A stretch of 64,000 nt of DNA from positions 62,001 through 126,000 of the forward strand of contig JAUXTT010000024.1 in the NCBI GenBank assembly GCA_030684395.1, read 5' to 3'. This document shows, piece by piece, positions 1 through 64,000 of this stretch. Source of the DNA: Bacteroidota bacterium. GTDB lineage: Bacteria > Bacteroidota > Bacteroidia > B-17B0 > Aurantibacillaceae. The position numbers and the translations under genes are program-made. Position 1 is the first letter of the stretch, and the number at the start of each line of letters is the position of its first letter. The notes under the pieces were generated by a model that was not told where the DNA came from, did no database searches, and saw only the letters and a program-made list of their open reading frames with translations.

Positions 1-651
1 TTAAAAGCTGCGGAAGATAATCTTACTTTGGTAAAAGAAGGTGTTACAAAAGCGGCAGGAAGTGCTACCAACACATTGGTAAAAGCAACAATCAGCGGAA
101 TGGTATTGGATGTTCCGGTAAAAGAAGGATCACAGGTAATTGAGAGTAATACTTTCAATGAAGGAACTACCATTGCTAGTGTTGCCAACATGGGTGAAAT
201 GATCTTCGAGGGAAAGCTGGATGAAAGTGAAGTAGGAAAAGTAATTCCGGGAATGGATATATTACTTACTATCGGGGCTATCGACATAGAAAAATTTGCA
301 GCTAAACTGGAATACATTTCTCCGAAAGGCGCAACAGAGAACGGGGCAATACAGTTTTTAATTCGTGCTGCCATCACCAAACAAACAGGAACTTTTTTAC
401 GCGCAGGTTACAGTGCTAATGCGGATATTATTTTATCCAAGAAAGATAAAGTGCTTTCTGTTCCTGAAAGTGTATTACAATTTGATAAAGACAAGACCTT
501 TGTTGAATTGGAAACAGGCACTCAAAAATTTGAAAAGAAATATATTAAAACAGGGATCAGTGATGGAATTAATATTGAAGTATTGGATGGATTAACAAAA
601 AAAGATAAGATCAAGATCCCAACATTAGCACCGCCACCTGAGCAGCATTAA
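1..651 (+). CDS. HlyD-family efflux periplasmic adaptor subunit, C-terminal part (5' end outside window)
   Basis: The reading frame is open to the first base of the window, so this is the C-terminal ~216 residues of a longer protein. The visible part has the second half of a lipoyl/barrel-sandwich hairpin (ISGMVLDVPVKEGSQVIES), a beta-barrel region (VANMGEMIFEGKLDESEVGK, then IPGMDILLTIGA), and a C-terminal membrane-proximal domain with VLSVPESVLQF. This order matches membrane fusion proteins of RND or MacAB-type exporters, which sit in the periplasm and link an inner-membrane pump to an outer-membrane channel. The transporter genes would be expected upstream, outside the window. The family is clear; substrate and pump type cannot be told. 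A TTG at 28 would give a false internal start. Confidence 0.85.
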   Translation, partial: LKAAEDNLTLVKEGVTKAAGSATNTLVKATISGMVLDVPVKEGSQVIESNTFNEGTTIASVANMGEMIFEGKLDESEVGKVIPGMDILLTIGAIDIEKFAAKLEYISPKGATENGAIQFLIRAAITKQTGTFLRAGYSANADIILSKKDKVLSVPESVLQFDKDKTFVELETGTQKFEKKYIKTGISDGINIEVLDGLTKKDKIKIPTLAPPPEQH

Positions 652-669
652 TTTTAAATTCATTTCTAA

Positions 670-1332
670 ATGAAAATACATTGGCATGTTAAAACGATTT
701 CAATTCTCCTGATTATCTTGACTCTTTACGCTTGTGGTGGACCAAAGAAACAAGAATACAAACAGAGCGAACTAAACATTGGCTCTGCAAGTAAAAAGAT
801 CGAGCTGGATCTTTTAGGAAACAATCTGCGGTCTTTTATTAATATTAAATTATTAAGTGACTCCAGCAGAAATCTTATTTCGCAGCTAGGTGCTTATAAA
901 TTTTCCACTTCTATTGATCCCGAAAATCAAGACGATAACAGAAACAATCCGGATGCAATTATTTATTATGAGTATGAAGGAATTACATTAAAATACATTT
1001 TTAAAGGAGCCGGTCATTACATTGATCATAAAACAGGATATGTTGAGCAGCCAAATAGAGAACAACTACAAAAGACACTGAACGAATTTAAAAATGCATA
1101 TCTGGAAGAGATTCTAATAGAACCAAGACTATATAAAGGAAATTTACCTTTCACGTTAAGTTCATCTTCAAAACCAAATGACGTAATAAAAGTATTTGGG
1201 AAGCAGGATTCATTATTCAATTCAACCTCCGAAAAGATACGTTACAAGTATCCTGAAAAGGGTGTTTCTTTTGTTTTTGACTACGACAGTACTATGAGCT
1301 ATATTAGTCTAAGCGATACTTTGCGAAAATAG
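670..1332 (+). CDS. Hypothetical lipoprotein
   Basis: A 220-residue protein with a lipoprotein signal: a charged start, a hydrophobic stretch (ISILLIILTL) and a lipobox ending in Cys (LYAC, Cys at about residue 22) followed by GG. It should therefore be lipidated and membrane-anchored. The rest is mixed alpha/beta with no family I recognise; a motif PNDVIKVFGKQDS in the last third resembles short repeats of exported proteins. It starts 18 bp after the HlyD-type gene on the same strand, so the two are probably co-transcribed and it may serve the same envelope system, but that is inference. Confidence 0.7.
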   Translation: MKIHWHVKTISILLIILTLYACGGPKKQEYKQSELNIGSASKKIELDLLGNNLRSFINIKLLSDSSRNLISQLGAYKFSTSIDPENQDDNRNNPDAIIYYEYEGITLKYIFKGAGHYIDHKTGYVEQPNREQLQKTLNEFKNAYLEEILIEPRLYKGNLPFTLSSSSKPNDVIKVFGKQDSLFNSTSEKIRYKYPEKGVSFVFDYDSTMSYISLSDTLRK

Positions 1333-1412
1333 AACACGGATCAAGCAGATTTAAACGGATAAGATTTTCCTTTATCAGTGTTGATCCGTCAAATCAGTGT
1401 CATCTGTGTTCC
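1332..1412. repeat. Imperfect palindromic intergenic repeat (about 81 bp)
   Basis: The sequence begins GAACACGGATCAAGC and ends in the near-complement ATCTGTGTTCC; internally AGATTTAAACGGAT pairs with ATCCGTCAAATC. The two halves are imperfect inverted copies of each other. The element begins on the last base of the lipoprotein stop codon and ends 23 bp before the end of the convergent HEAT-repeat gene. It may act as a bidirectional terminator, but the sequence style matches dispersed palindromic intergenic repeats seen in Bacteroidota. Confidence 0.6.
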
Positions 1413-1435
1413 ATTATGAGGAGATGATGATTTTA

Positions 1436-1954
1436 TTACTTTGCAATCTCTTTCAAAGCCTTCTTACATCTATGTACTATGGCCGGAGACGTTTCGTGTT
1501 TGACCAGATCAGATAAAACCAGTTTTAACTCATCCTGAAGTTCAGGATACAGTTTTGAAATATTCTGCAATACAGTAATCGAAAAAGCTTTAACAGCAAT
1601 TGGTTCATCCATCGACAGGAGAAACTTCATACAGGCATCATATAGTTTTCCTTGTGATTTTTCCGGGATCTCAATGAATTGAAAAATCCTTAGTGAATTA
1701 CGTTTTACCGCATCGTGTTGATTCGGTTTATCTAAAAGATTGACAATTTTATTTATGTAAGGTTTTATTAAATGCGGATGATTTTCAACACAATAACTAA
1801 CTGCCCAGGCTGCTCTTTGAGTAACTCTATATTCAGAGCCCAGAAACAGTTCCATCAATTCTTTAAAACGATCTTTATCGTCGCCAACATAATTAACGAC
1901 TTTATCCCTTTGAGTTTTGGAATGGTCAACTAATATAACTTCACGAATATTCAT
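1436..1954 (-). CDS. HEAT-repeat-like helical protein
   Basis: A 172-residue protein made of paired amphipathic helices with HEAT/Armadillo character: QRAAWAVSYCVENHPHLIKP, then KRNSLRIFQFIEIPEKSQG, then IAVKAFSITVLQNISKLYPE. These form a short alpha-solenoid usually used for protein binding. There is no signal peptide or membrane segment, so it is probably cytoplasmic. It lies 35 bp downstream of the HMG-CoA lyase gene on the same strand and is probably the last gene of the pyrD operon. No catalytic motif is visible and a specific function cannot be given. Confidence 0.6.
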   Translation of the reverse strand: MNIREVILVDHSKTQRDKVVNYVGDDKDRFKELMELFLGSEYRVTQRAAWAVSYCVENHPHLIKPYINKIVNLLDKPNQHDAVKRNSLRIFQFIEIPEKSQGKLYDACMKFLLSMDEPIAVKAFSITVLQNISKLYPELQDELKLVLSDLVKHETSPAIVHRCKKALKEIAK

Positions 1955-1989
1955 TCAAATTAGAAATCTAAAATCATAAATCAACAATA

Positions 1990-2853
1990 CTAATGGTAGC
2001 GATTAAAAATTTCCCAGCTTTTTTCATAGGCTGTGAAAAGTACATCCTTATTAAGACCAAGATCTTTTGATATAGAGTTGAAATAAGAAACAATATCCTC
2101 AGTTGCTATATTTCCTGTAAGATCATCAGCTGCCATCGGGCAACCTCCAAAACCATGAATAGCTGAATCGAAACGTACACATCCGCTTTCTGCAGTTGCT
2201 TTTATTTTTTCTAAACTTTTTTCTTTGGTAGAATGTAAATGCGCCCCGAACTCTACATCTTTAAACGATGGAATCAAATGCTTGAACAAATAAGAAATAT
2301 TCTCCGGATTTGAAACGCCAATTGTATCTGCTAATGCGATAATCCTTATTCCCATTGAATATAATTTCTCTGTCCACTTAATCGCAATCTCGCTACTCCA
2401 CTCATCATTATATGGGTTTCCGAATGCCATTGAAATATATACAACCAATTCTTTATTATGTTTCACACACAAACTTTGAATTTCTTCTACACGCACCAAC
2501 GACTCCGCAATACTTGAATTAGCATTACGTTGCTGAAAGGTTTCTGAAATAGAAAAAGGAAACCCCAGGTATTTTATTTCATCAAAAACAACAGCATCCT
2601 GTGCTCCACGTTGATTTGCAATAATTGCAAGCAATTTAGATTTCGTTGAAGAAAGATCCAGCTTCTTTAGCACCTCAGCTGTATCCTGCATTTGCGGAAT
2701 AGATTTAGGCGAAACAAAACTTCCAAAATCAATGGTATCAAACCCGACTTTTAAAATAGAATTGATATAATCTGCTTTCAACTGGGCAGGGATCATTTGT
2801 TTGATACCTTGCATGGCGTCACGTGGACACTCAATTAATTTAATAGCACTCAT
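1990..2853 (-). CDS. Hydroxymethylglutaryl-CoA lyase
   Basis: A 287-residue TIM-barrel protein of the HMGL-like family, which cleaves 3-hydroxy-3-methylglutaryl-CoA to acetoacetate and acetyl-CoA at the end of leucine breakdown. Family marks are the N-terminal catalytic Arg in [10 protein letters not shown], the substrate loop [19 protein letters not shown], the metal-binding HLH in EFGAHLHST, and the C-terminal glycine loop with the active Cys in [14 protein letters not shown]. Length is slightly short for the family but no motif is missing. The start ATG overlaps the pyrD stop as ATGA, so translation is probably coupled. The carboxylase gene at 4509 could feed the same pathway but lies in a separate divergent unit. 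Confidence 0.88.
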
Positions 2854-3890
2854 AAATTCTCCTCCAGTATTTTTTTGTTGATCTTTTTAATTAATCCGGG
2901 ACCTTCATATATAAAGCCTGTATACAACTGCACTAAACATGCACCCGCTTTTAATTTCTCAATTGCATCTTCAGCGGTGTGAATTCCTCCTACACCCATA
3001 ATTGGAAATGCTCCGTTTGATTTTTGATGAAGATACTTTATCACTTCCGTACTTCGTTTTGTTAATGGCTTTCCACTTAAACCACCGGCACCAATTTCTT
3101 CGATCCTTTTCTTATCAGTAGTTAAAGGTTCACGGGCAATCGTAGTATTTGTTGCGATCACTCCCGCAATTTTTGTTTCAGCAACTATACTTATAATGTC
3201 ATCTAATTGTTCGTTTGTAAGATCGGGTGCAATTTTCAAAAATACAGGTTTCGAATTTTTCTTAGCATTATTAAGTGCCATTACTTTATTCAATAATTTG
3301 GTAAGTGGTTCTTTATCCTGCAATGCACGAAGATTTGGTGTATTAGGTGAACTTACATTCACTACAAAATAATCTACATGATCAAACAAAGCATTGAAGC
3401 AGATCTCATAATCACTATCTGCTTCTTCGTTCGGAGTAACTTTATTTTTTCCAATATTACCACCTATAATTAGTCCGGGAGTTTTCTTCTTCTTTAAACG
3501 TTCAACAGCTTCCTCAACCCCATGATTATTGAAACCCATCCTGTTTATTATGGCCTCATCGGGGATCAACCTGAACAAACGTGGTTTATCATTTCCGGGC
3601 TGAGGCTTGGGTGTAAGTGTACCAATCTCAATAAAACCAAAGCCCAGAGCTCCTAATTCGTCAAAAACCTTTGCATCTTTATCTAAACCAGCAGCTAAAC
3701 CAACAGGATTTGGAAATTTTATACCTGCAACGGTACGTTCGAGGCGCGGATTCTTCACTTTATAAATCAATGATGCTAATCTTCGCATAAAACCTGCTCC
3801 CAAAAAAAATTTAAGACAGTCAAATGTCAAATAATGAGCTTTTTCAGGGTCTAATCGAAAAAAAAGGGGCTTTAAAAGGAGTTTGTACAT
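2850..3890 (-). CDS. pyrD: Dihydroorotate dehydrogenase (quinone), class 2
   Basis: A 346-residue FMN flavoprotein that oxidises dihydroorotate to orotate in pyrimidine synthesis and passes electrons to membrane quinone. The N-terminal amphipathic helix ([20 protein letters not shown]) marks class 2 enzymes and docks to the membrane. FMN and substrate motifs include [30 protein letters not shown], the catalytic Ser loop [12 protein letters not shown], and MGVGGI near the end. The open frame runs further upstream, but the start at 3890 gives the normal N-terminus and lies 8 bp from a TATATTTG promoter box. It is the first gene of a pyrD, HMG-CoA lyase, HEAT-protein operon. Confidence 0.92.
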
Positions 3891-3898
3891 AATTCCCG

Positions 3899-3906
3899 CA
3901 AATATA
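3899..3906 (-). promoter_or_regulatory. Bacteroidota -7 box (TATATTTG) of pyrD
   Basis: On the minus strand TATATTTG fits the Bacteroidota primary sigma factor -7 consensus TAnnTTTG. It lies 8 bp before the pyrD ATG, which implies a very short mRNA leader and supports the 3890 start over the longer frame. Confidence 0.6.
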
Positions 3907-4012
3907 CGGGTATTTTCAACTTCATTAAAGGGCAAATTGGTCTGCCTATTTGAGCGTTTTAGAGTTAAATATGAAGTTTTTGGCAAAATTTCACGTTTTT
4001 TTTCGATTTTTT

Positions 4013-4042
4013 TTTGTTGGTTTAAAAAAAGCTATACATTTG
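4013..4042 (+). promoter_or_regulatory. Promoter of the small lipoprotein gene
   Basis: TTTG at 4013-4016 and TACATTTG at 4035-4042 are separated by 18 bp, matching the Bacteroidota -33/-7 layout. A long T tract precedes the -33 element. Transcription would start about 20 bp before the ATG at 4072. This promoter is divergent from the pyrD promoter. Confidence 0.65.
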
Positions 4043-4071
4043 CACTCAAATTCAAAAAACCTGAAAACAAA

Positions 4072-4338
4072 ATGAAAAAAGTATTATCTTTAATCGCTAT
4101 CGCTGCAGTATCTGCAACTTTCGTAGCGTGTGGACCAAGCCAAGAAGAATTAGATGCAGCAAAAAAGAAAACTGAAGATTCTATCAGAATCGCAGATTCT
4201 ACTGCAAACGCTGCAGCTGCTGCTCAATTAGCAGAACAAGCTAAAGCTGATTCTATTGCTAAAGCTGACATGATGAAAGCTGATTCAGCTCGTATCGCAG
4301 ATTCAATTGCTGCTGCTGGAAAAGGCAAAAAAAAGTAA
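4072..4338 (+). CDS. Small Ala/Asp/Ser-rich lipoprotein
   Basis: An 88-residue lipoprotein with a signal peptide and lipobox (FVACG, Cys at about residue 20). The mature part is a low-complexity, Ala-rich, charged helix in which the unit (K)AD-S-x-x-x-AD recurs, as in IRIADSTANAA, AKADSIAKADMM and KADSARIADSIAAA, and it ends in a Lys-rich tail (GKGKKK). This suggests a periplasmic helical or coiled-coil lipoprotein, in general style like Braun-type or spacer lipoproteins, but there is no homology I can claim. A strong promoter, a clean terminator and a regular codon choice suggest high expression. The frame extends upstream to 3883, but the ATG at 4072 has the signal peptide and the promoter. 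Confidence 0.8.
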   Translation: MKKVLSLIAIAAVSATFVACGPSQEELDAAKKKTEDSIRIADSTANAAAAAQLAEQAKADSIAKADMMKADSARIADSIAAAGKGKKK

Positions 4339-4363
4339 TCTAAACTGAAAAGTTTATAGCAAG

Positions 4364-4390
4364 AAAGTCACCAATTGGGTGACTTTTTTG
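4364..4390 (+). terminator. Rho-independent terminator
   Basis: Stem AAAGTCACC (4364-4372), a 5-base loop, the complement GGTGACTTT (4378-4386), then a T run. It ends the small lipoprotein transcript. Confidence 0.85.
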
Positions 4391-4463
4391 TTTTTACACC
4401 CTTCCCTACATTAAAATCAGAAATTTCTGTAAGTCCGCGCTCATCTGAATTGAGCCTAAATTG

Positions 4464-4471
4464 TATATTTG
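4464..4471 (+). promoter_or_regulatory. -7 box (TATATTTG) of the carboxylase gene
   Basis: An exact TAnnTTTG match 37 bp before the ATG at 4509. No well-placed -33 TTG is seen. Confidence 0.5.
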
Positions 4472-4508
4472 GCTTCTCAAAAAACAATACTACTTTATAT
4501 TATACACT

Positions 4509-6137
4509 ATGGATCTGGAATTTAACAAGAATGATGATAAGATGCGTTTGCTGATCTCTCAGCTGGAACAAAAATTAGCGAAAGTATATTTAGGTGGGGG
4601 GAAAAGCAGAATCGATAAACTTCATGAGCAGGGTAAAATGACTGCGCGTGAACGAATTGATTACCTTTTGGATAAAGATTCCAAACGTATTGAAGTAGGA
4701 ACATTCGCAGGAGAAGACATGTACAAAGAGCATGGTGGTTGTCCGGGCGGAGGTGTAGTTGTAGTTATTGGTTATATAAAAGGTAAACAATGTATTGTTG
4801 TTGCTAACGATGCTACTGTAAAAGCAGGTGCATGGTTCCCAATTACGGGAAAAAAGAATTTACGTGCTCAGGAAATTTCTATTGAAAATAAATTACCTAT
4901 CATTTATTTAGTAGATAGCGCAGGTGTTTATCTTCCTTTACAAGATGAGATCTTCCCCGATAAAGAGCATTTCGGGAGAATATTCCGTAACAATGCAGTA
5001 ATGAGTTCTATGGGCATTTTACAAATAGCTGCAATCATGGGAAGTTGTGTGGCGGGTGGTGCTTATTTACCAATCATGAGTGATGAAGCTATGATTGTAG
5101 ATAAAACAGGTAGTATCTTTCTGGCAGGATCATATTTGGTTAAAGCTGCAATTGGAGAGAACATCGATAACGAAACATTGGGTGGTGCTACTACTCAGTG
5201 TGAAATTTCTGGTGTTACCGACAATAAATGTAAAGACGATAAAGATTGCCTTGATAAAATCCGTAACATCATGGATAAAATTGGCGATTATGATAAAGCA
5301 GGATTTGATCGCATTGAAGCTGCAATTCCTAAAAAAGATCCTAAAGATATTTATGGGATTATTCCTGATGTGCGCGACAAACAATACGACATGCACGAGA
5401 TCATTCATCGCCTGGTGGATAATTCTGAATTTGATGAATACAAAGAGCTTTATGGAAAAAGCATCCTCTGTGGTTTAGCGCGTATTGATGGCTGGGCAGT
5501 GGGTATTGTTGCTAACCAACGTAAAGTAGTGAAAAGCAAAAAAGGTGAAATGCAATTCGGTGGCGTGATTTATAGCGACAGTGCGGATAAAGCTGCACGG
5601 TTTATTATGAATTGCAATCAACGTAAAATTCCATTAGTGTTTTTACAGGATGCAACCGGATTTATGGTTGGATCAAGAAGCGAACAAGGCGGAATTATTA
5701 AAGACGGAGCTAAGCTGGTAAATGCTATGAGTAATAGTGTAGTTCCAAAATTCACGATCATTATTGGAAACTCGTACGGTGCTGCTAACTATGCAATGTG
5801 TGGAAAAGCATACGATCCACGTTTAATTTATTCATGGCCTACAGGGCAAATAGCAGTAATGGGCGGAGCACAGGCAGCTAAAGTACTAGTGCAAATAGAA
5901 GTTGCCAGCTTAAAAGCAAAAGGTGAAGAAATTACTCCTGAGGTGGAAGCTGAATTATATAACAGAATAAAAGATCGTTATGATCTGCAAACAAGCCCAT
6001 ATTATGCATCAGCACGTTTATGGACAGATGGCATCATTGATCCTTTGGATACACGTAAAGTGATCAGCATGGGAATTGAGATGGCTAACCACTCTCCTAT
6101 TACTAAACGTTATAATGTTGGGGTTATTCAGACCTAA
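4509..6137 (+). CDS. Acyl-CoA carboxylase, carboxyltransferase (beta) subunit, methylcrotonyl-CoA carboxylase-like
   Basis: A 542-residue biotin-dependent carboxyltransferase subunit with the N- and C-terminal crotonase-like domains of the family. It moves carboxyl from biotin to an acyl-CoA. Motifs include MTARERIDYLLD, CPGGGVVVVIGYI, KNLRAQEISIENKLPIIYLV, DEIFPDKEHFGRIF, MGSCVAGGAYLPIMSDEAM and, in the C-terminal half, LQDATGFMVG and GNSYGAANYAMCG. The LRAQE and DEIFPDKEHFGRIF stretches are closer to methylcrotonyl-CoA carboxylase than to propionyl-CoA carboxylase as I know them. An HMG-CoA lyase nearby fits leucine breakdown, but substrate is inferred. No biotin carboxylase or BCCP gene is adjacent. 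The frame opens at 4461, but 4509 gives the conserved start and follows the promoter. Confidence 0.88.
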   Translation: MDLEFNKNDDKMRLLISQLEQKLAKVYLGGGKSRIDKLHEQGKMTARERIDYLLDKDSKRIEVGTFAGEDMYKEHGGCPGGGVVVVIGYIKGKQCIVVANDATVKAGAWFPITGKKNLRAQEISIENKLPIIYLVDSAGVYLPLQDEIFPDKEHFGRIFRNNAVMSSMGILQIAAIMGSCVAGGAYLPIMSDEAMIVDKTGSIFLAGSYLVKAAIGENIDNETLGGATTQCEISGVTDNKCKDDKDCLDKIRNIMDKIGDYDKAGFDRIEAAIPKKDPKDIYGIIPDVRDKQYDMHEIIHRLVDNSEFDEYKELYGKSILCGLARIDGWAVGIVANQRKVVKSKKGEMQFGGVIYSDSADKAARFIMNCNQRKIPLVFLQDATGFMVGSRSEQGGIIKDGAKLVNAMSNSVVPKFTIIIGNSYGAANYAMCGKAYDPRLIYSWPTGQIAVMGGAQAAKVLVQIEVASLKAKGEEITPEVEAELYNRIKDRYDLQTSPYYASARLWTDGIIDPLDTRKVISMGIEMANHSPITKRYNVGVIQT

Positions 6138-6161
6138 TAAGTATTTTACTTGTTTTTTAAG

Positions 6162-6204
6162 TAACCAAGTAAATTTAAAATTAAGTTTTAAATTTACTTG
6201 GTTA
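6162..6204. repeat. Palindrome, left copy of the pair bracketing the ATPase gene
   Basis: Two perfect 19-bp arms, taaccaagtaaatttaaaa (6162-6180) and its exact complement (6186-6204), around the 5-base loop ttaag. The same arms recur at 7391-7433. The left copy lies 24 bp after the carboxylase stop and 21 bp before the ATPase start. The stem is AT-rich and has no T tail of the usual kind. Confidence 0.9.
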
Positions 6205-6212
6205 AATTTTCG

Positions 6213-6220
6213 TATATTTG
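6213..6220 (+). promoter_or_regulatory. -7 box (TATATTTG) of the ATPase gene
   Basis: An exact TAnnTTTG match only 5 bp before the ATG at 6226, so the mRNA would be nearly leaderless. The -33 region would lie inside the left palindrome, so the palindrome could influence this promoter. Confidence 0.55.
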
Positions 6221-6225
6221 TTGAT

Positions 6226-7401
6226 ATGATAACTCGTTTTGCATTTAAAGCGATTCTACACCGATTACAAAAAACACCTGCTGTTGCTATATTGGGGCCA
6301 CGGCAAGTAGGGAAAACTACGTTAGCCAAATCGATATCGAAACAATTCAAAAAAGATGTGTTGTATTTTGATCTCGAAAATCCACGGCACGAAGCGGTGT
6401 TAATGACAGATGCTTATACTTTGCTGGAAGACAATAAAGAGAAATTGATCATCATTGATGAGATTCAAAGAAGACCAGAGTTGTTCACTTATTTACGCCC
6501 ACTAATTGATGATTATCGGAAAAACAGCCGGTTTTTACTTTTAGGTTCAGCTTCTCCACAATTGGTGAAAGGAGTTTCAGAAAGTCTAGCAGGAAGGATC
6601 CACTACGCTGATCTATCACCACTTTATTTAAATGAATTACCAAAAACTACCGCTCAGGATAAACTATGGTTTAGAGGCGGCTTTCCAAAGGCATTATTGG
6701 CAAAAAAAGATACAGACTATTGTGTGTGGATGGATGACTTCATTAAAACATATACGGAACGCGACCTTAATGATATATATGGAATTAATTTACCACGCAC
6801 TGTTGTGAGTTCATTTTGGAAAATGTTAGCTCATCATCATGGAGGTTTGTATAATGCAGAAATGTTTGGAAGATCTTTAGGAATTACCTCTCCTACTGTT
6901 ACAAAGTACCTGGATTACCTGGAAGGTGCATTTTTGGTAAGACGGCTGCCTTCCTACTTTGTAAATGCAAAAAAGCGTTTAATTAAAGCTCCAAAAATAT
7001 ATATTGCCGACAGTGGTATTTTACATCGATTAATAAATATAGATACTGTATCCGACCTCAAAACGAACCCAGTTGTAGGTGCTTCCTGGGAAGGGTTTGT
7101 AATTGAACAAATACGTTGCAATTTACCCCGCGGTTTTGAAATTTATTTTTACCGCACACAAAATGGCGCAGAGGCTGACCTGGTGATTACCAAAGCCCTT
7201 AAACCTGTTGCTTGTATAGAAATAAAATTGTCCAATACTCCAAAAATAAGTGATGGGTTTTATAATAGCATTATGGACCTGGAAACGACAACAAATTTTG
7301 TAATCACTCCCAGAGCAGATAACATCAAATTATCAAAAGGCTTAACGTTAACAAATTTAAGCCTGTTTTTATCAAAACACCAAAACGAAGTAACCAAGTA
7401 A
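6226..7401 (+). CDS. AAA ATPase with DUF4143 domain
   Basis: A 391-residue protein of the common prokaryotic AAA_14 plus DUF4143 family. Near the N-terminus is a Walker A (AILGPRQVGKTTL), then Walker B (KLIIIDEIQRRPEL) and a sensor stretch (RFLLLGSASP). A middle winged-helix region (LGITSPTVTKYLDYLEGAFL) is followed by the DUF4143 part with a nuclease-like core (YRTQNGAEADLVI, then ACIEIKLS), which resembles PD-(D/E)xK folds. Cellular function is not known for most members. The frame is open from 6076, but the earlier part overlaps the carboxylase and the palindrome; ATG 6226 gives the conserved start MITRFAFKAILHRLQ. The last codons and the stop lie inside the right palindrome (7391-7433), so gene and repeat are physically joined. 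Confidence 0.88.
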   Translation: MITRFAFKAILHRLQKTPAVAILGPRQVGKTTLAKSISKQFKKDVLYFDLENPRHEAVLMTDAYTLLEDNKEKLIIIDEIQRRPELFTYLRPLIDDYRKNSRFLLLGSASPQLVKGVSESLAGRIHYADLSPLYLNELPKTTAQDKLWFRGGFPKALLAKKDTDYCVWMDDFIKTYTERDLNDIYGINLPRTVVSSFWKMLAHHHGGLYNAEMFGRSLGITSPTVTKYLDYLEGAFLVRRLPSYFVNAKKRLIKAPKIYIADSGILHRLINIDTVSDLKTNPVVGASWEGFVIEQIRCNLPRGFEIYFYRTQNGAEADLVITKALKPVACIEIKLSNTPKISDGFYNSIMDLETTTNFVITPRADNIKLSKGLTLTNLSLFLSKHQNEVTK

Positions 7402-7433
7402 ATTTAAAATGCATTTTTAAATTTACTTGGTTA
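7391..7433. repeat. Palindrome, right copy of the pair bracketing the ATPase gene
   Basis: The same two 19-bp arms as at 6162-6204, here at 7391-7409 and 7415-7433, around the loop tgcat. It holds the stop codon of the ATPase (7399-7401) and, on the other strand, the stop codon of the phosphatase gene (7431-7433). It may serve as a two-way terminator, but the exact match to the upstream copy points to a repeat unit. Confidence 0.9.
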
Positions 7434-9581
7434 TATCCTTACACCGATTACACAAACATCATCTATTTGTTCCAAATTACCTTTCCAGTCGTAGAATGTT
7501 TTATGAAGAGCTTCTCTTTGCTGAATCAATGTTTGTTTAGAATTAGCAAGGAGCAAATTATGTAATTGTTTATATTTAAATTTCTTCCCTTTTGGTCCGC
7601 CAAACTGATCAGGGTATCCATCCGTGAATGTGTATACAATATCGTCTTTCTTCAGCTGAAAAACATGTTTTGAAAATGAGACATGATCCTTATCGTGCTT
7701 ACCTACCGGCATTTTATCACAATTCAATTCAATAATCTCGCTATTTCTACATATCCAAATTGGATTATATGCAGCAGAGTATTCTATAGTACTGGTATTA
7801 AAATCATATACCACAATATTACAATCCATTCCATCCTTACCACCTTCACTGCTTCCATCTTCCGCTAAAGCCTCTATAACTCTCTTTCTCACATGATCCA
7901 ATATTTCTCCCGTATCAGTGAGTAAACGTTCGTTTATTGCTTCATTCAAAAAACTAATATTAAGCAAACTCATAAAAGCTCCCGGAACTCCGTGTCCTGT
8001 GCAATCTGCAGTTACAAATGCAAATTTCCCGTTACTTAATTTTGATGCCCAGTAAAAATCTCCACTTACTATTGCTTTTGGCTTAAAGAAAAGAAAATAA
8101 TTTACCCTGTCATTGACATTTAAATTATGAGCCAACAAAGTATCAGTTGCAAGCAAAGCACGTTGTATACGATTTGCGTACTTAATACTATCAATAATTT
8201 CTTTTTGCTTTTCTTCCAAAAGTGCCCGTTGTTGTTCTGTTTCCTTTTGTTGTTGATCGATTATTTTATTTTGTTTTTTAATAAGTTTGAAACGGGTAAA
8301 TATGAAATAAGAAAAAATCAACAATAAAAACAAGCCAATCAATAAGGCATAACGAACAGCCTTCTCCAGTTTTAACTTTGTGTTAGCTGTTTCTACTTTT
8401 GCCGAACTTATTTTTTCATGCTCAGCAAACTTTATACTATCTGCAACCAATTTTTTATCAAAGTCGAACTGAAGATTCAACTTAATGAGATCTCTGCTTA
8501 CATTCAGTTTTTGCAATGTATCATCTGTAGCTTTCTTTGCCAAAGTGGCTTCCAATGCCTTTTTATAATCACCTGTTTTTTGATAAGCTTCGGTTAATAT
8601 TTCATAACAATATGACTTGTTTCCGAGATCTTCCGGAGTTGTGCGTATTGATTCCAAGGCGTAATCGATTCCCTTTTTATATTGTCCGGTTTTAACATGG
8701 CAGAAAGCTATATTTGCCAGCGCATTAGAAATACCCCCTTTTAAATTGATCTGCTTCGCTATCTCTAAACTCTTATTCAGATAAAAAGTTGCGCTATCAA
8801 ATTGTTTTAGCTCAATAAAATAGGATCCATAATTAACATAGGACTCGGAAACATTATAAAAATTGTTACTGATTGTATTTGTTTGTATTCCCAGCCTGTA
8901 ATAATAAGCGGCGCTATCAAATTGCTTCTTTGTTTTGTACACAATCCCCAGTCCGTTATAACCAACTCCAAGCGAATTATCGTTGCCCGATAGCTTGGAA
9001 TATTTAATACAATTCTTCATCGCTTCCTGAGCTTTATCCAGCTCACCCATTTCTTTATATATCAATCCAATGTTGTAGTAATTATTGAATATGGAAGAAT
9101 GGTCATTTAATTTTTCTTTCAACTTAATACTTTGCAGGTTGTAATCCAACGCCTTTGTTTTATCACCAATATCCTGATATACTACCCCAATATTTCCCAA
9201 AGCAATTCCTATATCTTTAGGATTATTTAATTTTCTGGCCAATTCCAAACTCTTTTCATGATAAAACAAACCTTGTTTGTAATCAGTAATGTTGGTGTAA
9301 CAAATTGCCAATCGCCTGTATGTAACAGTAAGTTTGGTGAGGTAATTATTTTTTTCCGCTATTTTAACAGCAATATGACCATACTTAATACCTGAATCGG
9401 GACGTGAATTAGAATATAAAGGCCAGATCAAAGCATTTAAAGCATTGAGTCTGATACTATCATGTGCATTGCTGTTATAAATTGCTTTTAAAGAATCGAT
9501 CTCCTTCTGCTGTGCAAAACAGGAAAATGACAACGGGGCCAACAGGAAATAAAGGATGTATTTTTTTACAGACGGGTGCAT
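7431..9581 (-). CDS. TPR-repeat sensor with SpoIIE-type PP2C Ser/Thr phosphatase domain
   Basis: A 716-residue protein with a signal peptide (KKYILYFLLAPLSFSCFA), about seven TPR units in the first half (for example LGNIGVVYQDIGDKTKALDY), a membrane segment near residues 411-431 (YALLIGLFLLLIFSYFIF), a Gln/Glu/Lys coiled coil, then a PP2C domain to the end. Metal-site motifs are SGDFYW, ADCTGHGVPGAFMS, DGMDCNIVVYD, FTDGYPDQFGG and QIDDVCVIGV, all intact. The layout means periplasmic TPRs and a cytoplasmic phosphatase, typical of Bacteroidota signalling, probably acting on anti-anti-sigma-like targets. The start at 9581 is chosen for the signal peptide and the TATATTTG box 12 bp upstream; the frame itself runs to 9668. 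Confidence 0.88.
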   Translation of the reverse strand: MHPSVKKYILYFLLAPLSFSCFAQQKEIDSLKAIYNSNAHDSIRLNALNALIWPLYSNSRPDSGIKYGHIAVKIAEKNNYLTKLTVTYRRLAICYTNITDYKQGLFYHEKSLELARKLNNPKDIGIALGNIGVVYQDIGDKTKALDYNLQSIKLKEKLNDHSSIFNNYYNIGLIYKEMGELDKAQEAMKNCIKYSKLSGNDNSLGVGYNGLGIVYKTKKQFDSAAYYYRLGIQTNTISNNFYNVSESYVNYGSYFIELKQFDSATFYLNKSLEIAKQINLKGGISNALANIAFCHVKTGQYKKGIDYALESIRTTPEDLGNKSYCYEILTEAYQKTGDYKKALEATLAKKATDDTLQKLNVSRDLIKLNLQFDFDKKLVADSIKFAEHEKISSAKVETANTKLKLEKAVRYALLIGLFLLLIFSYFIFTRFKLIKKQNKIIDQQQKETEQQRALLEEKQKEIIDSIKYANRIQRALLATDTLLAHNLNVNDRVNYFLFFKPKAIVSGDFYWASKLSNGKFAFVTADCTGHGVPGAFMSLLNISFLNEAINERLLTDTGEILDHVRKRVIEALAEDGSSEGGKDGMDCNIVVYDFNTSTIEYSAAYNPIWICRNSEIIELNCDKMPVGKHDKDHVSFSKHVFQLKKDDIVYTFTDGYPDQFGGPKGKKFKYKQLHNLLLANSKQTLIQQREALHKTFYDWKGNLEQIDDVCVIGVRI

Positions 9582-9593
9582 GAATAATGGCTG

Positions 9594-9601
9594 CAAATAT
9601 A
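9594..9601 (-). promoter_or_regulatory. -7 box (TATATTTG) of the TPR-PP2C gene
   Basis: An exact TAnnTTTG match on the minus strand, 12 bp before the ATG at 9581; supports that start. Confidence 0.55.
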
Positions 9602-9671
9602 GCCTTTTACACGATGTACTACCAAAAAACAATAAATAAGCCCCGAACACATAATATAAGGCGAGCAAATG

Positions 9672-11048
9672 TTACCAACCCTTTGTGTCGATCAAATAAA
9701 TGATAGAACCTATAACTCCAGCACTTAACTCCAACTCCCGTTTATTGATTTTATCAAAGGTATCATCCGCTGTGTGATGATAATCAAAATATTTCTGTCC
9801 ATCAGGTTCAAAGCCTATTAAGGGAACACCAATTCCCTGCAAATATTCAATATCGGCTCCATGCCCACCTTTACGTATGTATTGTAAAAAATAAGGGTCA
9901 AGAAGCGGCTTCCATGATGAAACTGTTTTAAAAGCGTTCATGGCAGTATCAACTGCTATACCTCTTGGAGAAAATCCACCTGCATCGCTTTCCAGTGCAA
10001 CAATGTGCTTTAATTTTTTCATTTTCACATCCTCAAAATACGCTTTCCCTCCTGCCCCGCCATTTTCTTCATTCATAAAAGCTACTGCACGAATTGTATG
10101 TTTAGGTTTGATGCCCATTTTTTTAAACATGGCCAACACCTCAATACTTTGTACAACTCCCGAACCATCATCGTGTGCACCTTGTCCGTTATCCCACGCA
10201 TCTAAATGACCTCCTGTCAAAATGATCTCATTCGCTTTAGTACTTCCCTTTATTTCTCCTACTACATTAAATGAAGGTTCATCAAGCAATTTCTGACAAC
10301 TCATTTTTAAGTTGATTATCAATGAAGGATTTTTTTTCAGTTGTTCCGCCAATTTATCCGCACCACTAAAACTAATGGCACAACAAGGGGTTTTGATCTT
10401 ACTGATCGTAGAATCGTAACCCATAGAACCTGTATGAGGAAAATTGTTGTTGGCAGAACTCATGCTTCTCACTATAGTTGCAATAGCTCCGTACTTCGCA
10501 GCCCTGCTTGGGCCTTCCCACCTGTAGTTTACTGTTTCTCCATATGATTTTCCGGTACTCAGATTTTTCTGATCAAAGAACACATTATAAAAAACAATCT
10601 TCCCTTTAATTTTTTCTTCTCCTAATTTATCGAGCTCGTCAAAACTCTTTACCTCAATTACATTTGCCTGCGATCCAACTTTAGGTGTGGCAACAGAACC
10701 TCCTAAAGCACAAACAGCATATTCTGTTTTTTGTTTTGTTTTTGGATCAATAGAAAAACATTTTTCTTTTGCTCCTCTTACCCAATGAGGAACCATACAA
10801 GGTTGCAAATACACAGTATCAGCACCTGCTTCATACATTGCTTTTTTTGCCCAAGCTACCGCCTTAGTCGCCCCGGGAGATCCACTCAAGCGGCTTTCGA
10901 TTTTCGTGGTGAGAAATTCAAGATTAGTATAACATTTACTTTCTGTGAGGTAGTAATCAAAAATCTTACGCAGCATAATACTGTCTGCGTTTTGGGAAAA
11001 AGAATTTGAAAAATAAAAAAACAGGATAAGGTAAATCGATCTTTTCAT
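9672..11048 (-). CDS. Secreted M28-family metallopeptidase (carboxypeptidase Q-like)
   Basis: A 458-residue protein with an N-terminal signal peptide (SIYLILFFYFSNSFS). A PA-type insert (residues about 130-240) is followed by the M28 di-zinc peptidase domain: zinc ligands and catalytic residues in TGGHLDAWDNG, GAHDDGSGV, MNEENGGAGG, ESDAGGF and YHHTADDTFDKI. This domain order matches plasma glutamate carboxypeptidase-like enzymes, which release N-terminal amino acids or split dipeptides outside the cytoplasm. It has no C-terminal sorting domain, so it is probably periplasmic. It is on the same strand as the TPR-PP2C gene, 90 bp away, and that gene has its own promoter box. Confidence 0.88.
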   Translation of the reverse strand: MKRSIYLILFFYFSNSFSQNADSIMLRKIFDYYLTESKCYTNLEFLTTKIESRLSGSPGATKAVAWAKKAMYEAGADTVYLQPCMVPHWVRGAKEKCFSIDPKTKQKTEYAVCALGGSVATPKVGSQANVIEVKSFDELDKLGEEKIKGKIVFYNVFFDQKNLSTGKSYGETVNYRWEGPSRAAKYGAIATIVRSMSSANNNFPHTGSMGYDSTISKIKTPCCAISFSGADKLAEQLKKNPSLIINLKMSCQKLLDEPSFNVVGEIKGSTKANEIILTGGHLDAWDNGQGAHDDGSGVVQSIEVLAMFKKMGIKPKHTIRAVAFMNEENGGAGGKAYFEDVKMKKLKHIVALESDAGGFSPRGIAVDTAMNAFKTVSSWKPLLDPYFLQYIRKGGHGADIEYLQGIGVPLIGFEPDGQKYFDYHHTADDTFDKINKRELELSAGVIGSIIYLIDTKGW

Positions 11049-11111
11049 ATCACATCATAATTGACATGCATAAAAGCATGATTTTTAGTTTAAGCTGAAT
11101 ACATAATTTTA

Positions 11112-12269
11112 TTACTCCACCCAGCTCTTATAATACTTCCCGTCATCAATACCCATAGCCTCTTTAGTAACTTTTAAAGGACGGAAAGTATCAACCATTA
11201 CAGCAAGTTCTTCTGTTTTTGTTTGACCTATACTTCTTTCATAAGCTCCGGGGGCTGGTCCGTGAGGAATACCTTTTGGATGTAATGTAATGTGGCCTTG
11301 CTCAATATTGTTACGGCTCATAAAATCACCATCAACATAATACAACACTTCATCACTATCAATATTGCTGTGGTTGTATGGAGCGGGAATCGACTTCGGA
11401 TGATAATCATACAAACGAGGGCAGAATGAGCACACTACAAAACTATTTGTTTCAAACGTTTGATGCACCGGAGGCGGCTGATGTACACGGCCTGTGATAG
11501 GTTCAAAATTATGAATTGAAAATGCCCAGGGGAAATTGTATCCATCCCAACCAACAACATCAAATGGATGTGTAGCATAAACGATGTCATGCATCATATC
11601 TTCCTTTTTTACTTTAATTAGGAAGTCGCCCTTTTCATCATAGGTTTCCAAATCAGTAGGTAATTTAAAATCACGTTCACAAAAAGGAGAATGTTCTAAA
11701 TGTTGCCCGCTTTGATTTTTATAACGCTTTGGTGTGTATATCGGACTGAATGATTCTAAAAAAAACAATCGATTATCTTCTGTTTCGAAATGTATTTGAT
11801 AAATCATGCCTCTTGGAATAACCAGATAGTCGCCATATTCAAAAGGAATGTTTCCCATAAAAGTTTTTAAAACACCCTTGCCTCTGTGAATAAAGATCAT
11901 CTCATCCGCATCCGCATTTTTGTAGAAATAAGAAGTCTGAGATTTTTTTGGCGCCGCCAATCCAATATACACATCGCTGTTTACCAACATGTATTTACGG
12001 CTTTCCAAAAAATCATCGGTCGGGTCTACTTTAAATCCTTCCAACAACAATGGTTTGATATTTTTATCGATTGCAATGTTTGGGGCAACACTTTCCGAAC
12101 GTAAAATTTCTTTTATTTGAGTTGGCCTGTGAACTTGATAAAGCAAAGAAGAGAATCCGTTAAACCCTTCGGTGCCAAATAACTGCTCGTAATAAATTCC
12201 ACCGCTTGGTTTTTCAAACTGTGTATGTCTTTTCTGAGGGAACTTCCCTACTTTATGATAGATTGGCAT
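11112..12269 (-). CDS. hmgA: Homogentisate 1,2-dioxygenase
   Basis: A 385-residue cupin-type dioxygenase that opens the ring of homogentisate to maleylacetoacetate in tyrosine and phenylalanine breakdown, using Fe(II). Seen in the sequence: VGKFPQKRHTQF at the start, the cupin core IFIHRGKGVLKTFMGNIPF and YGDYLVIPRGMIYQI, and the iron-site region YNHSNIDSDEVLYYVDGDF followed by HPKGIPHGPAPGAYERSIG. It is shorter than the ~440-residue proteobacterial and animal enzymes, as I recall for Bacteroidota homologues. No other genes of the pathway are next to it. It is followed by the M28 gene after 63 bp, perhaps on one transcript. Confidence 0.88.
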   Translation of the reverse strand: MPIYHKVGKFPQKRHTQFEKPSGGIYYEQLFGTEGFNGFSSLLYQVHRPTQIKEILRSESVAPNIAIDKNIKPLLLEGFKVDPTDDFLESRKYMLVNSDVYIGLAAPKKSQTSYFYKNADADEMIFIHRGKGVLKTFMGNIPFEYGDYLVIPRGMIYQIHFETEDNRLFFLESFSPIYTPKRYKNQSGQHLEHSPFCERDFKLPTDLETYDEKGDFLIKVKKEDMMHDIVYATHPFDVVGWDGYNFPWAFSIHNFEPITGRVHQPPPVHQTFETNSFVVCSFCPRLYDYHPKSIPAPYNHSNIDSDEVLYYVDGDFMSRNNIEQGHITLHPKGIPHGPAPGAYERSIGQTKTEELAVMVDTFRPLKVTKEAMGIDDGKYYKSWVE

Positions 12270-12349
12270 AACTAATTTTTTATGGATTTGTCGGTTTTAT
12301 AAACCCACAACTATTCCACCATAAAAGTACAATTATTCCTCTTAAAATA

Positions 12350-13405
12350 TTACTTCTGATTTTTTATTATTTCGGCAAGATTAGGTCTCAGTCGGCTTTT
12401 ATAAACCGATAAACACTCGGGCCCGTTTTTTATCCTGCCTTTTCTAAGTACTCTTTGTTCTTCTATTGGAAGAGCCGCAATATGCATACACTCCGGTGTG
12501 CAACAACCATTCATCTTTTGTTCACATTCTTCACACTGAATAAACAACAAATGGCAATCATCGTTTTTGCAGTTCACATGTCTGTCACAAGGTTTTTCAC
12601 ATTGATGGCATTTAGATAAAACATCGCCTGTGATACGTTCTCCCACACGTTCGTCAAAAACAAAATTTACCCCTTTAAATTTGCTCTCTAATCCTTGTTG
12701 TTTAACCTCTTCAGCGTATTTAATAATTCCACCATGTAAGTGATTTACATCTTTAAACCCCTTATGTTTAAAATAGGCTGATGCTTTTTCACAACGGATC
12801 CCACCTGTGCAGTACATCAATACCTTTTTATCTTCCATCCCTTTTAAGTGATCTATTACCTGTGGTAATTCTTCCCTAAAGGTATCTGCATCGGGGCAAA
12901 ATGCCCTTTCAAATCTCCCTACTTCACTTTCATAATGATTGCGCATGTCAATCACAATAGTTTCAGGGTCCTCTAATGCTTCATTAAATTCTTTTGCGTT
13001 CAGGTACTTCCCTGTATTGCTTGCATCAAATGTAGGATCGTTGATACCGTCGGCAACAATTCGATCACGAACCTTTACAACCAGTTTGTAAAACGATTTT
13101 CCATTACCGTCAACAGCAATCTTAAAAGGCACATCTTTAAAATAATCGATAGCATAAAGTTGTTCAACAAACTTATCCCAGTTATGTTCAGGTACATTCA
13201 TTTGTGCATTGATACCCTCTTCTGCCAGGTAAATACGTCCATAACAGTTGAGATCGTTCCACATTTTGTACAATGCATCCCTGGTTTCCTGAGGGGTTTG
13301 AATTTTGACATAGCGGTAAAAAGAAAGCGTAATTCTATTGAATGTTTCTTCTTTCAGGCGTTGCTTAAGAACGTCCTTGTTGATTCGATTAATTAATTGT
13401 GCCAT
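12350..13405 (-). CDS. trhO: tRNA uridine(34) hydroxylase TrhO (rhodanese-related)
   Basis: A 351-residue protein of the YceA/TrhO family, which hydroxylates U34 of some tRNAs to 5-hydroxyuridine using prephenate-linked or oxygen-dependent chemistry. It has the N-terminal acylphosphatase-like domain (SFYRYVKIQTPQETRDALYK, LAEEGINAQMN), a central rhodanese domain (IVIDMRNHYESEVGRF, active Cys loop MYCTGGIRCEKASAY, HLHGGIIKY) and a Cys-rich C-terminal part (CHQCEKPCDRHVNC, CEECEQKMNGCCTPEC) likely to bind zinc. All expected elements are present. It stands apart from the next gene downstream by 80 bp and diverges from the threonine dehydrogenase gene. Confidence 0.9.
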   Translation of the reverse strand: MAQLINRINKDVLKQRLKEETFNRITLSFYRYVKIQTPQETRDALYKMWNDLNCYGRIYLAEEGINAQMNVPEHNWDKFVEQLYAIDYFKDVPFKIAVDGNGKSFYKLVVKVRDRIVADGINDPTFDASNTGKYLNAKEFNEALEDPETIVIDMRNHYESEVGRFERAFCPDADTFREELPQVIDHLKGMEDKKVLMYCTGGIRCEKASAYFKHKGFKDVNHLHGGIIKYAEEVKQQGLESKFKGVNFVFDERVGERITGDVLSKCHQCEKPCDRHVNCKNDDCHLLFIQCEECEQKMNGCCTPECMHIAALPIEEQRVLRKGRIKNGPECLSVYKSRLRPNLAEIIKNQK

Positions 13406-13462
13406 GTTTTAAACAGGTATAATTGCAGGTTATACTATTTATTTGTGATTTGCCGATTTGCT

Positions 13463-13500
13463 CTGTTTGTTGATTTATATGAATAAAATCAGCAAAACAG
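13463..13500. repeat. Imperfect palindrome in the trhO-tdh intergenic region
   Basis: ctgtttgttgattt (from 13463) pairs, with one gap and one mismatch, with aaatcagcaaaacag (to 13500). It lies in the 223-bp divergent region. The function is unknown; it could be a short intergenic repeat. Confidence 0.4.
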
Positions 13501-13526
13501 TAATATCAATAAATCATTTTTTTGAT

Positions 13527-13604
13527 TACGTTTGCAAAGGTAGGCGATTATTGTTGATTGTACTTTTTGTTTTTGAAAAAAAACAGGCAAAATTGACAAT
13601 AATC
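13527..13604 (+). promoter_or_regulatory. Candidate promoter and inverted repeat upstream of the threonine dehydrogenase gene
   Basis: TACGTTTG at 13527-13534 fits the -7 consensus. Downstream, within what would be the leader, GATTATTGT (13546-13554) is matched by its exact complement ACAATAATC (13596-13604) with 41 bases between. The arrangement could be a regulator site or a long-loop hairpin in the leader. The evidence is the sequence only, and chance cannot be excluded in AT-rich DNA. Confidence 0.3.
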
Positions 13605-13628
13605 ATAAACAGAAAAGGATAGTAAATT

Positions 13629-14570
13629 ATGACAGATAAAGTTTTGGTAATAGGTGCGGGAGGCCAGATTGGGACTGAACTTCTTGAGAAATTAAATGAA
13701 ATTCACGGGTCTTCAAATGTGGTTGCCGCAGACCTTAATAATTCTCCGGCATTTAGCAATAATCCTTACGAGAAGCTGGACGTGCTGGATAAAGAAAGCT
13801 TATTTAATGTGGTAAAAAAACATCAGGTTAATCAAGTCTATTTGTTAGCTGCATTATTATCTGCCACAGCAGAAAAAAATCCCCTATTTGGTTGGAAACT
13901 GAATATGGAAGGGCTTTTTAATGTATTAGAGTTAGCTAAAGAAAAAATAATAGATAAGGTTTATTGGCCCAGTTCCATAGCTGTTTTTGGCCCTACTACG
14001 CCCAAAGTAAACACTCCTCAATACACCGTAATGGAGCCAAGCACGGTATACGGAATAAGTAAACAAGCAGGCGAACGCTGGTGTGAATACTATTTTAACA
14101 AATACAATGTAGATGTGAGAAGTATCCGTTATCCCGGCTTAATTGGCTGGAAATCTGCTCCGGGAGGAGGAACCACGGATTATGCAGTGCATATTTTCCA
14201 TGAAGCCCTGAAAAACAAAAAATACGAGTGCTTTTTAAGTGAAAACACCACACTTCCTATGATGTACATGCCTGACGCTATAAAAGCCACCGTAGATATC
14301 ATGCATGCACCTGCTGAACAAATAAAAATAAGAAGCAGCTACAATTTAACCGGTATTAGTTTTAACCCAAAAGAAATTGCAGAAGAAATAAAAAAGCATA
14401 TTCCCGATTTTTCCATCAGTTACAAAATCGACTTCCGTCAGGAAATTGCCGACAGTTGGCCAAAAAGTGTCGACGACCACGAAGCACGCGAGCACTGGGG
14501 CTGGGCAGAGCAATTCAATCTAAGTGATATGACAAGTGATATGTTATTGAATTTGAGTAAGATAAAATAG
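13629..14570 (+). CDS. L-threonine 3-dehydrogenase, short-chain (epimerase-like) type
   Basis: A 313-residue extended short-chain dehydrogenase. It shows the NAD-binding Rossmann loop VIGAGGQIGTELL, the catalytic Ser in WPSSIAVFGPTTP, the YxxxK pair in STVYGISKQAGE, and RYPGLIGWKSAPGGGTTDYA. The last motif and overall length match the UDP-galactose-epimerase-like threonine dehydrogenases known from Bacteroidota (the Flavobacterium and Cytophaga type), which oxidise threonine to 2-amino-3-ketobutyrate. An NAD-dependent sugar epimerase is the alternative, but the GGGTTDYAVHIF stretch favours threonine dehydrogenase. No 2-amino-3-ketobutyrate ligase gene is adjacent. Confidence 0.85.
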   Translation: MTDKVLVIGAGGQIGTELLEKLNEIHGSSNVVAADLNNSPAFSNNPYEKLDVLDKESLFNVVKKHQVNQVYLLAALLSATAEKNPLFGWKLNMEGLFNVLELAKEKIIDKVYWPSSIAVFGPTTPKVNTPQYTVMEPSTVYGISKQAGERWCEYYFNKYNVDVRSIRYPGLIGWKSAPGGGTTDYAVHIFHEALKNKKYECFLSENTTLPMMYMPDAIKATVDIMHAPAEQIKIRSSYNLTGISFNPKEIAEEIKKHIPDFSISYKIDFRQEIADSWPKSVDDHEAREHWGWAEQFNLSDMTSDMLLNLSKIK

Positions 14571-14707
14571 AATGCCACACGAAACATTCTTACCGGATTA
14601 CCGTATAACATATCAATTGGCTACACTTATCTTTTAAATTTTGGAGTTTAGCTAAAAAGTTGCATATTTAAAGAACATTTCATATAATTTAGCTTAAAAA
14701 TTTGGCG

Positions 14708-15604
14708 ATGAAGAATATATACTTAGTTATGGTGTTTGTGGTGGCTAGATTTGGATATGCCCAGTCTCAGTCCTTTGAGTTGGATCCGGTTAACAAAAAG
14801 GATACTATTAACCTTATTGATTATACAGGTAAAAAACAAGGAAGATGGGTCGTATTCGGAAAATCTAAGCCGAACACATGTTATGCTGCCGCTTCTAAAG
14901 TAGAAGAGGGCAAGTATGCCGACAATAAAAAAGCCGGAATCTGGAAGGAGTTTTATTGTAACGGGAATATGAAAAATAAAATTACCTATACCAATGGTCG
15001 CCCTGACGGTTATGCAATTATGTACCATGAAAATGGAAAAATTTCTGAAGAAGGATTATGGAAAATTAGTAAATGGGTAGGCGACTACAAACTTTACTAT
15101 GAAAACGGTCAGGTTCAACAGGAATTTAAGTTTAACACTACTGGCAAACGTGAAGGTCCGCAAAAATATTTTTATGAAAACGGGCAAGTAATGATAGAAG
15201 GTAACTGGGCTGCAGGTAAAGAAGCAGGAACCATTAAAGAATTTCATGAAAACGGGGATATTAAAGCAGAGAAAAAATATGAAAACGGTGCTGTAGACAT
15301 TGCCTCCATTAAAACTTACGAGCCTAAAAAAGCAATTGTTAAGGTTGACAAACCAGATAATACTAAAGTTTTGGTGGTTAAAAAAGAAGAAACTATTCTT
15401 GATCCAAAACAAAAAGTTCCAATGGTGTTAAATGGTTATCATGTTCTTTACAACAAAAGCAAACAAAAATCAAAAGATGGTAACTTCAAGGAAAACCGTC
15501 TGATGGAAGGAAAAAACTATATTTATGATGAAAACGGGCTCCTTAAAAGGATTGAGATCTACAAAAACGGAGGTTACGTTGGTGATGCCCAGATCGAAGA
15601 ATAA
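14708..15604 (+). CDS. Secreted MORN-variant (YwqK-like) repeat protein
   Basis: A 298-residue exported protein with a signal peptide (YLVMVFVVARFGYAQ). Residues about 30-200 carry five or six copies of the MORN-variant repeat, with cores such as GIWKEFYCNGNMK, GYAIMYHENGKI, GDYKLYYENGQV, GPQKYFYENGQV and GTIKEFHENGDI. A further copy is at the C-terminus (GKNYIYDENGLLKR), after a Lys/Pro/Val linker. Such repeats fold as beta-hairpin sheets. The automatic label 'YwqK antitoxin' attached to this family has no support here, and the role is unknown. ATG 14708 is preferred to a TTG six bases earlier. The gene ends in a strong terminator. Confidence 0.8.
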   Translation: MKNIYLVMVFVVARFGYAQSQSFELDPVNKKDTINLIDYTGKKQGRWVVFGKSKPNTCYAAASKVEEGKYADNKKAGIWKEFYCNGNMKNKITYTNGRPDGYAIMYHENGKISEEGLWKISKWVGDYKLYYENGQVQQEFKFNTTGKREGPQKYFYENGQVMIEGNWAAGKEAGTIKEFHENGDIKAEKKYENGAVDIASIKTYEPKKAIVKVDKPDNTKVLVVKKEETILDPKQKVPMVLNGYHVLYNKSKQKSKDGNFKENRLMEGKNYIYDENGLLKRIEIYKNGGYVGDAQIEE

Positions 15605-15628
15605 TATTTATTGTTAGTACATTATATT

Positions 15629-15665
15629 AACCGCCCTTCCTACAAGAAGGGCGGTTTTGTTTTCT
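15629..15665 (+). terminator. Rho-independent terminator
   Basis: Stem AACCGCCCTTC (15629-15639) and GAAGGGCGGTT (15646-15656) with a 6-base loop, followed by a T-rich tail. It closes the MORN-repeat gene and insulates cysS. Confidence 0.9.
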
Positions 15666-15706
15666 ATTCTCCCTAAAATTGTGTTTCTTTGATGACCTAA
15701 AATCGT

Positions 15707-17236
15707 ATGGAAAATCAACTTTTTATTTACAACACCTTAAGTCGAAAAAAGGAATTATTTAAACCCATCAATGCTCCCTTTGTGGGGATGTATGTTTGTG
15801 GCCCAACTCTATATAGCGATGTGCATATAGGGAATTGTCGCACATTTACTTCCTTCGATATTATGTATCGCTATTTGTTGCATCTAGGATACAAAGTAAG
15901 ATACGTTCGCAATATTACGGATGTAGGCCATCTGGCAGATGAAGATGCCGGTGAAGGAGAAGACCGTGTTGGAAGACAAGCACGTTTAAAGCAGCTGGAA
16001 CCAATGGAAATCGTACAACGTTACGCTTTTGGTTTCCGTGAAGTAATGGCTTTACTTAATTTATTACCCCCAAGTATAGAACCAACAGCTTCGGGTCATA
16101 TTCCTGAACAGATAGAAATGACTCAAAAAATAATTGAGCAGGGCTTTGCTTATGAAAAAGATGGTAACGTATATTTTGATGTAGAAAAATTTTCGAAGTC
16201 GAATAATTACGGAATACTTTCAGGAAGAAACCTGGAGGACCAATTGGATAATACACGCGAGCTTGATGGGCAGGAAGAGAAAAAGGGACGCCTTGATTTT
16301 GCACTGTGGAAAAAAGCCAAACCTGAACACATCATGCGGTGGAATTCGCCATGGGGTGTAGGTTTTCCCGGATGGCACATTGAATGTTCAGCTATGAGTC
16401 AGAAATACCTGGGTGAAACATTTGATATACATGGTGGTGGTATGGATCTTATTCCAACCCATCACACAAATGAAGTTGCACAAAGTGTTGGGTGTTGCGG
16501 TAATGCACCGGTAAATTACTGGGTGCATACTAACATGCTTACATTGAACGGACAAAAAATGTCGCGCTCTTTAGGCAATGTTTTTTTACCTGTAGAGTTA
16601 TTTACCGGAATGAAATTGGCAGCAGATTCGCCAAGTGCAACACCTTCACAAGCAAAACTGGAAGGTAAACATCCTCTTTTTGAAAAGGCATACAACCCAA
16701 TGGCGGTGCGCTTTTTTATGTTACAAACACATTACAGCAGTACACTCGATTTTTCAAACGATGCTTTACAAGCAGCAGAAAAAGGATTTAACCGCTTGAT
16801 GGAAAGTATGAAGACTTTGCAAAGTTTACCTGCTTCGGCAAGCTCTACTTCAGATATTACAAAATTACGTGAGCAATGTTATGCTGCCATGAACGATGAT
16901 TTTAATACACCGATATTATTATCGCATTTATTTGAAGCTGCACGAATTGTAAATTCCGTTAATGATAAAAAAGAAGCATTAACAGCAGCAGACATTGATA
17001 CATTAAAAACACTGTATAAGGATTTTGTTGTGGATGTTTTAGGGTTAAATCCCGCTGAAGAAAACGGAAAACAAATGGAAGTGTTGGATAAAGTAGTAAA
17101 TCTGGTTTTGGATATACGTGTAAAAGCTAAGCAGAACAAGGATTTCAAAACATCTGATGAACTTCGTGATAAATTAACTGAAGCTGGAGTAATAATAAAA
17201 GACGGAAAAGAAGGAAGTACCTGGACGTTATCGTAA
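15707..17236 (+). CDS. cysS: Cysteine--tRNA ligase
   Basis: A 509-residue class I aminoacyl-tRNA synthetase that charges tRNA-Cys. The HIGH signature appears as HIGN (about residues 40-43), with the zinc Cys in MYVCGPTLY (Cys31) and more zinc ligands in WHIECSAMS and GGMDLIPTHHTNEVAQS. The KMSKS signature is KMSRS near residue 284. The C-terminal helical anticodon-binding part follows. It is slightly longer than the usual ~460-490 residues because of an insert after KMSRSLGN (residues about 300-330, rich in Ala, Ser and Pro). It is followed after 14 bp by a glutaminyl-cyclase-like gene on the same strand. Confidence 0.95.
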   Translation: MENQLFIYNTLSRKKELFKPINAPFVGMYVCGPTLYSDVHIGNCRTFTSFDIMYRYLLHLGYKVRYVRNITDVGHLADEDAGEGEDRVGRQARLKQLEPMEIVQRYAFGFREVMALLNLLPPSIEPTASGHIPEQIEMTQKIIEQGFAYEKDGNVYFDVEKFSKSNNYGILSGRNLEDQLDNTRELDGQEEKKGRLDFALWKKAKPEHIMRWNSPWGVGFPGWHIECSAMSQKYLGETFDIHGGGMDLIPTHHTNEVAQSVGCCGNAPVNYWVHTNMLTLNGQKMSRSLGNVFLPVELFTGMKLAADSPSATPSQAKLEGKHPLFEKAYNPMAVRFFMLQTHYSSTLDFSNDALQAAEKGFNRLMESMKTLQSLPASASSTSDITKLREQCYAAMNDDFNTPILLSHLFEAARIVNSVNDKKEALTAADIDTLKTLYKDFVVDVLGLNPAEENGKQMEVLDKVVNLVLDIRVKAKQNKDFKTSDELRDKLTEAGVIIKDGKEGSTWTLS

Positions 17237-17250
17237 ACCAATTTATACAA

Positions 17251-18270
17251 ATGAAACTCTCTCTAAATAAAGCCCTATTAATTACTGCCTGTGCTTTTTT
17301 AATAGCATCCTGCGGGCCAAGCGAACCGGTTGACAACGGAACAACAACAGGTTCTACTACAAGTGTGGTAGAAAAACCAAGAGTAGTGCCTCCTGATTTT
17401 AATTCGGACAGTGCTTATGCATACGTGAAAGCACAAGCTGATCTGGGCCCCCGGGTTCCAGGCTCAAAAGCACATACAAACTGTGTAAACTGGATGAGCG
17501 ATAAACTAAAAAGTTACGGTGCTGAAGTTGTAGTTCAAAATGGAATTGTTACGACCTTCGATCAGAAAAAATGGAGCGCCAAAAATGTGATCGCTTCTTT
17601 TAACCCTGAAAATAAATCACGTGTATTGTTATGCGCGCATTTTGATTCAAGACCTTTTTGCGATCATGATTCTGTACCCGCAAACAAATCAAAAGCTTGT
17701 CCGGGTGTGAATGACGGGGCAAGTGGCGTGGGTGTGTTGATGGAAATTGCAAGAAACATTAAAGCTAAAAACCCTAAAGTAGGAATTGACATCGTTATGT
17801 TTGATTTGGAGGATTATGGTCAGCCGGAAGGAAGCAGCTTCCCTCCAATGAACGATAGCTGGTGCCTGGGATCTCAGTACTGGAGCAAGAACCCGCACAA
17901 ACCGGGATACTTTGCCAACTTTGGAATATTATTAGATATGGTTGGCGGAAAAGGCGCTACTTTTTATAAAGAAGGTAATTCTATTTTCTTTGCAGCAAGT
18001 ACAGTAGAAAAAGTATGGAACACTGCTGCTAATATTGGCTACAGTAATTACTTTATTCAGGAACCTTACGGAGAATTTACGGATGATCATTTGTATGTAA
18101 ACAAACTAACCAATATCCCAACGGTAGATATTATCTCTTACGACAAAGAAGATTCAGGTTTCTTTAAATATCACCACAAAGCAGGTGACACCATGGATAA
18201 CATTGACAGATCGACTTTAAAAGCGGTTGGACAAACGGTGATGGAAGTAATTTATAATGTGGAGAAGTGA
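17251..18270 (+). CDS. M28-family lipoprotein, glutaminyl-peptide cyclotransferase-like
   Basis: A 339-residue lipoprotein: signal peptide with lipobox (LIASCG, Cys at about residue 21), a Thr/Ser linker, then an M28 peptidase-fold domain. Zinc-site and acid residues are seen in LCAHFDSRPF, GVNDGASGVGV, FDLEDYG, LDMVGGKG, TDDHLYVN and YHHKAGDTMDNID. The short single-domain form and the SRPFCDHD loop match secreted glutaminyl cyclases, which turn N-terminal Gln into pyroglutamate; an aminopeptidase is the alternative. Many Bacteroidota exported proteins begin with Gln after signal cleavage, so this enzyme would have substrates in the periplasm. It is probably co-transcribed with cysS. Confidence 0.82.
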   Translation: MKLSLNKALLITACAFLIASCGPSEPVDNGTTTGSTTSVVEKPRVVPPDFNSDSAYAYVKAQADLGPRVPGSKAHTNCVNWMSDKLKSYGAEVVVQNGIVTTFDQKKWSAKNVIASFNPENKSRVLLCAHFDSRPFCDHDSVPANKSKACPGVNDGASGVGVLMEIARNIKAKNPKVGIDIVMFDLEDYGQPEGSSFPPMNDSWCLGSQYWSKNPHKPGYFANFGILLDMVGGKGATFYKEGNSIFFAASTVEKVWNTAANIGYSNYFIQEPYGEFTDDHLYVNKLTNIPTVDIISYDKEDSGFFKYHHKAGDTMDNIDRSTLKAVGQTVMEVIYNVEK

Positions 18271-18587
18271 GGTAACGTTTTTGCAGATTCCCGAAGACGA
18301 GACTTTTTAGCACTACCGTTTATTCGGAGAACTGCCCTTCAATTATACAAAAAAACTGCCAACCGAAGTATTGCATCCTCGCTTTTGGCAATGTGCTTCT
18401 ATCTGTCCGAAAAGTGAAGTGTCAATAGTTAAGGCTTCTAAAAGAAATATTGTTAGAAGTCGTCATTATCAAGTTTGCTACATCCCGTGTGGTGGAAAAA
18501 ATAAATTTGTAAAAAAAGGGAGAATGAGCTTTTTATTCCTAGGTAATTAATCTGCTGAAAACTAATTGTCCGTTTATAGAACAAAAT
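18271..18587. other. Non-coding stretch at the left side of the accessory segment
   Basis: About 317 bases with no open frame of note and no RNA gene that I can recognise. Its texture differs from the flanking genes, and it may hold decayed sequence, but I could not identify any remnant. It separates the glutaminyl-cyclase gene from the toxin-antitoxin promoter. Confidence 0.35.
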
Positions 18588-18619
18588 ATTGTTTCAATTC
18601 GAAACAATTCTTATCTTTG
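18588..18619 (+). promoter_or_regulatory. Promoter with overlapping inverted-repeat operator for the HTH-Panacea gene
   Basis: ATTGTTTC (18588-18595) and its exact complement GAAACAAT (18601-18608) flank 5 bases. The -33 TTG lies in the left arm (18589-18591), 20 bp before a -7 box TATCTTTG (18612-18619). The ATG of the HTH gene is 29 bp further. A dyad sitting on the -33 element is the expected place for self-repression by the HTH antitoxin. Confidence 0.65.
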
Positions 18620-18648
18620 TCCAGTTGAGTTGAAATAAACAAATTGAA

Positions 18649-19452
18649 ATGAACATAAAATTGTCACAAAAGCAAATAGGTCAGAGGATAACCGAACTTC
18701 GTAAAATGAAGGGCTTGTCTCAGGAAGATTTGGCCAAAAGTGTCAAAATTTCCCGACCGTCTTTAGCTCAAATTGAGTTAGGAAACAGAAGTGTTGATAT
18801 TCTTGAATTGCAAAAATTATCTTTGGTGTTGGAGTTTTCATTGGATGATTTTATGTCGAAGGATTTCTCGGCAAGTAAGGAAGTGGAGAGCAAAGAAGAA
18901 AAAAAGGCCAAGAAAATAGAAGAACGTATTTCTGTGCCCACACTGCAAGTAAATAAGTTTAAAAATGTTTTATTGTATATTCTTGAACATTGTGCTGGTA
19001 AGCCAAATGTTGGAGAAACAGTTCTTTATAAATTGCTCTATTTTTCTGATTTTAATTATTATGAATTGTACGAAGAACATTTAACTGGTGCTAAGTACAA
19101 AAAATTACCTTATGGCCCAGTGCCACAAAAGCTCGACACTATCATTAATCAAATGATTGACAAAGGGCAATTGCAACGAGTAAAAACAGAATATCACGGA
19201 TATCCTCAAACTCGTTATTTGCCTTTAGAGAAACCTGATCTAACTGAATTAAGAGCAAGCGAAAAAGAAATCATTGACAGGGTTATTGAACAAATGAGTG
19301 ATTGGTCGGCTGCTGCAATCAGCAACTATTCTCATAAGGATATGCCTTGGCTTGCTTCAAAAGAAGGAGAAGAAATAAATTATGAATTAGCTTTTTATAG
19401 GGATGCTCCTTTCTCTGTAAGAAACTATGGAGATGAAATTGAAGCGCAATGA
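18649..19452 (+). CDS. XRE-type HTH plus Panacea (DUF4065) domain antitoxin
   Basis: A 267-residue protein. Residues about 9-65 form an XRE/Cro helix-turn-helix (QRITELRKMKGLSQEDLAKS, SRPSLAQIELGNRSVDILEL). A Lys/Glu-rich linker follows. Residues about 105-250 form a DUF4065 domain, now called Panacea, with NVGETVLYKLLYFSDFNYYE, YKKLPYGPVPQKLD and SDWSAAAISNYSHKDMPWL. Panacea domains are known as widely shared antitoxin modules found beside many unrelated toxins, and HTH fusions of this type self-regulate. The next gene overlaps by 4 bp and looks like a RelE-fold toxin. This gives a complete toxin-antitoxin operon with antitoxin first. Confidence 0.85.
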   Translation: MNIKLSQKQIGQRITELRKMKGLSQEDLAKSVKISRPSLAQIELGNRSVDILELQKLSLVLEFSLDDFMSKDFSASKEVESKEEKKAKKIEERISVPTLQVNKFKNVLLYILEHCAGKPNVGETVLYKLLYFSDFNYYELYEEHLTGAKYKKLPYGPVPQKLDTIINQMIDKGQLQRVKTEYHGYPQTRYLPLEKPDLTELRASEKEIIDRVIEQMSDWSAAAISNYSHKDMPWLASKEGEEINYELAFYRDAPFSVRNYGDEIEAQ

Positions 19453-19793
19453 CCTTTGACGAATTAACCGAATTTAAAAAGGACTTGAAGAACCTTTTGA
19501 AAAAATACAGAACGCTAAATGATGATTTAGATGTGGTTAAACGAGTGTTAGAAGTTACACCTGATGAAAGGCCACCTTTTAGTTTTCGTATTGATAATTT
19601 AGGTTTAGAAACATGCATCATAAAGGTTAAGAAAATTGCTTGTAAGGCATTAAAAGGAAGAGGAGTAAATTCAGGATTGAGATTGATATATGCTTACTTT
19701 CCCGAAGAGCGAAAAATAACCTTCATAGAATTGTATCATAAGAACGACAAGGGAAATGAAGATAAAAACAGAATAAGGGATAATTTTAAATAG
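19449..19793 (+). CDS. RelE/HigB-like toxin of the Panacea operon
   Basis: A 114-residue basic protein starting at ATG 19449 and overlapping the antitoxin stop by 4 bp (ATGA). The pattern fits the RelE/ParE superfamily: an N-terminal helix pair (TEFKKDLKNLLKKYRTLNDD, VVKRVLEV) and then beta strands with basic residues (CIIKVKKIACKALKGRG, GLRLIYAYFPEERKITFIEL) ending in YHKNDKGNEDKNRI. LRLIYAYF-x-ITFIELYHK is the typical C-terminal sheet of RelE-like ribosome-dependent mRNA nucleases. Catalytic residues vary widely in this family and activity cannot be read directly. The pairing with a Panacea antitoxin is the strongest contextual support. Confidence 0.75.
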   Translation: MTFDELTEFKKDLKNLLKKYRTLNDDLDVVKRVLEVTPDERPPFSFRIDNLGLETCIIKVKKIACKALKGRGVNSGLRLIYAYFPEERKITFIELYHKNDKGNEDKNRIRDNFK

Positions 19794-19919
19794 CAAACAA
19801 TTGCCCGTTGTTATGCCTGTATACTAAATATTTCCATTTGTGTCATTTATTGAAGTGTACCTATTCAAAAAACTATCTGTCTTTGTGCTTGCTGCATCAA
19901 TTACAAATTTTAAAATCGA

Positions 19920-19937
19920 ATCCGATAGCTATCGGAT
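19920..19937. repeat. Perfect 18-bp palindrome ATCCGATAGCTATCGGAT
   Basis: A perfect palindrome in the intergenic region after the toxin gene. A near copy, TCCCGATAGTCATCGGGA, is at 39327-39344. The shared core CCGATAG-CTATCGG is a REP-like motif. Confidence 0.65.
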
Positions 19938-20037
19938 AAAAAAATACTGCATCATACTCTAATAAGAAAGTCTTCCATGTTTTGTACAGCATTCATCTCT
20001 TAAAAAAAAACATGAGCTGATTCAAGACACACGTTTC

Positions 20038-20197
20038 GCGTGCAGGCACAGTGCGCATATCGAAGCAAACTATTCCTAAACCCGCGAAAGTGCAAACGAA
20101 GATACAAAAGTTCTTAGTGGAAGCAAAACCGAAAGCGCCTTTGCGCTTTTCGTTTGCTGGAACGATGACCTTCTCTATGCGCATTGTGCTTGCATGC
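20038..20197. repeat. Long imperfect inverted repeat with nested hairpin
   Basis: Two 23-base arms (20038-20060 and 20175-20197) match at 19 of 23 positions. Three of the four mismatches become G-T/G-U wobble pairs when the plus strand folds on itself. Inside, AAGCGC-type arms near 20122-20157 form a second stem around CTTT. The element occupies most of the 431-bp gap (19794-20224) between the toxin gene and the membrane protein gene. It could be a structured RNA from the plus strand, a folded single-strand recombination site, or a terminator complex. No known RNA family was recognised. Confidence 0.6.
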
Positions 20198-20198
20198 T

Positions 20199-20215
20199 GT
20201 TATGTTTAGCCAGCC
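20199..20215 (+). repeat. Inverted repeat, left end (GTTATGTTTAGCCAGCC)
   Basis: 17 bases that match the complement of 21074-21090 at 14 of 17 positions. It lies 9 bp after the end of the membrane protein gene (minus strand) and directly next to the long inverted repeat. Confidence 0.55.
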
Positions 20216-20224
20216 TTACGCAGC

Positions 20225-21016
20225 TTATTTTACCCAGTAGTCAAACGAGCATTTATTGTAATAGTATTTATTGTCTAAACCTTTCGCTAAAATGGTTATT
20301 TCTTCGAAATTAAATTTTCCTTTTCTTGAACCACTGGTAAACCAAATTTTTACCGAGTCGTGTTCAACTATTAAGAGATTGTTGCAGCCTGAAATTTCAT
20401 TTTTCAGGGTGTCCACTGTAGCATTGTCTGCAATATTACAATTTGTATATGCATTGACTAATTTGTATTTTGGATTAATAGTTATTGAAGCAAAGAATTC
20501 AGATTTTGTTTTTATTGTGTCGGGTGAATTTATTTTAATATTTAGGTCTAAATTATTATTCAAATATCTTAATGGCATCTTTTGCTCTGGAACAATTTGC
20601 TGTGCTATTGAATCTATTTTCTTGGAATTGTCACTGCTGTCTGGCCATAAATTATTACACTTTATAAGACCTAACGCTGCGAGTACTGCGGCAATAATTG
20701 AAATCCAAAAATTTTTTTTAGTATACCAAAAAGTTTTTCTAGCATAATCATACATTTCTTCCTCTTTCTTTTCTTTTTCAACTCTTTTTTCCTCCTCCTT
20801 AACGAAGCCGATAAAGCGATTCCCTTTAGGAGTGAGTCCGTGACTGTCTATATACTTTTCTAACAAGAGTTCATTTCGGCAAGCATTATAAACATCCAAG
20901 TGCCCGAATATTGGATTTTTTGGAAGTTCCTCCCATTCTTCTCTTGTCTTCTTTACAATACTATTATGATCGTCTTTGAAAAAATTAAGTATTGTATCTA
21001 ATTGTTCACTTGTCAT
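20225..21016 (-). CDS. Hypothetical single-pass membrane protein
   Basis: A 263-residue protein I cannot assign to a family. The N-terminal ~80 residues are helical and look like a small winged-helix module ending in YIDSHGLTPKGNRFIGF. Next come a charged Glu/Lys helix (EEEKRVEKEKKEEEMYD), one membrane segment (FWISIIAAVLAALGLI, about residues 101-116), and a C-terminal ~120-residue beta-rich domain with paired Cys residues. The likely topology is N-terminus inside and C-terminus in the periplasm. It lies in the accessory segment, bounded by imperfect inverted repeats at 20199-20215 and 21074-21090, and has its own possible -7 box at 21111-21118. Its limited spread and repeat borders suggest horizontal transfer. 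Confidence 0.6.
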   Translation of the reverse strand: MTSEQLDTILNFFKDDHNSIVKKTREEWEELPKNPIFGHLDVYNACRNELLLEKYIDSHGLTPKGNRFIGFVKEEEKRVEKEKKEEEMYDYARKTFWYTKKNFWISIIAAVLAALGLIKCNNLWPDSSDNSKKIDSIAQQIVPEQKMPLRYLNNNLDLNIKINSPDTIKTKSEFFASITINPKYKLVNAYTNCNIADNATVDTLKNEISGCNNLLIVEHDSVKIWFTSGSRKGKFNFEEITILAKGLDNKYYYNKCSFDYWVK

Positions 21017-21073
21017 AATTCGTTGTCGAAGTTAGAGTTGCTGTCAAGATATAATGTTTTCATTTGAATCTTC

Positions 21074-21090
21074 GGTTGGTTGAACATAAC
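21074..21090 (-). repeat. Inverted repeat, right end (complement of GTTATGTTCAACCAACC)
   Basis: The partner of 20199-20215, in opposite orientation. It lies 57 bp upstream of the membrane protein start. Three differences in 17 bases. Confidence 0.55.
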
Positions 21091-21110
21091 TCCTCGCTAA
21101 GCGTACGTTC

Positions 21111-21118
21111 CAAATATA
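21111..21118 (-). promoter_or_regulatory. Possible -7 box (TATATTTG) of the membrane protein gene
   Basis: An exact consensus match on the minus strand, 94 bp upstream of the start at 21016. It is part of a small hairpin CAAATA-taag-TATTTG (21111-21126). It lies outside the right inverted repeat, so it would not move with the bracketed unit. Confidence 0.35.
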
Positions 21119-21136
21119 AGTATTTGTAATTGCTTG

Positions 21137-21150
21137 TTCGCCGCGGCGAA
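21137..21150. repeat. Perfect GC-rich palindrome TTCGCCGCGGCGAA
   Basis: A 14-bp perfect palindrome 4 bp after the dxs stop codon, unusually GC-rich for this genome. There is no loop and no T tail, so it is not a standard terminator. It marks the right edge of the accessory segment. Confidence 0.5.
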
Positions 21151-21154
21151 TTAA

Positions 21155-23146
21155 TTACCCCACTTTAGCAGAAGAAGCATTACCCGCAGATTTTTTTTCT
21201 TCGAGGAGTTCTTTTACAGAAGTGATGATCCCGTTCTCATCAAAGCCACACTCAGCCCATAGTTCAGCAGGCTCACCGTGTTCGATATATTGATCAGGAA
21301 TTCCGAGGCGTTTAACCTGTGCGTGGTAATTATGATCGGCCATAAATTCGATAACAGCGCTACCTACTCCACCGATGATACAACCATCTTCAACAGTAAT
21401 TACCTTATTGAATTTAGAGAATACCTCATGAAGCATTTCTTCATCAATTGGTTTTGCAAAACGCATATCGTAATGCGCAAGAGATTTTCCTTCTGCTTCT
21501 AATTTTTCAATAGCAGTTTTTGCAGTGTTGCCTATTGGTCCGAAAGTAAGTATAGCTATATCTTTACCATCTTTTATTTTTCTTCCCTTACCAATTTCTA
21601 TTTTTTGGAAAGGTGTTTTCCATCCTGCTTGCCCGGTAGACAGATCGACTAAAACTCCATTCCCTCTTGGGTAACGAATACTGAATGGTAAAGCATTTTC
21701 AGGAAGTTGAGCAGTGTACATTAAATTACGTAATTGCGATTCATCCATAGGTGATGAAACCACCATCTTCGGAATACAACGGAAATAAGCTATATCGTAC
21801 GCCCCATGATGTGTTGGCCCATCAGCGCCAACCAATCCACCGCGATCCAAACAAAATACTACATGTAAGTTTTGTAATGCAACATCGTGGATCACCTGAT
21901 CGTAGGCGCGTTGCATGAACGAGGAATAAATATTACAAAAAGGAATTAATCCCTGAGTTGCCAAGCCTGCCGAAAAAGTAACCGCATGTTGCTCAGCAAT
22001 ACCCACATCAAAAGCTCTGTCGGGCATAGCTTTCATCATAATGTTCAAGGAACATCCTGAAGGCATTGCAGGAGTTACTCCCATGATCTTAGGATTTGCT
22101 TCTGCAAGTTCCACAATAGTATGTCCAAATACATCCTGATATTTTGGAGGCTGCGGTGTTTTAGGAGTTACTTTAATTATCTCTCCTGTATCTTTATTAA
22201 ATACACCGGGTGCATGCCAGGTAGTTTGATTTCCTTCTTCACTAAACTTATATCCTTTACCTTTTGTAGTAAGTACATGAAGAATTTTTGGCCCCGGAAT
22301 ATCTTTAAGGTCTTTTAATACCTGTGTTAATCTAACTACATCATGTCCATCAATCGGCCCGAAATAACGGAATTTCAATGATTCGAACATGTTGCTTTGT
22401 TTCAGTAAAGATGTTTTTACTGCTGTTTGAACCTTAGATGCAATTTCCTGTGCACTTTTTCCGAAGTTACTGAACTTGCCAAGCAATTTCCAAACTTCAT
22501 CTTTAACGTTATTGTAAGTATGAGACGTTGTGATGTCCGTTAAGTATTCGCGTAAAGCCCCAACGTTTGGGTCGATGCTCATGCAATTGTCATTCAACAC
22601 AACAAGTATATTCGCATTCTCAACACCTGCGTGATTTAATCCTTCAAATGCTAACCCTGCAGTCATTGATCCATCACCAATTACTGCTATATGTTGTTTA
22701 TCATTTAATCCTAAATATCTGCTCGCAACTGCCATTCCCAAGGCTCCTGAAATAGAAGTGGAAGAATGCCCCACACCAAAAGTATCGTATTCACTTTCGC
22801 TGCGTTTTGGAAAACCGCTAATACCTTTGTATTTACGATTGGTATGAAAGTTATCTCTTCTGCCTGTCAGAATTTTATGTCCGTAAGCCTGATGACCTAC
22901 ATCCCAAACCAACTGATCGTAAGGAGTATTAAAAACGTGATGTAATGCAACGGTAAGTTCAACAACGCCCAAACTGGCACCGAAATGGCCGCCTTTAACG
23001 GAAACAAGATCAATGATGTATTGACGCAACTCATTACTAAGTTGTTCCAACTGCTCATCCGATAAATTTTTCATATCAGCCGGCGAATTAATAGAGGCTA
23101 ATAATTCTCCCGGCTTAAACGGGTTGTCGTTTTTTACTACTTCCAT
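21155..23146 (-). CDS. dxs: 1-deoxy-D-xylulose-5-phosphate synthase
   Basis: A 663-residue thiamine-diphosphate enzyme that joins pyruvate and glyceraldehyde 3-phosphate, the first step of the MEP isoprenoid pathway; ispG of the same pathway is at 52842. It has the N-terminal TPP domain (SVKGGHFGASLGVVELTVAL, VWDVGHQAYGHKILTGR, AVIGDGSMTAGLAFEGLNHA), the central transketolase-like domain (DVGIAEQHAVTFSAGLA, DRGGLVGADGPTHHG) and the C-terminal domain (RYPRGNGV, VEDGCIIGGVGSAV). Length is normal. The start at 23146 follows a TACATTTG box by 6 bp; the frame is open three codons further to a TTG. Confidence 0.95.
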   Translation of the reverse strand: MEVVKNDNPFKPGELLASINSPADMKNLSDEQLEQLSNELRQYIIDLVSVKGGHFGASLGVVELTVALHHVFNTPYDQLVWDVGHQAYGHKILTGRRDNFHTNRKYKGISGFPKRSESEYDTFGVGHSSTSISGALGMAVASRYLGLNDKQHIAVIGDGSMTAGLAFEGLNHAGVENANILVVLNDNCMSIDPNVGALREYLTDITTSHTYNNVKDEVWKLLGKFSNFGKSAQEIASKVQTAVKTSLLKQSNMFESLKFRYFGPIDGHDVVRLTQVLKDLKDIPGPKILHVLTTKGKGYKFSEEGNQTTWHAPGVFNKDTGEIIKVTPKTPQPPKYQDVFGHTIVELAEANPKIMGVTPAMPSGCSLNIMMKAMPDRAFDVGIAEQHAVTFSAGLATQGLIPFCNIYSSFMQRAYDQVIHDVALQNLHVVFCLDRGGLVGADGPTHHGAYDIAYFRCIPKMVVSSPMDESQLRNLMYTAQLPENALPFSIRYPRGNGVLVDLSTGQAGWKTPFQKIEIGKGRKIKDGKDIAILTFGPIGNTAKTAIEKLEAEGKSLAHYDMRFAKPIDEEMLHEVFSKFNKVITVEDGCIIGGVGSAVIEFMADHNYHAQVKRLGIPDQYIEHGEPAELWAECGFDENGIITSVKELLEEKKSAGNASSAKVG

Positions 23147-23152
23147 GCTATA

Positions 23153-23160
23153 CAAATGTA
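23153..23160 (-). promoter_or_regulatory. -7 box (TACATTTG) of dxs
   Basis: An exact TAnnTTTG match on the minus strand 6 bp before the dxs ATG, giving a nearly leaderless mRNA and supporting start 23146. It implies dxs has its own promoter separate from rluD. Confidence 0.55.
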
Positions 23161-23247
23161 CGAAAAATAGAAACGTTATAAGTGCCGTTGGTATTTTAAC
23201 AAATTGGTTAATATTTCACAAAACATGTCGTTTTGAGGCACAAAGAT

Positions 23248-24300
23248 CTATGGTTTTACAGCCGTTGAGTAGGTTCTCCATTTAGCAAGAATAGCCTGCA
23301 TATCAGCAGGTAGCTCGCTATCAAATTTTAATTTCTTACCGGTTTTGGGATGTGTGATCTCCAATGATTTCGCGTGTAATGCCTGACGTGGGCAGATTTC
23401 AAAACAATTTTCTACAAAGTGCTTGTATTTTTGAAAGGTTGTTCCTTTTAATATTCTATCTCCGCCATACTCATTATCGTTGAACAATGGATGACCGATA
23501 GATTTCATGTGAACACGGATTTGATGTGTACGGCCTGTTTCCAGTTTACACTCAATTAAAGTTACATAACCTAATCTCTCTAATACTTTATAATGTGTAA
23601 TAGCATGCTTACCATTGTCGCCATTTGGAAACACATCCATTACTTTTCTGTTCTTAAGATTACGGCCAACGTTAACTGTTATTGTTCCTTCATTCTCTTC
23701 AAAATCTCCCCACACCAAAGCAACGTATCTGCGATCGAGATTATGATCAACAAAGTCTTTAGATAATCTTTGCATGGATAGTTCATTCTTTGCAATGATT
23801 AAAATGCCGGAAGTATTCTTATCTATTCTATGTAACAAGCCTGGGCGAGAAATTTCTTCGCCGTTTACCATTTGTTTTCTATCAGGTAAATTTTGAAAAT
23901 GATATGCCAATGCATTCACCAATGTTCCTGTATAGTGCCCGTAAGCAGGATGAACAACCATTCCCGGTTCTTTATTTACCACCACTACATCATCATCTTC
24001 GTAAACATAATTCAAAGGAATATTCTCAGGAACTAATTCTTTTTCACTTGGTGGATGCGCATAAAAAATGGTAATAACATCAAAAGGTTTTACTCTGTAA
24101 TTTGCTTTTACAGGTTTATCATTCACCTTTACATTTTCTGCATCAATAGCGTTTTGAACTTTGTTTCGCGTTGCATTTTGGATCCGGTTCACAATAAACT
24201 TGTCGATACGGATCATTTCCTGACCTTTATCTACAACAATACGATGGTGTTCATACAATCCTTGTTCATCCTCTTGCAATTCCAGATCTTCCGCTTCCAT
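23248..24300 (-). CDS. RluD-family 23S rRNA/tRNA pseudouridine synthase
   Basis: A 350-residue protein with an N-terminal S4 RNA-binding domain (RIDKFIVNRIQNATRNKVQN, VKVNDKPVKANYRV) followed by the RluA/RluD catalytic domain. The active Asp is in LLHRIDKNTSGILIIAKN; other family stretches are VVNKEPGMVVHPAYGHYTGT, LETGRTHQIRVHMKSIGHP and QALHAKSLEITHP. It converts specific uridines in 23S rRNA to pseudouridine; RluD is the closest type by layout, but the target site is inferred. It begins 8 bp after the T9SS cargo gene on the same strand, so it is in the PASTA, T9SS, rluD operon. Confidence 0.88.
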   Translation of the reverse strand: MEAEDLELQEDEQGLYEHHRIVVDKGQEMIRIDKFIVNRIQNATRNKVQNAIDAENVKVNDKPVKANYRVKPFDVITIFYAHPPSEKELVPENIPLNYVYEDDDVVVVNKEPGMVVHPAYGHYTGTLVNALAYHFQNLPDRKQMVNGEEISRPGLLHRIDKNTSGILIIAKNELSMQRLSKDFVDHNLDRRYVALVWGDFEENEGTITVNVGRNLKNRKVMDVFPNGDNGKHAITHYKVLERLGYVTLIECKLETGRTHQIRVHMKSIGHPLFNDNEYGGDRILKGTTFQKYKHFVENCFEICPRQALHAKSLEITHPKTGKKLKFDSELPADMQAILAKWRTYSTAVKP

Positions 24301-24308
24301 ACACCAAA

Positions 24309-26291
24309 TTAATGTGATACAATTATTTTCTGAGTTGAAAGCAATTGAGTTCCTTTATAAATACGAATAAAATAAAATCCTGACCTAAGATCCGCTGTAG
24401 AAATTGACCTATCAGAATTTACTGTTTGTTTTAATTGTAAACTTCCCAATGCATCCATTACCTCAACAGAAAGATCCTGGCTTGCAGCATCAGTAAGCAA
24501 ATACACTTTATCGTTAGCAGGATTTGGATACAATTTAATTTCTGCATTTTGATTTCTGATTTCTGAATTAATGCCGGTAGCGGCCCAAAGCGAATCACCA
24601 AACACGGGCCTGATCATCAGCGATCCTTTGAATGAAGCATTTTGCCAGCTTCCTACATTATAAAATATTTTGGTTTGCGTATTTGTGTTTTGATCGAAGC
24701 CAATATTTAAACTAAAAAGATCTTCTTGTTTTATTCCGGTATAAAATGTTCCGGCAGACATAACTAAAGGATAGTTGAGATAGTATCTGGTGAAGTAATT
24801 ATTTGTTCCCCAATCATAATACACAGGGTTTCTATCCATTGCGCCTCCATCATCATACAAGTATGTACCGGGAATACCTCCATTATCTCCCCATACACGC
24901 AAACCAAAAGTAAGGCTGGCAATTTGCATAATGGTATAGCTTGGATTAGGAACAGGGTTAAAGAAAATATCAATTGCTCTCAATGTATCCGAGTTCGGCA
25001 TACTGAATTTAACCGCTGCCTCCGCTCCGTAATATTCGGGAGACTGTGCGTTTATTCCCCATGATGATTCTGCGGTACCGTCGTCGTAAGAATAATAATT
25101 CAGAAATTTTTGCTGATAAATAACCGTGTCATTTCCATGATTGACATCGCTTCCGGATGTTCTCAAAAAATGTTTTATGGTGTAGGTAATACTATCGTTT
25201 AAAGGTGAGCCACCATTAAATGCGTAATTATTTATCTGCGGGCTTACTGTTGAGTTCAAAAAGTCGGTGATATCAGGATTGCTAACATATCCATTTGGAA
25301 AAAACGGCATGGCATTATCTGAACCTGTTGTATCATTTAACTCAAGAACATTTGCATTATCCTTTATCTGAATAAATCCGGTAAAATTAGCAGGCGATAC
25401 ATCATTGTTGCGAATAGTTAAATATGAATGAGCCGCCATTTGCGAAGCCCCTGTGTATTGATTAAATGGCATTGCTGTATACTGATCCAGTAAAGATTGC
25501 GGTTCGTACACGAAGGATAAATCGCGCAGCGTGGTGTCTGTTTTGCCCCTGTCTTTCCCTAAATAAATATTATCGATATGCCAGTGATTTACACTGCCTG
25601 TTGCAGAGTTTTTGTTCCGGAAGCGAAAACGAAAATCCTTTTTAAAATATTGAGGGTCAGTAATAGGAATCATCACTCTTGTAAAAGTGGTATCCTTAAC
25701 AGTTTTGTTAGAGCTTGTTGGCCGGCTTAAGGTCATTTTATTTACCCAGGCACCTGTTGTGGGATTATAAAAATCCAATAACAAAGTATGGCTTGTATTC
25801 GGCTTATGTCCATTACCCCATGATTGATAATAAAAACTCAAATAAACGCTATCTGCAGGGGTAATAGCAATAAATGAACCTGTTATGGAATCTAACCGGA
25901 TATATTTAGAAGCAAGTGTATCGGCATTTTCCGTGCCACTTGAGCCATATGGCTTGTATGGATAACCTGTTGACTTTAGTCCGTCGAAAGTAGCAACGCC
26001 AATTGTTCGTGGATGTTTTGCAAAAGTATTGTTTACAAATACAGAGTTGGAGTTAAGCCATTTGGAAGAAACAGGGTAAGGTCCATAATAAGCAAAGTCC
26101 TCATAAAATGGAAGTTCGATAGTGTCTGCGCCGGTACTTGTATTCAGTGCTTTTTGGGCACTGAGATTTGCAATGGGTTTTTGAAGAACAGGATTATACC
26201 CCAAAGGAAGTAAAGTATCCTTTTGTGAAAACACCGTTTGCGCGAAGATCACACAAAACAAAAAACTTAATCTGCATAGATTTTTAGTCAT
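24309..26291 (-). CDS. T9SS type A sorting domain-containing secreted protein
   Basis: A 660-residue exported protein. It has a signal peptide (KNLCRLSFLFCVIFAQTVFS), a long beta-rich body with a MAM/LamG-like segment near residues 45-235 (FYEDFAYYGPYP, HWHIDNIYLG), and a C-terminal T9SS type A sorting domain (IKLYPNPANDKVYLL, DLRSGFYFIRIYKGTQLLSTQKIIV). It would be passed through the type IX system to the cell surface. The start at 26291 overlaps the end of the PASTA gene by 8 bp, so translation is probably coupled; the frame itself runs to 26387 inside the PASTA gene. The biochemical role is unknown. Confidence 0.85.
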   Translation of the reverse strand: MTKNLCRLSFLFCVIFAQTVFSQKDTLLPLGYNPVLQKPIANLSAQKALNTSTGADTIELPFYEDFAYYGPYPVSSKWLNSNSVFVNNTFAKHPRTIGVATFDGLKSTGYPYKPYGSSGTENADTLASKYIRLDSITGSFIAITPADSVYLSFYYQSWGNGHKPNTSHTLLLDFYNPTTGAWVNKMTLSRPTSSNKTVKDTTFTRVMIPITDPQYFKKDFRFRFRNKNSATGSVNHWHIDNIYLGKDRGKTDTTLRDLSFVYEPQSLLDQYTAMPFNQYTGASQMAAHSYLTIRNNDVSPANFTGFIQIKDNANVLELNDTTGSDNAMPFFPNGYVSNPDITDFLNSTVSPQINNYAFNGGSPLNDSITYTIKHFLRTSGSDVNHGNDTVIYQQKFLNYYSYDDGTAESSWGINAQSPEYYGAEAAVKFSMPNSDTLRAIDIFFNPVPNPSYTIMQIASLTFGLRVWGDNGGIPGTYLYDDGGAMDRNPVYYDWGTNNYFTRYYLNYPLVMSAGTFYTGIKQEDLFSLNIGFDQNTNTQTKIFYNVGSWQNASFKGSLMIRPVFGDSLWAATGINSEIRNQNAEIKLYPNPANDKVYLLTDAASQDLSVEVMDALGSLQLKQTVNSDRSISTADLRSGFYFIRIYKGTQLLSTQKIIVSH

Positions 26292-27090
26292 TAGAATCGT
26301 TTTTATCTGAACCAATTTTTGCTTTATCTGTTGTGATAAACAAATCCACACTTGTTCCCATGTTAACCAAATTATCATTCCCTGCACCGGGAGATTGTTT
26401 GTATACGAATGCGTTACAGGTATCTCTTAAAGGCGAATCCAAAATTAAGGCTCCAATGCTCAATCCATTAGAAAGTAGCTTTGATTTGGCCTGGCAATAG
26501 GTAATTCCAGTTACATTAATCACAGCTACCTGTTCTCCACCCGAAGAACCTTTACCCACAACAAGGTCTATCACAGATCCTTTTTTGATAGGCGTACCCG
26601 GTTCAATTTCTTTACCTTCATACAACTGCTTCAAAATACAATTGGAGCATGGATCGGCAACAAATTTCGGTTTGCCTACTTTTAATCCGTAGCTCTCTAT
26701 CATTGCCGTTGCCTGCCTTAAAGAACGATCAACCAGCTTTGGCATTGTAATTTGTGGTGGCAGAACTGAAGTAACGTACAAATAGATGGTTCTATTGTGT
26801 TTAACCTGAGTTTGTTTTTCGGGGTCCTGGCTTAACACAACACCCGGTTTTTCCTCGGGATTATAAAGTGAGTCGATTATTTTATATGTGACCTCTTTTC
26901 CATTTACAAACTGATCTAATTCTTTAATAGATTTTCCCACAAAATCAGGCACCTCAACCACTTCACCATGATTGGTATACACGCCCATAAACTTAAAGGC
27001 CAACCATAAGATCAGCAAAGCGCTGAGGGTAGCCAAAGAAAAATGAATGAAAAAAGTTTTGGTCCGGAAAAACCTGAAAAAATCCCCCAT
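26284..27090 (-). CDS. PASTA-domain membrane protein
   Basis: A 268-residue protein with one N-terminal membrane segment (FFIHFSLATLSALLILWLAF) and three PASTA domains in the periplasm. Their starts are VEVPDFVGKSIKELDQF, ITMPKLVDRSLRQATAMI and VAVINVTGITYCQAKSKL. PASTA domains bind peptidoglycan or beta-lactams in kinases and penicillin-binding proteins, but here there is no kinase or transpeptidase domain. Free-standing PASTA proteins of this kind are common in Bacteroidota, often near rluD, and may tie the envelope to cell division. The start at ATG 27090 is preferred to a TTG at 27105. Confidence 0.82.
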   Translation of the reverse strand: MGDFFRFFRTKTFFIHFSLATLSALLILWLAFKFMGVYTNHGEVVEVPDFVGKSIKELDQFVNGKEVTYKIIDSLYNPEEKPGVVLSQDPEKQTQVKHNRTIYLYVTSVLPPQITMPKLVDRSLRQATAMIESYGLKVGKPKFVADPCSNCILKQLYEGKEIEPGTPIKKGSVIDLVVGKGSSGGEQVAVINVTGITYCQAKSKLLSNGLSIGALILDSPLRDTCNAFVYKQSPGAGNDNLVNMGTSVDLFITTDKAKIGSDKNDSND

Positions 27091-27296
27091 AATTATGCTA
27101 AACAATTAAAGGAGTAAAGATAAGATTTTAATCAGGAAATAAGTTGTTAAAGATTTGAAATAGTCAAGTGCCGGCAAATAAAAAAAGTAGCGTAATTATA
27201 CTGTGCGGCTAACATAAGATCAGATAAAGAGGTGAAACCGGCAGTAAATTTTAAAGACCGGAAAACATGTAATTTGTGAAGCGCTGAAAAAAATCA
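27091..27296. other. Intergenic region, no feature recognised
   Basis: About 206 bases between the PASTA gene start and the end of the second TPR-PP2C gene. No clear promoter box with exact consensus, RNA gene or terminator stem could be supported. Confidence 0.3.
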
Positions 27297-28946
27297 TTAA
27301 AACTTCATACCCACAACCAACACATCATCAATTTGTTCGTGCTCACCTTTCCATGTGTTAAAATCCTTTCGAAGGATCTCACGTTGATGATCCATTGATT
27401 CGTGAGCGATGGATATCAGGAATTTCTTTAGCCTGCGCCTGAAATACTTGGATGCCCCGCTTTCACCACCAAACTGATCAGCATAACCATCGGTGAACAT
27501 ATATACGCAATCATCCGGCTCCATCTGAATTTCAGTTGATTTAAAGTTCCGTATTACATCACCGATAAAAATACCAATAGCTGTTTTATCTCCTTTGTAT
27601 TCGATCATTACTCCTTTTCTAACCACATGCAAATCATGATTGGCCCCGGCAAAATTTATCTTATTATTCTTTGTATCAATAATACATAAGGAAATATCCA
27701 TACCATCTTTCACTGCCGATTCTTCATAAGTTTGCCTGATCATCATGTTAAATAATTCATGCACCCTATCGAGCATTTTACCCGCTTCAGTAAAGTCCTG
27801 CTCACGGAATGCCTGATATAAACAATTAGAACTTACAATGGATATAAAAGCCCCGGGAACACCGTGCCCGGTACAATCTACAGTAGCAAAATACAACAAA
27901 CCGTTTTTTTGATTGAACCAATAAAAATCACCACTCACAATTTCACGTGGCTGGTAAAAAACAAAATGCTGCTTAAAGTTTTCCGAGATAAAATGATTGG
28001 AAGGAAGCAAAGATTGTTGAATGTGACGGGCGTACTTAATGCTATCTGTAATATCCTTATTCTTTGCCTTAATTACTTCGTAAGCATCTTCTACTTCTTT
28101 GTTTTTTATCTCTACAAGTTCGCGCGCTGATTTTTCGATCTCTAATTCTCCGTGTAAAGAATCGAGCAAAGATTTATTATCCTGAGCCTGAATACGCTTT
28201 CGCATATTATCGTATTGTTCGAAGCATTCTAATGCTTTTTCTAAATTCCCTACAGATTTGTACACTTCGGATAATGTGCGGTACGTATCACTCACAATTC
28301 TTTTTTCGTTTAACTCCAAAGCTGTTGCAATACCTTCATGCATAAATTTTAATGCCTGATCAATATTTCCGCGTTTATAATAAAGAGAGCCTAATATTGT
28401 ATAGGTTTGCGATACACCTTTTATGTATTCCAATTCCTCTGATAAATGAAGTGATTTATTAAGGTAATTTTCGGATTCATCAAGGTTTCCATCTTCCAGG
28501 TAATTGTTCCCAATATTAAAATAGATTTCTGCAACAGCGTGCCGGTCTTCAAATTGTGACGCAGCATCCAAACACTCCAAAAGAATTGAGATCGCAGCTT
28601 TATAATTTGCCCTTAGATGTTCGATGAGACCTAAATTTACCTTAGAATAAGTAGCTGCCCTGCGATCATTGAATTTTAAGGCGTAATCAATTGCCAATCT
28701 GTAATTTTCACCGGCTTTCTCAAAATTGGAAGCCTGAGTATAAATATTTCCAATACTCCTGTAGCAGGAACTGATTCCTTTATAATGTTTGTGTTTTAAA
28801 AATATATTCTTGGCTTTTTCCAGTTCAGGAAGTGCGTTCCTGTACTGCTCCAACATAAAATGGTCAACTCCCAGAGTTCGGTATGCATAAGCTTCACCTA
28901 ATTCATAGCTTCTGAGAAGCGATGAATGCAAAGCTTCATTTGCCAT
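27297..28946 (-). CDS. TPR-repeat SpoIIE-type PP2C phosphatase (soluble form, start uncertain)
   Basis: A 549-residue protein from the first ATG. About six TPR units (for example SSCYRSIGNIYTQASNFEKA, SQTYTILGSLYYKRGNIDQA) are followed by a coiled coil and a PP2C domain with SGDFYWFNQKN, VDCTGHGVPGAFIS, KDGMDISLCIID, MFTDGYADQFGG and EQIDDVLVVGMKF. There is no signal peptide or membrane segment, unlike the paralogue at 7431. The frame stays open 42 codons above this ATG (to 29072) and reads like true protein, including VEIEQIDFISKEAWKLRRID, but holds no ATG, GTG or TTG. The real start may thus be a rare ATT or ATC codon, or the 5' end may be damaged. Confidence 0.82.
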   Translation of the reverse strand: MANEALHSSLLRSYELGEAYAYRTLGVDHFMLEQYRNALPELEKAKNIFLKHKHYKGISSCYRSIGNIYTQASNFEKAGENYRLAIDYALKFNDRRAATYSKVNLGLIEHLRANYKAAISILLECLDAASQFEDRHAVAEIYFNIGNNYLEDGNLDESENYLNKSLHLSEELEYIKGVSQTYTILGSLYYKRGNIDQALKFMHEGIATALELNEKRIVSDTYRTLSEVYKSVGNLEKALECFEQYDNMRKRIQAQDNKSLLDSLHGELEIEKSARELVEIKNKEVEDAYEVIKAKNKDITDSIKYARHIQQSLLPSNHFISENFKQHFVFYQPREIVSGDFYWFNQKNGLLYFATVDCTGHGVPGAFISIVSSNCLYQAFREQDFTEAGKMLDRVHELFNMMIRQTYEESAVKDGMDISLCIIDTKNNKINFAGANHDLHVVRKGVMIEYKGDKTAIGIFIGDVIRNFKSTEIQMEPDDCVYMFTDGYADQFGGESGASKYFRRRLKKFLISIAHESMDHQREILRKDFNTWKGEHEQIDDVLVVGMKF

Positions 28947-29211
28947 ATCAATTGAACGGGCAAGATCAATTCTTCTTAGTTTCCACGCTTCCTTGCTAAT
29001 GAAATCGATCTGCTCAATCTCTACAGAATCGGGGTATGTATCAAATAAATGAATAAATGTATATTTTAGTAATCAGCTTTTATACGAAAAAAAGCCGCAA
29101 ATGTTCCACGATATTACACAAAATATGTCTATAAATTGCCATCTTAAAGTAAATTATTAGGCCGCCTTGAAATTCGAATAAAAATGTGCAAATTGCAGAG
29201 TCAAGAATCGT

Positions 29212-30546
29212 ATGAAATTAAAATTTCCCGACATATTCTTTACGTGGCTCACTTATATACTGGTGATGGCATTAGTGATAGTGTATGTTTTGGGTTTTTT
29301 TGATATTCTCTTTTACAGGGCGGGTAATTTATCTTTATTGGTCCTTATTGGTATCGTTGTTATTGACGGGGTAATATTATTCGCTAACAAAAAAGGTATT
29401 GGTGCATCCCGACATACCAACAATAAGTTAAGTAACGGCGATGAAAATCCTGTTCAGCTTTATCTGGAAAACAACTATTTGTTTCCGGTTTCTGTTACTC
29501 TCATTGATGAAATACCTGTGCAGTTTCAGGTACGCAATTTTCAGATGAAAGGCTCATTAAAAAGCGCGGAAATTAAACGATTCGATTATATTATAAAACC
29601 TTTTGAAAGGGGAGAATACCATTTCGGGCACATTAATGTGCTGGTTAAAAGTCCGCTTGGTTTAATCGAAAGGCGCTACAAACTTGGCGAAAAATCCATG
29701 CTTCCTGTTTATCCGTCCTTTATTCAAATGCGAAAATATGAATTGCTCGCTATTAGTAATAGATTGATACATGCAGGAATTAAGAAGATCAGGAAAATAG
29801 GAAACACTACTGAGTTCGATCATATTAAAGATTATACGCAGGGAGATGATATCAGAACCATTAACTGGAAAGCGGTTGCCCGAAAAGGTAAGCTAATGGT
29901 AAATCGTTATCAGGATGAGAAAGCTCAGCCGGTTTATAGTATTATTGATATGGGCAGGGCAATGAAAATGCCTTTTGAGCAATTGGCGCTTCTTGATTAT
30001 GCCATTAATTCTTCTTTGGTGATCTCTAATATTGCATATCAAAAACATGACAAACCGGGACTTATCACATTCTCTGATAAAGTTCATTCGTATGTGCCTG
30101 CCGAAAGACGTGGCTCTCAGATGTTCAGAATAATGGAAACATTATACAACCAGAAAACCAATTTTTCGGAAAGTGGATTTGAACAATTATACACACATAT
30201 AAAACTGAACATTACTCACAGGAGCTTACTCTTGTTGTTTACCAATTTTGAAACTTTAAGCGGACTTAAAAGGCAGTTAAAATATTTGCGCAGTATTGCA
30301 AAACATCATTTACTTGTAGTGATTTTTTTCGAGAACACAGAGTTGCATCAATTAATTGAGAAAAAAGCGGAGAACACCCAGGAAATTTATTTTAAAACAA
30401 TAGCTGAAAAGTTTGAACTGGACAAAAAATTAATCAACAAAGAACTTCAGGTATACGGGATCCAATCTATCTATACAACCCCACAAAATCTTTCCGTAAA
30501 CACAATCAATAAGTACCTGGAATTAAAAGCAAGAAATTTAATTTAA
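29212..30546 (+). CDS. DUF58 domain-containing membrane protein
   Basis: A 444-residue protein with two N-terminal membrane segments (WLTYILVMALVIVYVLGFF and LSLLVLIGIVVIDGVILF), a beta-rich extracytoplasmic-like region, and the DUF58 signature at about residues 200-235 (TEFDHIKDYTQGDDIRTINW, then KAVARKGKLMVN). The C-terminal part resembles a von Willebrand A fold (VYSIIDMGRAM, LLLLFTNFETL). DUF58 proteins often act with MoxR AAA ATPases and VWA proteins, perhaps as chaperones for envelope enzymes; no moxR gene is adjacent here. It converges with the PorP/SprF gene, with only 4 bp between the two stops. Confidence 0.85.
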   Translation: MKLKFPDIFFTWLTYILVMALVIVYVLGFFDILFYRAGNLSLLVLIGIVVIDGVILFANKKGIGASRHTNNKLSNGDENPVQLYLENNYLFPVSVTLIDEIPVQFQVRNFQMKGSLKSAEIKRFDYIIKPFERGEYHFGHINVLVKSPLGLIERRYKLGEKSMLPVYPSFIQMRKYELLAISNRLIHAGIKKIRKIGNTTEFDHIKDYTQGDDIRTINWKAVARKGKLMVNRYQDEKAQPVYSIIDMGRAMKMPFEQLALLDYAINSSLVISNIAYQKHDKPGLITFSDKVHSYVPAERRGSQMFRIMETLYNQKTNFSESGFEQLYTHIKLNITHRSLLLLFTNFETLSGLKRQLKYLRSIAKHHLLVVIFFENTELHQLIEKKAENTQEIYFKTIAEKFELDKKLINKELQVYGIQSIYTTPQNLSVNTINKYLELKARNLI

Positions 30547-30550
30547 GGTT

Positions 30551-31597
30551 CTATTTTCCCTTACCGAATTCTCTTGATTGTTTGTGCAAACCATCTCTTA
30601 AATTTACCCAGCGTATGGAAACTTCGAAGCCACCATTGCCATTGGTTGAGGATTTATAGGGTGAAATATTATAGTCATAAGACAATCCTAACATAAAGCC
30701 ATAGGTCTCAAACATAAGTGTAGGAATAACTGCATCGTGAGCACGCATGCTACAACCTAAATATAAAGAAGTCTCATGAACCAAACCGGTAATTTTTGTA
30801 GCATCATTAAAACGCATCCGAACCATTGCACCAACATTTAACTGACGGAATTTACCCTGCATCATATAATAGTTATTGCTAATCAACGATAGTTTAGTTC
30901 CTTTGAAATCATATTGCCCACTCAAAGAACCCACATACCTCGCTCCTAATTTTTGCCCCTCAACCCCGCCGTAATCAATCTTAGGCTGATTTAAATGATA
31001 ACCGGCAAATCCAACTTTTAATTTAAAAGAATTATTGTGGTCAAAATTCACGCTGGTTTTATCAAATTCGTATACAATACCGCTTGAAATGTCGGCGTAA
31101 TTAAAATTATTGAATACAATACTTTCGTTACTAGCCAGCTCCTGTGTAAACCCTTTTCCATCATATTGATTTCCAAAAGTTAGTTGAGCGAAATTTGCAG
31201 AAGTTTGCCCGTACCCGGCTCCAATAGCCAATGCAAGGTGACTTTCCTTGCCAACTTTTAAGATTCCGTTCAAAAACAAGTCTGCCTTAAATTGTTTCCA
31301 ACTCGCATCACCTGCTTTATCCTGAAAAACAAAACCACCAATACCAAGATAGGCTGCTTTTTTCTTTTGCATTCCAATTTCGGCATCAACTGATGCTGCC
31401 ATAGTTTTAAACGGGCTTCCTGCAGATGCCCATTGAGAACGATAGTTTATAATGGCTCTCTGATACCCATCAAACAAACCGGTATTTGCCGGATTCACCA
31501 TTAACGGGCTCTGGCTTAACTGGGAAAAATGAATATCCTGAGCAATGGATGCTATTGCAAAACAATTCAGGATAAATGCAAATATTATTTTCTTCAT
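30551..31597 (-). CDS. PorP/SprF-family outer membrane protein
   Basis: A 348-residue protein with a signal peptide (IIFAFILNCFAIASIAQ) and the PorP/SprF family start DIHFSQLSQSPLMVNPANTG followed by INYRSQWASAG. The rest alternates as a beta-barrel with repeated aromatic strands. PorP/SprF proteins lie in the outer membrane and help type IX secretion of, or surface attachment of, cargo with type B C-terminal domains. It lies 26 bp downstream of a large CotH protein with a gliding-motility type C-terminal domain, and pairing of a cargo with its own SprF-like partner is a known pattern. Confidence 0.88.
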   Translation of the reverse strand: MKKIIFAFILNCFAIASIAQDIHFSQLSQSPLMVNPANTGLFDGYQRAIINYRSQWASAGSPFKTMAASVDAEIGMQKKKAAYLGIGGFVFQDKAGDASWKQFKADLFLNGILKVGKESHLALAIGAGYGQTSANFAQLTFGNQYDGKGFTQELASNESIVFNNFNYADISSGIVYEFDKTSVNFDHNNSFKLKVGFAGYHLNQPKIDYGGVEGQKLGARYVGSLSGQYDFKGTKLSLISNNYYMMQGKFRQLNVGAMVRMRFNDATKITGLVHETSLYLGCSMRAHDAVIPTLMFETYGFMLGLSYDYNISPYKSSTNGNGGFEVSIRWVNLRDGLHKQSREFGKGK

Positions 31598-31623
31598 AAT
31601 TGTATTTTTATGATGCTTACAGA

Positions 31624-34317
31624 TTATCTAATCAAAGTTATATTTCCACTCTTTTGTACTTGTTTACCATCAGAAGTGGTTGCTTTAAACACATAAGCAT
31701 AAACGCCTACCGGGGCTTCCTGCCCATTATAGGTGCCGTCCCATCCTTTTGTTTTATCACTGGTTTCATATAACTTTTGTCCCCAACGGTTATATACTTC
31801 CATATGATATTCATTTACATCAAGAGTTCCATAAACGTTTAGTACATCATTATTACCATCACCGTTTGGCGAAAAACCGGTTGGTACTGTTGGTTCACCC
31901 GTAAGATTATAAGGTTCTTTTAATCTGAATACAGCTTTTAAACAGGAAGCTGCATTAAATTTCCACTGTATACTATCACTAATGAGTTCGCTTGCTGACA
32001 ATGTAAAATCAACAGGTTCCCAATGATCGAAATAGTAATTTTCACTTGGAACCGCAATTGCATTAAAATAAACATTACCTAAATAAGAATTACTGTATGC
32101 CGAAGGATAGTTAACGGTATTAAGTGTTACTGATCCACCCGGTTCCGGCTCTATTTCTGTACAAAAGCTAAATGGCCCGGTTACATTGTAACAGGTTTTT
32201 ATGTCTTCAATCAAAGTAGTACATCTTTGTTGAATAAAATACTTCATGGTATCAACTGCAAGATCATACCACAAGGTATCATCTACAATAGGGTTTCCAA
32301 GTTGACCACAATGCAATGCCATATCAGGGGCAAGTAGATTTTTTATGTAAGTCATTTGAGCAATAATAGGCTCGCATCTGAGTGTATTGTTTAATAAATA
32401 AGAATACCTGTTTATGAACTGAGATTTAAAAGTATCACTCGCCATCAAACTATTAAATATTGCCAAGTGAGCCATACTTGAATCGGTTGTTGATTCATAC
32501 TGGGCTTCATGCTGACAAACCGAAGCATCGTATCCGGTGTTTGAAAGTGCCGCATCATTTTTATCCAGTCCATATGTGTCATCCATGTCAAACATACGAT
32601 AACGCCATTTGATAGCATTTGATAGCGTATCCGGGTATCTCCACCAGGCAGCCTTAGTAGGAAAGCCTGCATTAACGGTATATGCATTGTAAATGATTAA
32701 ATCAATCAAACTATTGAAATTCAACATAGAGTCAGCGAGGTGCAATAAAGAATCATTGCTCATGTTACCCGATGTAATGAAACTAACCATATTACCCCAA
32801 TCGTAAGCGGCATCAGCGGTTGGAGTGCCGGATAAAACTCCATCTTTTTCCAAACTCTGAGCTCCGGTAACACCATAATAATGTTTAGTATACTCATCAT
32901 CAAATGCCTCCCTTATTTCAAAAATACCCAGGTAATTCCCATTCAAATACATAATACACGGTTGATAGTGTGATCCGTCCAGATCAAGTCCGGTTTTCAT
33001 AGCATAAGTTTGACAAAGCGCGTCTCTAAAGTGAGTTGAAAAATTTCCGTCAACTACATATGCAAAAGGATAGGAATCATCACCCGCTATTTTAAGCTGG
33101 ATAGTTGTTTGTTCAGTTCTTGTACTTGCCCCTAAATTAGCATCGGTATAAAACTGTTGTTTGTTTGTATAGTTATAACCATACTCATCATTAGCGGAAA
33201 AATTAAACCCCGAATATACGAAAGGCAAACCATTATTATCTGCAGAGCCCGTAGTTCCTACACCAATACTACTGAATTTAAAATTTTTATTTTTATCGAA
33301 ATACTCCATACTTAACATATAAGTTGAAGGGTCTCCGGCTCCGGCACCCGGATACACTCCGGTTGAGGCTGAATCGAATGCCATGGAAACTACAGGCAAT
33401 GAAAAGTTGGTTGGCAGATTCAATGCATCATCAATTATGTATGTATACGTTTCAACAAAACTCGGAAGCATTTTTAAAATATTGGCTCCGGGAAGTGGAA
33501 GATTATCAGTTGTGTCAACAAAAGCCCTTATAACTACAGAAGAATCTATTGAAATGGGAGGCCCTTGAAATTCCTGCCTGTAAGGATTACCATAGATACT
33601 CGGGTCTCTTCCAATATAAGGTGTAAGCGGTCCGGAACCGGTATAAAACACTCCCACATCATAAGGAGTTACTGTTCCTGAAGCTGTAATTGATAATTGC
33701 TGTGAGCCCGAATAAAAGCCTCTTTCCAAACTAAAGATAGGGCTTGGCATATAACCGGAGTATGTTTTTTGATAAACCGAATTGGTATCTCCAGGCGTAG
33801 ATGTTGCATTGTTCCCGGCATCATGAGAGTATACTCTCCAGGTACTTGAACCATTAGGGATACGAGCCCATGAATCATTGTGTTTATGCCTTCTTATGGT
33901 AATGGAATCCTGAATAACACCGGCATTATTAGCAAAAATAATTTTCTCAGGTTTTGTCTGCAATAAGTCAAAATTAGTATGATACTCAATTGGAGCGCCA
34001 GCAATTACTGTATCTCTTCCTGATGCATAAACCAACAAACACTTTTTGGAAGGAATAACTGTTCCAATTGGAAACTGCCACTTCCCAACAAAAGTAGGAT
34101 CATCAGACACATAATAACCTGTAATATCAAGGCTTGTGGACTTTGGGTTGTATATTTCAAACCAATCAGGCGTTCCTCCAAAGGCATCCTGATACAAACC
34201 TGTGCCGCTAACATTGGCGCACGAGTATTCGTTGATCTTAGGTGTTTGAGAATATCCCTTTACACCAATAAGTGCTAAAAGAATAATCGTAAACAGTTTA
34301 TTTTTAATTATATGCAT
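31624..34317 (-). CDS. CotH/lamin-tail protein with gliding-motility-type C-terminal domain
   Basis: An 897-residue exported protein. In order: signal peptide (KLFTIILLALIGVKGYSQ); a lamin-tail domain (KINEYSCANVSG, GTPDWFEIYNPKS, DITGYYVSDDPT); a chitobiase-like beta-sandwich (FSLERGFYSGSQQLSITAS); a CotH kinase-like region from about residue 300 (FSSIGVGTTGSADNN, QLKIAGDDSYPF, YLNGNYLGIFEIREAFDDEY, RMFDMDDTYGLD); and a C-terminal gliding-motility-associated domain (PTGFSPNGDGNNDVLNVYG, EVYNRWGQKLYE, PVGVYAYVFKA). CotH proteins of spores are protein kinases; activity here is not shown. It should go out by the type IX system, probably with the neighbouring PorP/SprF protein. Confidence 0.85.
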   Translation of the reverse strand: MHIIKNKLFTIILLALIGVKGYSQTPKINEYSCANVSGTGLYQDAFGGTPDWFEIYNPKSTSLDITGYYVSDDPTFVGKWQFPIGTVIPSKKCLLVYASGRDTVIAGAPIEYHTNFDLLQTKPEKIIFANNAGVIQDSITIRRHKHNDSWARIPNGSSTWRVYSHDAGNNATSTPGDTNSVYQKTYSGYMPSPIFSLERGFYSGSQQLSITASGTVTPYDVGVFYTGSGPLTPYIGRDPSIYGNPYRQEFQGPPISIDSSVVIRAFVDTTDNLPLPGANILKMLPSFVETYTYIIDDALNLPTNFSLPVVSMAFDSASTGVYPGAGAGDPSTYMLSMEYFDKNKNFKFSSIGVGTTGSADNNGLPFVYSGFNFSANDEYGYNYTNKQQFYTDANLGASTRTEQTTIQLKIAGDDSYPFAYVVDGNFSTHFRDALCQTYAMKTGLDLDGSHYQPCIMYLNGNYLGIFEIREAFDDEYTKHYYGVTGAQSLEKDGVLSGTPTADAAYDWGNMVSFITSGNMSNDSLLHLADSMLNFNSLIDLIIYNAYTVNAGFPTKAAWWRYPDTLSNAIKWRYRMFDMDDTYGLDKNDAALSNTGYDASVCQHEAQYESTTDSSMAHLAIFNSLMASDTFKSQFINRYSYLLNNTLRCEPIIAQMTYIKNLLAPDMALHCGQLGNPIVDDTLWYDLAVDTMKYFIQQRCTTLIEDIKTCYNVTGPFSFCTEIEPEPGGSVTLNTVNYPSAYSNSYLGNVYFNAIAVPSENYYFDHWEPVDFTLSASELISDSIQWKFNAASCLKAVFRLKEPYNLTGEPTVPTGFSPNGDGNNDVLNVYGTLDVNEYHMEVYNRWGQKLYETSDKTKGWDGTYNGQEAPVGVYAYVFKATTSDGKQVQKSGNITLIR

Positions 34318-34343
34318 AATAATTAGTAGATTTAGAGCAACTC

Positions 34344-34351
34344 CAAAAATA
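34344..34351 (-). promoter_or_regulatory. Possible -7 box (TATTTTTG) of the CotH/PorP operon
   Basis: Fits TAnnTTTG on the minus strand 26 bp before the start at 34317. No clear -33 element. The rest of the 295-bp divergent region to 34612 shows nothing else I can support, except TATCTTCG near 34589, a weak -7-like box before the TauE gene. Confidence 0.4.
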
Positions 34352-34612
34352 CTAATTATTTATATATGTTGTTAACTATTTTTAACCCAAATATTAATGC
34401 TAATTTATTCCCGGCATCTCTTTAAGTAATAGTCAATTTATTCATTAGGAGGTGGTTGTATAAAGACTATCTTAATTTAAGCTTTAAACGGGTAAAAAAA
34501 TCTAATGAATTAGCTTTTGGAGCTGCCCTATCCATTTCCGGGAGTAAATATTGGTCGAATTATGGTTTAGACTTCCTTTATAACTTCGTATCTTCGCAAA
34601 CTATTTAACTGT

Positions 34613-35425
34613 ATGGAATACTTGGGTTATATACTTTTTATTTTTATTGGGTTTACGCTTGGTTTAATTGGAGGTGGTGGTTCTATTTTAGGTGTTCCAG
34701 TATTGGTTTATGTTCTTCATTATAGTGCGGAGGTATCAACAGGATACTCTCTTTTTATAGTAGGAATTACAGCATTTATAGGAGCATTTACTTTCTTAAA
34801 AAAAGGCGATGTGAGTATAGAAGCAATGATTCAATTCGCTATTCCATCACTTATTACTGTATATTCCGTAAGGAAATTTCTGATACCAAAATTGCCCGAT
34901 ATTTTTTTTACAATAGGTGATTTTGATGTAACAAGGCATATTGTGATTATGGTAGTATTTGCTACTTTAATGTTGTTCTCAGCCATTAGTATGATCAGAA
35001 AAGGAAAAAATGTTGTATTAAAAGATCTGATGTGGGACGAATTTTATAAAATGCCCTTTCGTTTTCCGGCTATTGTCATTTTAGGAATTGTAGTTGGTTT
35101 TTTATCCGGATTTGTTGGTGCCGGAGGGGGCTTTTTAATTATACCCGTGTTGGTTCTTTTTGCCCGCGTTCCAATGAAAAAAGCTATCGGAACCTCTTTG
35201 TGTATAATTGCAATTAACTCCTTGATAGGATTTACCGGTAATATTGGAAGTATGGCTATCGACTGGAAATTTTTATCGATCGTTTCTGTTTTAAGTGTAA
35301 TAGGAATTGTACTTGGAACATACACCGGAAGTTTTATCAGTGGTAAAAAACTAAAACCTGCCTTCGGATATTTTACATTGATTATTGGAACATTTATTCT
35401 TGTAAAAGAGTTGTTTATTAAATAA
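34613..35425 (+). CDS. TauE/SafE-family sulfite/sulfur anion exporter
   Basis: A 270-residue integral membrane protein with about eight membrane segments in two repeats, each opening with the family motif: GFTLGLIGGGGSILGVPVLV near the start and GFLSGFVGAGGGFLIIPVLV in the second half. TauE/SafE proteins move sulfite, sulfoacetate, thiosulfate or related anions. The following genes encode a CstB-like persulfide dioxygenase-rhodanese and a single rhodanese, so export of sulfite or thiosulfate formed during sulfide detoxification is the likely role. It is the first gene of that operon, with 29 bp to the next start. Confidence 0.85.
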   Translation: MEYLGYILFIFIGFTLGLIGGGGSILGVPVLVYVLHYSAEVSTGYSLFIVGITAFIGAFTFLKKGDVSIEAMIQFAIPSLITVYSVRKFLIPKLPDIFFTIGDFDVTRHIVIMVVFATLMLFSAISMIRKGKNVVLKDLMWDEFYKMPFRFPAIVILGIVVGFLSGFVGAGGGFLIIPVLVLFARVPMKKAIGTSLCIIAINSLIGFTGNIGSMAIDWKFLSIVSVLSVIGIVLGTYTGSFISGKKLKPAFGYFTLIIGTFILVKELFIK

Positions 35426-35454
35426 TAATTAAACCAGCTTATATTAAACTTAAA

Positions 35455-36897
35455 ATGAAAATTGAGCAAATTTATACCGGTTGTCTGGCACAGGGAGCCT
35501 ACTTTGTAAGTTCTGAAGGAGAAGCTGCTATCATTGACCCACTCAGAGAAGTTTCACCCTACATTACCCGTGCAGAAAAAGAAAAGGTGAAGATAAAATA
35601 CATTTTTGAAACCCATTTTCACGCGGACTTTGTAAGCGGACATGTGGGCCTTGCAAAAAAAACCAATGCCACTATTGTATACGGACCAAAAGCAGAAACT
35701 GTTTTTAAAAGCCACACTGCTAAAGATGGTGAGGAGTTTAAAATCGGAAAACTAACTATAAAAACTTTACATACCCCGGGACATACTCCAGAGTCTACAA
35801 CCTATTTGCTTAAAGATGAAAATGGGAAAGATTACTGTATTTTTTCGGGTGATACACTTTTTATTGGTGATGTTGGCAGGCCTGACCTTGCTGTAAAGTC
35901 AGACCTTAGCCAGGAAGATCTTGCCGGTATGCTGTACGATTCTCTGCATACCAAAATAATGCCTTTGGCTGATGATGTGATTGTTTATCCAGCACACGGT
36001 GCAGGTTCAGCTTGCGGAAAAAACATGAGTAAAGAAACTTTTGATACATTAGGTAATCAAAAGAAAGTAAATTATGCCTTGCAAAATATTTCCAAACCGG
36101 AATTTATCAAAGAACTTACAACAGGCATACTTCCTGCGCCTCAGTATTTTCCTAAAAACGTGATGCTAAATAAAACCGGTTACGATAATGTAGACACAAT
36201 TATTTCAACGGGAACCACAGCTTTAACGCCTGAACAATTTGAACAACTTGCCAATACTGAACAGGCGCTTGTATTAGACGTGAGAAAACAAGACGAATTT
36301 GCAAAAGCGCATATTCCCAATTCTGTTTTCATTGGAATCAATGGGCAATTTGCTCCCTGGGTTGGAGCTTTGATCATTGACCTTAAACAACCCATTCTTT
36401 TGGTTTGTCCTAAAGGTCAGGAAGAAGAAGCCGTTTTACGTTTATCCCGTGTAGGGTATGATAACTGCTTAGGTTTTTTACAGGGTGGTGTTGAGGCCTG
36501 GGAAAAAGCAGGGAAGCAAACTGATTCAATTAAATCTATAAGTGCTGAAGAATTTGTAAAAATATACAACACTAAAGATATTACGGTATTGGATGTAAGA
36601 AAACCGGGAGAATATCAGGCACAGCATCTGGCAAAAGCAACTCACAAAGCTTTGGATTATATAAATGATTGGACAGAAGAATTAAAAAAGGACAATCAAT
36701 TTTATATTCATTGTGCGGGAGGTTACAGAAGTATGATTGCTGCTTCCATTTTAAAAAGCAGAGGGTACACAAATTTAATTGACGTAGCAGGCGGATTTTC
36801 AGCTATTACCAAAACAGGTATTGAAACATCCGAATATGTTTGCCCATCAACACTAACTAAAACTACTCAAACAAAACGAACACATGGAGATATTTAA
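35455..36897 (+). CDS. CstB-like persulfide dioxygenase (MBL fold) with two rhodanese domains
   Basis: A 480-residue three-domain protein. Residues about 1-235 are a metallo-beta-lactamase fold of persulfide dioxygenase type, with metal ligands in ETHFHADFVSGH, TLHTPGHTPES, FSGDTLFIGDVGRPDL and YPAHGAGSACG. The HADF form (not HADH) is the one I know from CstB. Residues about 255-360 form a rhodanese domain whose catalytic loop is degenerate (VCPKGQEEEAVLRL). Residues about 365-470 form a second rhodanese with an intact loop (HCAGGYRSM). It would oxidise persulfide to sulfite and then make thiosulfate. It overlaps the next gene by 14 bp. Confidence 0.88.
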   Translation: MKIEQIYTGCLAQGAYFVSSEGEAAIIDPLREVSPYITRAEKEKVKIKYIFETHFHADFVSGHVGLAKKTNATIVYGPKAETVFKSHTAKDGEEFKIGKLTIKTLHTPGHTPESTTYLLKDENGKDYCIFSGDTLFIGDVGRPDLAVKSDLSQEDLAGMLYDSLHTKIMPLADDVIVYPAHGAGSACGKNMSKETFDTLGNQKKVNYALQNISKPEFIKELTTGILPAPQYFPKNVMLNKTGYDNVDTIISTGTTALTPEQFEQLANTEQALVLDVRKQDEFAKAHIPNSVFIGINGQFAPWVGALIIDLKQPILLVCPKGQEEEAVLRLSRVGYDNCLGFLQGGVEAWEKAGKQTDSIKSISAEEFVKIYNTKDITVLDVRKPGEYQAQHLAKATHKALDYINDWTEELKKDNQFYIHCAGGYRSMIAASILKSRGYTNLIDVAGGFSAITKTGIETSEYVCPSTLTKTTQTKRTHGDI

Positions 36898-37189
36898 AAA
36901 ATTATTTAATCAGGAAAAAGTAACTATAAAATCTATTCTTCAGGAAGGAGCAACTGTGGTGGATGTTAGAAGTAAAAAAGAATTTGAAACAGGAAATGTA
37001 CCTGACTCAATTAATATTTCATTGTCAGATTTGAAAGATAATATTGAATTTTTAAGAACAAAACAACCACTGGTTTTATGCTGTGCTTCGGGAATGCGCA
37101 GTTCAATGGCCGTGAAAGAATTAAAAGAAAATGGGTTAGAGCAACTCATAAACGGTGGAAGCTGGCAGGAAGTAAATGAACAAATGTAA
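36884..37189 (+). CDS. Single-domain rhodanese
   Basis: A 101-residue cytoplasmic sulfurtransferase with a single rhodanese domain: VVDVRSKKEFETGNVPDSIN at the front and the active loop LCCASGMRSSMAV, with the catalytic Cys in CASGMRS. It probably carries persulfide sulfur to or from the CstB-like protein, or from thiosulfate to acceptors such as thioredoxin. Its start lies inside the end of the CstB-like gene (14-bp overlap), indicating translational coupling. Confidence 0.85.
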   Translation: MEIFKKLFNQEKVTIKSILQEGATVVDVRSKKEFETGNVPDSINISLSDLKDNIEFLRTKQPLVLCCASGMRSSMAVKELKENGLEQLINGGSWQEVNEQM

Positions 37190-37210
37190 ATTGGCCCTGT
37201 TAATTAGTTG

Positions 37211-37600
37211 GTGAAAAACACAAAACTTTATAGTGTACTTTTTAATAAATGTCCCCGCTGTCATAAAGGGGACTTTTTTATTTCAAAAAATCCCTTCGAT
37301 CTTGAAAATTTTACCAAAATACATGATCAGTGCAGTCACTGCGGTGAGCGTTTCATGAAAGAGATAGGTTTTTATTACGGCTCCATGTATGTTTCTTATG
37401 GTTTAACTATTGCACTTGGAGTTGCACTCTTTCTGATAAACTATTTTATTTCAGGGTTTAGTGAGATCACTTTCCTAATCAGTTTTTCGGTACTGGCTTT
37501 GTTGTTGTGGACGTGGATATTCCGGAAAGCACGTTTGATTTGGATTAATCTTTTTGTGAAATTTGATAAAGATTCGGCAAAGGAAAAAACTAAAATTTAA
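37211..37600 (+). CDS. DUF983 membrane protein
   Basis: A protein of about 129 residues with a zinc-ribbon-like pair of CxxC motifs (NKCPRCHKGDFF and DQCSHCGERFMKEIGF), and then two membrane segments (YGLTIALGVALFLINYFI and FLISFSVLALLLWTWIF). This is the DUF983 layout, of unknown function. The start is either GTG 37211 or TTG 37208; I prefer the GTG. It follows the rhodanese gene by 21 bp, so it is in the same transcript, though a sulfur role is not established. Its last 11 bases overlap the end of the convergent gene at 37590. Confidence 0.8.
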   Translation: MKNTKLYSVLFNKCPRCHKGDFFISKNPFDLENFTKIHDQCSHCGERFMKEIGFYYGSMYVSYGLTIALGVALFLINYFISGFSEITFLISFSVLALLLWTWIFRKARLIWINLFVKFDKDSAKEKTKI

Positions 37601-39098
37601 TAGGTATATTAAAATAGTTAGCCAAACTGCCAATCAATTTTCCAACATGCAATAAATTATTTTTCTCAACAGTAGCTGCGTAAGTGTTACCTAATTTTTC
37701 CGCATACTGCTTTCTTTCAGTAACTATCCATTGCGAAGCGTAATAATATGCCGCAATGGTAAGGTCATTTTCTTCATTTACTGAATTCCCGGTTGTTGCT
37801 TTTTTATAACGTTTGTAGCACTCTGCAACTTTCTCATATTGCTTTAAACTAAAATACCCTATAATTAAACCGGCGAACATACCATCCAAAAATTTCTGAA
37901 ACGGAATCTGCTGATAAGTAATTAATGTTTCTTCTAATATAGAAGTAGCACGTTCAATTTCTTGTTTGGTCCCCAACAACAGCAAACCGCTATACAAACT
38001 TCTACAATTAATAAGTTTGATTATATATCCCTCATTCCAAATTGGCTTGTCCAGTTCATTCTCCAAACGCTGCTTCAGGTAATTGATATTTCTTTTGATC
38101 TCTTCCGGTAAATCGCGGAAATGATTTTCACGGAACGTTTCGCCATAATGACTGATAAAGTGGCTTGCCTGAATAGAGATGGCAAACAGTTCAGGTATGT
38201 TGACATAACTCTGCCAGAATTTAAGATAAGAGCTCTCCTCAATCAAACGTAGCGACTCCTTCATCATACCCTGAGAATCCATACGATGCACCATGTACTG
38301 AAGTTTTAATCCAAGTACCTTGAACAGGACATCATCCAGAAAAGAGAAAACCACAAAACTGTTATTACTAAGGTCGCGCTCAATTTTTTCCAACTCAACC
38401 AAAGTATTATCGTCGTAAAATTCGGGATTATTTAAAAAATGTAACTCGTAATATTTACCAAAGCGCGCTAAAATACTAATGGAAAAACATGGGTGGTTGA
38501 TGTAATTATCAAACAAACTTCCAAGGCCCTTTTTCTTTTGTTCAGCAACTAAGTTTTCTTTACGCTTGAAATGAAGATTTTCGCGAAGCAACAAATAAAC
38601 TTCATTCAAACATTTTTCATTATCAATTAACTCTGCGATCAGTTTATGATGCTTATCCTGATCTTTTGATTCGGTAATAAAACCCTGCTGCGATAAAAAC
38701 TTAATAGCATTTATGTGGGTGGTAAAATCCTCGATCTTCCCTGCAATATCGCATAAAAACTCGGCAAGTAAATTTGCCCTTTGACTATCTCCCTTATTGA
38801 TTCTTTCTTCTATTGCAAGCAAATTATGCTTTAGGTAGGAAGGATAATTCCTGCTTAAAAAAGAACTTAATTTAAAAGTATGATGTGTGAGCTGAAGAAA
38901 TTTTTTCTTTGTTTTTTCATCGTGGGTGCCATAAATACGATTACACAGTTTATCTGTATCAGGTTGTTCCCAGCCAAAATTCCTAATTTCATTAATTAAT
39001 TTGTAAGACAATTCAGCTTTTACTGCCCGCAAATGAGAGCTGAATTCCTGAAAGTGGAAATCATTGAGCAGTAAAATATGTTTTTGAATACTTAGCAT
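37590..39098 (-). CDS. Conserved-looking all-helical cytoplasmic protein of unknown function
   Basis: A 502-residue protein with no signal peptide or membrane segment. It is helical throughout and in parts resembles TPR/alpha-solenoid pairs (KEIERATSILEETLITYQQI, YFSLKQYEKVAECYKRYKKA). No catalytic motif is seen. The style (long, Lys/Glu/Leu-rich, with FSxxLRAVKAELSYKLINEI near the start) matches proteins of unknown role found in Bacteroidota, but I cannot name a family. It converges with the DUF983 gene and overlaps its stop by 11 bp, an unusually tight tail-to-tail join. Confidence 0.65.
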   Translation of the reverse strand: MLSIQKHILLLNDFHFQEFSSHLRAVKAELSYKLINEIRNFGWEQPDTDKLCNRIYGTHDEKTKKKFLQLTHHTFKLSSFLSRNYPSYLKHNLLAIEERINKGDSQRANLLAEFLCDIAGKIEDFTTHINAIKFLSQQGFITESKDQDKHHKLIAELIDNEKCLNEVYLLLRENLHFKRKENLVAEQKKKGLGSLFDNYINHPCFSISILARFGKYYELHFLNNPEFYDDNTLVELEKIERDLSNNSFVVFSFLDDVLFKVLGLKLQYMVHRMDSQGMMKESLRLIEESSYLKFWQSYVNIPELFAISIQASHFISHYGETFRENHFRDLPEEIKRNINYLKQRLENELDKPIWNEGYIIKLINCRSLYSGLLLLGTKQEIERATSILEETLITYQQIPFQKFLDGMFAGLIIGYFSLKQYEKVAECYKRYKKATTGNSVNEENDLTIAAYYYASQWIVTERKQYAEKLGNTYAATVEKNNLLHVGKLIGSLANYFNIPIKF

Positions 39099-39220
39099 AA
39101 AATTTACCCGTTAAATATAGGCAAAGCCTGAAGAAATTCAAACGAAAATAAAAAAAAGATATTTACGCCCGCATTTCGGCGAAATAGTTGCCGCAAATTC
39201 ACACACCTATCCGTTCAGGC

Positions 39221-39344
39221 GGGGATTAGCACGAATTTTTATAAACCACCTTGAGAATATAGTTGGATTCCAACAAATTTAAATCAGATAAATTGTTTAA
39301 AAAAATAAATCTGCGTAATCCGCAAATCCCGATAGTCATCGGGA
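39221..39344. repeat. Imperfect palindromic intergenic repeat plus REP-like palindrome
   Basis: The left arm from GGGGATTAGCACGAATTTTT (39221) corresponds to the complement of the right arm ending AAATCTGCGTAATCCGC (39323), with AT-rich inner parts. Next to it TCCCGATAGTCATCGGGA (39327-39344) is a near copy of the palindrome at 19920. The repeat fills most of the 268-bp gap 39099-39366, which has no gene. Confidence 0.6.
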
Positions 39345-39366
39345 CTGCGGCTAAGGTCTTTACAAA

Positions 39367-39810
39367 TCATTTTGCAACAGGCCGGTAAGCATCTACCTTA
39401 CCGCTTTTTAGGTCGGCCAAATTAATTGTGAGTGTATCTACTTGCCGTTTGCCATTATAATTCTGATGAAAAACGGTTGTAAAACTCTTGTTTACTTTAT
39501 ATACAATAGCGGTATGCTGTGGAAAAAACGAACTGTAGGTTTTACCCTGAAACTTTGCATTGGTAAACTGAAGAATATCTGCCGGCTGTAGACTTTTCTT
39601 TTTGCGATCTATTTTTGTTCCAAAATCAAAAGGTGCATTCCATTTCGCTCCGGCTTCCTTCAAAGCCCCAGCAGCCAAATCCCAGCACTCTCCCCTGTCT
39701 ACTTGCTTATCCATATTTTGAAGAGAATAAGCTATGATCTTATCTGCAACCGTTTCTGTTTGCCGGGATGAGAAACAGAATAGGAATAACGAAATAAACA
39801 AGATTTTCAT
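39367..39810 (-). CDS. Exported cysteine-protease-fold protein (BBC1/AIM3 or CHAP-like)
   Basis: A 147-residue protein with a signal peptide (ILFISLFLFCFSS). The mature part has a papain-like arrangement: a nucleophile-type Cys in RGECWDLAAGALKEAG (Cys42), LQPADILQF in the middle, and a His in FPQHTAIVYKV (His99), followed by a polar residue in VFHQNYNG. This pattern resembles CHAP/NlpC-type hydrolases and the cysteine-proteinase-fold domain of yeast BBC1/AIM3. Catalysis is plausible but unproven, and the substrate is unknown. It stands alone between a repeat region and the sugar isomerase gene, 41 bp away on the same strand. Confidence 0.6.
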   Translation of the reverse strand: MKILFISLFLFCFSSRQTETVADKIIAYSLQNMDKQVDRGECWDLAAGALKEAGAKWNAPFDFGTKIDRKKKSLQPADILQFTNAKFQGKTYSSFFPQHTAIVYKVNKSFTTVFHQNYNGKRQVDTLTINLADLKSGKVDAYRPVAK

Positions 39811-39851
39811 TTAATTATTGATTTTTTAATTTTTTACCTAATGTATCAATG

Positions 39852-40703
39852 CTACTTCGCGGTATTTTTTAAAAGTTCTATCTGTCGTTCAATTTCAGTC
39901 TCATTAATTTTCTTAACCTCAACAACATGCAAACATTTTTTGAAGTTATCCATCAAGGGTAAAAACCAATAGTCGGTTGTAATGCTCATATTATTATCAA
40001 ATTCGCCTTCATTATCACTGTGATGCACACATTTTACATAAGGGGCTAGTTCTTCAAATAATTTTTTCTGATCAAACCCTAAAGTAAGCGCAGAAACCTT
40101 AACATGAGCCGTGTCTAACAACAAGCCTGCACGCTGATCGTTTATATCTTTAATAAATTTTTGCATCTCCCATGACTCCACACACAACAGTGGGTTGGTG
40201 CCATCTTCATACAAATTCATTTTTGCCAATACATTATTCTCAACCAAAAAACTTAAGCCTGTTTCTTTTGTACGTTTTAAAACTTCCCAAACCGAATCAA
40301 TAAAAATTGGCCAATGCGATGCACGATCAAGATTTTTTGCTTTCGTTAATTGCTGCCCCAATTCATCGGGCTTTGGATCTATACAAAATCCTGCATGCGC
40401 TGAAAAAAATGGAGCGTCTGCCCTTTCGGAAAGTTGCATTCCTTTTATACAATGTTCAATAGATTTTTTTCGGATATCTTTATCGGCACTTGCAAGGTTA
40501 AGCACAAAAGGAAATTCAGGTGCCGGAAAATAGTTATGTGCGTATTTTTTTTTGAATGGTGAGCGTAAGAAAATTTCTTCCATATCCGGGCGATAAGGCA
40601 TCCCAGAACTAAACTCCGGAACAAATTCATTTTTTTCGCAGGAAGAAACAAATTCTTCAACAGGTTTTCCGAGGTAGGCTATTGAACTTACTGCGATTTC
40701 CAT
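39852..40703 (-). CDS. Xylose-isomerase-like TIM-barrel protein (sugar phosphate isomerase/epimerase family)
   Basis: A 283-residue protein of the AP-endonuclease-2/sugar isomerase superfamily. Metal-site type motifs are FFSAHAGFCIDP, LSFLVENNVLA (Glu), LLLDTAHVKVSAL (Asp and His), CVHHSDNEGEFD and HVVEVKKI at the end. These enzymes isomerise or epimerise sugars and their phosphates, or act on related small molecules. It is 2 bp downstream of neuB and is part of the YfhO-neuB operon, so a role in nonulosonic acid or surface-sugar metabolism is likely. The precise substrate cannot be read. Confidence 0.75.
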   Translation of the reverse strand: MEIAVSSIAYLGKPVEEFVSSCEKNEFVPEFSSGMPYRPDMEEIFLRSPFKKKYAHNYFPAPEFPFVLNLASADKDIRKKSIEHCIKGMQLSERADAPFFSAHAGFCIDPKPDELGQQLTKAKNLDRASHWPIFIDSVWEVLKRTKETGLSFLVENNVLAKMNLYEDGTNPLLCVESWEMQKFIKDINDQRAGLLLDTAHVKVSALTLGFDQKKLFEELAPYVKCVHHSDNEGEFDNNMSITTDYWFLPLMDNFKKCLHVVEVKKINETEIERQIELLKNTAK

Positions 40704-40705
40704 AA

Positions 40706-41719
40706 TTAAAACAGTATTGATTCGAAAGTAAATGCATCATCCTGCAACATATCTTTCGAGGTTTTTTTACCTACTAAAGTATCGAGGTAGTTTGGTGATA
40801 ATCCGTTTGCAGGACGTTTAAATCCAAAATGCTCTTCTGTTAAAACAGTACCGGCTTTTATATCATTTTTAGCAACCAGGCTTCTGCGCATTCCGTATGT
40901 ATTATTGATCTCCGATTGACTAGGAACTTTAACTCCTGTTCCCAAACATTTTTCTACGTTTCTTACACCATCTATCAATTCCTTAAATTCATTTGGTTCT
41001 AATGAACATTTATGATCAGGCCCCGGTAATGTTTTATCCAACGTAAAATGTTTTTCAATTACCTCAGCTCCTAATGCAACGGCAGCGTAACAAGCATAAT
41101 TGTTCGGAACGTGATCGGAATATCCAACAGACACACCCAACACATCGCGCATGGTGGTCATCGCTTTTATATTCGTGTCTTCTATTTTACTAGGATAATC
41201 CGTATTGCACTGAAGCACTATAATATTATTATTTCCTGCTTTTCTTATTGTATCAACAGCCTGATATACTTCAGCTATGTTTGCCATTCCGGTAGAAATG
41301 ATCATTTGCTTTCCAAACTTTGCAACGTAACGCAAAAAAGGGGCTTCAACCAATTGCCCGGAAGCTATCTTAAATGCTTCTACACCCAACTCATTTAAAA
41401 GCTTTGCATCATCATTATTGTAAGGAGTAGATAAAAACTGAATTCCCTTTTTTTCGCAATACTCTTTTATCTTTTTAAAATCATCTTTCTGCAATTCAAG
41501 TTTTTTGAGCATATCAAACTGGCTTTCTGTTTTATCAGTAACCAATAGTTGATAATTTGCCTTAGGAGAAGTTTTGGTAACGATGTTCTCCGTTTTAAAG
41601 GTCTGAAACTTCACACAATCCGCACCAATTTCAACAGCCTTATCAACCAATTGAAAAGCCATATTCAAATCACCGTTATGATTTACTCCTGCTTCTGCTA
41701 TTATAAAAACTTTGCTCAT
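40706..41719 (-). CDS. neuB: N-acetylneuraminate synthase family protein (NeuB)
   Basis: A 337-residue protein with the NeuB TIM-barrel domain (residues about 1-245) and a C-terminal SAF/antifreeze-like domain (about 280-337: RRSLVAKNDIKAGTVLTEEH, FGFKRPANGLSP). Seen motifs: IIAEAGVNHNGDLNMAFQLV, CVKFQTFKTENIV, FLSTPYNNDDAKLL, FKIASGQLVEAPF, VGYSDHV, EKHFTLDKTLPGPDH. It condenses phosphoenolpyruvate with an N-acetyl-hexosamine to make sialic, legionaminic or pseudaminic acid; which one is not clear. Its start overlaps the YfhO stop by 1 bp. No CMP-sugar synthetase or epimerase is beside it. Confidence 0.88.
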   Translation of the reverse strand: MSKVFIIAEAGVNHNGDLNMAFQLVDKAVEIGADCVKFQTFKTENIVTKTSPKANYQLLVTDKTESQFDMLKKLELQKDDFKKIKEYCEKKGIQFLSTPYNNDDAKLLNELGVEAFKIASGQLVEAPFLRYVAKFGKQMIISTGMANIAEVYQAVDTIRKAGNNNIIVLQCNTDYPSKIEDTNIKAMTTMRDVLGVSVGYSDHVPNNYACYAAVALGAEVIEKHFTLDKTLPGPDHKCSLEPNEFKELIDGVRNVEKCLGTGVKVPSQSEINNTYGMRRSLVAKNDIKAGTVLTEEHFGFKRPANGLSPNYLDTLVGKKTSKDMLQDDAFTFESILF

Positions 41720-44280
41720 TATGCTAAACGTTCCTTCTTAAAATAATAAAATACACCACCAACAAGTACCAATAACAACAATACAGATCCAAACAAAGCA
41801 ATCTTTTCGCCTGTATAATATGTTTCGGGCTCAAACTTGAATTCGATATTATGTTTTCCTGCAGGTACTTTCATAGCACGTAAAACATAATCAGCGTTGA
41901 TGTGTTCTGTTAAATTACCATCTACATAAGCGTTCCATCCTTTAGGATAATAGATCTCAGAGAAAACCGCCAACTGATCTTTTTTTGCATTTGATTCGTA
42001 CACCAGTTTGTTTGGAGCATATGAAGTAAGCTTGATGGTTGCAGTTGAATCAAAAACAGGGTCAAAACCATTCAGACCTGCTTTGTACTTTTCGTTCACA
42101 ATTGCATACCAGCGTGGGTTCATTTCTCCCAGTTTGGTGATCTCTTCATCAGCACTTGGCACATAATTTATTTTGGTAACAAACCAGGCATTACCAAAAG
42201 CTGAACCATTTACCAATGCCGGAGACTCAGGGTTGTAAATAATATATTTGGTATTGAGCATGTTTAAAACATTTTGCTTTTTAAACATTGCTCTGATACT
42301 ACTGTCGGTTGCAGCACCTTGTAATGCAGTAACAACATTATTGTATTCAGGGTCAATTCTGAAATCAATCAATTCTGCATAGCGTTTTAACTTAGCACCA
42401 TGATAACCACCTATTGATTTATGGAAGTATGAAGTACCTGCATCATTAAATGGATTACCCAATTTAAGTACGCGGTAGTCCGGGTTTTTATCCGACAATA
42501 TAAATTCATCTGCTTTACTTGCGTAGTAAGGTGTTGTATTTTCTGATTTAGAAACATAATTTTCTTTATTCAGGTAACGTGCAACTACCGGCCACATATC
42601 TGCCAATACAAAAATTCCAAGTAATACACTCATAACGGTGAGTGATAATTTTTTTCTCACGAACATGATTATTACACCTGCTGTAAGAAGTACAAACACT
42701 AAAGTACGCAATACATCTGCTTTAAAAATCATTTGACGGGCCGATTCTACTTCGCTCATAAAAGGGGCAATATAATTTTCAATTTCTTGCTGAGAAACAT
42801 TTGGGTTAGCTTGCTTTTGTGAATTCACGATCTGAGCAAATTCATTTTCTGCCTGAAAATTTGTAAACATGCCGGGCATGAGGTAACACAATATCAGAAA
42901 ACCACCAACTATTCCAAAAGCCATATAACTTACTTTTTGCAAAGAGTATTCTTTTCCGAATAACTTCACTATACCATTTCCTTCTTTTAGATTTTTTACA
43001 ATTGCATCAATTGCCAGAATCGCCAATAAAGGAATCGTAAGTTCGGCAAGCACCAATATCATGGACACAGCTCGAAATTTATTATAGGCAGGAACATAAT
43101 CAAAAAAGATGTCGCTGAAACCCATGAAATTTTTTCCCCACGATAACATAATACTTAATAAAGTTCCTGCAAGCAAAGCCCATTTCAATGGTCCCTTTAT
43201 AACAAATAAACCCAATACAGCCAGTACGAACATAATAGCCCCAACGTAAACCGGCCCGGAAGTAAAAGGCTGATCTCCATAATAAGAACCAAATCCTCCC
43301 ACATTATCACGCATGTTTGGGTCAAGTTTTTTTAATACATCCTTATTACTTTTGCTGATCGGTTCGGAAGCACCTCCTTTAAAATTTGGAACCAATAATG
43401 TAAATGTTTCACCAACACCGTAACTCCATTGCGTTGCATATTGTTTATCCAATCCACTCGTAGCAATATCAGCATTGCTTTCTTTATTAGCTTTGATGGT
43501 TAATTCTGTTTTACCTCTTGTAGAATATTTTCCGTATTCATAAGTTGCCCAAAGATTGGTTGTATTGGGCAATACACCAATTACCGCTGCACCACCTAAG
43601 AACACGCAAGAAATTACAAAAGATCTAATTGTTTTTGTTTTAAAAGCAGCTACTAATTCAAACAGTGCAATAATAAACACCAACATAAATAAATAATAAG
43701 TGATCTGCACGTGATTTGCATATAGTTCTAAACCTGTGAACAAAGCAGTTAACGATGCACCCAAAATTCGCTTGCCTTTTAATGTGAGCAAAATAGATCC
43801 CAGTAATGGTGCCATGTATCCAATTGCATGTGCCTTCGAATTATGTCCTGCTTCTATTATAATAAAGAAATAAGAAGAAAAACCATATGCCAAAGCTCCA
43901 ACAATTGCCAGCCACGGATCTACTTTTAAACAAAGAAGTAAAATAAAAAAACCCATAAAATATAAAAACACCAAACCCGCCGGATGTGGCAACCATAACA
44001 TAAAAGCATTATCAATTTGTTTTAACCAGTTATTAGGATACAATGCTGAGATCTGATATGCAGGCATACCACCAAACATCGAATTGGTCCATAATGCCTC
44101 CTCACCCGTTTGCGCCCTGAAATCGACAATCTCTTTACTGGCACCTTTAAAGTTGATGATATCGCCCTGGCGCAACTCTTTTTTGTCCATTACTACCGGC
44201 TTAAAATAAAACACCGTAATGCAAACAAAAACAACTAATGCTGCAATGAAGGGTAATAGTTTTTTAATGTCAAACTTCAT
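41719..44280 (-). CDS. YfhO-family integral membrane glycosyltransferase-like protein
   Basis: An 853-residue protein with around twelve membrane segments. The N-terminal half begins with FIAALVVFVCITVFYF and carries the family stretch NSMFGGMPAYQISALYPNNW (the acidic/polar loop of GT-C enzymes). The C-terminal ~250 residues form an extracellular domain with SIGGYHGAKLKRYAELIDF and VFSEIYYPKGWNAYVDG, plus a last membrane segment. YfhO proteins are linked in Firmicutes to glycosylation of lipoteichoic acid and in Bacteroidota to unknown surface glycans. It is first of the operon with neuB and the TIM-barrel gene, which supports glycan decoration of the surface. Confidence 0.85.
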   Translation of the reverse strand: MKFDIKKLLPFIAALVVFVCITVFYFKPVVMDKKELRQGDIINFKGASKEIVDFRAQTGEEALWTNSMFGGMPAYQISALYPNNWLKQIDNAFMLWLPHPAGLVFLYFMGFFILLLCLKVDPWLAIVGALAYGFSSYFFIIIEAGHNSKAHAIGYMAPLLGSILLTLKGKRILGASLTALFTGLELYANHVQITYYLFMLVFIIALFELVAAFKTKTIRSFVISCVFLGGAAVIGVLPNTTNLWATYEYGKYSTRGKTELTIKANKESNADIATSGLDKQYATQWSYGVGETFTLLVPNFKGGASEPISKSNKDVLKKLDPNMRDNVGGFGSYYGDQPFTSGPVYVGAIMFVLAVLGLFVIKGPLKWALLAGTLLSIMLSWGKNFMGFSDIFFDYVPAYNKFRAVSMILVLAELTIPLLAILAIDAIVKNLKEGNGIVKLFGKEYSLQKVSYMAFGIVGGFLILCYLMPGMFTNFQAENEFAQIVNSQKQANPNVSQQEIENYIAPFMSEVESARQMIFKADVLRTLVFVLLTAGVIIMFVRKKLSLTVMSVLLGIFVLADMWPVVARYLNKENYVSKSENTTPYYASKADEFILSDKNPDYRVLKLGNPFNDAGTSYFHKSIGGYHGAKLKRYAELIDFRIDPEYNNVVTALQGAATDSSIRAMFKKQNVLNMLNTKYIIYNPESPALVNGSAFGNAWFVTKINYVPSADEEITKLGEMNPRWYAIVNEKYKAGLNGFDPVFDSTATIKLTSYAPNKLVYESNAKKDQLAVFSEIYYPKGWNAYVDGNLTEHINADYVLRAMKVPAGKHNIEFKFEPETYYTGEKIALFGSVLLLLVLVGGVFYYFKKERLA

Positions 44281-44358
44281 AATTGATTATTTAATGTACT
44301 GTTGAACCGATAAATTACCTTATTCAATCAGACTGGTTTTATTTGGATTAATAAATTC

Positions 44359-44577
44359 TTATTTTATTTCTTCAAAATCGGTGTATTCACTTTCATCTAT
44401 TTTTTTTGTTTTTTTTTGACCAGGGGTAACATTTTCAACATTTATTTTTCCCTCTCCGTTATAATGATGGTGATCGTGTTTTTGATAAACAACTGTTTTT
44501 CTATTACCACTAAAAAAGGCGTTGTAAAGCCGGTACAAAACCCACACTACAATTATTGTCCAAATTACGTCGCGCAT
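44359..44577 (-). CDS. DUF4834 family small membrane protein
   Basis: A 72-residue protein with one N-terminal membrane helix (VIWTIIVVWVLYRLYNAFF), a His-rich patch (KHDHHHYNGEG) and an acidic C-terminus. This matches DUF4834, a short family restricted to Bacteroidota as far as I know. The function is unknown. It lies between yfhO and pth on the same strand; in other Bacteroidota it is commonly next to pth. Confidence 0.8.
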   Translation of the reverse strand: MRDVIWTIIVVWVLYRLYNAFFSGNRKTVVYQKHDHHHYNGEGKINVENVTPGQKKTKKIDESEYTDFEEIK

Positions 44578-44670
44578 GTACTTTTATATAATGAGGAGCA
44601 AAAATAGTAAAATTCAGTACCAAAAAGCAGTAACCTACTGAAAGTCTGTATCCAAAAAATTGTTTATTTA

Positions 44671-45237
44671 TTACTTCGTATTAAAAACATTCATGGTTCT
44701 TTCCAAACCAATGAATGTAAAGGACTTGATTGCTTCCACAGCAATGTCAATTCTTTCCTTTACCAAAGGTCTTTCTTCCTCTGTCCATTTACCTAACACA
44801 AAATCCACTTGTTTTCCCTTCGAAAAAGCATTACTAATCCCAAACCTTAATCTCGGATATTCGCTGGTTCCCAACACTTCCTGAATATTTTTCAATCCAT
44901 TGTGTCCACCATCACTTCCTTTTGGCCCCATCCTTAACTTTCCCAACGGCAAAGCCAGTTCATCTACTAATACCAGCATATTTGATTTTTCAATCTTTTC
45001 CTGCTGCAACCAGTAATTAACCGCTTTTCCACTCAAATTCATATAGGTAGTGGGTTTTATTAAAATAATTGAACGCCCTTTTAACTTAAGATGGGCAACA
45101 TCCGCAAGCCTGTCAGACGAAAAACTGACTTTTTCCGTTTCAGCCAACTTATTTAGTACGTCAAATCCAATATTATGACGGGTTCCCTCATATTCCGGAC
45201 CTATATTTCCCAGTCCAACTATTAAAAACTTACTCAT
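44671..45237 (-). CDS. pth: Peptidyl-tRNA hydrolase
   Basis: A 188-residue enzyme that frees tRNA from peptidyl-tRNA dropped by ribosomes. Conserved parts: IVGLGNIGPEYEGTRHNIGF with the catalytic His, KPTTYMNLSGKAVNYWL, ALPLGKLRMGPKGSDGGHNG, LKNI and RLRFGI. Length is normal for the bacterial Pth family. It is followed by DUF4834 after 93 bp. Confidence 0.93.
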   Translation of the reverse strand: MSKFLIVGLGNIGPEYEGTRHNIGFDVLNKLAETEKVSFSSDRLADVAHLKLKGRSIILIKPTTYMNLSGKAVNYWLQQEKIEKSNMLVLVDELALPLGKLRMGPKGSDGGHNGLKNIQEVLGTSEYPRLRFGISNAFSKGKQVDFVLGKWTEEERPLVKERIDIAVEAIKSFTFIGLERTMNVFNTK

Positions 45238-45472
45238 TTTGCGAATTTACGGTAATTTTTAACAAATTGTTTTGCATAGTGATTTACCACTTATCAAAAG
45301 AAAATGACCACTTATAAAGTAATGTTGCCCAGATACAACCCGCCGGTAGTTATCCCATATTAATAAATGTAACTTAGTTAAAGTTTAAAATATTGATTAC
45401 TACTATAAATGAGAGGAGGAAATGGAGGGAGAAAACGAAAAAATCAATGACAAGCGGCAAAATGTTAAAATT
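45238..45472. other. Divergent intergenic region, upstream part
   Basis: About 235 bases between pth and the promoter of the first T9SS cargo gene. No gene or RNA recognised. There is a purine-rich stretch (GAGAGGAGGAAATGGAGGGA, near 45411-45430) that is unusual for this genome but has no assigned role. Confidence 0.35.
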
Positions 45473-45504
45473 ATTTGTTTCGAAAAAACAAATTCTTATG
45501 TTTG
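45473..45504 (+). promoter_or_regulatory. Promoter with overlapping inverted repeat for the first T9SS cargo gene
   Basis: TTTG (45474-45477) and TATGTTTG (45497-45504) are 19 bp apart, the Bacteroidota layout. The -33 element sits in the dyad ATTTGTTT (45473-45480) and AAACAAAT (45486-45493). The -7 region shares AATTCTTATnTTTG with the promoter at 18588-18619. Confidence 0.65.
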
Positions 45505-45548
45505 CCAATCTGAATTAGTAACAATTAAATAATCAAAAATCAATAAAA

Positions 45549-47690
45549 ATGAAAAAATCGCTACTTTTAAGTACAGCATTGTTGGTTGGAGTTGGTGCTT
45601 TTGCACAATCAAATCGTCAAGCTCGAATTGGTGTGTTGTATCCAAAAGTTCGTCCTGCAGCAATTGATGCAGTAGAAGGAACTTCAACTCAAAAAACAGT
45701 TAAGCCTAATGTAAATGGGGTTCAAACATCTAACTTGTTTGGTAACTCAAGAAACGGATTTGGTACTCTTGTAGAGGTTACCAACCCTTTGCATTATAAT
45801 GCGGATCTTAACATGCTTGCATTTACACAACGTTTACCTGTTCTTTCTTCATGGCCTGTTACAGGTTTACCTACAGGAAGTGGAGTAAGTGGTTATCAGG
45901 TAACTATGGCTTCTACTGATAATGGTCAAACCTGGGATGGTGTTTGTTATTACTCAAACGCAACTTATTGGGGTCGTTACCCAAGTGGTGTAATTGCTAA
46001 CCCCATCGGAAATACCAATTCAGCTCTAGCAAAATTTGTTGCCACAGGCCCTTGTACTGGATCTCCAGGCGGATGGTGGGGTAATTTTTTCGCTTCTGTT
46101 CCCGTGGATTCAGCTGTAGGTACTAATAATGTAGTCGGTGGTGATGAACAGGCTATGGATATTACAAATCAAAATGCTGCTACGTTAACTTATTTTTCTT
46201 CTTACAATACTGTTGCAAACGGTTCTACCGTTTGGACTGGAGTTAGAAAGTCTAATGGAACAGATTTCTACGGTTCAGCAGTTATTAAAGGTACTCCTGG
46301 AGCTACTGTAAATGATCCATACACATGGACTCAGGATTCAGTTACTTTTGGTCCTTTTGCTGTTAACACTGGCGGAGATTATGCTGCAAGCGAGCCTAAA
46401 ATTGCTTTTTCACCTGATGGACAAACTGGTTATATCGTAATCAATGGTGTATTAGCTTCTGCTACAGGTGAAGCTACTAAATCACTTCAGCCAAATGTTT
46501 GGAAATCTACTGATGCTGGTGCAAACTGGTCTTTGGTTAACCAAAACTACAACTGGAGATTAAATCACCCTGAAATTCTTTGTAATCTTATCCCAACTGC
46601 GGATGACAGTAGCTGGACAGGTTTAACAAATGAATCTTACCCTGCATTCTTTGATGCGCATGGTGGATCAATTACAGTTGATAACAACGGTAAACTACAT
46701 TATGTAACAACTGTTGTTCCTGCTTATTCTTCTCACCCTGATTCATTATTCTATCTTTACGCTTCTACTGATAACGTTCTTGACTGGGGTTTTTCTTATA
46801 CTCAAAATGATGATTTAGATAAACCTTGGATCTATGATTTCACTACTAATGGTAATGGAACTTGGGATCAAAAATTAGTTGGTAAATTATACACAAGAAG
46901 TATTAAAGATGATGATTTAGTTCCTGATCCTGCTGCATGGACTACAGATGGTACTGCTCCTATGGATTACAGTAACCGCGTTCGTGTTTCAAGAAGTAAT
47001 GATGGAACAAAATTATTCTATTCTTGGACTGATGGCGATACAACAAACATTATTGCAGGACCACCGGCAACTTATCACGCAAACACTTATCCTAACGTAG
47101 AATACAAAGGATACGATGTTGCAAGTGATATGTTTAGCCCAACAAAAGAGATGTCGGCATTCGACGCTGCTGAAGGTGGATACTACAATCATTACACTTC
47201 TCCAATTGTTATGCCTACAGGTACTGGTTACAGAATTCCTGCAGTTTATATCAGTTCTCAGGATGGTAACTTAAATGCAACAAATGCTATTGACTACAAC
47301 TACATTTCTGATTTAGAAATTGCTAACACTGAATACACAGAGACCATCGTTTCTAACACAAACCTTGTTTCAGACCAAAATATTTGTGTTGATGTTAATA
47401 CTGTAGGTATAAAGCAAGTTGCAGGAACATTAATTTCAGGTGTTAGCCAAAACTTCCCTAATCCATTCAGTGCTTCTTCAACAGTTAAAGTTAACTTAAA
47501 CAAATCAGAGAACATTACTTTGAACGTTATGAATAATATCGGTCAGGTTGTTGCAACTCAAACTGTAAAAGGTAATGCAGGTTCAAACGAACTTACTATT
47601 GATGCTGCTAACTTAAGTAATGGCATTTATTTTTACTCTGTTATTGCAGGCGACTCAAAAGTTACCCGTAAAATGACAATTGTAAAATAA
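45549..47690 (+). CDS. T9SS type A secreted protein with Asp-box motifs, copy 1
   Basis: A 713-residue exported protein with a signal peptide (KKSLLLSTALLVGVGAFAQ). The body has sialidase-like Asp-box motifs STDNGQTW and STDAGANW, so a beta-propeller fold is likely, and the C-terminus is a T9SS type A sorting domain (VSQNFPNPFSASSTVKVNL, LSNGIYFYSVIAGDSKVTRK). Catalytic residues of sialidases are not evident. Codon choice is strongly biased to T-ending codons (GCT, GTT, ACT), which together with the strong promoter and terminator suggests high expression. The next gene is a close paralogue in tandem. It could be a major surface or adhesin-like protein, but the function is not known. Confidence 0.85.
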   Translation: MKKSLLLSTALLVGVGAFAQSNRQARIGVLYPKVRPAAIDAVEGTSTQKTVKPNVNGVQTSNLFGNSRNGFGTLVEVTNPLHYNADLNMLAFTQRLPVLSSWPVTGLPTGSGVSGYQVTMASTDNGQTWDGVCYYSNATYWGRYPSGVIANPIGNTNSALAKFVATGPCTGSPGGWWGNFFASVPVDSAVGTNNVVGGDEQAMDITNQNAATLTYFSSYNTVANGSTVWTGVRKSNGTDFYGSAVIKGTPGATVNDPYTWTQDSVTFGPFAVNTGGDYAASEPKIAFSPDGQTGYIVINGVLASATGEATKSLQPNVWKSTDAGANWSLVNQNYNWRLNHPEILCNLIPTADDSSWTGLTNESYPAFFDAHGGSITVDNNGKLHYVTTVVPAYSSHPDSLFYLYASTDNVLDWGFSYTQNDDLDKPWIYDFTTNGNGTWDQKLVGKLYTRSIKDDDLVPDPAAWTTDGTAPMDYSNRVRVSRSNDGTKLFYSWTDGDTTNIIAGPPATYHANTYPNVEYKGYDVASDMFSPTKEMSAFDAAEGGYYNHYTSPIVMPTGTGYRIPAVYISSQDGNLNATNAIDYNYISDLEIANTEYTETIVSNTNLVSDQNICVDVNTVGIKQVAGTLISGVSQNFPNPFSASSTVKVNLNKSENITLNVMNNIGQVVATQTVKGNAGSNELTIDAANLSNGIYFYSVIAGDSKVTRKMTIVK

Positions 47691-47713
47691 TTAAAGCATA
47701 GCTTTTTATTATT

Positions 47714-47750
47714 AGAGCCCCCAAAACATTTTCGGGGGCTCTTTTTTTAA
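47714..47750 (+). terminator. Rho-independent terminator between the tandem T9SS genes
   Basis: Stem AGAGCCCCC (47714-47722) and GGGGGCTCT (47734-47742) with an 11-base loop, then seven T. It would separate the expression of the two paralogues. Confidence 0.9.
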
Positions 47751-47786
47751 GTTTCATTTTATAATTAAATCAACTAAATTAAACTC

Positions 47787-49901
47787 ATGAAAAAATCATT
47801 ACTACTAAGTACAGCGCTATTGATTGGTGCAGGTGCAATTGCACAAACCAATCGTATGGCTCTTCCGGGAAAACTGTGCCCTAAGGTACGTACAGCTCCG
47901 GTTATTGATCTTACTGAAGGAACTTCAGTGCAAAAAGCAAAAAAATCAGTTAACGGAATTCAAACTTCTGTATTGGTTAGTAACTCAAGAAATGGTTACG
48001 GGACTTTGAATGAAGAAAATAACATCATCCATTACAATCAGGATCTTAATATGGTTGCAATTACAAACCGTATACCTGTAGTTGGTACATGGCCGGTAAC
48101 AGGCTTACCTACAGGAAATGGTGTTTCCGGATTTATGGTTACACATTATTCTACAGATAATGGTGCAAACTGGGCTGGTGTATGTTATGCTAACAATGGA
48201 ACTGACTGGTCACGTCATCCAAGTGGTGTTATTGCTAATGCGCCGGGAAATACAAACCCTTCATTAGCAAAATTTGTTTGTGTAGGACCTGCATTATTAG
48301 GAGGAACTGACTTTAAAGGTAGTTATTTTGCAAGTGTAGCTGCAGACAGTGTTGGTAACGTAACAACAAACGATCAGCAAACGGTAGATGCATCTCCAGG
48401 ATCAGGTACTTTTGCTGACGGATCTTCTGTTTATTTTAATAATTTAATTTCAAACGGAACAACTGTTTGGGCTGCTGCCAGAAAAGAAAGTATGGCAGGA
48501 TTTGTAGATCAGGGAGCTTCTATTTTCAAAGGTACTACTTCAGGTGCTGCTTATACCTGGACTCAGGACGACACCTCTTTTGGTACATATATGATAAATG
48601 CAGGTGGAACTTACTATTGTTCAACTCCTAAAATTGCCTTCTCTCCTGATGGAATGACAGGTTATGTTTTAGTAAACGGAATTTTGGCAGGTGCTACAGG
48701 TGAAAATGCTGCGGCTCTTCAACCAAATCTATGGAAATCAACTGATGCAGGTACAACCTGGAATTTAGTAAATGCAAATTATAACTGGAGAGGAAATCAT
48801 CCTGAAATGTTATGTAATTTAATTCCAACTGCAAATGATTCTATTTGGAATACTACAGGTGTTAACGAGACTTACCCTGCATTTTTAGATGCTCACGGAG
48901 GAGGAATAACTGTAGATAATAATGGTGTTTTACATTACGTAACTACTGTAACTCCTGCATATTCTTCTCATCCTGACTCAGCTTATTACATCTTTGGTCA
49001 GTACGGATTTAGTTATGTACAAAACGATGATTTAGATAAGCCTTGGATCTATGATTTAACCACAACAGGTAATGGTACATGGAATCAAAAATTAATCGGT
49101 AAATTATTTACCAGAAATATTGAAGATACAGATGTAGTTCCGGATCCTGCAGCATGGACTCAAGACGGAACTGCTCCATTAGAGTACACAAACCGTATTC
49201 GTGTATCAAGAAGTACAGATGGAACAAAAATATTCTATAGCTGGACAGATGGTGATACAACAAGTATTGTTGCAGGCCCACCTGATACTTACCACGCTAA
49301 CACATACCCTAACATAGAATACAAAGGTTATGATGTTGCTTCAGGTATGTTTAGCCTTACCAAAGAAATGTCGGCATTCGACGCTGCTGAAGGTGGTTAC
49401 TACAACCATTATACTTCAACAATTTCAATGCCTACAGGTACTGGTTACAGAATTCCTGCAGTTTATATTTCTTCTCAGGATGGTAATCTAAACTTACTTA
49501 ATCCTATTGATTATAATTATATTAATGATATGGAAATCAATAACACAGAATATACTGAAACTATTGTTGCTAATACTAACATTATTTCTGATCAACTTTT
49601 ATGTGTTAATGTTGTTGGTCTTAAAGAAGTTGCAGGTACATCAATTTCAGGTGTTAGCCAAAACTTCCCTAACCCATTCACAACTAATTCTACAGTTAAA
49701 GTTAACCTAAACAAGTCTGAGAACATTACTTTGAACGTTATGAATAATATCGGTCAGGTTGTTGCAACTCAAACTGTAAAAGGTAATGCAGGTTCTAACG
49801 AACTTACTGTTGATGCTGCTAACTTAAGTAATGGTGTTTATTTCTACTCTGTTATTGCAGGTAACTCTAAAGTTACCCGCAAAATGACGATTGTGAAATA
49901 A
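47787..49901 (+). CDS. T9SS type A secreted protein with Asp-box motifs, copy 2
   Basis: A 704-residue paralogue of the preceding gene, aligned along nearly all of its length: signal peptide (KKSLLLSTALLIGAGAIAQ), Asp-box motifs (STDNGANW, STDAGTTW), shared blocks such as FSPDG-TGY, DDLDKPWIYD and MSAFDAAEGGYYNHYTS, and a type A sorting domain. The last ~75 codons are nearly identical at DNA level to copy 1, while the N-terminal two thirds have diverged, which suggests recent gene conversion or strong constraint at the 3' end. No exact promoter box is visible in the 96-bp spacer, so it may depend on read-through past the terminator. Confidence 0.85.
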   Translation: MKKSLLLSTALLIGAGAIAQTNRMALPGKLCPKVRTAPVIDLTEGTSVQKAKKSVNGIQTSVLVSNSRNGYGTLNEENNIIHYNQDLNMVAITNRIPVVGTWPVTGLPTGNGVSGFMVTHYSTDNGANWAGVCYANNGTDWSRHPSGVIANAPGNTNPSLAKFVCVGPALLGGTDFKGSYFASVAADSVGNVTTNDQQTVDASPGSGTFADGSSVYFNNLISNGTTVWAAARKESMAGFVDQGASIFKGTTSGAAYTWTQDDTSFGTYMINAGGTYYCSTPKIAFSPDGMTGYVLVNGILAGATGENAAALQPNLWKSTDAGTTWNLVNANYNWRGNHPEMLCNLIPTANDSIWNTTGVNETYPAFLDAHGGGITVDNNGVLHYVTTVTPAYSSHPDSAYYIFGQYGFSYVQNDDLDKPWIYDLTTTGNGTWNQKLIGKLFTRNIEDTDVVPDPAAWTQDGTAPLEYTNRIRVSRSTDGTKIFYSWTDGDTTSIVAGPPDTYHANTYPNIEYKGYDVASGMFSLTKEMSAFDAAEGGYYNHYTSTISMPTGTGYRIPAVYISSQDGNLNLLNPIDYNYINDMEINNTEYTETIVANTNIISDQLLCVNVVGLKEVAGTSISGVSQNFPNPFTTNSTVKVNLNKSENITLNVMNNIGQVVATQTVKGNAGSNELTVDAANLSNGVYFYSVIAGNSKVTRKMTIVK

Positions 49902-49921
49902 TCGATTCTCTCTAATTACTT

Positions 49922-49951
49922 AAAAGCCCGACCATTAAGTCGGGCTTTTTT
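49922..49951 (+). terminator. Rho-independent terminator
   Basis: Stem AAAAGCCCGAC (49922-49932) and GTCGGGCTTTT (49939-49949) with a 6-base loop and a T run. It ends the second T9SS cargo gene. Confidence 0.9.
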
Positions 49952-50051
49952 GTTAATAACCACCTGCTAACTTTTTATAATTATTTATTTTCTCTAAGCC
50001 ACGATTTTGCCGTAAATTTAAAGTCCCTTATCCGATAAGAGAAGAAAGCAC

Positions 50052-51641
50052 ATGAACCCTATAGAAAACAAAAACAGACCCAAGCTTAAAGCTACAACCT
50101 ATTCTCCCATTCTTTTGGATGGTAAACTGCAGCCACAAGCTGTGGAGCTTGAAGAAGCAGTATTAGGTGCCATGATGCTGGAGAAAGAAGCATTGAGTCA
50201 GGTTATTGATATTTTAAAACCCGAATCATTTTACAAACCTGCTCATCAGGCAATATACCGTGCTATTGTTGAATTGTTTACGGGTTCGGAACCAGTTGAT
50301 ATTTTAACCGTTACTACGCAATTAAAAAAGGCAGGAGAACTGGAAATTGCAGGCGGTGCTTATGGTGTGTCTCAACTTACCAATCGTGTTGCCTCTTCCG
50401 CAAATATTGAATACCATGCACGTATCGTTGCACAGAAGTTTTTACAACGTGAATTGATCCGCTTAAGTACTGATACCATTAACAAATCATACGAAGAATC
50501 TACGGACGTGTTCGACTTGTTGGATACTGCTACAAAAAACATCTTCGAATTAGTTGACTCCAACGTTCGTAAACAACACGATAAAATGAGTTCGTTGATC
50601 GCCGAAGCAATCAAACAAATTGAAATAGCAGGCACGCAAACAAGTGGTGTTACAGGTGTTCCTAGTGGTTTCACTGCATTAGACAGAATTACTTCAGGCT
50701 GGCAAAAAAGTGACCTGGTTATTTTAGCTGCTCGTCCCGGTATGGGAAAAACCGCATTCGTATTAACGATTGCAAGAAATGCGTCTGTAGAATTTACCAG
50801 ACCAACTGCTTTGTTTTCTTTGGAGATGTCTTCCTTACAATTAGTAAATCGTTTGATTTCCGGTGAAGCTGAATTAAATCAGGATAAGATCCGTAAAGGT
50901 AATTTAGAACCTTACGAGTGGCAACAATTAAACTCTCGTATCAACGCATTGGCAAAAGCACCTTTGTACATTGATGATACTCCAGCACTTTCTATTTTTG
51001 AATTACGCGCAAAAGCCCGTCGTTTAAAAGAAAATTTCGGTATTGAAATGATCATCATCGATTACTTGCAGTTGATGACTGCAGGCTCTGATAACAAAGG
51101 AAATCGTGAGCAAGAGATCTCTTATATTTCACGTTCATTAAAAGGATTAGCAAAGGAATTAAATGTTCCAATCATTGCACTTTCACAGTTAAGTCGTAGT
51201 GTGGAAACAAGAGCATCAGGAAGTAAACGACCTATGCTAAGTGACCTTCGTGAATCAGGAGCTATTGAGCAGGATGCCGATATGGTATTGTTCATTTACC
51301 GTCCTGAATATTACGGTTTAACAGAAGATGAAAATGGAAATTCTACCAAAGGAAAAGCCGAAGTTATTATTGCTAAAAACCGTAACGGTTCGTTGGAAGA
51401 TGTGCCTTTACGTTTTATAGGGCAGTTTGCGAAATTTGCTGATCTCGATTATCAGGAAGATACTAATGCATTATATAACCCAAGTTCAGGCTTAACACCT
51501 TCAGAAGAATTCTTTGCAGGAACCGGCCCACAAACAAAAACAATTGCATCAAAAAATTGGGAAAATGATGACTCTACCAATTTGGGCGCAAACGACATTA
51601 AACGTGCTAACCCAAATCAGGATATTGAAGAACCGTTTTAA
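50052..51641 (+). CDS. dnaB: Replicative DNA helicase
   Basis: A 529-residue helicase that unwinds DNA at the replication fork. The N-terminal DnaB domain (ELEEAVLGAMMLEKEAL, FYKPAHQAIYRAI) is followed by the RecA-like helicase domain with Walker A AARPGMGKTAFVL, FSLEMSSLQLVNRL, Walker B IIIDYLQLM, and LSQLSRSVETR and SDLRESGAIEQDAD. There is no intein. The C-terminal ~60 residues are a polar tail. It is followed by the ACMSD-like gene 23 bp later on the same strand. Confidence 0.95.
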   Translation: MNPIENKNRPKLKATTYSPILLDGKLQPQAVELEEAVLGAMMLEKEALSQVIDILKPESFYKPAHQAIYRAIVELFTGSEPVDILTVTTQLKKAGELEIAGGAYGVSQLTNRVASSANIEYHARIVAQKFLQRELIRLSTDTINKSYEESTDVFDLLDTATKNIFELVDSNVRKQHDKMSSLIAEAIKQIEIAGTQTSGVTGVPSGFTALDRITSGWQKSDLVILAARPGMGKTAFVLTIARNASVEFTRPTALFSLEMSSLQLVNRLISGEAELNQDKIRKGNLEPYEWQQLNSRINALAKAPLYIDDTPALSIFELRAKARRLKENFGIEMIIIDYLQLMTAGSDNKGNREQEISYISRSLKGLAKELNVPIIALSQLSRSVETRASGSKRPMLSDLRESGAIEQDADMVLFIYRPEYYGLTEDENGNSTKGKAEVIIAKNRNGSLEDVPLRFIGQFAKFADLDYQEDTNALYNPSSGLTPSEEFFAGTGPQTKTIASKNWENDDSTNLGANDIKRANPNQDIEEPF

Positions 51642-51664
51642 TCAATACAATTATTAAAGAGATT

Positions 51665-52657
51665 ATGTTTACTATAGATACACACACTCACATTATTCCA
51701 AAAGAGATTCCTGATTTTACAAAAAAATTCGGCTACGGAGATTTTATCAAACTCGAACATCACGAAAAAGGGAAGGCGTGGATGATGCAGGGCGATAAGC
51801 GTTTCAGAGAGATCGTGGAAAATTGCTGGGATGAGAATGTGCGTATAGAACAGATGGCGCAACATCATGCCGACATGCAGGTTATTTGTACCATTCCGGT
51901 TTTGTTTAATTACTGGGCAAAAGCAAAAGATGGTTTAGAAACTTCTATGTTTTTTAATGATCATATTGCAGAAGTGGTGAACAATCATCCAACTAAATTT
52001 ATTGGACTGGCAACTGTTCCCATGCAGGATACCAAACTTGCCATTCAGGAATTGGAGCGCTGTATGAATGTAGGTTTCAAAGGTGTTCAGATCGGAAGTA
52101 ACATCAACAATAAAAACTTAAATGAACCTGAAATAGTAGAATTTTTTGCAGCTTGCGAAAGTTTAAACGCAGCGATCTTAGTTCACCCATGGCAAATGAT
52201 GGGACAAGAACACATGACAAAGTATTGGCTGCCGTGGCTTGTAGGAATGCCTGCGGAGATCAGCAGAGCAATTTGTTCTATGATATTTGGTGGTGTATTT
52301 GAAAAACATCCAAATCTTAAAGTTTGTTTTGCTCACGGGGGAGGTTCTTTTCTTCCAACTATCAGCAGAATTGAACACGGCTGGGATTGCAGACCTGATC
52401 TCGTAGCAGTCGATAATAAAGAAAATCCAAAAAAATACCTGGGCAAATTTTGGGTTGATTCACATGTATGCGATCACAAAATGCTTCAGTACGTAATTGA
52501 CCTTGTAGGTGCCGATAAAGTAATGCAAGGCTCAGATTATCCATTCCCATTGGGAGAAGCGGTTCCGGGAGAATTGGTAAGAAGTGCGCCGATCAGCGAT
52601 ATTGAAAAGAAAAAAATCCTTGGTGATTCCGCAAAAACATGGTTAGGGCTAAATTAA
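51665..52657 (+). CDS. Amidohydrolase, 2-amino-3-carboxymuconate-6-semialdehyde decarboxylase-like
   Basis: A 330-residue TIM-barrel protein of the amidohydrolase-2 (ACMSD) family. Zinc-site motifs are IDTHTHIIPKEIP (HxH), ILVHPWQMMG (His), CFAHGGGSFLP (His) and MQGSDYPFPLGE (Asp). The pattern MQGDKRFREI-x-ENCWDENVRIEQM is as in ACMSD, which removes CO2 from ACMS in the kynurenine route of tryptophan breakdown. Other family members decarboxylate related ring acids, so the substrate is likely but not certain. No kynurenine-pathway genes are adjacent. Confidence 0.85.
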   Translation: MFTIDTHTHIIPKEIPDFTKKFGYGDFIKLEHHEKGKAWMMQGDKRFREIVENCWDENVRIEQMAQHHADMQVICTIPVLFNYWAKAKDGLETSMFFNDHIAEVVNNHPTKFIGLATVPMQDTKLAIQELERCMNVGFKGVQIGSNINNKNLNEPEIVEFFAACESLNAAILVHPWQMMGQEHMTKYWLPWLVGMPAEISRAICSMIFGGVFEKHPNLKVCFAHGGGSFLPTISRIEHGWDCRPDLVAVDNKENPKKYLGKFWVDSHVCDHKMLQYVIDLVGADKVMQGSDYPFPLGEAVPGELVRSAPISDIEKKKILGDSAKTWLGLN

Positions 52658-52736
52658 ATCTTAGCTTATTTTAAGGTTCCTGCAAATACTGCCTCGTAAA
52701 AAAAACTTACTTTTACGCTATATTTTAATTCCCTTT

Positions 52737-52823
52737 AACACAGAGAGCACTGAGTTAAAGGAGTTTCACAGAGAAAATTAAAAAAACTCCGTGCAACTCT
52801 GTCTCCTCTGAGATCTCTGTGTT
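52737..52823. repeat. CACAGAG-type imperfect palindromic repeat
   Basis: Begins AACACAGAGAGCACTGAG and ends with the near-complement CTCTGTGTT; both halves carry TTTCACAGAG- and CTCTG-like units. It is 87 bp and lies just upstream of ispG (start 52842). Single arms of the same family flank the hypothetical gene at 54844. Its position means the ispG promoter or leader would lie in or next to it. Confidence 0.7.
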
Positions 52824-52841
52824 GTATAAAAACAATCTTAA

Positions 52842-54773
52842 ATGAGCACCTTGTATTGCAATAGTTTAACTGAGTATAGCAGGTTTTTGACCCGTGAAGT
52901 AATGGTTGGTGATATTGGTTTCGGAGGAACGAATCCTATTCGTTTGCAATCGATGACCACAACTGATACGATGGATACTATCAAAACAGTTGAACAAAGC
53001 ATTCGTATGATCGATGCTGGTTGTGAGTTGGTTCGTATCACTGCACCCAGTTTAAATGAAGCGAAAAATCTTGAACTTATAAAAGCTGAACTAAAGAAAC
53101 GTGGTTACACTACACCTTTGGTTGCTGATATACATTTTACACCCAACGCTGCAGAGCACGCAGCACGGATCATTGAAAAGGTACGTATCAATCCGGGCAA
53201 CTACGCCGACAAGAAAAAATTTGAACATATTGATTATACCAACGATGCTTACGAAACTGAATTGGAACGTATCCAAAAACGTTTTCTTCCATTAGTAAAA
53301 ATTTGCAAAGAGTACGGAACTGCAATGCGTATCGGAACCAATCATGGTTCATTAAGCGATCGTATTTTAAGTCGCTACGGAGATACACCACTTGGAATGG
53401 TAGAATCAGCCTTCGAGTTCTTACGCATCTGTGAAGAACAAAATTATCACAATATCATCTTATCGATGAAGGCGAGCAACACACATGTAATGGTGCAGGC
53501 TTATCGTTTGTTGGTTCAAAAGATGGTAGAGACCGGAAGAAATTATCCATTGCATTTAGGTGTTACAGAAGCAGGTGAAGGTGAAGACGGAAGAATAAAA
53601 TCAGCAGTTGGAATTGGAGCTTTGCTGGAAGATGGCTTGGGTGATACGGTACGTGTGAGTTTAACAGAAGAACCTGAATTGGAAATTCCGGTTGCAAGAG
53701 ACTTAGTTGAACGATACAGTAAACGTAAAGGCCATGCTAAAATAAAACCGGTTACCAAATTAACTTACGATCCTTTCGATTACAATCGTATGCACACCCG
53801 CGAAGTAATTAATTTAGGAAATCATAACGTTACCCGTGTAATAGCGGATCTAAGTGAAAAAGAAGCCATCAGCCCTGCTAATTTTTTTGCGTTTGGTTAC
53901 AACTACTCTGCTCAATTAGACAAATGGAATTTAAGCGATCTGGCTGTTGATTATATTTATTTAGGAGATAATACTGTTGATTTTCACATTCCCGGAACAT
54001 TAGGATTGATCTACAATTCAGAAGCTTGGAAAACACTGGGAAACCCTATTCGTTCTTATCCATTATTTTGTGGAAACGAATTTTTTAATTCGGATAAAAC
54101 AAGCAAGGAATTAAATTTTGTTGTTGCCGATGTAAATGTATTAACTGATGTGTTTATTGAAAAATTAAAAGCAACAACAAACGTTGTTTTAATATTGGAT
54201 ACCTTCAACGAACATGCAATGCCCGAATTGCGCAGGATGTTCATTGATCTGCAAGAAAAAAAATGCGAAATTCCGGCTATCATCAAAAGAAATTACAAAG
54301 ACCTAAGCGAAGAACAATTCCAATTATACTCAGCTACTGATGTTGGCGCATTGTTATTAGACGGAATGGGAGACGGAGTGTGGGTAAAACAAAAAAATTG
54401 TGTTTCACCTGTTGTATGTAACTCAACTGTATTTGGTTCATTACAAGCTGCACGTACACGTATCTCTAAAACAGAATACATTTCATGCCCAAGCTGCGGA
54501 AGGACATTATTTGATCTACAGGAAACTACTGCAAAAATTCGCACACGCACCGATCATTTAAAAGGAATAAAAATAGGCATCATGGGTTGTATAGTAAACG
54601 GTCCGGGAGAAATGGCGGATGCTGATTACGGATACGTTGGTGTTGGTGTTGGAAAAATATCTCTCTACAAAGGGAAAGAAGTAGTAAAGAAAAACGTTCC
54701 CACCGAAGAAGCCGTAGATGAATTGATCTCGTTGATCAAGGAGCATGGAGATTGGGTGGAGAAAGTAAGCTAA
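52842..54773 (+). CDS. ispG: 4-hydroxy-3-methylbut-2-en-1-yl diphosphate synthase, long form
   Basis: A 643-residue [4Fe-4S] enzyme of the MEP isoprenoid pathway that converts MEcPP to HMBPP. It is the long type with an extra domain between the N-terminal TIM barrel and the C-terminal iron-sulfur domain, found in Bacteroidota, Chlamydiae and plastids. N-terminal part: NPIRLQSMTTTDTMDTIKTV, PLVADIHFTPNAAEHAARI, KVRINPGNYAD. C-terminal part: EYISCPSCGRTLFDLQ and GIMGCIVNGPGEMADADYGY supply the cluster Cys residues. It works in the same pathway as dxs at 21155, which is not in the same operon. Confidence 0.95.
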   Translation: MSTLYCNSLTEYSRFLTREVMVGDIGFGGTNPIRLQSMTTTDTMDTIKTVEQSIRMIDAGCELVRITAPSLNEAKNLELIKAELKKRGYTTPLVADIHFTPNAAEHAARIIEKVRINPGNYADKKKFEHIDYTNDAYETELERIQKRFLPLVKICKEYGTAMRIGTNHGSLSDRILSRYGDTPLGMVESAFEFLRICEEQNYHNIILSMKASNTHVMVQAYRLLVQKMVETGRNYPLHLGVTEAGEGEDGRIKSAVGIGALLEDGLGDTVRVSLTEEPELEIPVARDLVERYSKRKGHAKIKPVTKLTYDPFDYNRMHTREVINLGNHNVTRVIADLSEKEAISPANFFAFGYNYSAQLDKWNLSDLAVDYIYLGDNTVDFHIPGTLGLIYNSEAWKTLGNPIRSYPLFCGNEFFNSDKTSKELNFVVADVNVLTDVFIEKLKATTNVVLILDTFNEHAMPELRRMFIDLQEKKCEIPAIIKRNYKDLSEEQFQLYSATDVGALLLDGMGDGVWVKQKNCVSPVVCNSTVFGSLQAARTRISKTEYISCPSCGRTLFDLQETTAKIRTRTDHLKGIKIGIMGCIVNGPGEMADADYGYVGVGVGKISLYKGKEVVKKNVPTEEAVDELISLIKEHGDWVEKVS

Positions 54774-54780
54774 CCTTTTC

Positions 54781-54816
54781 AACACAGAGTTTTTGAGGAA
54801 ACAGAGTTTCACAGAG
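54781..54816 (+). repeat. CACAGAG-type repeat arm, left of the hypothetical gene
   Basis: A 36-base arm starting AACACAGAGTTTTTGAGG and ending TTTCACAGAG. It aligns end to end with the complement of 55479-55514 and with the left arm of 52737-52823. Confidence 0.75.
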
Positions 54817-54843
54817 ATTTTAATTTATTGTATTTTGTAATAA

Positions 54844-55464
54844 ATGAGAGTAACAATTGTCTTCCTTTTTCAATTATTTAGCTTGATAGCATTTTCTCAA
54901 ATTGATACTTTAGTAATTGTAGACAGAAAATTCCCTTTAACAAAAGGCTCAATTCATAATGGGTCAGGCAGATCTGGCTCAGTGAGCTTACCAATAGAAT
55001 ACCAAAAATTGGATAATGAATTAATAGTTTCTTATAAAATACATAGTGATAGTTCTTATGGTATCTTTTATGAGGAAACCTATCCCTCAATCATTGAAGT
55101 TAAAATGCGTGAATTATCTTTAGATACTAATAAGGCAAAACACCATTACTTAAACAACTTCCTTGATACAATTATTATTAAAAGTGAAGAATTAGGGAAG
55201 CTTCAACCTTATATAAAGTCAGAAAAAAACAATGCACATTTTATTAGCTCAGTAACATACACTTTGCGGAATGATACTTTAACAAAGTATTATCATGATA
55301 ACATGTTAGAAGGAAATATTTTTAATCATTGGGATATGTGGTGGAATAAAGATGCTATAATTAAAGAAATTAAATCAACTACATTTTTCGTAGAAGAATT
55401 ATATTATCGTAGAGGTTTAACAACTTATTACTTAGATCGGAAATCTATCATTATTGCAAAGTAG
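54844..55464 (+). CDS. Hypothetical exported protein inserted between repeat arms
   Basis: A 206-residue protein with a signal peptide (VTIVFLFQLFSLIAFSQ). The mature part is polar with Tyr- and Asn-rich stretches (VKMRELSLDTNKAKHHYLNN, NHWDMWWNKDAIIKEIKSTT). I recognise no family or active site. Both ends are framed by inverted copies of one 36-base repeat (54781-54816 and 55479-55514), which suggests the gene sits in the loop of what elsewhere is a simple intergenic palindrome. Base composition appears more AT-rich than ispG and the next gene, which agrees with later acquisition. Confidence 0.6.
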   Translation: MRVTIVFLFQLFSLIAFSQIDTLVIVDRKFPLTKGSIHNGSGRSGSVSLPIEYQKLDNELIVSYKIHSDSSYGIFYEETYPSIIEVKMRELSLDTNKAKHHYLNNFLDTIIIKSEELGKLQPYIKSEKNNAHFISSVTYTLRNDTLTKYYHDNMLEGNIFNHWDMWWNKDAIIKEIKSTTFFVEELYYRRGLTTYYLDRKSIIIAK

Positions 55465-55478
55465 TTCCCAATAATAAA

Positions 55479-55514
55479 CTCTGTGTAACTCTTTAAACTC
55501 TGTGCCTCTGTGTT
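55479..55514 (-). repeat. CACAGAG-type repeat arm, right of the hypothetical gene
   Basis: 36 bases, CTCTGTGTAACTC at the start and GCCTCTGTGTT at the end; the inverted partner of 54781-54816. It also lies 4 bp from the end of the convergent amidohydrolase gene. Confidence 0.75.
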
Positions 55515-55518
55515 AAAC

Positions 55519-56676
55519 TCACAAAACTCTTTTTACCTCCATGCTCTCCTCATCAACCAACACCAATCCCGGAGACTTTCCTTTTTCAATACTTCCGAAT
55601 TTTTTATCTATTCCTAAAAACCGAGCTCCGTTTAATGTTGCCCATTGAAACAATTGCCACATAGTTAAGCTTGGGAAATTTTTCTTCAATACACTCAGTT
55701 CATTCATTACATCCAACTGATGATTGCTTGCCAAACTATCTGTTCCAATTGTTATTTTACAATTATTCTCCGTCAGCATTTTCACATCAGGTAAAGCGTT
55801 TTCAATATATAAATTCGCGTTCGGGCATAAGCACCAAAACAAGTTCGAATGCAGTTTATTAGCAAACTCTATATCTTCAACAGAGCTGAATGTATTATGC
55901 ACCAACATCAAAGCTCCTGTAGTTTGCAAATACTCTAAATAACTTTGCAGTGAAGTTTTACTCGTTGCTTTGAAATAATCTGTTGGTAAATTCAACGACT
56001 TGTAAAGCTCTGTAAAGTTTCCTGTTTTATTCTCAAAGAATTTATTTTCTTCTTTCGATTCCTGATTATGAATACAAACAGGTGAATTATTTTTTGAAGC
56101 AATTTCTGAAATGCATTTCATCATCTCATACGAAGTACTATAAGGTGCATGCGGAACAAAGGATGCTTTTAATGATCTATGCTCTGCTTCCTTCATCAAC
56201 TCCACTCCTACTTCCATGATCTTATCTGCATTCGCCGGATTTAATCCTATCAGTTCAATAAAAGTATGATAATAGATCTTGCTTTTCTGTTTTACCGCGA
56301 AACTATGACTTCCATTACTGATATCTCCAACTGCCACAATACCGGCTTCTTTCATTTCCTCATCTGCCTTCAGCATGGTTTCTCCAACGAATTCCATCAA
56401 CTTTGTATTGCGATTAGAGATTACACCTTTAGCAAATTCGATCAATCCTTTTTTTTGAGAAATTACTCCCTTCAAATGCGAAAGTTCTAAATGACAATGA
56501 GCATTTACAAATCCGGGAGAGATACTTCCTGTGTGTTTTTCAATTTTTGAAGGATCGATTTCGTCTTTTTCATCCAATACATCTTCTACTTTTCCATCAT
56601 CATTGAGCACAATAATTCCATTCTTAATAGGTTTGGAAGAAATGGGGTAAACAATGTCGGCTTGAATAAAGCGCAT
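55519..56676 (-). CDS. Amidohydrolase, TRZ/ATZ or aminodeoxyfutalosine deaminase-like
   Basis: A 385-residue metal-dependent hydrolase with the N- and C-terminal composite beta-sandwich and a TIM barrel. Metal ligands: SPGFVNAHCHLELSH (HxH), SFVPHAPYS and VCIHNQE (His), MLVHNTFS and TIGTDSLASN (Asp). The end LGIDKKFGSIEKGKSPGLVLV is typical for the family. Members deaminate or hydrolyse ring compounds: S-adenosylhomocysteine, aminodeoxyfutalosine, guanine or triazines. The FWCLCPNANLYIEN stretch is common in the Bacteroidota members, but I cannot settle the substrate. Its likely promoter is a TATTTTTG box 23 bp upstream. Confidence 0.8.
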   Translation of the reverse strand: MRFIQADIVYPISSKPIKNGIIVLNDDGKVEDVLDEKDEIDPSKIEKHTGSISPGFVNAHCHLELSHLKGVISQKKGLIEFAKGVISNRNTKLMEFVGETMLKADEEMKEAGIVAVGDISNGSHSFAVKQKSKIYYHTFIELIGLNPANADKIMEVGVELMKEAEHRSLKASFVPHAPYSTSYEMMKCISEIASKNNSPVCIHNQESKEENKFFENKTGNFTELYKSLNLPTDYFKATSKTSLQSYLEYLQTTGALMLVHNTFSSVEDIEFANKLHSNLFWCLCPNANLYIENALPDVKMLTENNCKITIGTDSLASNHQLDVMNELSVLKKNFPSLTMWQLFQWATLNGARFLGIDKKFGSIEKGKSPGLVLVDEESMEVKRVL

Positions 56677-56699
56677 AAGGTAGGTTTAAGTGTTGAATC

Positions 56700-56707
56700 C
56701 AAAAATA
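56700..56707 (-). promoter_or_regulatory. Possible -7 box (TATTTTTG) of the amidohydrolase gene
   Basis: Fits TAnnTTTG on the minus strand 23 bp before the ATG at 56676. The region to 56806 is shared with the divergent purL promoter. Confidence 0.4.
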
Positions 56708-56806
56708 CTAAAAAGGGCTTATTTATTGAGTTTTAAGAGCCTTTTTTACTTGCCAAAATACTCACTATTTGTTAATAAAAGCCTCCTCCCTTTCCCCTGA
56801 ATTTCG

Positions 56807-56814
56807 TACATTTG
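56807..56814 (+). promoter_or_regulatory. -7 box (TACATTTG) of purL
   Basis: An exact consensus match 30 bp before the ATG at 56845; the transcript would start at about 56820, which rules out the TTG at 56812 as a start. Confidence 0.55.
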
Positions 56815-56844
56815 TGCCTTCATTTTACCCATATACAACAACAC

Positions 56845-59076
56845 ATGGCACAAACACAACAAGAAGCGCTAACAACGGTTGAAACAGCTAAAAAATTAGG
56901 CTTACTTCCTGAAGAATTCGAAAAGATTAAATCCATATTAGGTCGCACCCCAAATTTCACCGAATTGTCAGTTTATTCAGTAATGTGGAGCGAGCATTGT
57001 TCATATAAAAACTCTATCATCTGGTTAAAAACCCTTCCGAAAGACGGTCCGCACATGCTTGCAAAAGCCGGTGAAGAAAACGCAGGATTGGTTGATATTG
57101 GCGATGGTTTAGCTTGTGCATTTAAAATTGAATCTCATAACCATCCAAGTGCAATTGAGCCTTATCAAGGTGCTGCAACAGGTGTGGGTGGAATTAATCG
57201 TGATATTTTCACTATGGGTGCCCGCCCAATTGCTCAATTAAATTCATTACGTTTTGGAGATATCAACTCTGCTAAAACCCAGTGGATCATGAAAGGTGTG
57301 GTAAAAGGAATTGGTGATTACGGTAATGCATTTGGTATCCCAACTGTTGGCGGCGAAGTTTTCTTTGATGAAAGTTTCAACGTAAACCCATTGGTAAATG
57401 CAATGAGTGTAGGTATCGTTAAAATCGGTGAAACAGTAAGTGCTACTTCGCATGGTGTTGGAAATCCTGTGTTTATTGTGGGTTCAGCAACAGGTAAAGA
57501 CGGTATTCACGGTGCTACTTTCGCAAGTACTGATATTACTGAAGATTCTGCCAAAGATCTTCCTGCTGTTCAGGTTGGTGATCCATTTCAGGAAAAACTA
57601 TTATTAGAAGCTTCTTTGGAAGTTATTAAAACAGGTGCCGTTATTGGCATGCAGGATATGGGTGCAGCAGGTATTACTTGCTCTACTTCTGAAATGAGTG
57701 CCAAAGGCGAACACGGTATGGATGTTTGGTTAGACAAAGTTCCAACTCGTCAGGCTAACATGCAACCCTTCGAAATTCTTTTATCTGAATCACAGGAGCG
57801 TATGCTTATTGTTGTTGAAAAAGGTAAAGAAGCAGAAGTACTAAGAGTGTTTGACAAATGGGATCTGAACTGCGAACAAATTGGTGTGGTTACTGCAGGT
57901 AATCGTATTAAGTATTATATGCATGGTGAATTGGTTGGAGATGTTCCTGCTGATACATTAGTACTTGGCGGCGGAGCTCCTGTTTACGAAAGAGAATACA
58001 AAGAGCCTGCATATTTTGCAGAATCAAAGAAATTTAAAATAGAAGATGTTGCAGAGCCGGATGATTACAAAGCGGTTATGACACATTTGATCTCTCATCC
58101 AAATATTGCATCTAAACGTTGGGTTTACAACCAATACGACAGCATGGTAGGAACTATTAACATGAGTACCAACAAACCAAGTGATGCTGCCATTGTAAAC
58201 ATCAAAGGAAGCAAAAAAGCACTGGCTATGTCGGTTGATTGCAACAGTCGTTATGTAAATGCTGATCCTGAAGCAGGATGTGCTATTGCGGTTTCTGAAG
58301 CTGCTCGTAACATCGTTTGTAGCGGTGGTGAGCCAAGCGGTGTTACTAATTGCTTGAACTTTGGTAACCCATATAATCCTGAAGTATATTGGCAATTTGT
58401 AAGTGCTATCAAAGGAATGAGCGCTGCTTGTTTAAAATTCAAAACTCCTGTTACAGGTGGCAACGTAAGTTTCTACAATCAGTCTTCTTACGAAGGGCCT
58501 GTGTTCCCAACTCCAACTATTGGTATGATCGGGATCTTAGATGATAAAAATCTTCACACTTCATTAAGTTTCAAAAACGAAGGAGATGTTATTTACTTGA
58601 TTGGAGAAAACCATAACGACATTAACAGTTCAGAGTATTTATATTCTTTCCATAAAGTTAAAAGCTCACCTGCACCACATTTTAATTTAGATGAAGAATT
58701 TAATGTTCATCAGGCAGTTAAAAAAACAATTGCTTCAGGAATTATTGAATCTGCTCACGATTGTTCAGACGGTGGTGTTTTTGTAAACCTTACAGAATCA
58801 GCTATTCAGAGTGGGTTAGGATTTGATATTTCAACCGATAAGAATTTCCGAAAAGACGCGTTTCTATTTGGCGAAGCGCAGAGCCGTGTAGTTGTTACCG
58901 TTAAGAAAGATGATGAAATTGCCCTGGTAGATATACTTAAATCAAGCGGCTTAACATTTTCTAAACTTGGTTTTGTGAGAGGAAAAGATGTTAAGATTGA
59001 TGATGAAAATTATGGTTCTGTTTCAGAATTTAAAAAACTTTACGAAACTTCTATTGAGAAAATTATGAATAATTAA
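56845..59076 (+). CDS. purL: Phosphoribosylformylglycinamidine synthase subunit PurL (small type)
   Basis: A 743-residue ATP-dependent enzyme of purine synthesis that converts FGAR to FGAM. It is the small PurL form, without the N-terminal PurS-like and C-terminal glutaminase domains, so separate purS and purQ genes are required elsewhere. Motifs: [97 protein letters not shown], and in the second half [18 protein letters not shown] and [16 protein letters not shown]. The start at 56845 is supported by the promoter box; the frame opens at 56812 with TTG. Confidence 0.94.
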
Positions 59077-59152
59077 TTTCCAAGAACTGGTCGAAATTTC
59101 GTAAATTAGTAGAGCTTAAAAAAATTAACATACTAAAATTAAATTGCCTGTA

Positions 59153-59160
59153 TATATTTG
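59153..59160 (+). promoter_or_regulatory. -7 box (TATATTTG) of the TPR gene
   Basis: An exact consensus match 17 bp before the ATG at 59178. Confidence 0.5.
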
Positions 59161-59177
59161 TACAAACACATAATGTA

Positions 59178-59891
59178 ATGAAAAAGTTAGGTTTAATACT
59201 GGTTGTTTGTTTTGCTACATTTTTTGGTTATTCGCAAACCACAGTTCATGATTTAATTCTATCTGCTCAAAAAAAGGATTCCCTTAATATGTTTAACGAA
59301 GCCTTAAAAGATCTCGACAAGGCTATTGAACTCTCCAAACATGCCAACGATACTGCTCTATGGCTTCACAGCAAAGTTAGCCTCGAAAAAAATGACCTCA
59401 AAACTGCTGAACATGATATTGACGAAGTGATACATCATAGTTCAAGATACGCAGAAGCTTATTTTATACGTGGCCTGATAAAAACAAAGACAGAAAATTT
59501 TGAAGGAGCTGTTTCCGACTTTACAAAATCCCTTAAGATCAATCCGCTCAATGCAAAAGCATTTTACAACAGAGGCCTGGCTCATGCATTACTGGATGAA
59601 CTAAAACAGGCAATTGATGACTTCAGCAAAGCTATAGAACTAAAACCGGATTATGCAAAAGCATGGTTCAACAGGGGTTATTGGAAAGACATTACCGGCG
59701 ATTTAAAAGGTGCGCTGACGGATTTGATAAAAGCTAAGGAACTTGACCCCAGCGACAGAGAAATTTATTTGGAACTTGCAGTGGTATATGCACGAAACAA
59801 AAAAATGAAAGAGGCCTGTCAGGAATTAGACAACGCTTCAGCTGCAGGGCATCAAATCTCCGAAGAATTAAAAAACGAATTTTGTAAATAA
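59178..59891 (+). CDS. Exported TPR-repeat protein
   Basis: A 237-residue protein with a signal peptide (LGLILVVCFATFFGYSQ) followed by about five TPR units: residues 35-65, then AEAYFIRGLIKTKTENFEGA, AKAFYNRGLAHALLDELKQA, AKAWFNRGYWKDITGDLKGA and REIYLELAVVYARNKKMKEA. It is likely a periplasmic scaffold. It is directly followed, with no gap, by a small T9SS-type protein beginning with GTG, so the two are translationally coupled and probably act together. Confidence 0.85.
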   Translation: MKKLGLILVVCFATFFGYSQTTVHDLILSAQKKDSLNMFNEALKDLDKAIELSKHANDTALWLHSKVSLEKNDLKTAEHDIDEVIHHSSRYAEAYFIRGLIKTKTENFEGAVSDFTKSLKINPLNAKAFYNRGLAHALLDELKQAIDDFSKAIELKPDYAKAWFNRGYWKDITGDLKGALTDLIKAKELDPSDREIYLELAVVYARNKKMKEACQELDNASAAGHQISEELKNEFCK

Positions 59892-60449
59892 GTGAGAATT
59901 AATTCCCTACATATTTTTATTCTCTTTACATTATCCTGTTTTCAGATTATTTCTCAAACCAATTATTATACGGTAACTGTTACTACCACTAAATATGCCT
60001 GTTCAGGTGGCACAGCAACTCTTTCAGTATCGGGTGGAGAATCGCCATACTTTTTTAATTGGAATCATGGGGCTCAGGGAGAACACCTAACCAATCTGCT
60101 TCCCGGTAATTATAATGTTTCAATTGTTGATGGAACCGGCAGAGATACTCTTATTCAGGTAACCATAGAGGAAGAGAAATGTAAAGTAGGCATAAGCGAT
60201 GCATTCTCACCAAATGGCGATGATATTAATGATATTTGGTCCATCACTAACACTACAAACTATCCGAATTTTACAGTTGAAGTATTTAATCGTTGGGGGC
60301 AGCTTGTACACCAGCAGAAAAACGAGTTCAAACCGTGGGATGGGAAACAATTAGGAATTGATGTTCCAATTGGAACTTATTATTATATTTTCTTTTACGA
60401 AGGTAAAAATGGTGATCATGAAAAAGGGAGTATTACCATCATGAGATAA
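59892..60449 (+). CDS. Small secreted protein with gliding-motility-associated C-terminal domain
   Basis: A 185-residue exported protein starting with GTG directly after the TAA of the TPR gene. It has a signal peptide (LHIFILFTLSCFQIISQ), one SprB-type repeat (ATLSVSGGESPYFFNWNHGA, LLPGNYNVSIVDGTG) and a C-terminal gliding-motility type B domain (ISDAFSPNGDDINDIWSI, VEVFNRWGQLVHQQ, DVPIGTYYYIFFYEG). This is a minimal T9SS cargo: export signal, one repeat and the sorting domain. It may be the remnant or the short form of a larger SprB-like adhesin. Confidence 0.82.
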   Translation: MRINSLHIFILFTLSCFQIISQTNYYTVTVTTTKYACSGGTATLSVSGGESPYFFNWNHGAQGEHLTNLLPGNYNVSIVDGTGRDTLIQVTIEEEKCKVGISDAFSPNGDDINDIWSITNTTNYPNFTVEVFNRWGQLVHQQKNEFKPWDGKQLGIDVPIGTYYYIFFYEGKNGDHEKGSITIMR

Positions 60450-60541
60450 GATTTTTGATTGGCTGATTTAAAAAGCAGGAAATATATATTGTTTTTTGTG
60501 GAATTTCCCTATCCTTTGCATCTTCATTTAAAATCAAACAC

Positions 60542-61522
60542 ATGAAGTTTATCTTAACAGCCTTAACTGCATTTTTTATCCTTAGCGCATTACAATCGAA
60601 TGCCGGAATAGAAACAGGCAAAAGCCTCCCGGGTTATTCCATTACCAAAATAAGTACCGATCAAACCTTAAAAAGAACTGAAGCTGTTTTTGTTTTCAGT
60701 TGCTTTGATTCAAATAGAAAAAAAATCATACGTAAAATAAAATACTCATATAATGGCCAGGAAAAAACTGAAACACCCGATTCTTCAGGTAAAATAACTC
60801 TTAAAGTTAAATCCGGGAAATACAAATTTCAGTTCTTTCTGGATTCCGATCACGAAGAAATTTATACAGATTCAATAAAAGCTAAAGGAAAAACAAAAAC
60901 CGAAGTAACACTGACCTTTAAAGATGCTGTTATGTATATGATAGAAGACAAACCTGTGATTTATCTTTATCCTACTAAAAACACAAAAGTTAGTGTAAAA
61001 CTCGACCTGAAAGGAGAAATGTTATTCACTTATCCAATATATAATAATGGCTGGGAAGTAGAAGCAGAACCGGATGGAACTCTGAAACAAAAAGAACAAA
61101 CATATTCCTATTTGTTTTGGGAAGGCAAAACAGAAATTAAGAAACCAGAAATTAAGTTTGAAGAAGGGTTTATCGTTAATCAAAATGATCTACTGAACTT
61201 TATGGAAGAAAAACTCAAACAAATGGGTTTGTCATCAAAAGAAAAACAGGATTTTATTACTTATTGGTATCCACGAATGAGTTCAAGCAACCAAAATTAT
61301 ATTCACTTTTTGTTTAATGAAGAATTTGACGCTTATGCGCATCTTACTATAAAACCAAGACCTGATAATTTATTCAGAATATTTATGATCTGGGATCCAT
61401 TACAAGGTGATCAAAAGATAAAAGTAAAAGAACAAAAAATAGAATCCGTTTCCAGAACAGGCTTCACCGTTATTGAATGGGGTGGAACAGAAGTAAACTA
61501 TTTTGAAGAAGAGAAGAATTAG
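60542..61522 (+). CDS. Exported protein with KPVIYLYP motif, copy 1
   Basis: A 326-residue protein with a signal peptide (FILTALTAFFILSALQSNA). The N-terminal ~110 residues form a beta-rich domain (KIKYSYNGQEKTETPDSSGK, LKVKSGKYKFQFFLDSDHEE). The second domain opens with DKPVIYLYPTKNTKVSVKL, then MLFTYPIYNNGWEVEAEPDG, YSYLFWEGK, LNFMEEKLKQMGL, FITYWYPRMS and ends near TVIEWGGTEVNYF. The conserved blocks resemble proteins of unknown role found in several bacterial groups. No catalytic site is known. The next gene is a paralogue, with which it shares the whole layout. The second domain is probably a surface or periplasmic binding domain. Confidence 0.7.
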   Translation: MKFILTALTAFFILSALQSNAGIETGKSLPGYSITKISTDQTLKRTEAVFVFSCFDSNRKKIIRKIKYSYNGQEKTETPDSSGKITLKVKSGKYKFQFFLDSDHEEIYTDSIKAKGKTKTEVTLTFKDAVMYMIEDKPVIYLYPTKNTKVSVKLDLKGEMLFTYPIYNNGWEVEAEPDGTLKQKEQTYSYLFWEGKTEIKKPEIKFEEGFIVNQNDLLNFMEEKLKQMGLSSKEKQDFITYWYPRMSSSNQNYIHFLFNEEFDAYAHLTIKPRPDNLFRIFMIWDPLQGDQKIKVKEQKIESVSRTGFTVIEWGGTEVNYFEEEKN

Positions 61523-61639
61523 GGAGACGCAAGACTATTAAACCCAAGATTCAAGACAGAGATTACCAGATAAAATGATTTTGTCTCTTTTTTGTTCGAA
61601 ATATTGGGAGATTGAAATAATAAGTAAAAACTAAAAAAC

Positions 61640-62608
61640 ATGAAGGCTATCATTTTAACACTCGCAATTATTTTTTGTTTACCCCTTTTGGTAGCATCAA
61701 AAAATCCGGAATCAGTTCCTGATTATAATGTAGGCAAAAGCATTCCGGTTAAAACATTAACGCAGACAGAAAGTATATTTAAACTGACTTTTTATGCTTC
61801 AGGCAGTTTGCAGAACAATCAAAAGATCCGGCTTTCTTTTAATGGAACTCAACAAAATGTTACCTGCAGCAAAACCGGAGTTGCTGAATTAAAAGTAAAA
61901 CCGGGTAAGTATAAATTTCAGTTTTTTTATAACGAAATTTTTTTTGAGATCTATACTGATTCTATTAAAATAAAAGGTGGTCATATGACACCAATAGCTG
62001 TTTATTTTCAATCGTCGGAAATGCCTGTAATGGCTGAGAAACCTGTTATTTATGTGTACGCTCCTGAAACAACCCAAGTGAAAATAAAATTAACGCCTAA
62101 AGGTGCTTTTAATTTTACTTATCCTGAATACAAAAACGGATGGGGCTTTAAAGCAACACCAAATGGAGATTTGATAACAGCTAATTCAATTTATCCTTAT
62201 TTGTTTTGGGATGGTCCTTTGAATATTAACACAAATGATATTAATATGAAAGAAGGTTATCATATTGGGAAAGATCAATTATTGAATTTCTTTGAAACCA
62301 AACTAACCATGATGGGACTCAATGCAAAAGAAAAAGCAGATTTCATTACATATTGGTATCCTCTTATGAGCAAACACAACAGTTATGTTATTCGTTTTTT
62401 GTTTAATGAAGATTACAATAAGTACGCAGCCATGACCATAGATCCCAAACCGGATACTATTTTCAGGGTTTTTATGATGTGGGAACCGGTAAATGAAAAA
62501 GCAGAAATAACAAAACTTACCGAACAAAAGATCCCAAGGGTTAATAGAAAAGGATTAACTGTTATTGAATGGGGAGGCACTGAAACTTCTACTTTAAATA
62601 AGTTATAA
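61640..62608 (+). CDS. Exported protein with KPVIYVYA motif, copy 2
   Basis: A 322-residue tandem paralogue of the preceding gene: signal peptide (AIILTLAIIFCLPLLVAS), beta-rich first domain (LKVKPGKYKFQFFYNEIFFE), then EKPVIYVYAPETTQVKIKL, FNFTYPEYKNGWGFKATPNG, YPYLFWDGPLN, LNFFETKLTMMGL, FITYWYPLMS and LTVIEWGGTE. It is as long as copy 1 and aligns throughout at roughly half identity by eye, so the duplication is old compared with the T9SS pair. The two genes are 117 bp apart, and a shared terminator lies after this one. Confidence 0.7.
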   Translation: MKAIILTLAIIFCLPLLVASKNPESVPDYNVGKSIPVKTLTQTESIFKLTFYASGSLQNNQKIRLSFNGTQQNVTCSKTGVAELKVKPGKYKFQFFYNEIFFEIYTDSIKIKGGHMTPIAVYFQSSEMPVMAEKPVIYVYAPETTQVKIKLTPKGAFNFTYPEYKNGWGFKATPNGDLITANSIYPYLFWDGPLNINTNDINMKEGYHIGKDQLLNFFETKLTMMGLNAKEKADFITYWYPLMSKHNSYVIRFLFNEDYNKYAAMTIDPKPDTIFRVFMMWEPVNEKAEITKLTEQKIPRVNRKGLTVIEWGGTETSTLNKL

Positions 62609-62611
62609 ACT

Positions 62612-62641
62612 AAAAAATCCCGAACTGAGCCGGGATTTTTT
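62612..62641. terminator. Bidirectional terminator
   Basis: Stem AAAAAATCCCG (62612-62622) and CGGGATTTTTT (62631-62641) with an 8-base loop. It lies between convergent genes and has T runs in both directions. Confidence 0.85.
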
Positions 62642-62659
62642 TTAATGCACTTCAATTAT

Positions 62660-63331
62660 TTAAGGTGTTGTCAAGTTAACTTCAAGCGTATGCGGGGTTT
62701 GTGAATTTAATTCTGCTGTGTTCATTCCGGTAATAGTAACTTTACGTTGTGTTCCATTTATTATCTGAACTGTTGAACCCCCATCAATTGGAAAATAAAC
62801 AAGTGAGCTTCCATTATTATAAGCAGCCACAACACATTCAGTTGGTCCGGGATTCAATATATCGTTTGCCAAAGTGTACACTCCCGCAGCAGGTATTGCT
62901 GTCCATCCTACGTAACATGTATCTCCCGCGGCTGTGCGTCCAATAATAGACCATGAGTTATTCCAAATTCCACCTGTAACCGTAGTACATGTGTAAACTG
63001 TATTATCTACCTTAAAATAATTACCTGTTGGTGGTGGAGCGGTAGTTGAACCTGATGTGGAAGAAGTTGTAGATCCTGAAGTAGTACTACCCGAAGTAGT
63101 ACTGCCCGAAGTGGTTAAAAAAGGTCCCCCCGTAGTTGAAGTACTTCCTACTGTAGTAGAGGTTGTTCCTCCACCTGTCGTTCCTGCGCTGGTGTTATCA
63201 GGGTTTCCTCCGGTTCCGCTTTCGTTTGCAAAACCTACTGTTAATCCATCCTGTTCATCCGTATTACAGGAAATAAAAACAAGGGAAGCTAAAAGCACAA
63301 ACGAGAAGAAAACAAATAATTTCTTTTTCAT
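62660..63331 (-). CDS. Ser/Thr/Gly-rich lipoprotein
   Basis: A 223-residue protein with a lipoprotein signal (LFVFFSFVLLASLVFISCN, Cys at about residue 22). Residues about 35-100 are low complexity, with a repeat (T)SGSTT in tandem (SGSTTSGSTTSGSTTSSTSG) and Thr/Gly-rich stretches, likely an extended and perhaps O-glycosylated linker. The C-terminal ~120 residues form a compact beta-rich domain (NYFKVDNTVYTCTTVTGGIW, SWSIIGRTAAGDTCYVGW) of unknown family. The repeat tract could vary in length by slippage. It has a well-placed promoter. Confidence 0.75.
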   Translation of the reverse strand: MKKKLFVFFSFVLLASLVFISCNTDEQDGLTVGFANESGTGGNPDNTSAGTTGGGTTSTTVGSTSTTGGPFLTTSGSTTSGSTTSGSTTSSTSGSTTAPPPTGNYFKVDNTVYTCTTVTGGIWNNSWSIIGRTAAGDTCYVGWTAIPAAGVYTLANDILNPGPTECVVAAYNNGSSLVYFPIDGGSTVQIINGTQRKVTITGMNTAELNSQTPHTLEVNLTTP

Positions 63332-63351
63332 AGGTTTAATTTCTTGAGTTT

Positions 63352-63382
63352 CAAATATAAAGCATTTTAGCTATAAAACAAA
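63352..63382 (-). promoter_or_regulatory. Promoter of the Ser/Thr-rich lipoprotein gene
   Basis: On the minus strand TTTG (63379-63382) and TATATTTG (63352-63359) are 19 bp apart, an exact Bacteroidota layout. The -33 element touches the terminator stem of the upstream gene. Confidence 0.65.
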
Positions 63383-63411
63383 ACAACCCTTCCGCTTTGG
63401 AAGGGTTGTTT
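63381..63411 (-). terminator. Rho-independent terminator of the enoyl-CoA hydratase gene
   Basis: A perfect 13-bp stem, AAACAACCCTTCC (63381-63393) and its complement (63399-63411), with a 5-base loop. On the minus strand it is followed by a T-rich tail. It ends the gene that stops at 63423. Confidence 0.9.
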
Positions 63412-63422
63412 ACCTCATATTT

Positions 63423-64000
63423 TTAGTTCCCGGGGAAATTTGCTTTTCTTTTTTCAAGAAAGGCCTTTACACCTTCTTTAAAATCAGCTGTTCCGAACAT
63501 TTTACCAAATTCTTCTATCTCAACTTCATATCCGTTCTCCTGTTTATTATATCCTGCGTTTATAACTTTAATAGCAGTTTTAATAGCCACACCTGAACGT
63601 AAGGAGATTTTTGCTGCAATCTCTTTACATTTATTCAACAGGTCCTCCTGTTTGGTCACATAATTCACTAAACCCCACTTGTATGCTTCTTCAGCATTCA
63701 TCATATCGGCAGTAACGATCATTTCAAAAGCTTTTCCTTTACCAACCAATTGAGCCAGTCGCTGAGTTCCACCGTAACCCGGTATAACACCCAATGTTAC
63801 TTCCGGTAAACCCATTTTAGCATTCTCACTTGCTAAGCGCATGTGACAAGCCATTGCAAGTTCCAAACCTCCGCCTAAAGCAAATCCATTTACAGCTGCG
63901 ATAACGGGCTTTGAATAATTCTCAATAAAATTAAAAATCTTAAAGTGGCCTGTTGCACTTAGATGACGACCCTGAGAAATATTAAAATCTGAAAATTCTG
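63423..64000 (-). CDS. Enoyl-CoA hydratase/isomerase, C-terminal part (5' end outside window)
   Basis: The frame is open to the window end, so about 192 C-terminal residues are visible. The crotonase fold is clear: KPVIAAVNGFALGGGLELAM forms the oxyanion-hole region and carries a first acid position, GLPEVTLGVIPGYGGTQRLA gives the second, and the C-terminus ends EEFGKMFGTADFKEGVKAFL. These enzymes add water to 2-enoyl-CoAs in fatty acid or amino acid breakdown. The GLPEV-x-LGVIPGYGGTQ block with Glu is the hydratase form. The substrate cannot be told from this part. Confidence 0.9.
   Translation of the reverse strand, partial: EFSDFNISQGRHLSATGHFKIFNFIENYSKPVIAAVNGFALGGGLELAMACHMRLASENAKMGLPEVTLGVIPGYGGTQRLAQLVGKGKAFEMIVTADMMNAEEAYKWGLVNYVTKQEDLLNKCKEIAAKISLRSGVAIKTAIKVINAGYNKQENGYEVEIEEFGKMFGTADFKEGVKAFLEKRKANFPGN

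Follow-up and report, generated by a model that had tools for sequence, protein, structure and literature searches.

The question raised by this locus is why a single ATPase gene should be enclosed by two nearly identical palindromes, and which protein might read them. The locus lies in the window (the whole stretch of DNA that was analysed, 64,000 nucleotides long), and its features are as follows.

6162–6204, no strand: left palindrome with perfect 19-bp arms, the putative operator of the ATPase gene
6164–6202: predicted recognition site within the left palindrome, of the form N-CC...GG-N, 39 bp, half-site ACCAAGTAAATTTAAA
6213–6220, plus strand: TATATTTG box, a probable promoter element directly inside the left palindrome
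6226–7401, plus strand: ATPase of 391 aa with AAA_14, winged-helix and PD-(D/E)XK parts (DUF4143; PADLOC PDC-S01)
6295–6321, plus strand: Walker A, GPRQVGKTT, residues 24–32, from sequence and conservation
6793–7011, plus strand: winged-helix region, approximately residues 190–262, from weak profile and structure matches and from helices in the model
7015–7398, plus strand: PD-(D/E)XK nuclease-like domain with E316, D318, E332 and K334 conserved
7159–7164, plus strand: codons of the address residues Q312 and N313, at a hairpin tip before E316
7391–7433, no strand: right palindrome, containing the ATPase stop codon (7399–7401) and the stop codon of the converging neighbour (7431–7433)
7393–7431: predicted recognition site within the right palindrome

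The preliminary description had claimed two palindromes with the same 19-bp arms and different loops, a single AAA/DUF4143 ATPase gene filling the gap between them, a promoter lying against the left copy, and a stop codon inside the right copy. Its coordinates and its 5-base loops (TTAAG and TGCAT) proved exact, the gene was confirmed from the ATG at 6226 to the TAA at 7399–7401, and a -7-type box was found at 6213–6220. This TATATTTG box, which we take to be a putative Bacteroidota-type -7 promoter element, lies within the 21 bp that separate the end of the left palindrome from the ATG, and the predicted 39-bp site ends 23 bp upstream of the same ATG. At the other end, the right palindrome includes the final two codons of the ATPase (T and K) together with its stop codon, and its far edge makes the stop codon (7431–7433) of the converging minus-strand neighbour. 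Judged by eye, the neighbouring genes encode a carboxyltransferase on the left and a TPR/SpoIIE-type phosphatase on the right. When the isolated DNA strand is folded, each palindrome gives a hairpin near -16 kcal/mol, whereas its shuffles average -3.6 and -2.9 kcal/mol (z = -7.7 and -9.5 for the two palindromes), and the window is without a match in Rfam.

A search of the 4.87-Mb genome with up to 3 mismatches allowed found the 19-bp arm in perfect form only at its four places in the window, and the other 8 matches carry 2 or 3 mismatches each, against 21 matches for a reversed-pattern control. A dispersed-repeat reading of the palindromes was therefore dropped because the arm is confined to the window locus, and the arm did not turn up widely between unrelated genes, an outcome that the preliminary description had named as fatal to its proposal. 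The protein itself matches 14 stretches of the genome, located in 13 genes, and the arms belonging to two of these paralogues likewise occur in perfect copies only at those paralogues' own ends. The suggestion that the 19-bp arm might mark other DUF4143 genes failed, as each of these genes has a sequence of its own and it is the layout that they have in common.

The protein encoded between the palindromes belongs by profile to the DUF4143 ATPases (COG1373) and to the PDC-S01 group, defined by an AAA ATPase with a PD-(D/E)XK domain (DUF4143). Both AAA_14 and DUF4143 were found above their curated cut-offs, with PF13635 at 139.2 bits (cut-off 28.1) and PF13173 at 99.9 bits (cut-off 27), and the E-values were 1.3e-40 for DUF4143 and 8.1e-87 for PADLOC PDC-S01. 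The motif GPRQVGKTT is the Walker A motif. A structure model was obtained with a mean pLDDT of 94.5, in which residues 1–271 fold like the archaeal ATPases 2qen (Z 16.6) and 2fna (Z 16.3), which are STAND-like, and the match to these ends before the C-terminal nuclease domain. The ATPase fold also matches defence ATPases such as Avs5. A MarR-like winged-helix match covers residues 202–243 with an E-value of 0.0058, which is below the cut-off of Pfam, and PDB 2fbh matches residues 201–267 with an E-value of 0.013.

The C-terminal domain, modelled alone with a pLDDT of 93.8, resembles in fold Tk-TIP26 (Z 10.1), McrBC chain N (9.1), Can2 (8.6), VRR_NUC (7.9) and Hjc (7.1), with EcoRII, NgoMIV and FokI scoring lower; all of these are PD-(D/E)XK proteins. 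The E-values of Foldseek for this domain were weak (best 0.013). Among 56 sequences, E316 and K334 never vary, and at least 90% retain D318 and E332; both the fold and the D-(E/D)xK catalytic motif of the PD-(D/E)XK superfamily were found. The domain can thus be described as nuclease-like, with a putative DNA-cutting activity. In the model with a mean pLDDT of 94.5, residues 312 and 313 are placed at the tip of a β-hairpin (strands 304–311 and 316–323), directly before E316 and D318.

Palindromes are a recurrent property of the family. Many of the closer paralogues and orthologues carry a palindrome just before the start codon, with a sequence that differs from locus to locus, and some of them carry a near-identical second palindrome just after the stop codon. 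In Bacteroidota DUF4143 loci, palindromes with a score of at least 10 were found upstream in 60/128 and downstream in 27/128 (3 of 131 loci were left out for want of sufficient flank), against a background of ~1% of shuffles and ~1% of random windows. Matched pairs with a score of at least 15 occurred in 25/128 loci as compared with 4/600 cross-locus pairs, a count which missed L001 and L005 as pairs owing to start choice and a repeat insertion. With wider windows and a loose criterion, 29/131 Bacteroidota loci were paired, 46 had an upstream palindrome only and 56 had none; L053, where the pair is a repeat of another kind, is counted in both pair totals (25/128 and 29/131). No paired palindromes were seen in 89 other loci (those of other phyla, those of viral contigs and three more), and the right copy is hence a minority trait of Bacteroidota.

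Among 169 close relatives (loci with at least 36% identity), the site consists of two inverted half-sites with the layout N-CC-N-(T/A)-G-N-(A/T), i.e., CCN(T/A)GN(A/T). A strict pair of such half-sites was found near the start in 76/169 loci, compared with 3/845 mononucleotide shuffles, and is absent in 93/169; a pair with one mismatch was present in 33 further loci (shuffles 79/845), and 60 loci had neither type. The span of the strict sites is 39 bp in 69 loci and 40 bp in 7, and apart from one locus each at 42 and 46 bp no other span was found within 31–49 bp. Since the span is constant while the centres are often imperfect, the sites fit double-stranded DNA bound by a symmetric protein rather than a hairpin, and a reading based on loop size or cruciform extrusion was dropped on the same grounds (a span fixed at 39–40 bp with imperfect centres). 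The commonest starting points of the family site are -38 and about -58 relative to the ATG, and in the window as in the family it lies over the gene's own promoter or start, as expected of an autorepressor.

Several further arrangements of the sites were observed. Upstream of L249, L251, L254, L255, L258 and L260, two or more sites stand in tandem at a distance of ~53 bp (five turns), and L255 has two downstream sites with the same ~53-bp spacing; such a distance points to cooperative binding along a single face of the helix. In many loci (for example, L049, L131 and L288), the site starts at -38 and the right arm therefore overlaps the start codon (CAAGGATG), where binding would cover the start of translation. 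In another branch of DUF4143 (L013, L014, L020, L035, L304 and L305), the inner part of the palindromes, a GGAAT core, is conserved and the outer parts vary, and the tip residues in L035, L304 and L305 are K-T. The loci L046, L047 and L048 are located on rhizobial plasmids typed as conjugative, where the ATPase gene lies near repC, VapC or Fic-type genes and a start-side site was found with no right copy. The protein was also matched by 10 records of a phage collection at 23–31% identity, and among 29 loci of viral contigs some carry a start-side site (L131–L133 and L136).

The variable positions of the half-sites are related to the protein sequence. In a column-by-column scan of the protein alignment against the half-site bases of 41 loci, the strongest partner of base 3 was residue 313, at z 12.2 as compared with 8.1 for the runner-up column, and that of base 6 was residue 312, at z 9.2 as compared with 5.5. 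For base 3, the resulting code assigns T to A, S, V or G at residue 313, G to H, A to N or Q, and C to D, with 0 contradictions in the discovery set of 41 loci. The code was then applied to loci that had not been used for finding it, where the dyad was picked without base 3; 104 loci without an inverted half-site pair were left out, and of the 40 loci with any dyad, 7 with arms disagreeing at base 3 and one with an uncoded T313 were set aside. Base 3 was correct in 31/31 scorable loci with a match of at least 10/15 (22 T, 7 A, 1 G and 1 C, so that 9 of the 31 have a base other than the commonest T), a set that includes near relatives such as L044/L045, and it was wrong in the thirty-second locus, L280, whose weak dyad falls below 10/15. 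Both arms obey the code in 72 of the 76 strict loci when T→A (2 loci) is counted, and one arm does so in the other 4. When strict and one-mismatch dyads are taken together, 95/107 obey the code, and 10 of the 12 failures belong to the one-mismatch set, a number near that which chance dyads would give. For base 6, H at residue 312 goes with A in 54/56 arms and A with C in 29/32, and the relation is loose for Q (T, A or C) and S (C or T).

On a protein tree built without columns 312 and 313, base 3 changes at least 18 times. Among 10 independent pairs for N/Q with A, 9 favour the code and 0 speak against it (p 0.004), and all 8 pairs for A/G/S/V with T favour it (p 0.008); for H with G all 5 pairs are in favour (p 0.06) and for D with C the single pair is, which is too few, and the two such tests of residue 312 against base 6 were not significant. 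The association between residue 313 and base 3 is thus not due only to shared descent. For example, at one orthologous site, H313 goes with CCGTG in each of the four half-sites that make up the two dyads of two genomes (G014 and G007), and Q313 goes with CCATG in each of the five matched half-sites of a third (G062), the right copy included. Across many bacterial phyla, one residue predicts one base of the palindrome beside the gene. The winged helix had been expected to be the source of specificity, which was not borne out: the strongest covarying columns, 312 and 313, fall in the nuclease domain. Sharing of the same address by paralogues of one genome was found in 0/31 pairs against 1 expected (P 0.35), which is not significant.

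Comparison with related genomes bears on whether the gene and its palindromes behave as a unit. A sister genome (G001) has no match to the ATPase and carries both neighbours of the window on one contig, separated by a gap of 332 bp in which no palindrome was found. By hand translation, the neighbour protein ends in ...DVCVVGIQIN in this genome and in ...DVCVIGVRI in the window, where the stop codon of the neighbour is the palindrome edge. An array of degenerate tandem repeats stands at this empty site (L276) in place of the unit. Of 19 relatives fetched, 2 were too short, and behind the carboxyltransferase of the 17 readable ones (the sister genome included, for which the right neighbour was also checked) neither the ATPase (0/17) nor a palindrome with a score of at least 14 (0/17) was present, the best having a score of 13 (L240). 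In no relative was the gene seen at this place without its palindromes, an arrangement that the preliminary description had singled out as counting against it.

Similar gains and losses were seen elsewhere. The unit of L005 separates two genes that are otherwise adjacent in its genus; among 20 genomes, the site is filled in 3 (G014, G007 and G062), is readable and empty in 11, which have neither the ATPase nor a strict dyad there, and could not be judged in 6. Units related to the L004 unit of G028 occur in G075 (L221) and G086 (L222): the DNA homology of the L004 unit with the former is 70% over 1435–2722 of the locus, from palindrome edge to palindrome edge, with flanks that show no homology by blastn or tblastx, and with the latter 68% over 1565–2723, with the left palindrome matching. 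A unit with sharp ends was thereby found at different places, as for a transposable element, although at two places only and in three congeners; a third place was rejected because the units of G075 and G086 share flanks. The place occupied in G028 is not empty in all members of the genus, as G093 has a related unit (L223, its protein 60% identical to that of L004) next to the sequence that flanks the G028 unit on the right. No consistent target-site duplication was detected among 21 units, whose abutting direct repeats of 0–6 nt have no common length. The Chlorobi-type loci L273 and L286, which share 98% identity up to the stop codon, where the homology ends, were considered as a case of recent movement and rejected; they represent one orthologous site, because the downstream flank in G328 is contiguous except for a gap of ~200 bp.

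Empty sites and one unit at two places thus support, at the level of sequence comparison, that the gene and its palindromes are gained and lost as a block and that the block moves. The cause of the movement is another matter, because no consistent duplication was found and most relatives are without the right copy. The earlier reading of an exchangeable unit is in this sense upheld, with the corrections that the right copy is confined to a minority of Bacteroidota and that the left copy would also serve as a putative operator. In the L005 locus of G014, an inserted dispersed repeat of 177 bp (L005:2638-2814), of which G014 and G065 contain many copies that are ~90% identical, separates the stop codon from the right palindrome. 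The unit of L011 (G012:C1:80519-84658) precedes a multi-copy stretch that is 85–92% conserved across the genus and may be a ribosomal RNA operon.

The palindromes are very probably the ATPase's own recognition sites, the left one acting as an autoregulatory operator. The preliminary description had proposed, as one of its alternatives, that the ends are recognised by a protein; this part of it is sustained, and the protein concerned is very likely the ATPase, since a base of the palindrome can be predicted from one of the ATPase residues. A different protein co-evolving with the ATPase could in principle be the reader instead. Under the proposed explanation, the ATPase would bind the palindromes on double-stranded DNA as a symmetric oligomer, and the β-hairpin tip of its PD-(D/E)XK nuclease-like domain would read each half-site (CCNNGNAA), using residue 313 for base 3 and residue 312 for base 6, with the winged helix presumably helping. 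On the left copy, against the promoter, the bound ATPase would repress the gene that encodes it. The second cognate site that some Bacteroidota have after the stop codon would close the unit, and the palindrome–gene–palindrome block would be gained or lost as a whole; ATP-controlled nicking or cutting at the paired sites is a possible means of moving it. Fixed geometry, the code, paired sites, empty sites and conserved catalytic residues are all read directly from the sequences. Binding, repression and the geometry of the oligomer are what we infer, and a function of the right copy, which changes along with the protein, is best supported for some Bacteroidota. Taken as a whole, the explanation that the bracketed protein reads the palindromes as a DNA address, represses its own gene and is exchanged with them as one block is held with considerable confidence.

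Readings in which the palindromes act as single-stranded hairpins account for fewer of these observations. As RNA hairpins, the palindromes would form an attenuator before the gene and a terminator after it; the stems are perfect, and both palindromes were among the 3 matches of a terminator scan for which 1.0 was expected, but the stems have only 3 G-C pairs, the T runs after them do not exceed 4, and the right copy was scored on the minus strand, i.e., for the neighbour and not for the ATPase gene. A span fixed at 39–40 bp, imperfect centres in other phyla, a base-by-residue code and the joint change of both copies also disagree with this reading, which is very improbable. Similarly, perfect hairpins at both ends would suit an insertion element of the IS200/IS605 or REP-like kind, the single strand of which is read by the product of a gene at another locus. 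However, neither the arm nor the hairpin was found dispersed in the genome; moreover, the dyads of other phyla are imperfect and of fixed span, and the covarying residues belong to the encoded protein, which together make an element of this kind the most improbable of the explanations considered.

Two further readings accept a protein bound to the sites and differ in its purpose. The ATPase could be a phage-defence nuclease (PDC-S01) that merely regulates itself, with the sites as operators and invading DNA as the true target, as suggested by the PADLOC match (E 8e-87), by the resemblance of its ATPase fold to defence ATPases such as Avs5, and by published passages that call PDC-S01 a highly abundant candidate (PMC12988326; PMC13356809). 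The inference of defence in the passages concerned derives from genome position, or guilt by embedding (PMC12988326), and this reading leaves the second copy behind the stop codon unexplained and fails to explain why the specificity loop of a nuclease domain should read the gene's own site; we consider it a serious possibility, though on balance not a probable one. Alternatively, the unit could be a minimal one-gene transposable element, in which the ATPase-nuclease pairs cognate palindromes, cuts and moves the block, and a private address prevents paralogues from moving one another. Cognate sites at both ends, homology from palindrome to palindrome between G028 and G075 with unrelated flanks, empty sites that lack the block and both palindromes, conserved catalytic residues and a palindrome that supplies the neighbour's stop codon all point to such an element, but most relatives have the start-side site alone, no consistent target-site duplication was found, recent multi-copy transposition is absent from the genome, only two places were shown, one of them shared by G075 and G086, and homologous exchange also yields presence and absence. 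Transposition by the ATPase is accordingly regarded as rather unlikely.

Related systems offer partial parallels. In the immunity regions of phages, a repressor reads its operator and represses its own gene, and its specificity diversifies together with the operator; the unit in the window differs in that an AAA ATPase with a nuclease domain has sites at both ends of its gene, with repression as a prediction. In the MmeI family of Type IIL restriction enzymes, covariation of residues and bases predicts specificity base by base, and this family-wide covariation, as in the DUF4143 ATPases, provides a precedent for the method (PMC4833311). The residues of the MmeI family are described there as lying in the target-recognition domain of a restriction-and-modification enzyme (PMC4833311), whereas those of the DUF4143 ATPases lie beside the active site of the nuclease domain, and the site is the gene's own border. 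PDC-S01 is described as a candidate defence gene, with validation pending for most PDCs (PMC12988326), and as the most frequent individual locus in rumen genomes (PMC13356809). The definition of PDC-S01 does not include bracketing by the gene's own sites, unlike the unit in the window; the excerpts of the open-licence literature on DUF4143, COG1373 and PDC-S01 describe no recognition site or code, and no open-licence literature pairing DUF4143 with palindromes was found.

A bolder and more doubtful proposal is that the DUF4143/PDC-S01 proteins are self-addressed one-gene mobile elements, in which an ATP-driven restriction-like nuclease recognises, represses and moves only the block that carries its own 39-bp address, this address being set by two hairpin residues and reprogrammable by their exchange. 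The finding offers a way to study a candidate phage-defence gene that is among the commonest of those still uncharacterised, as each member is given a predicted site, partly readable from two residues, by which binding, cutting, autoregulation and self-mobilisation become testable, and a genome sequence can be turned into a list of protein–site pairs. Should the nuclease prove to cut at its address, this would make the family a new ATP-dependent nuclease that can be reprogrammed.
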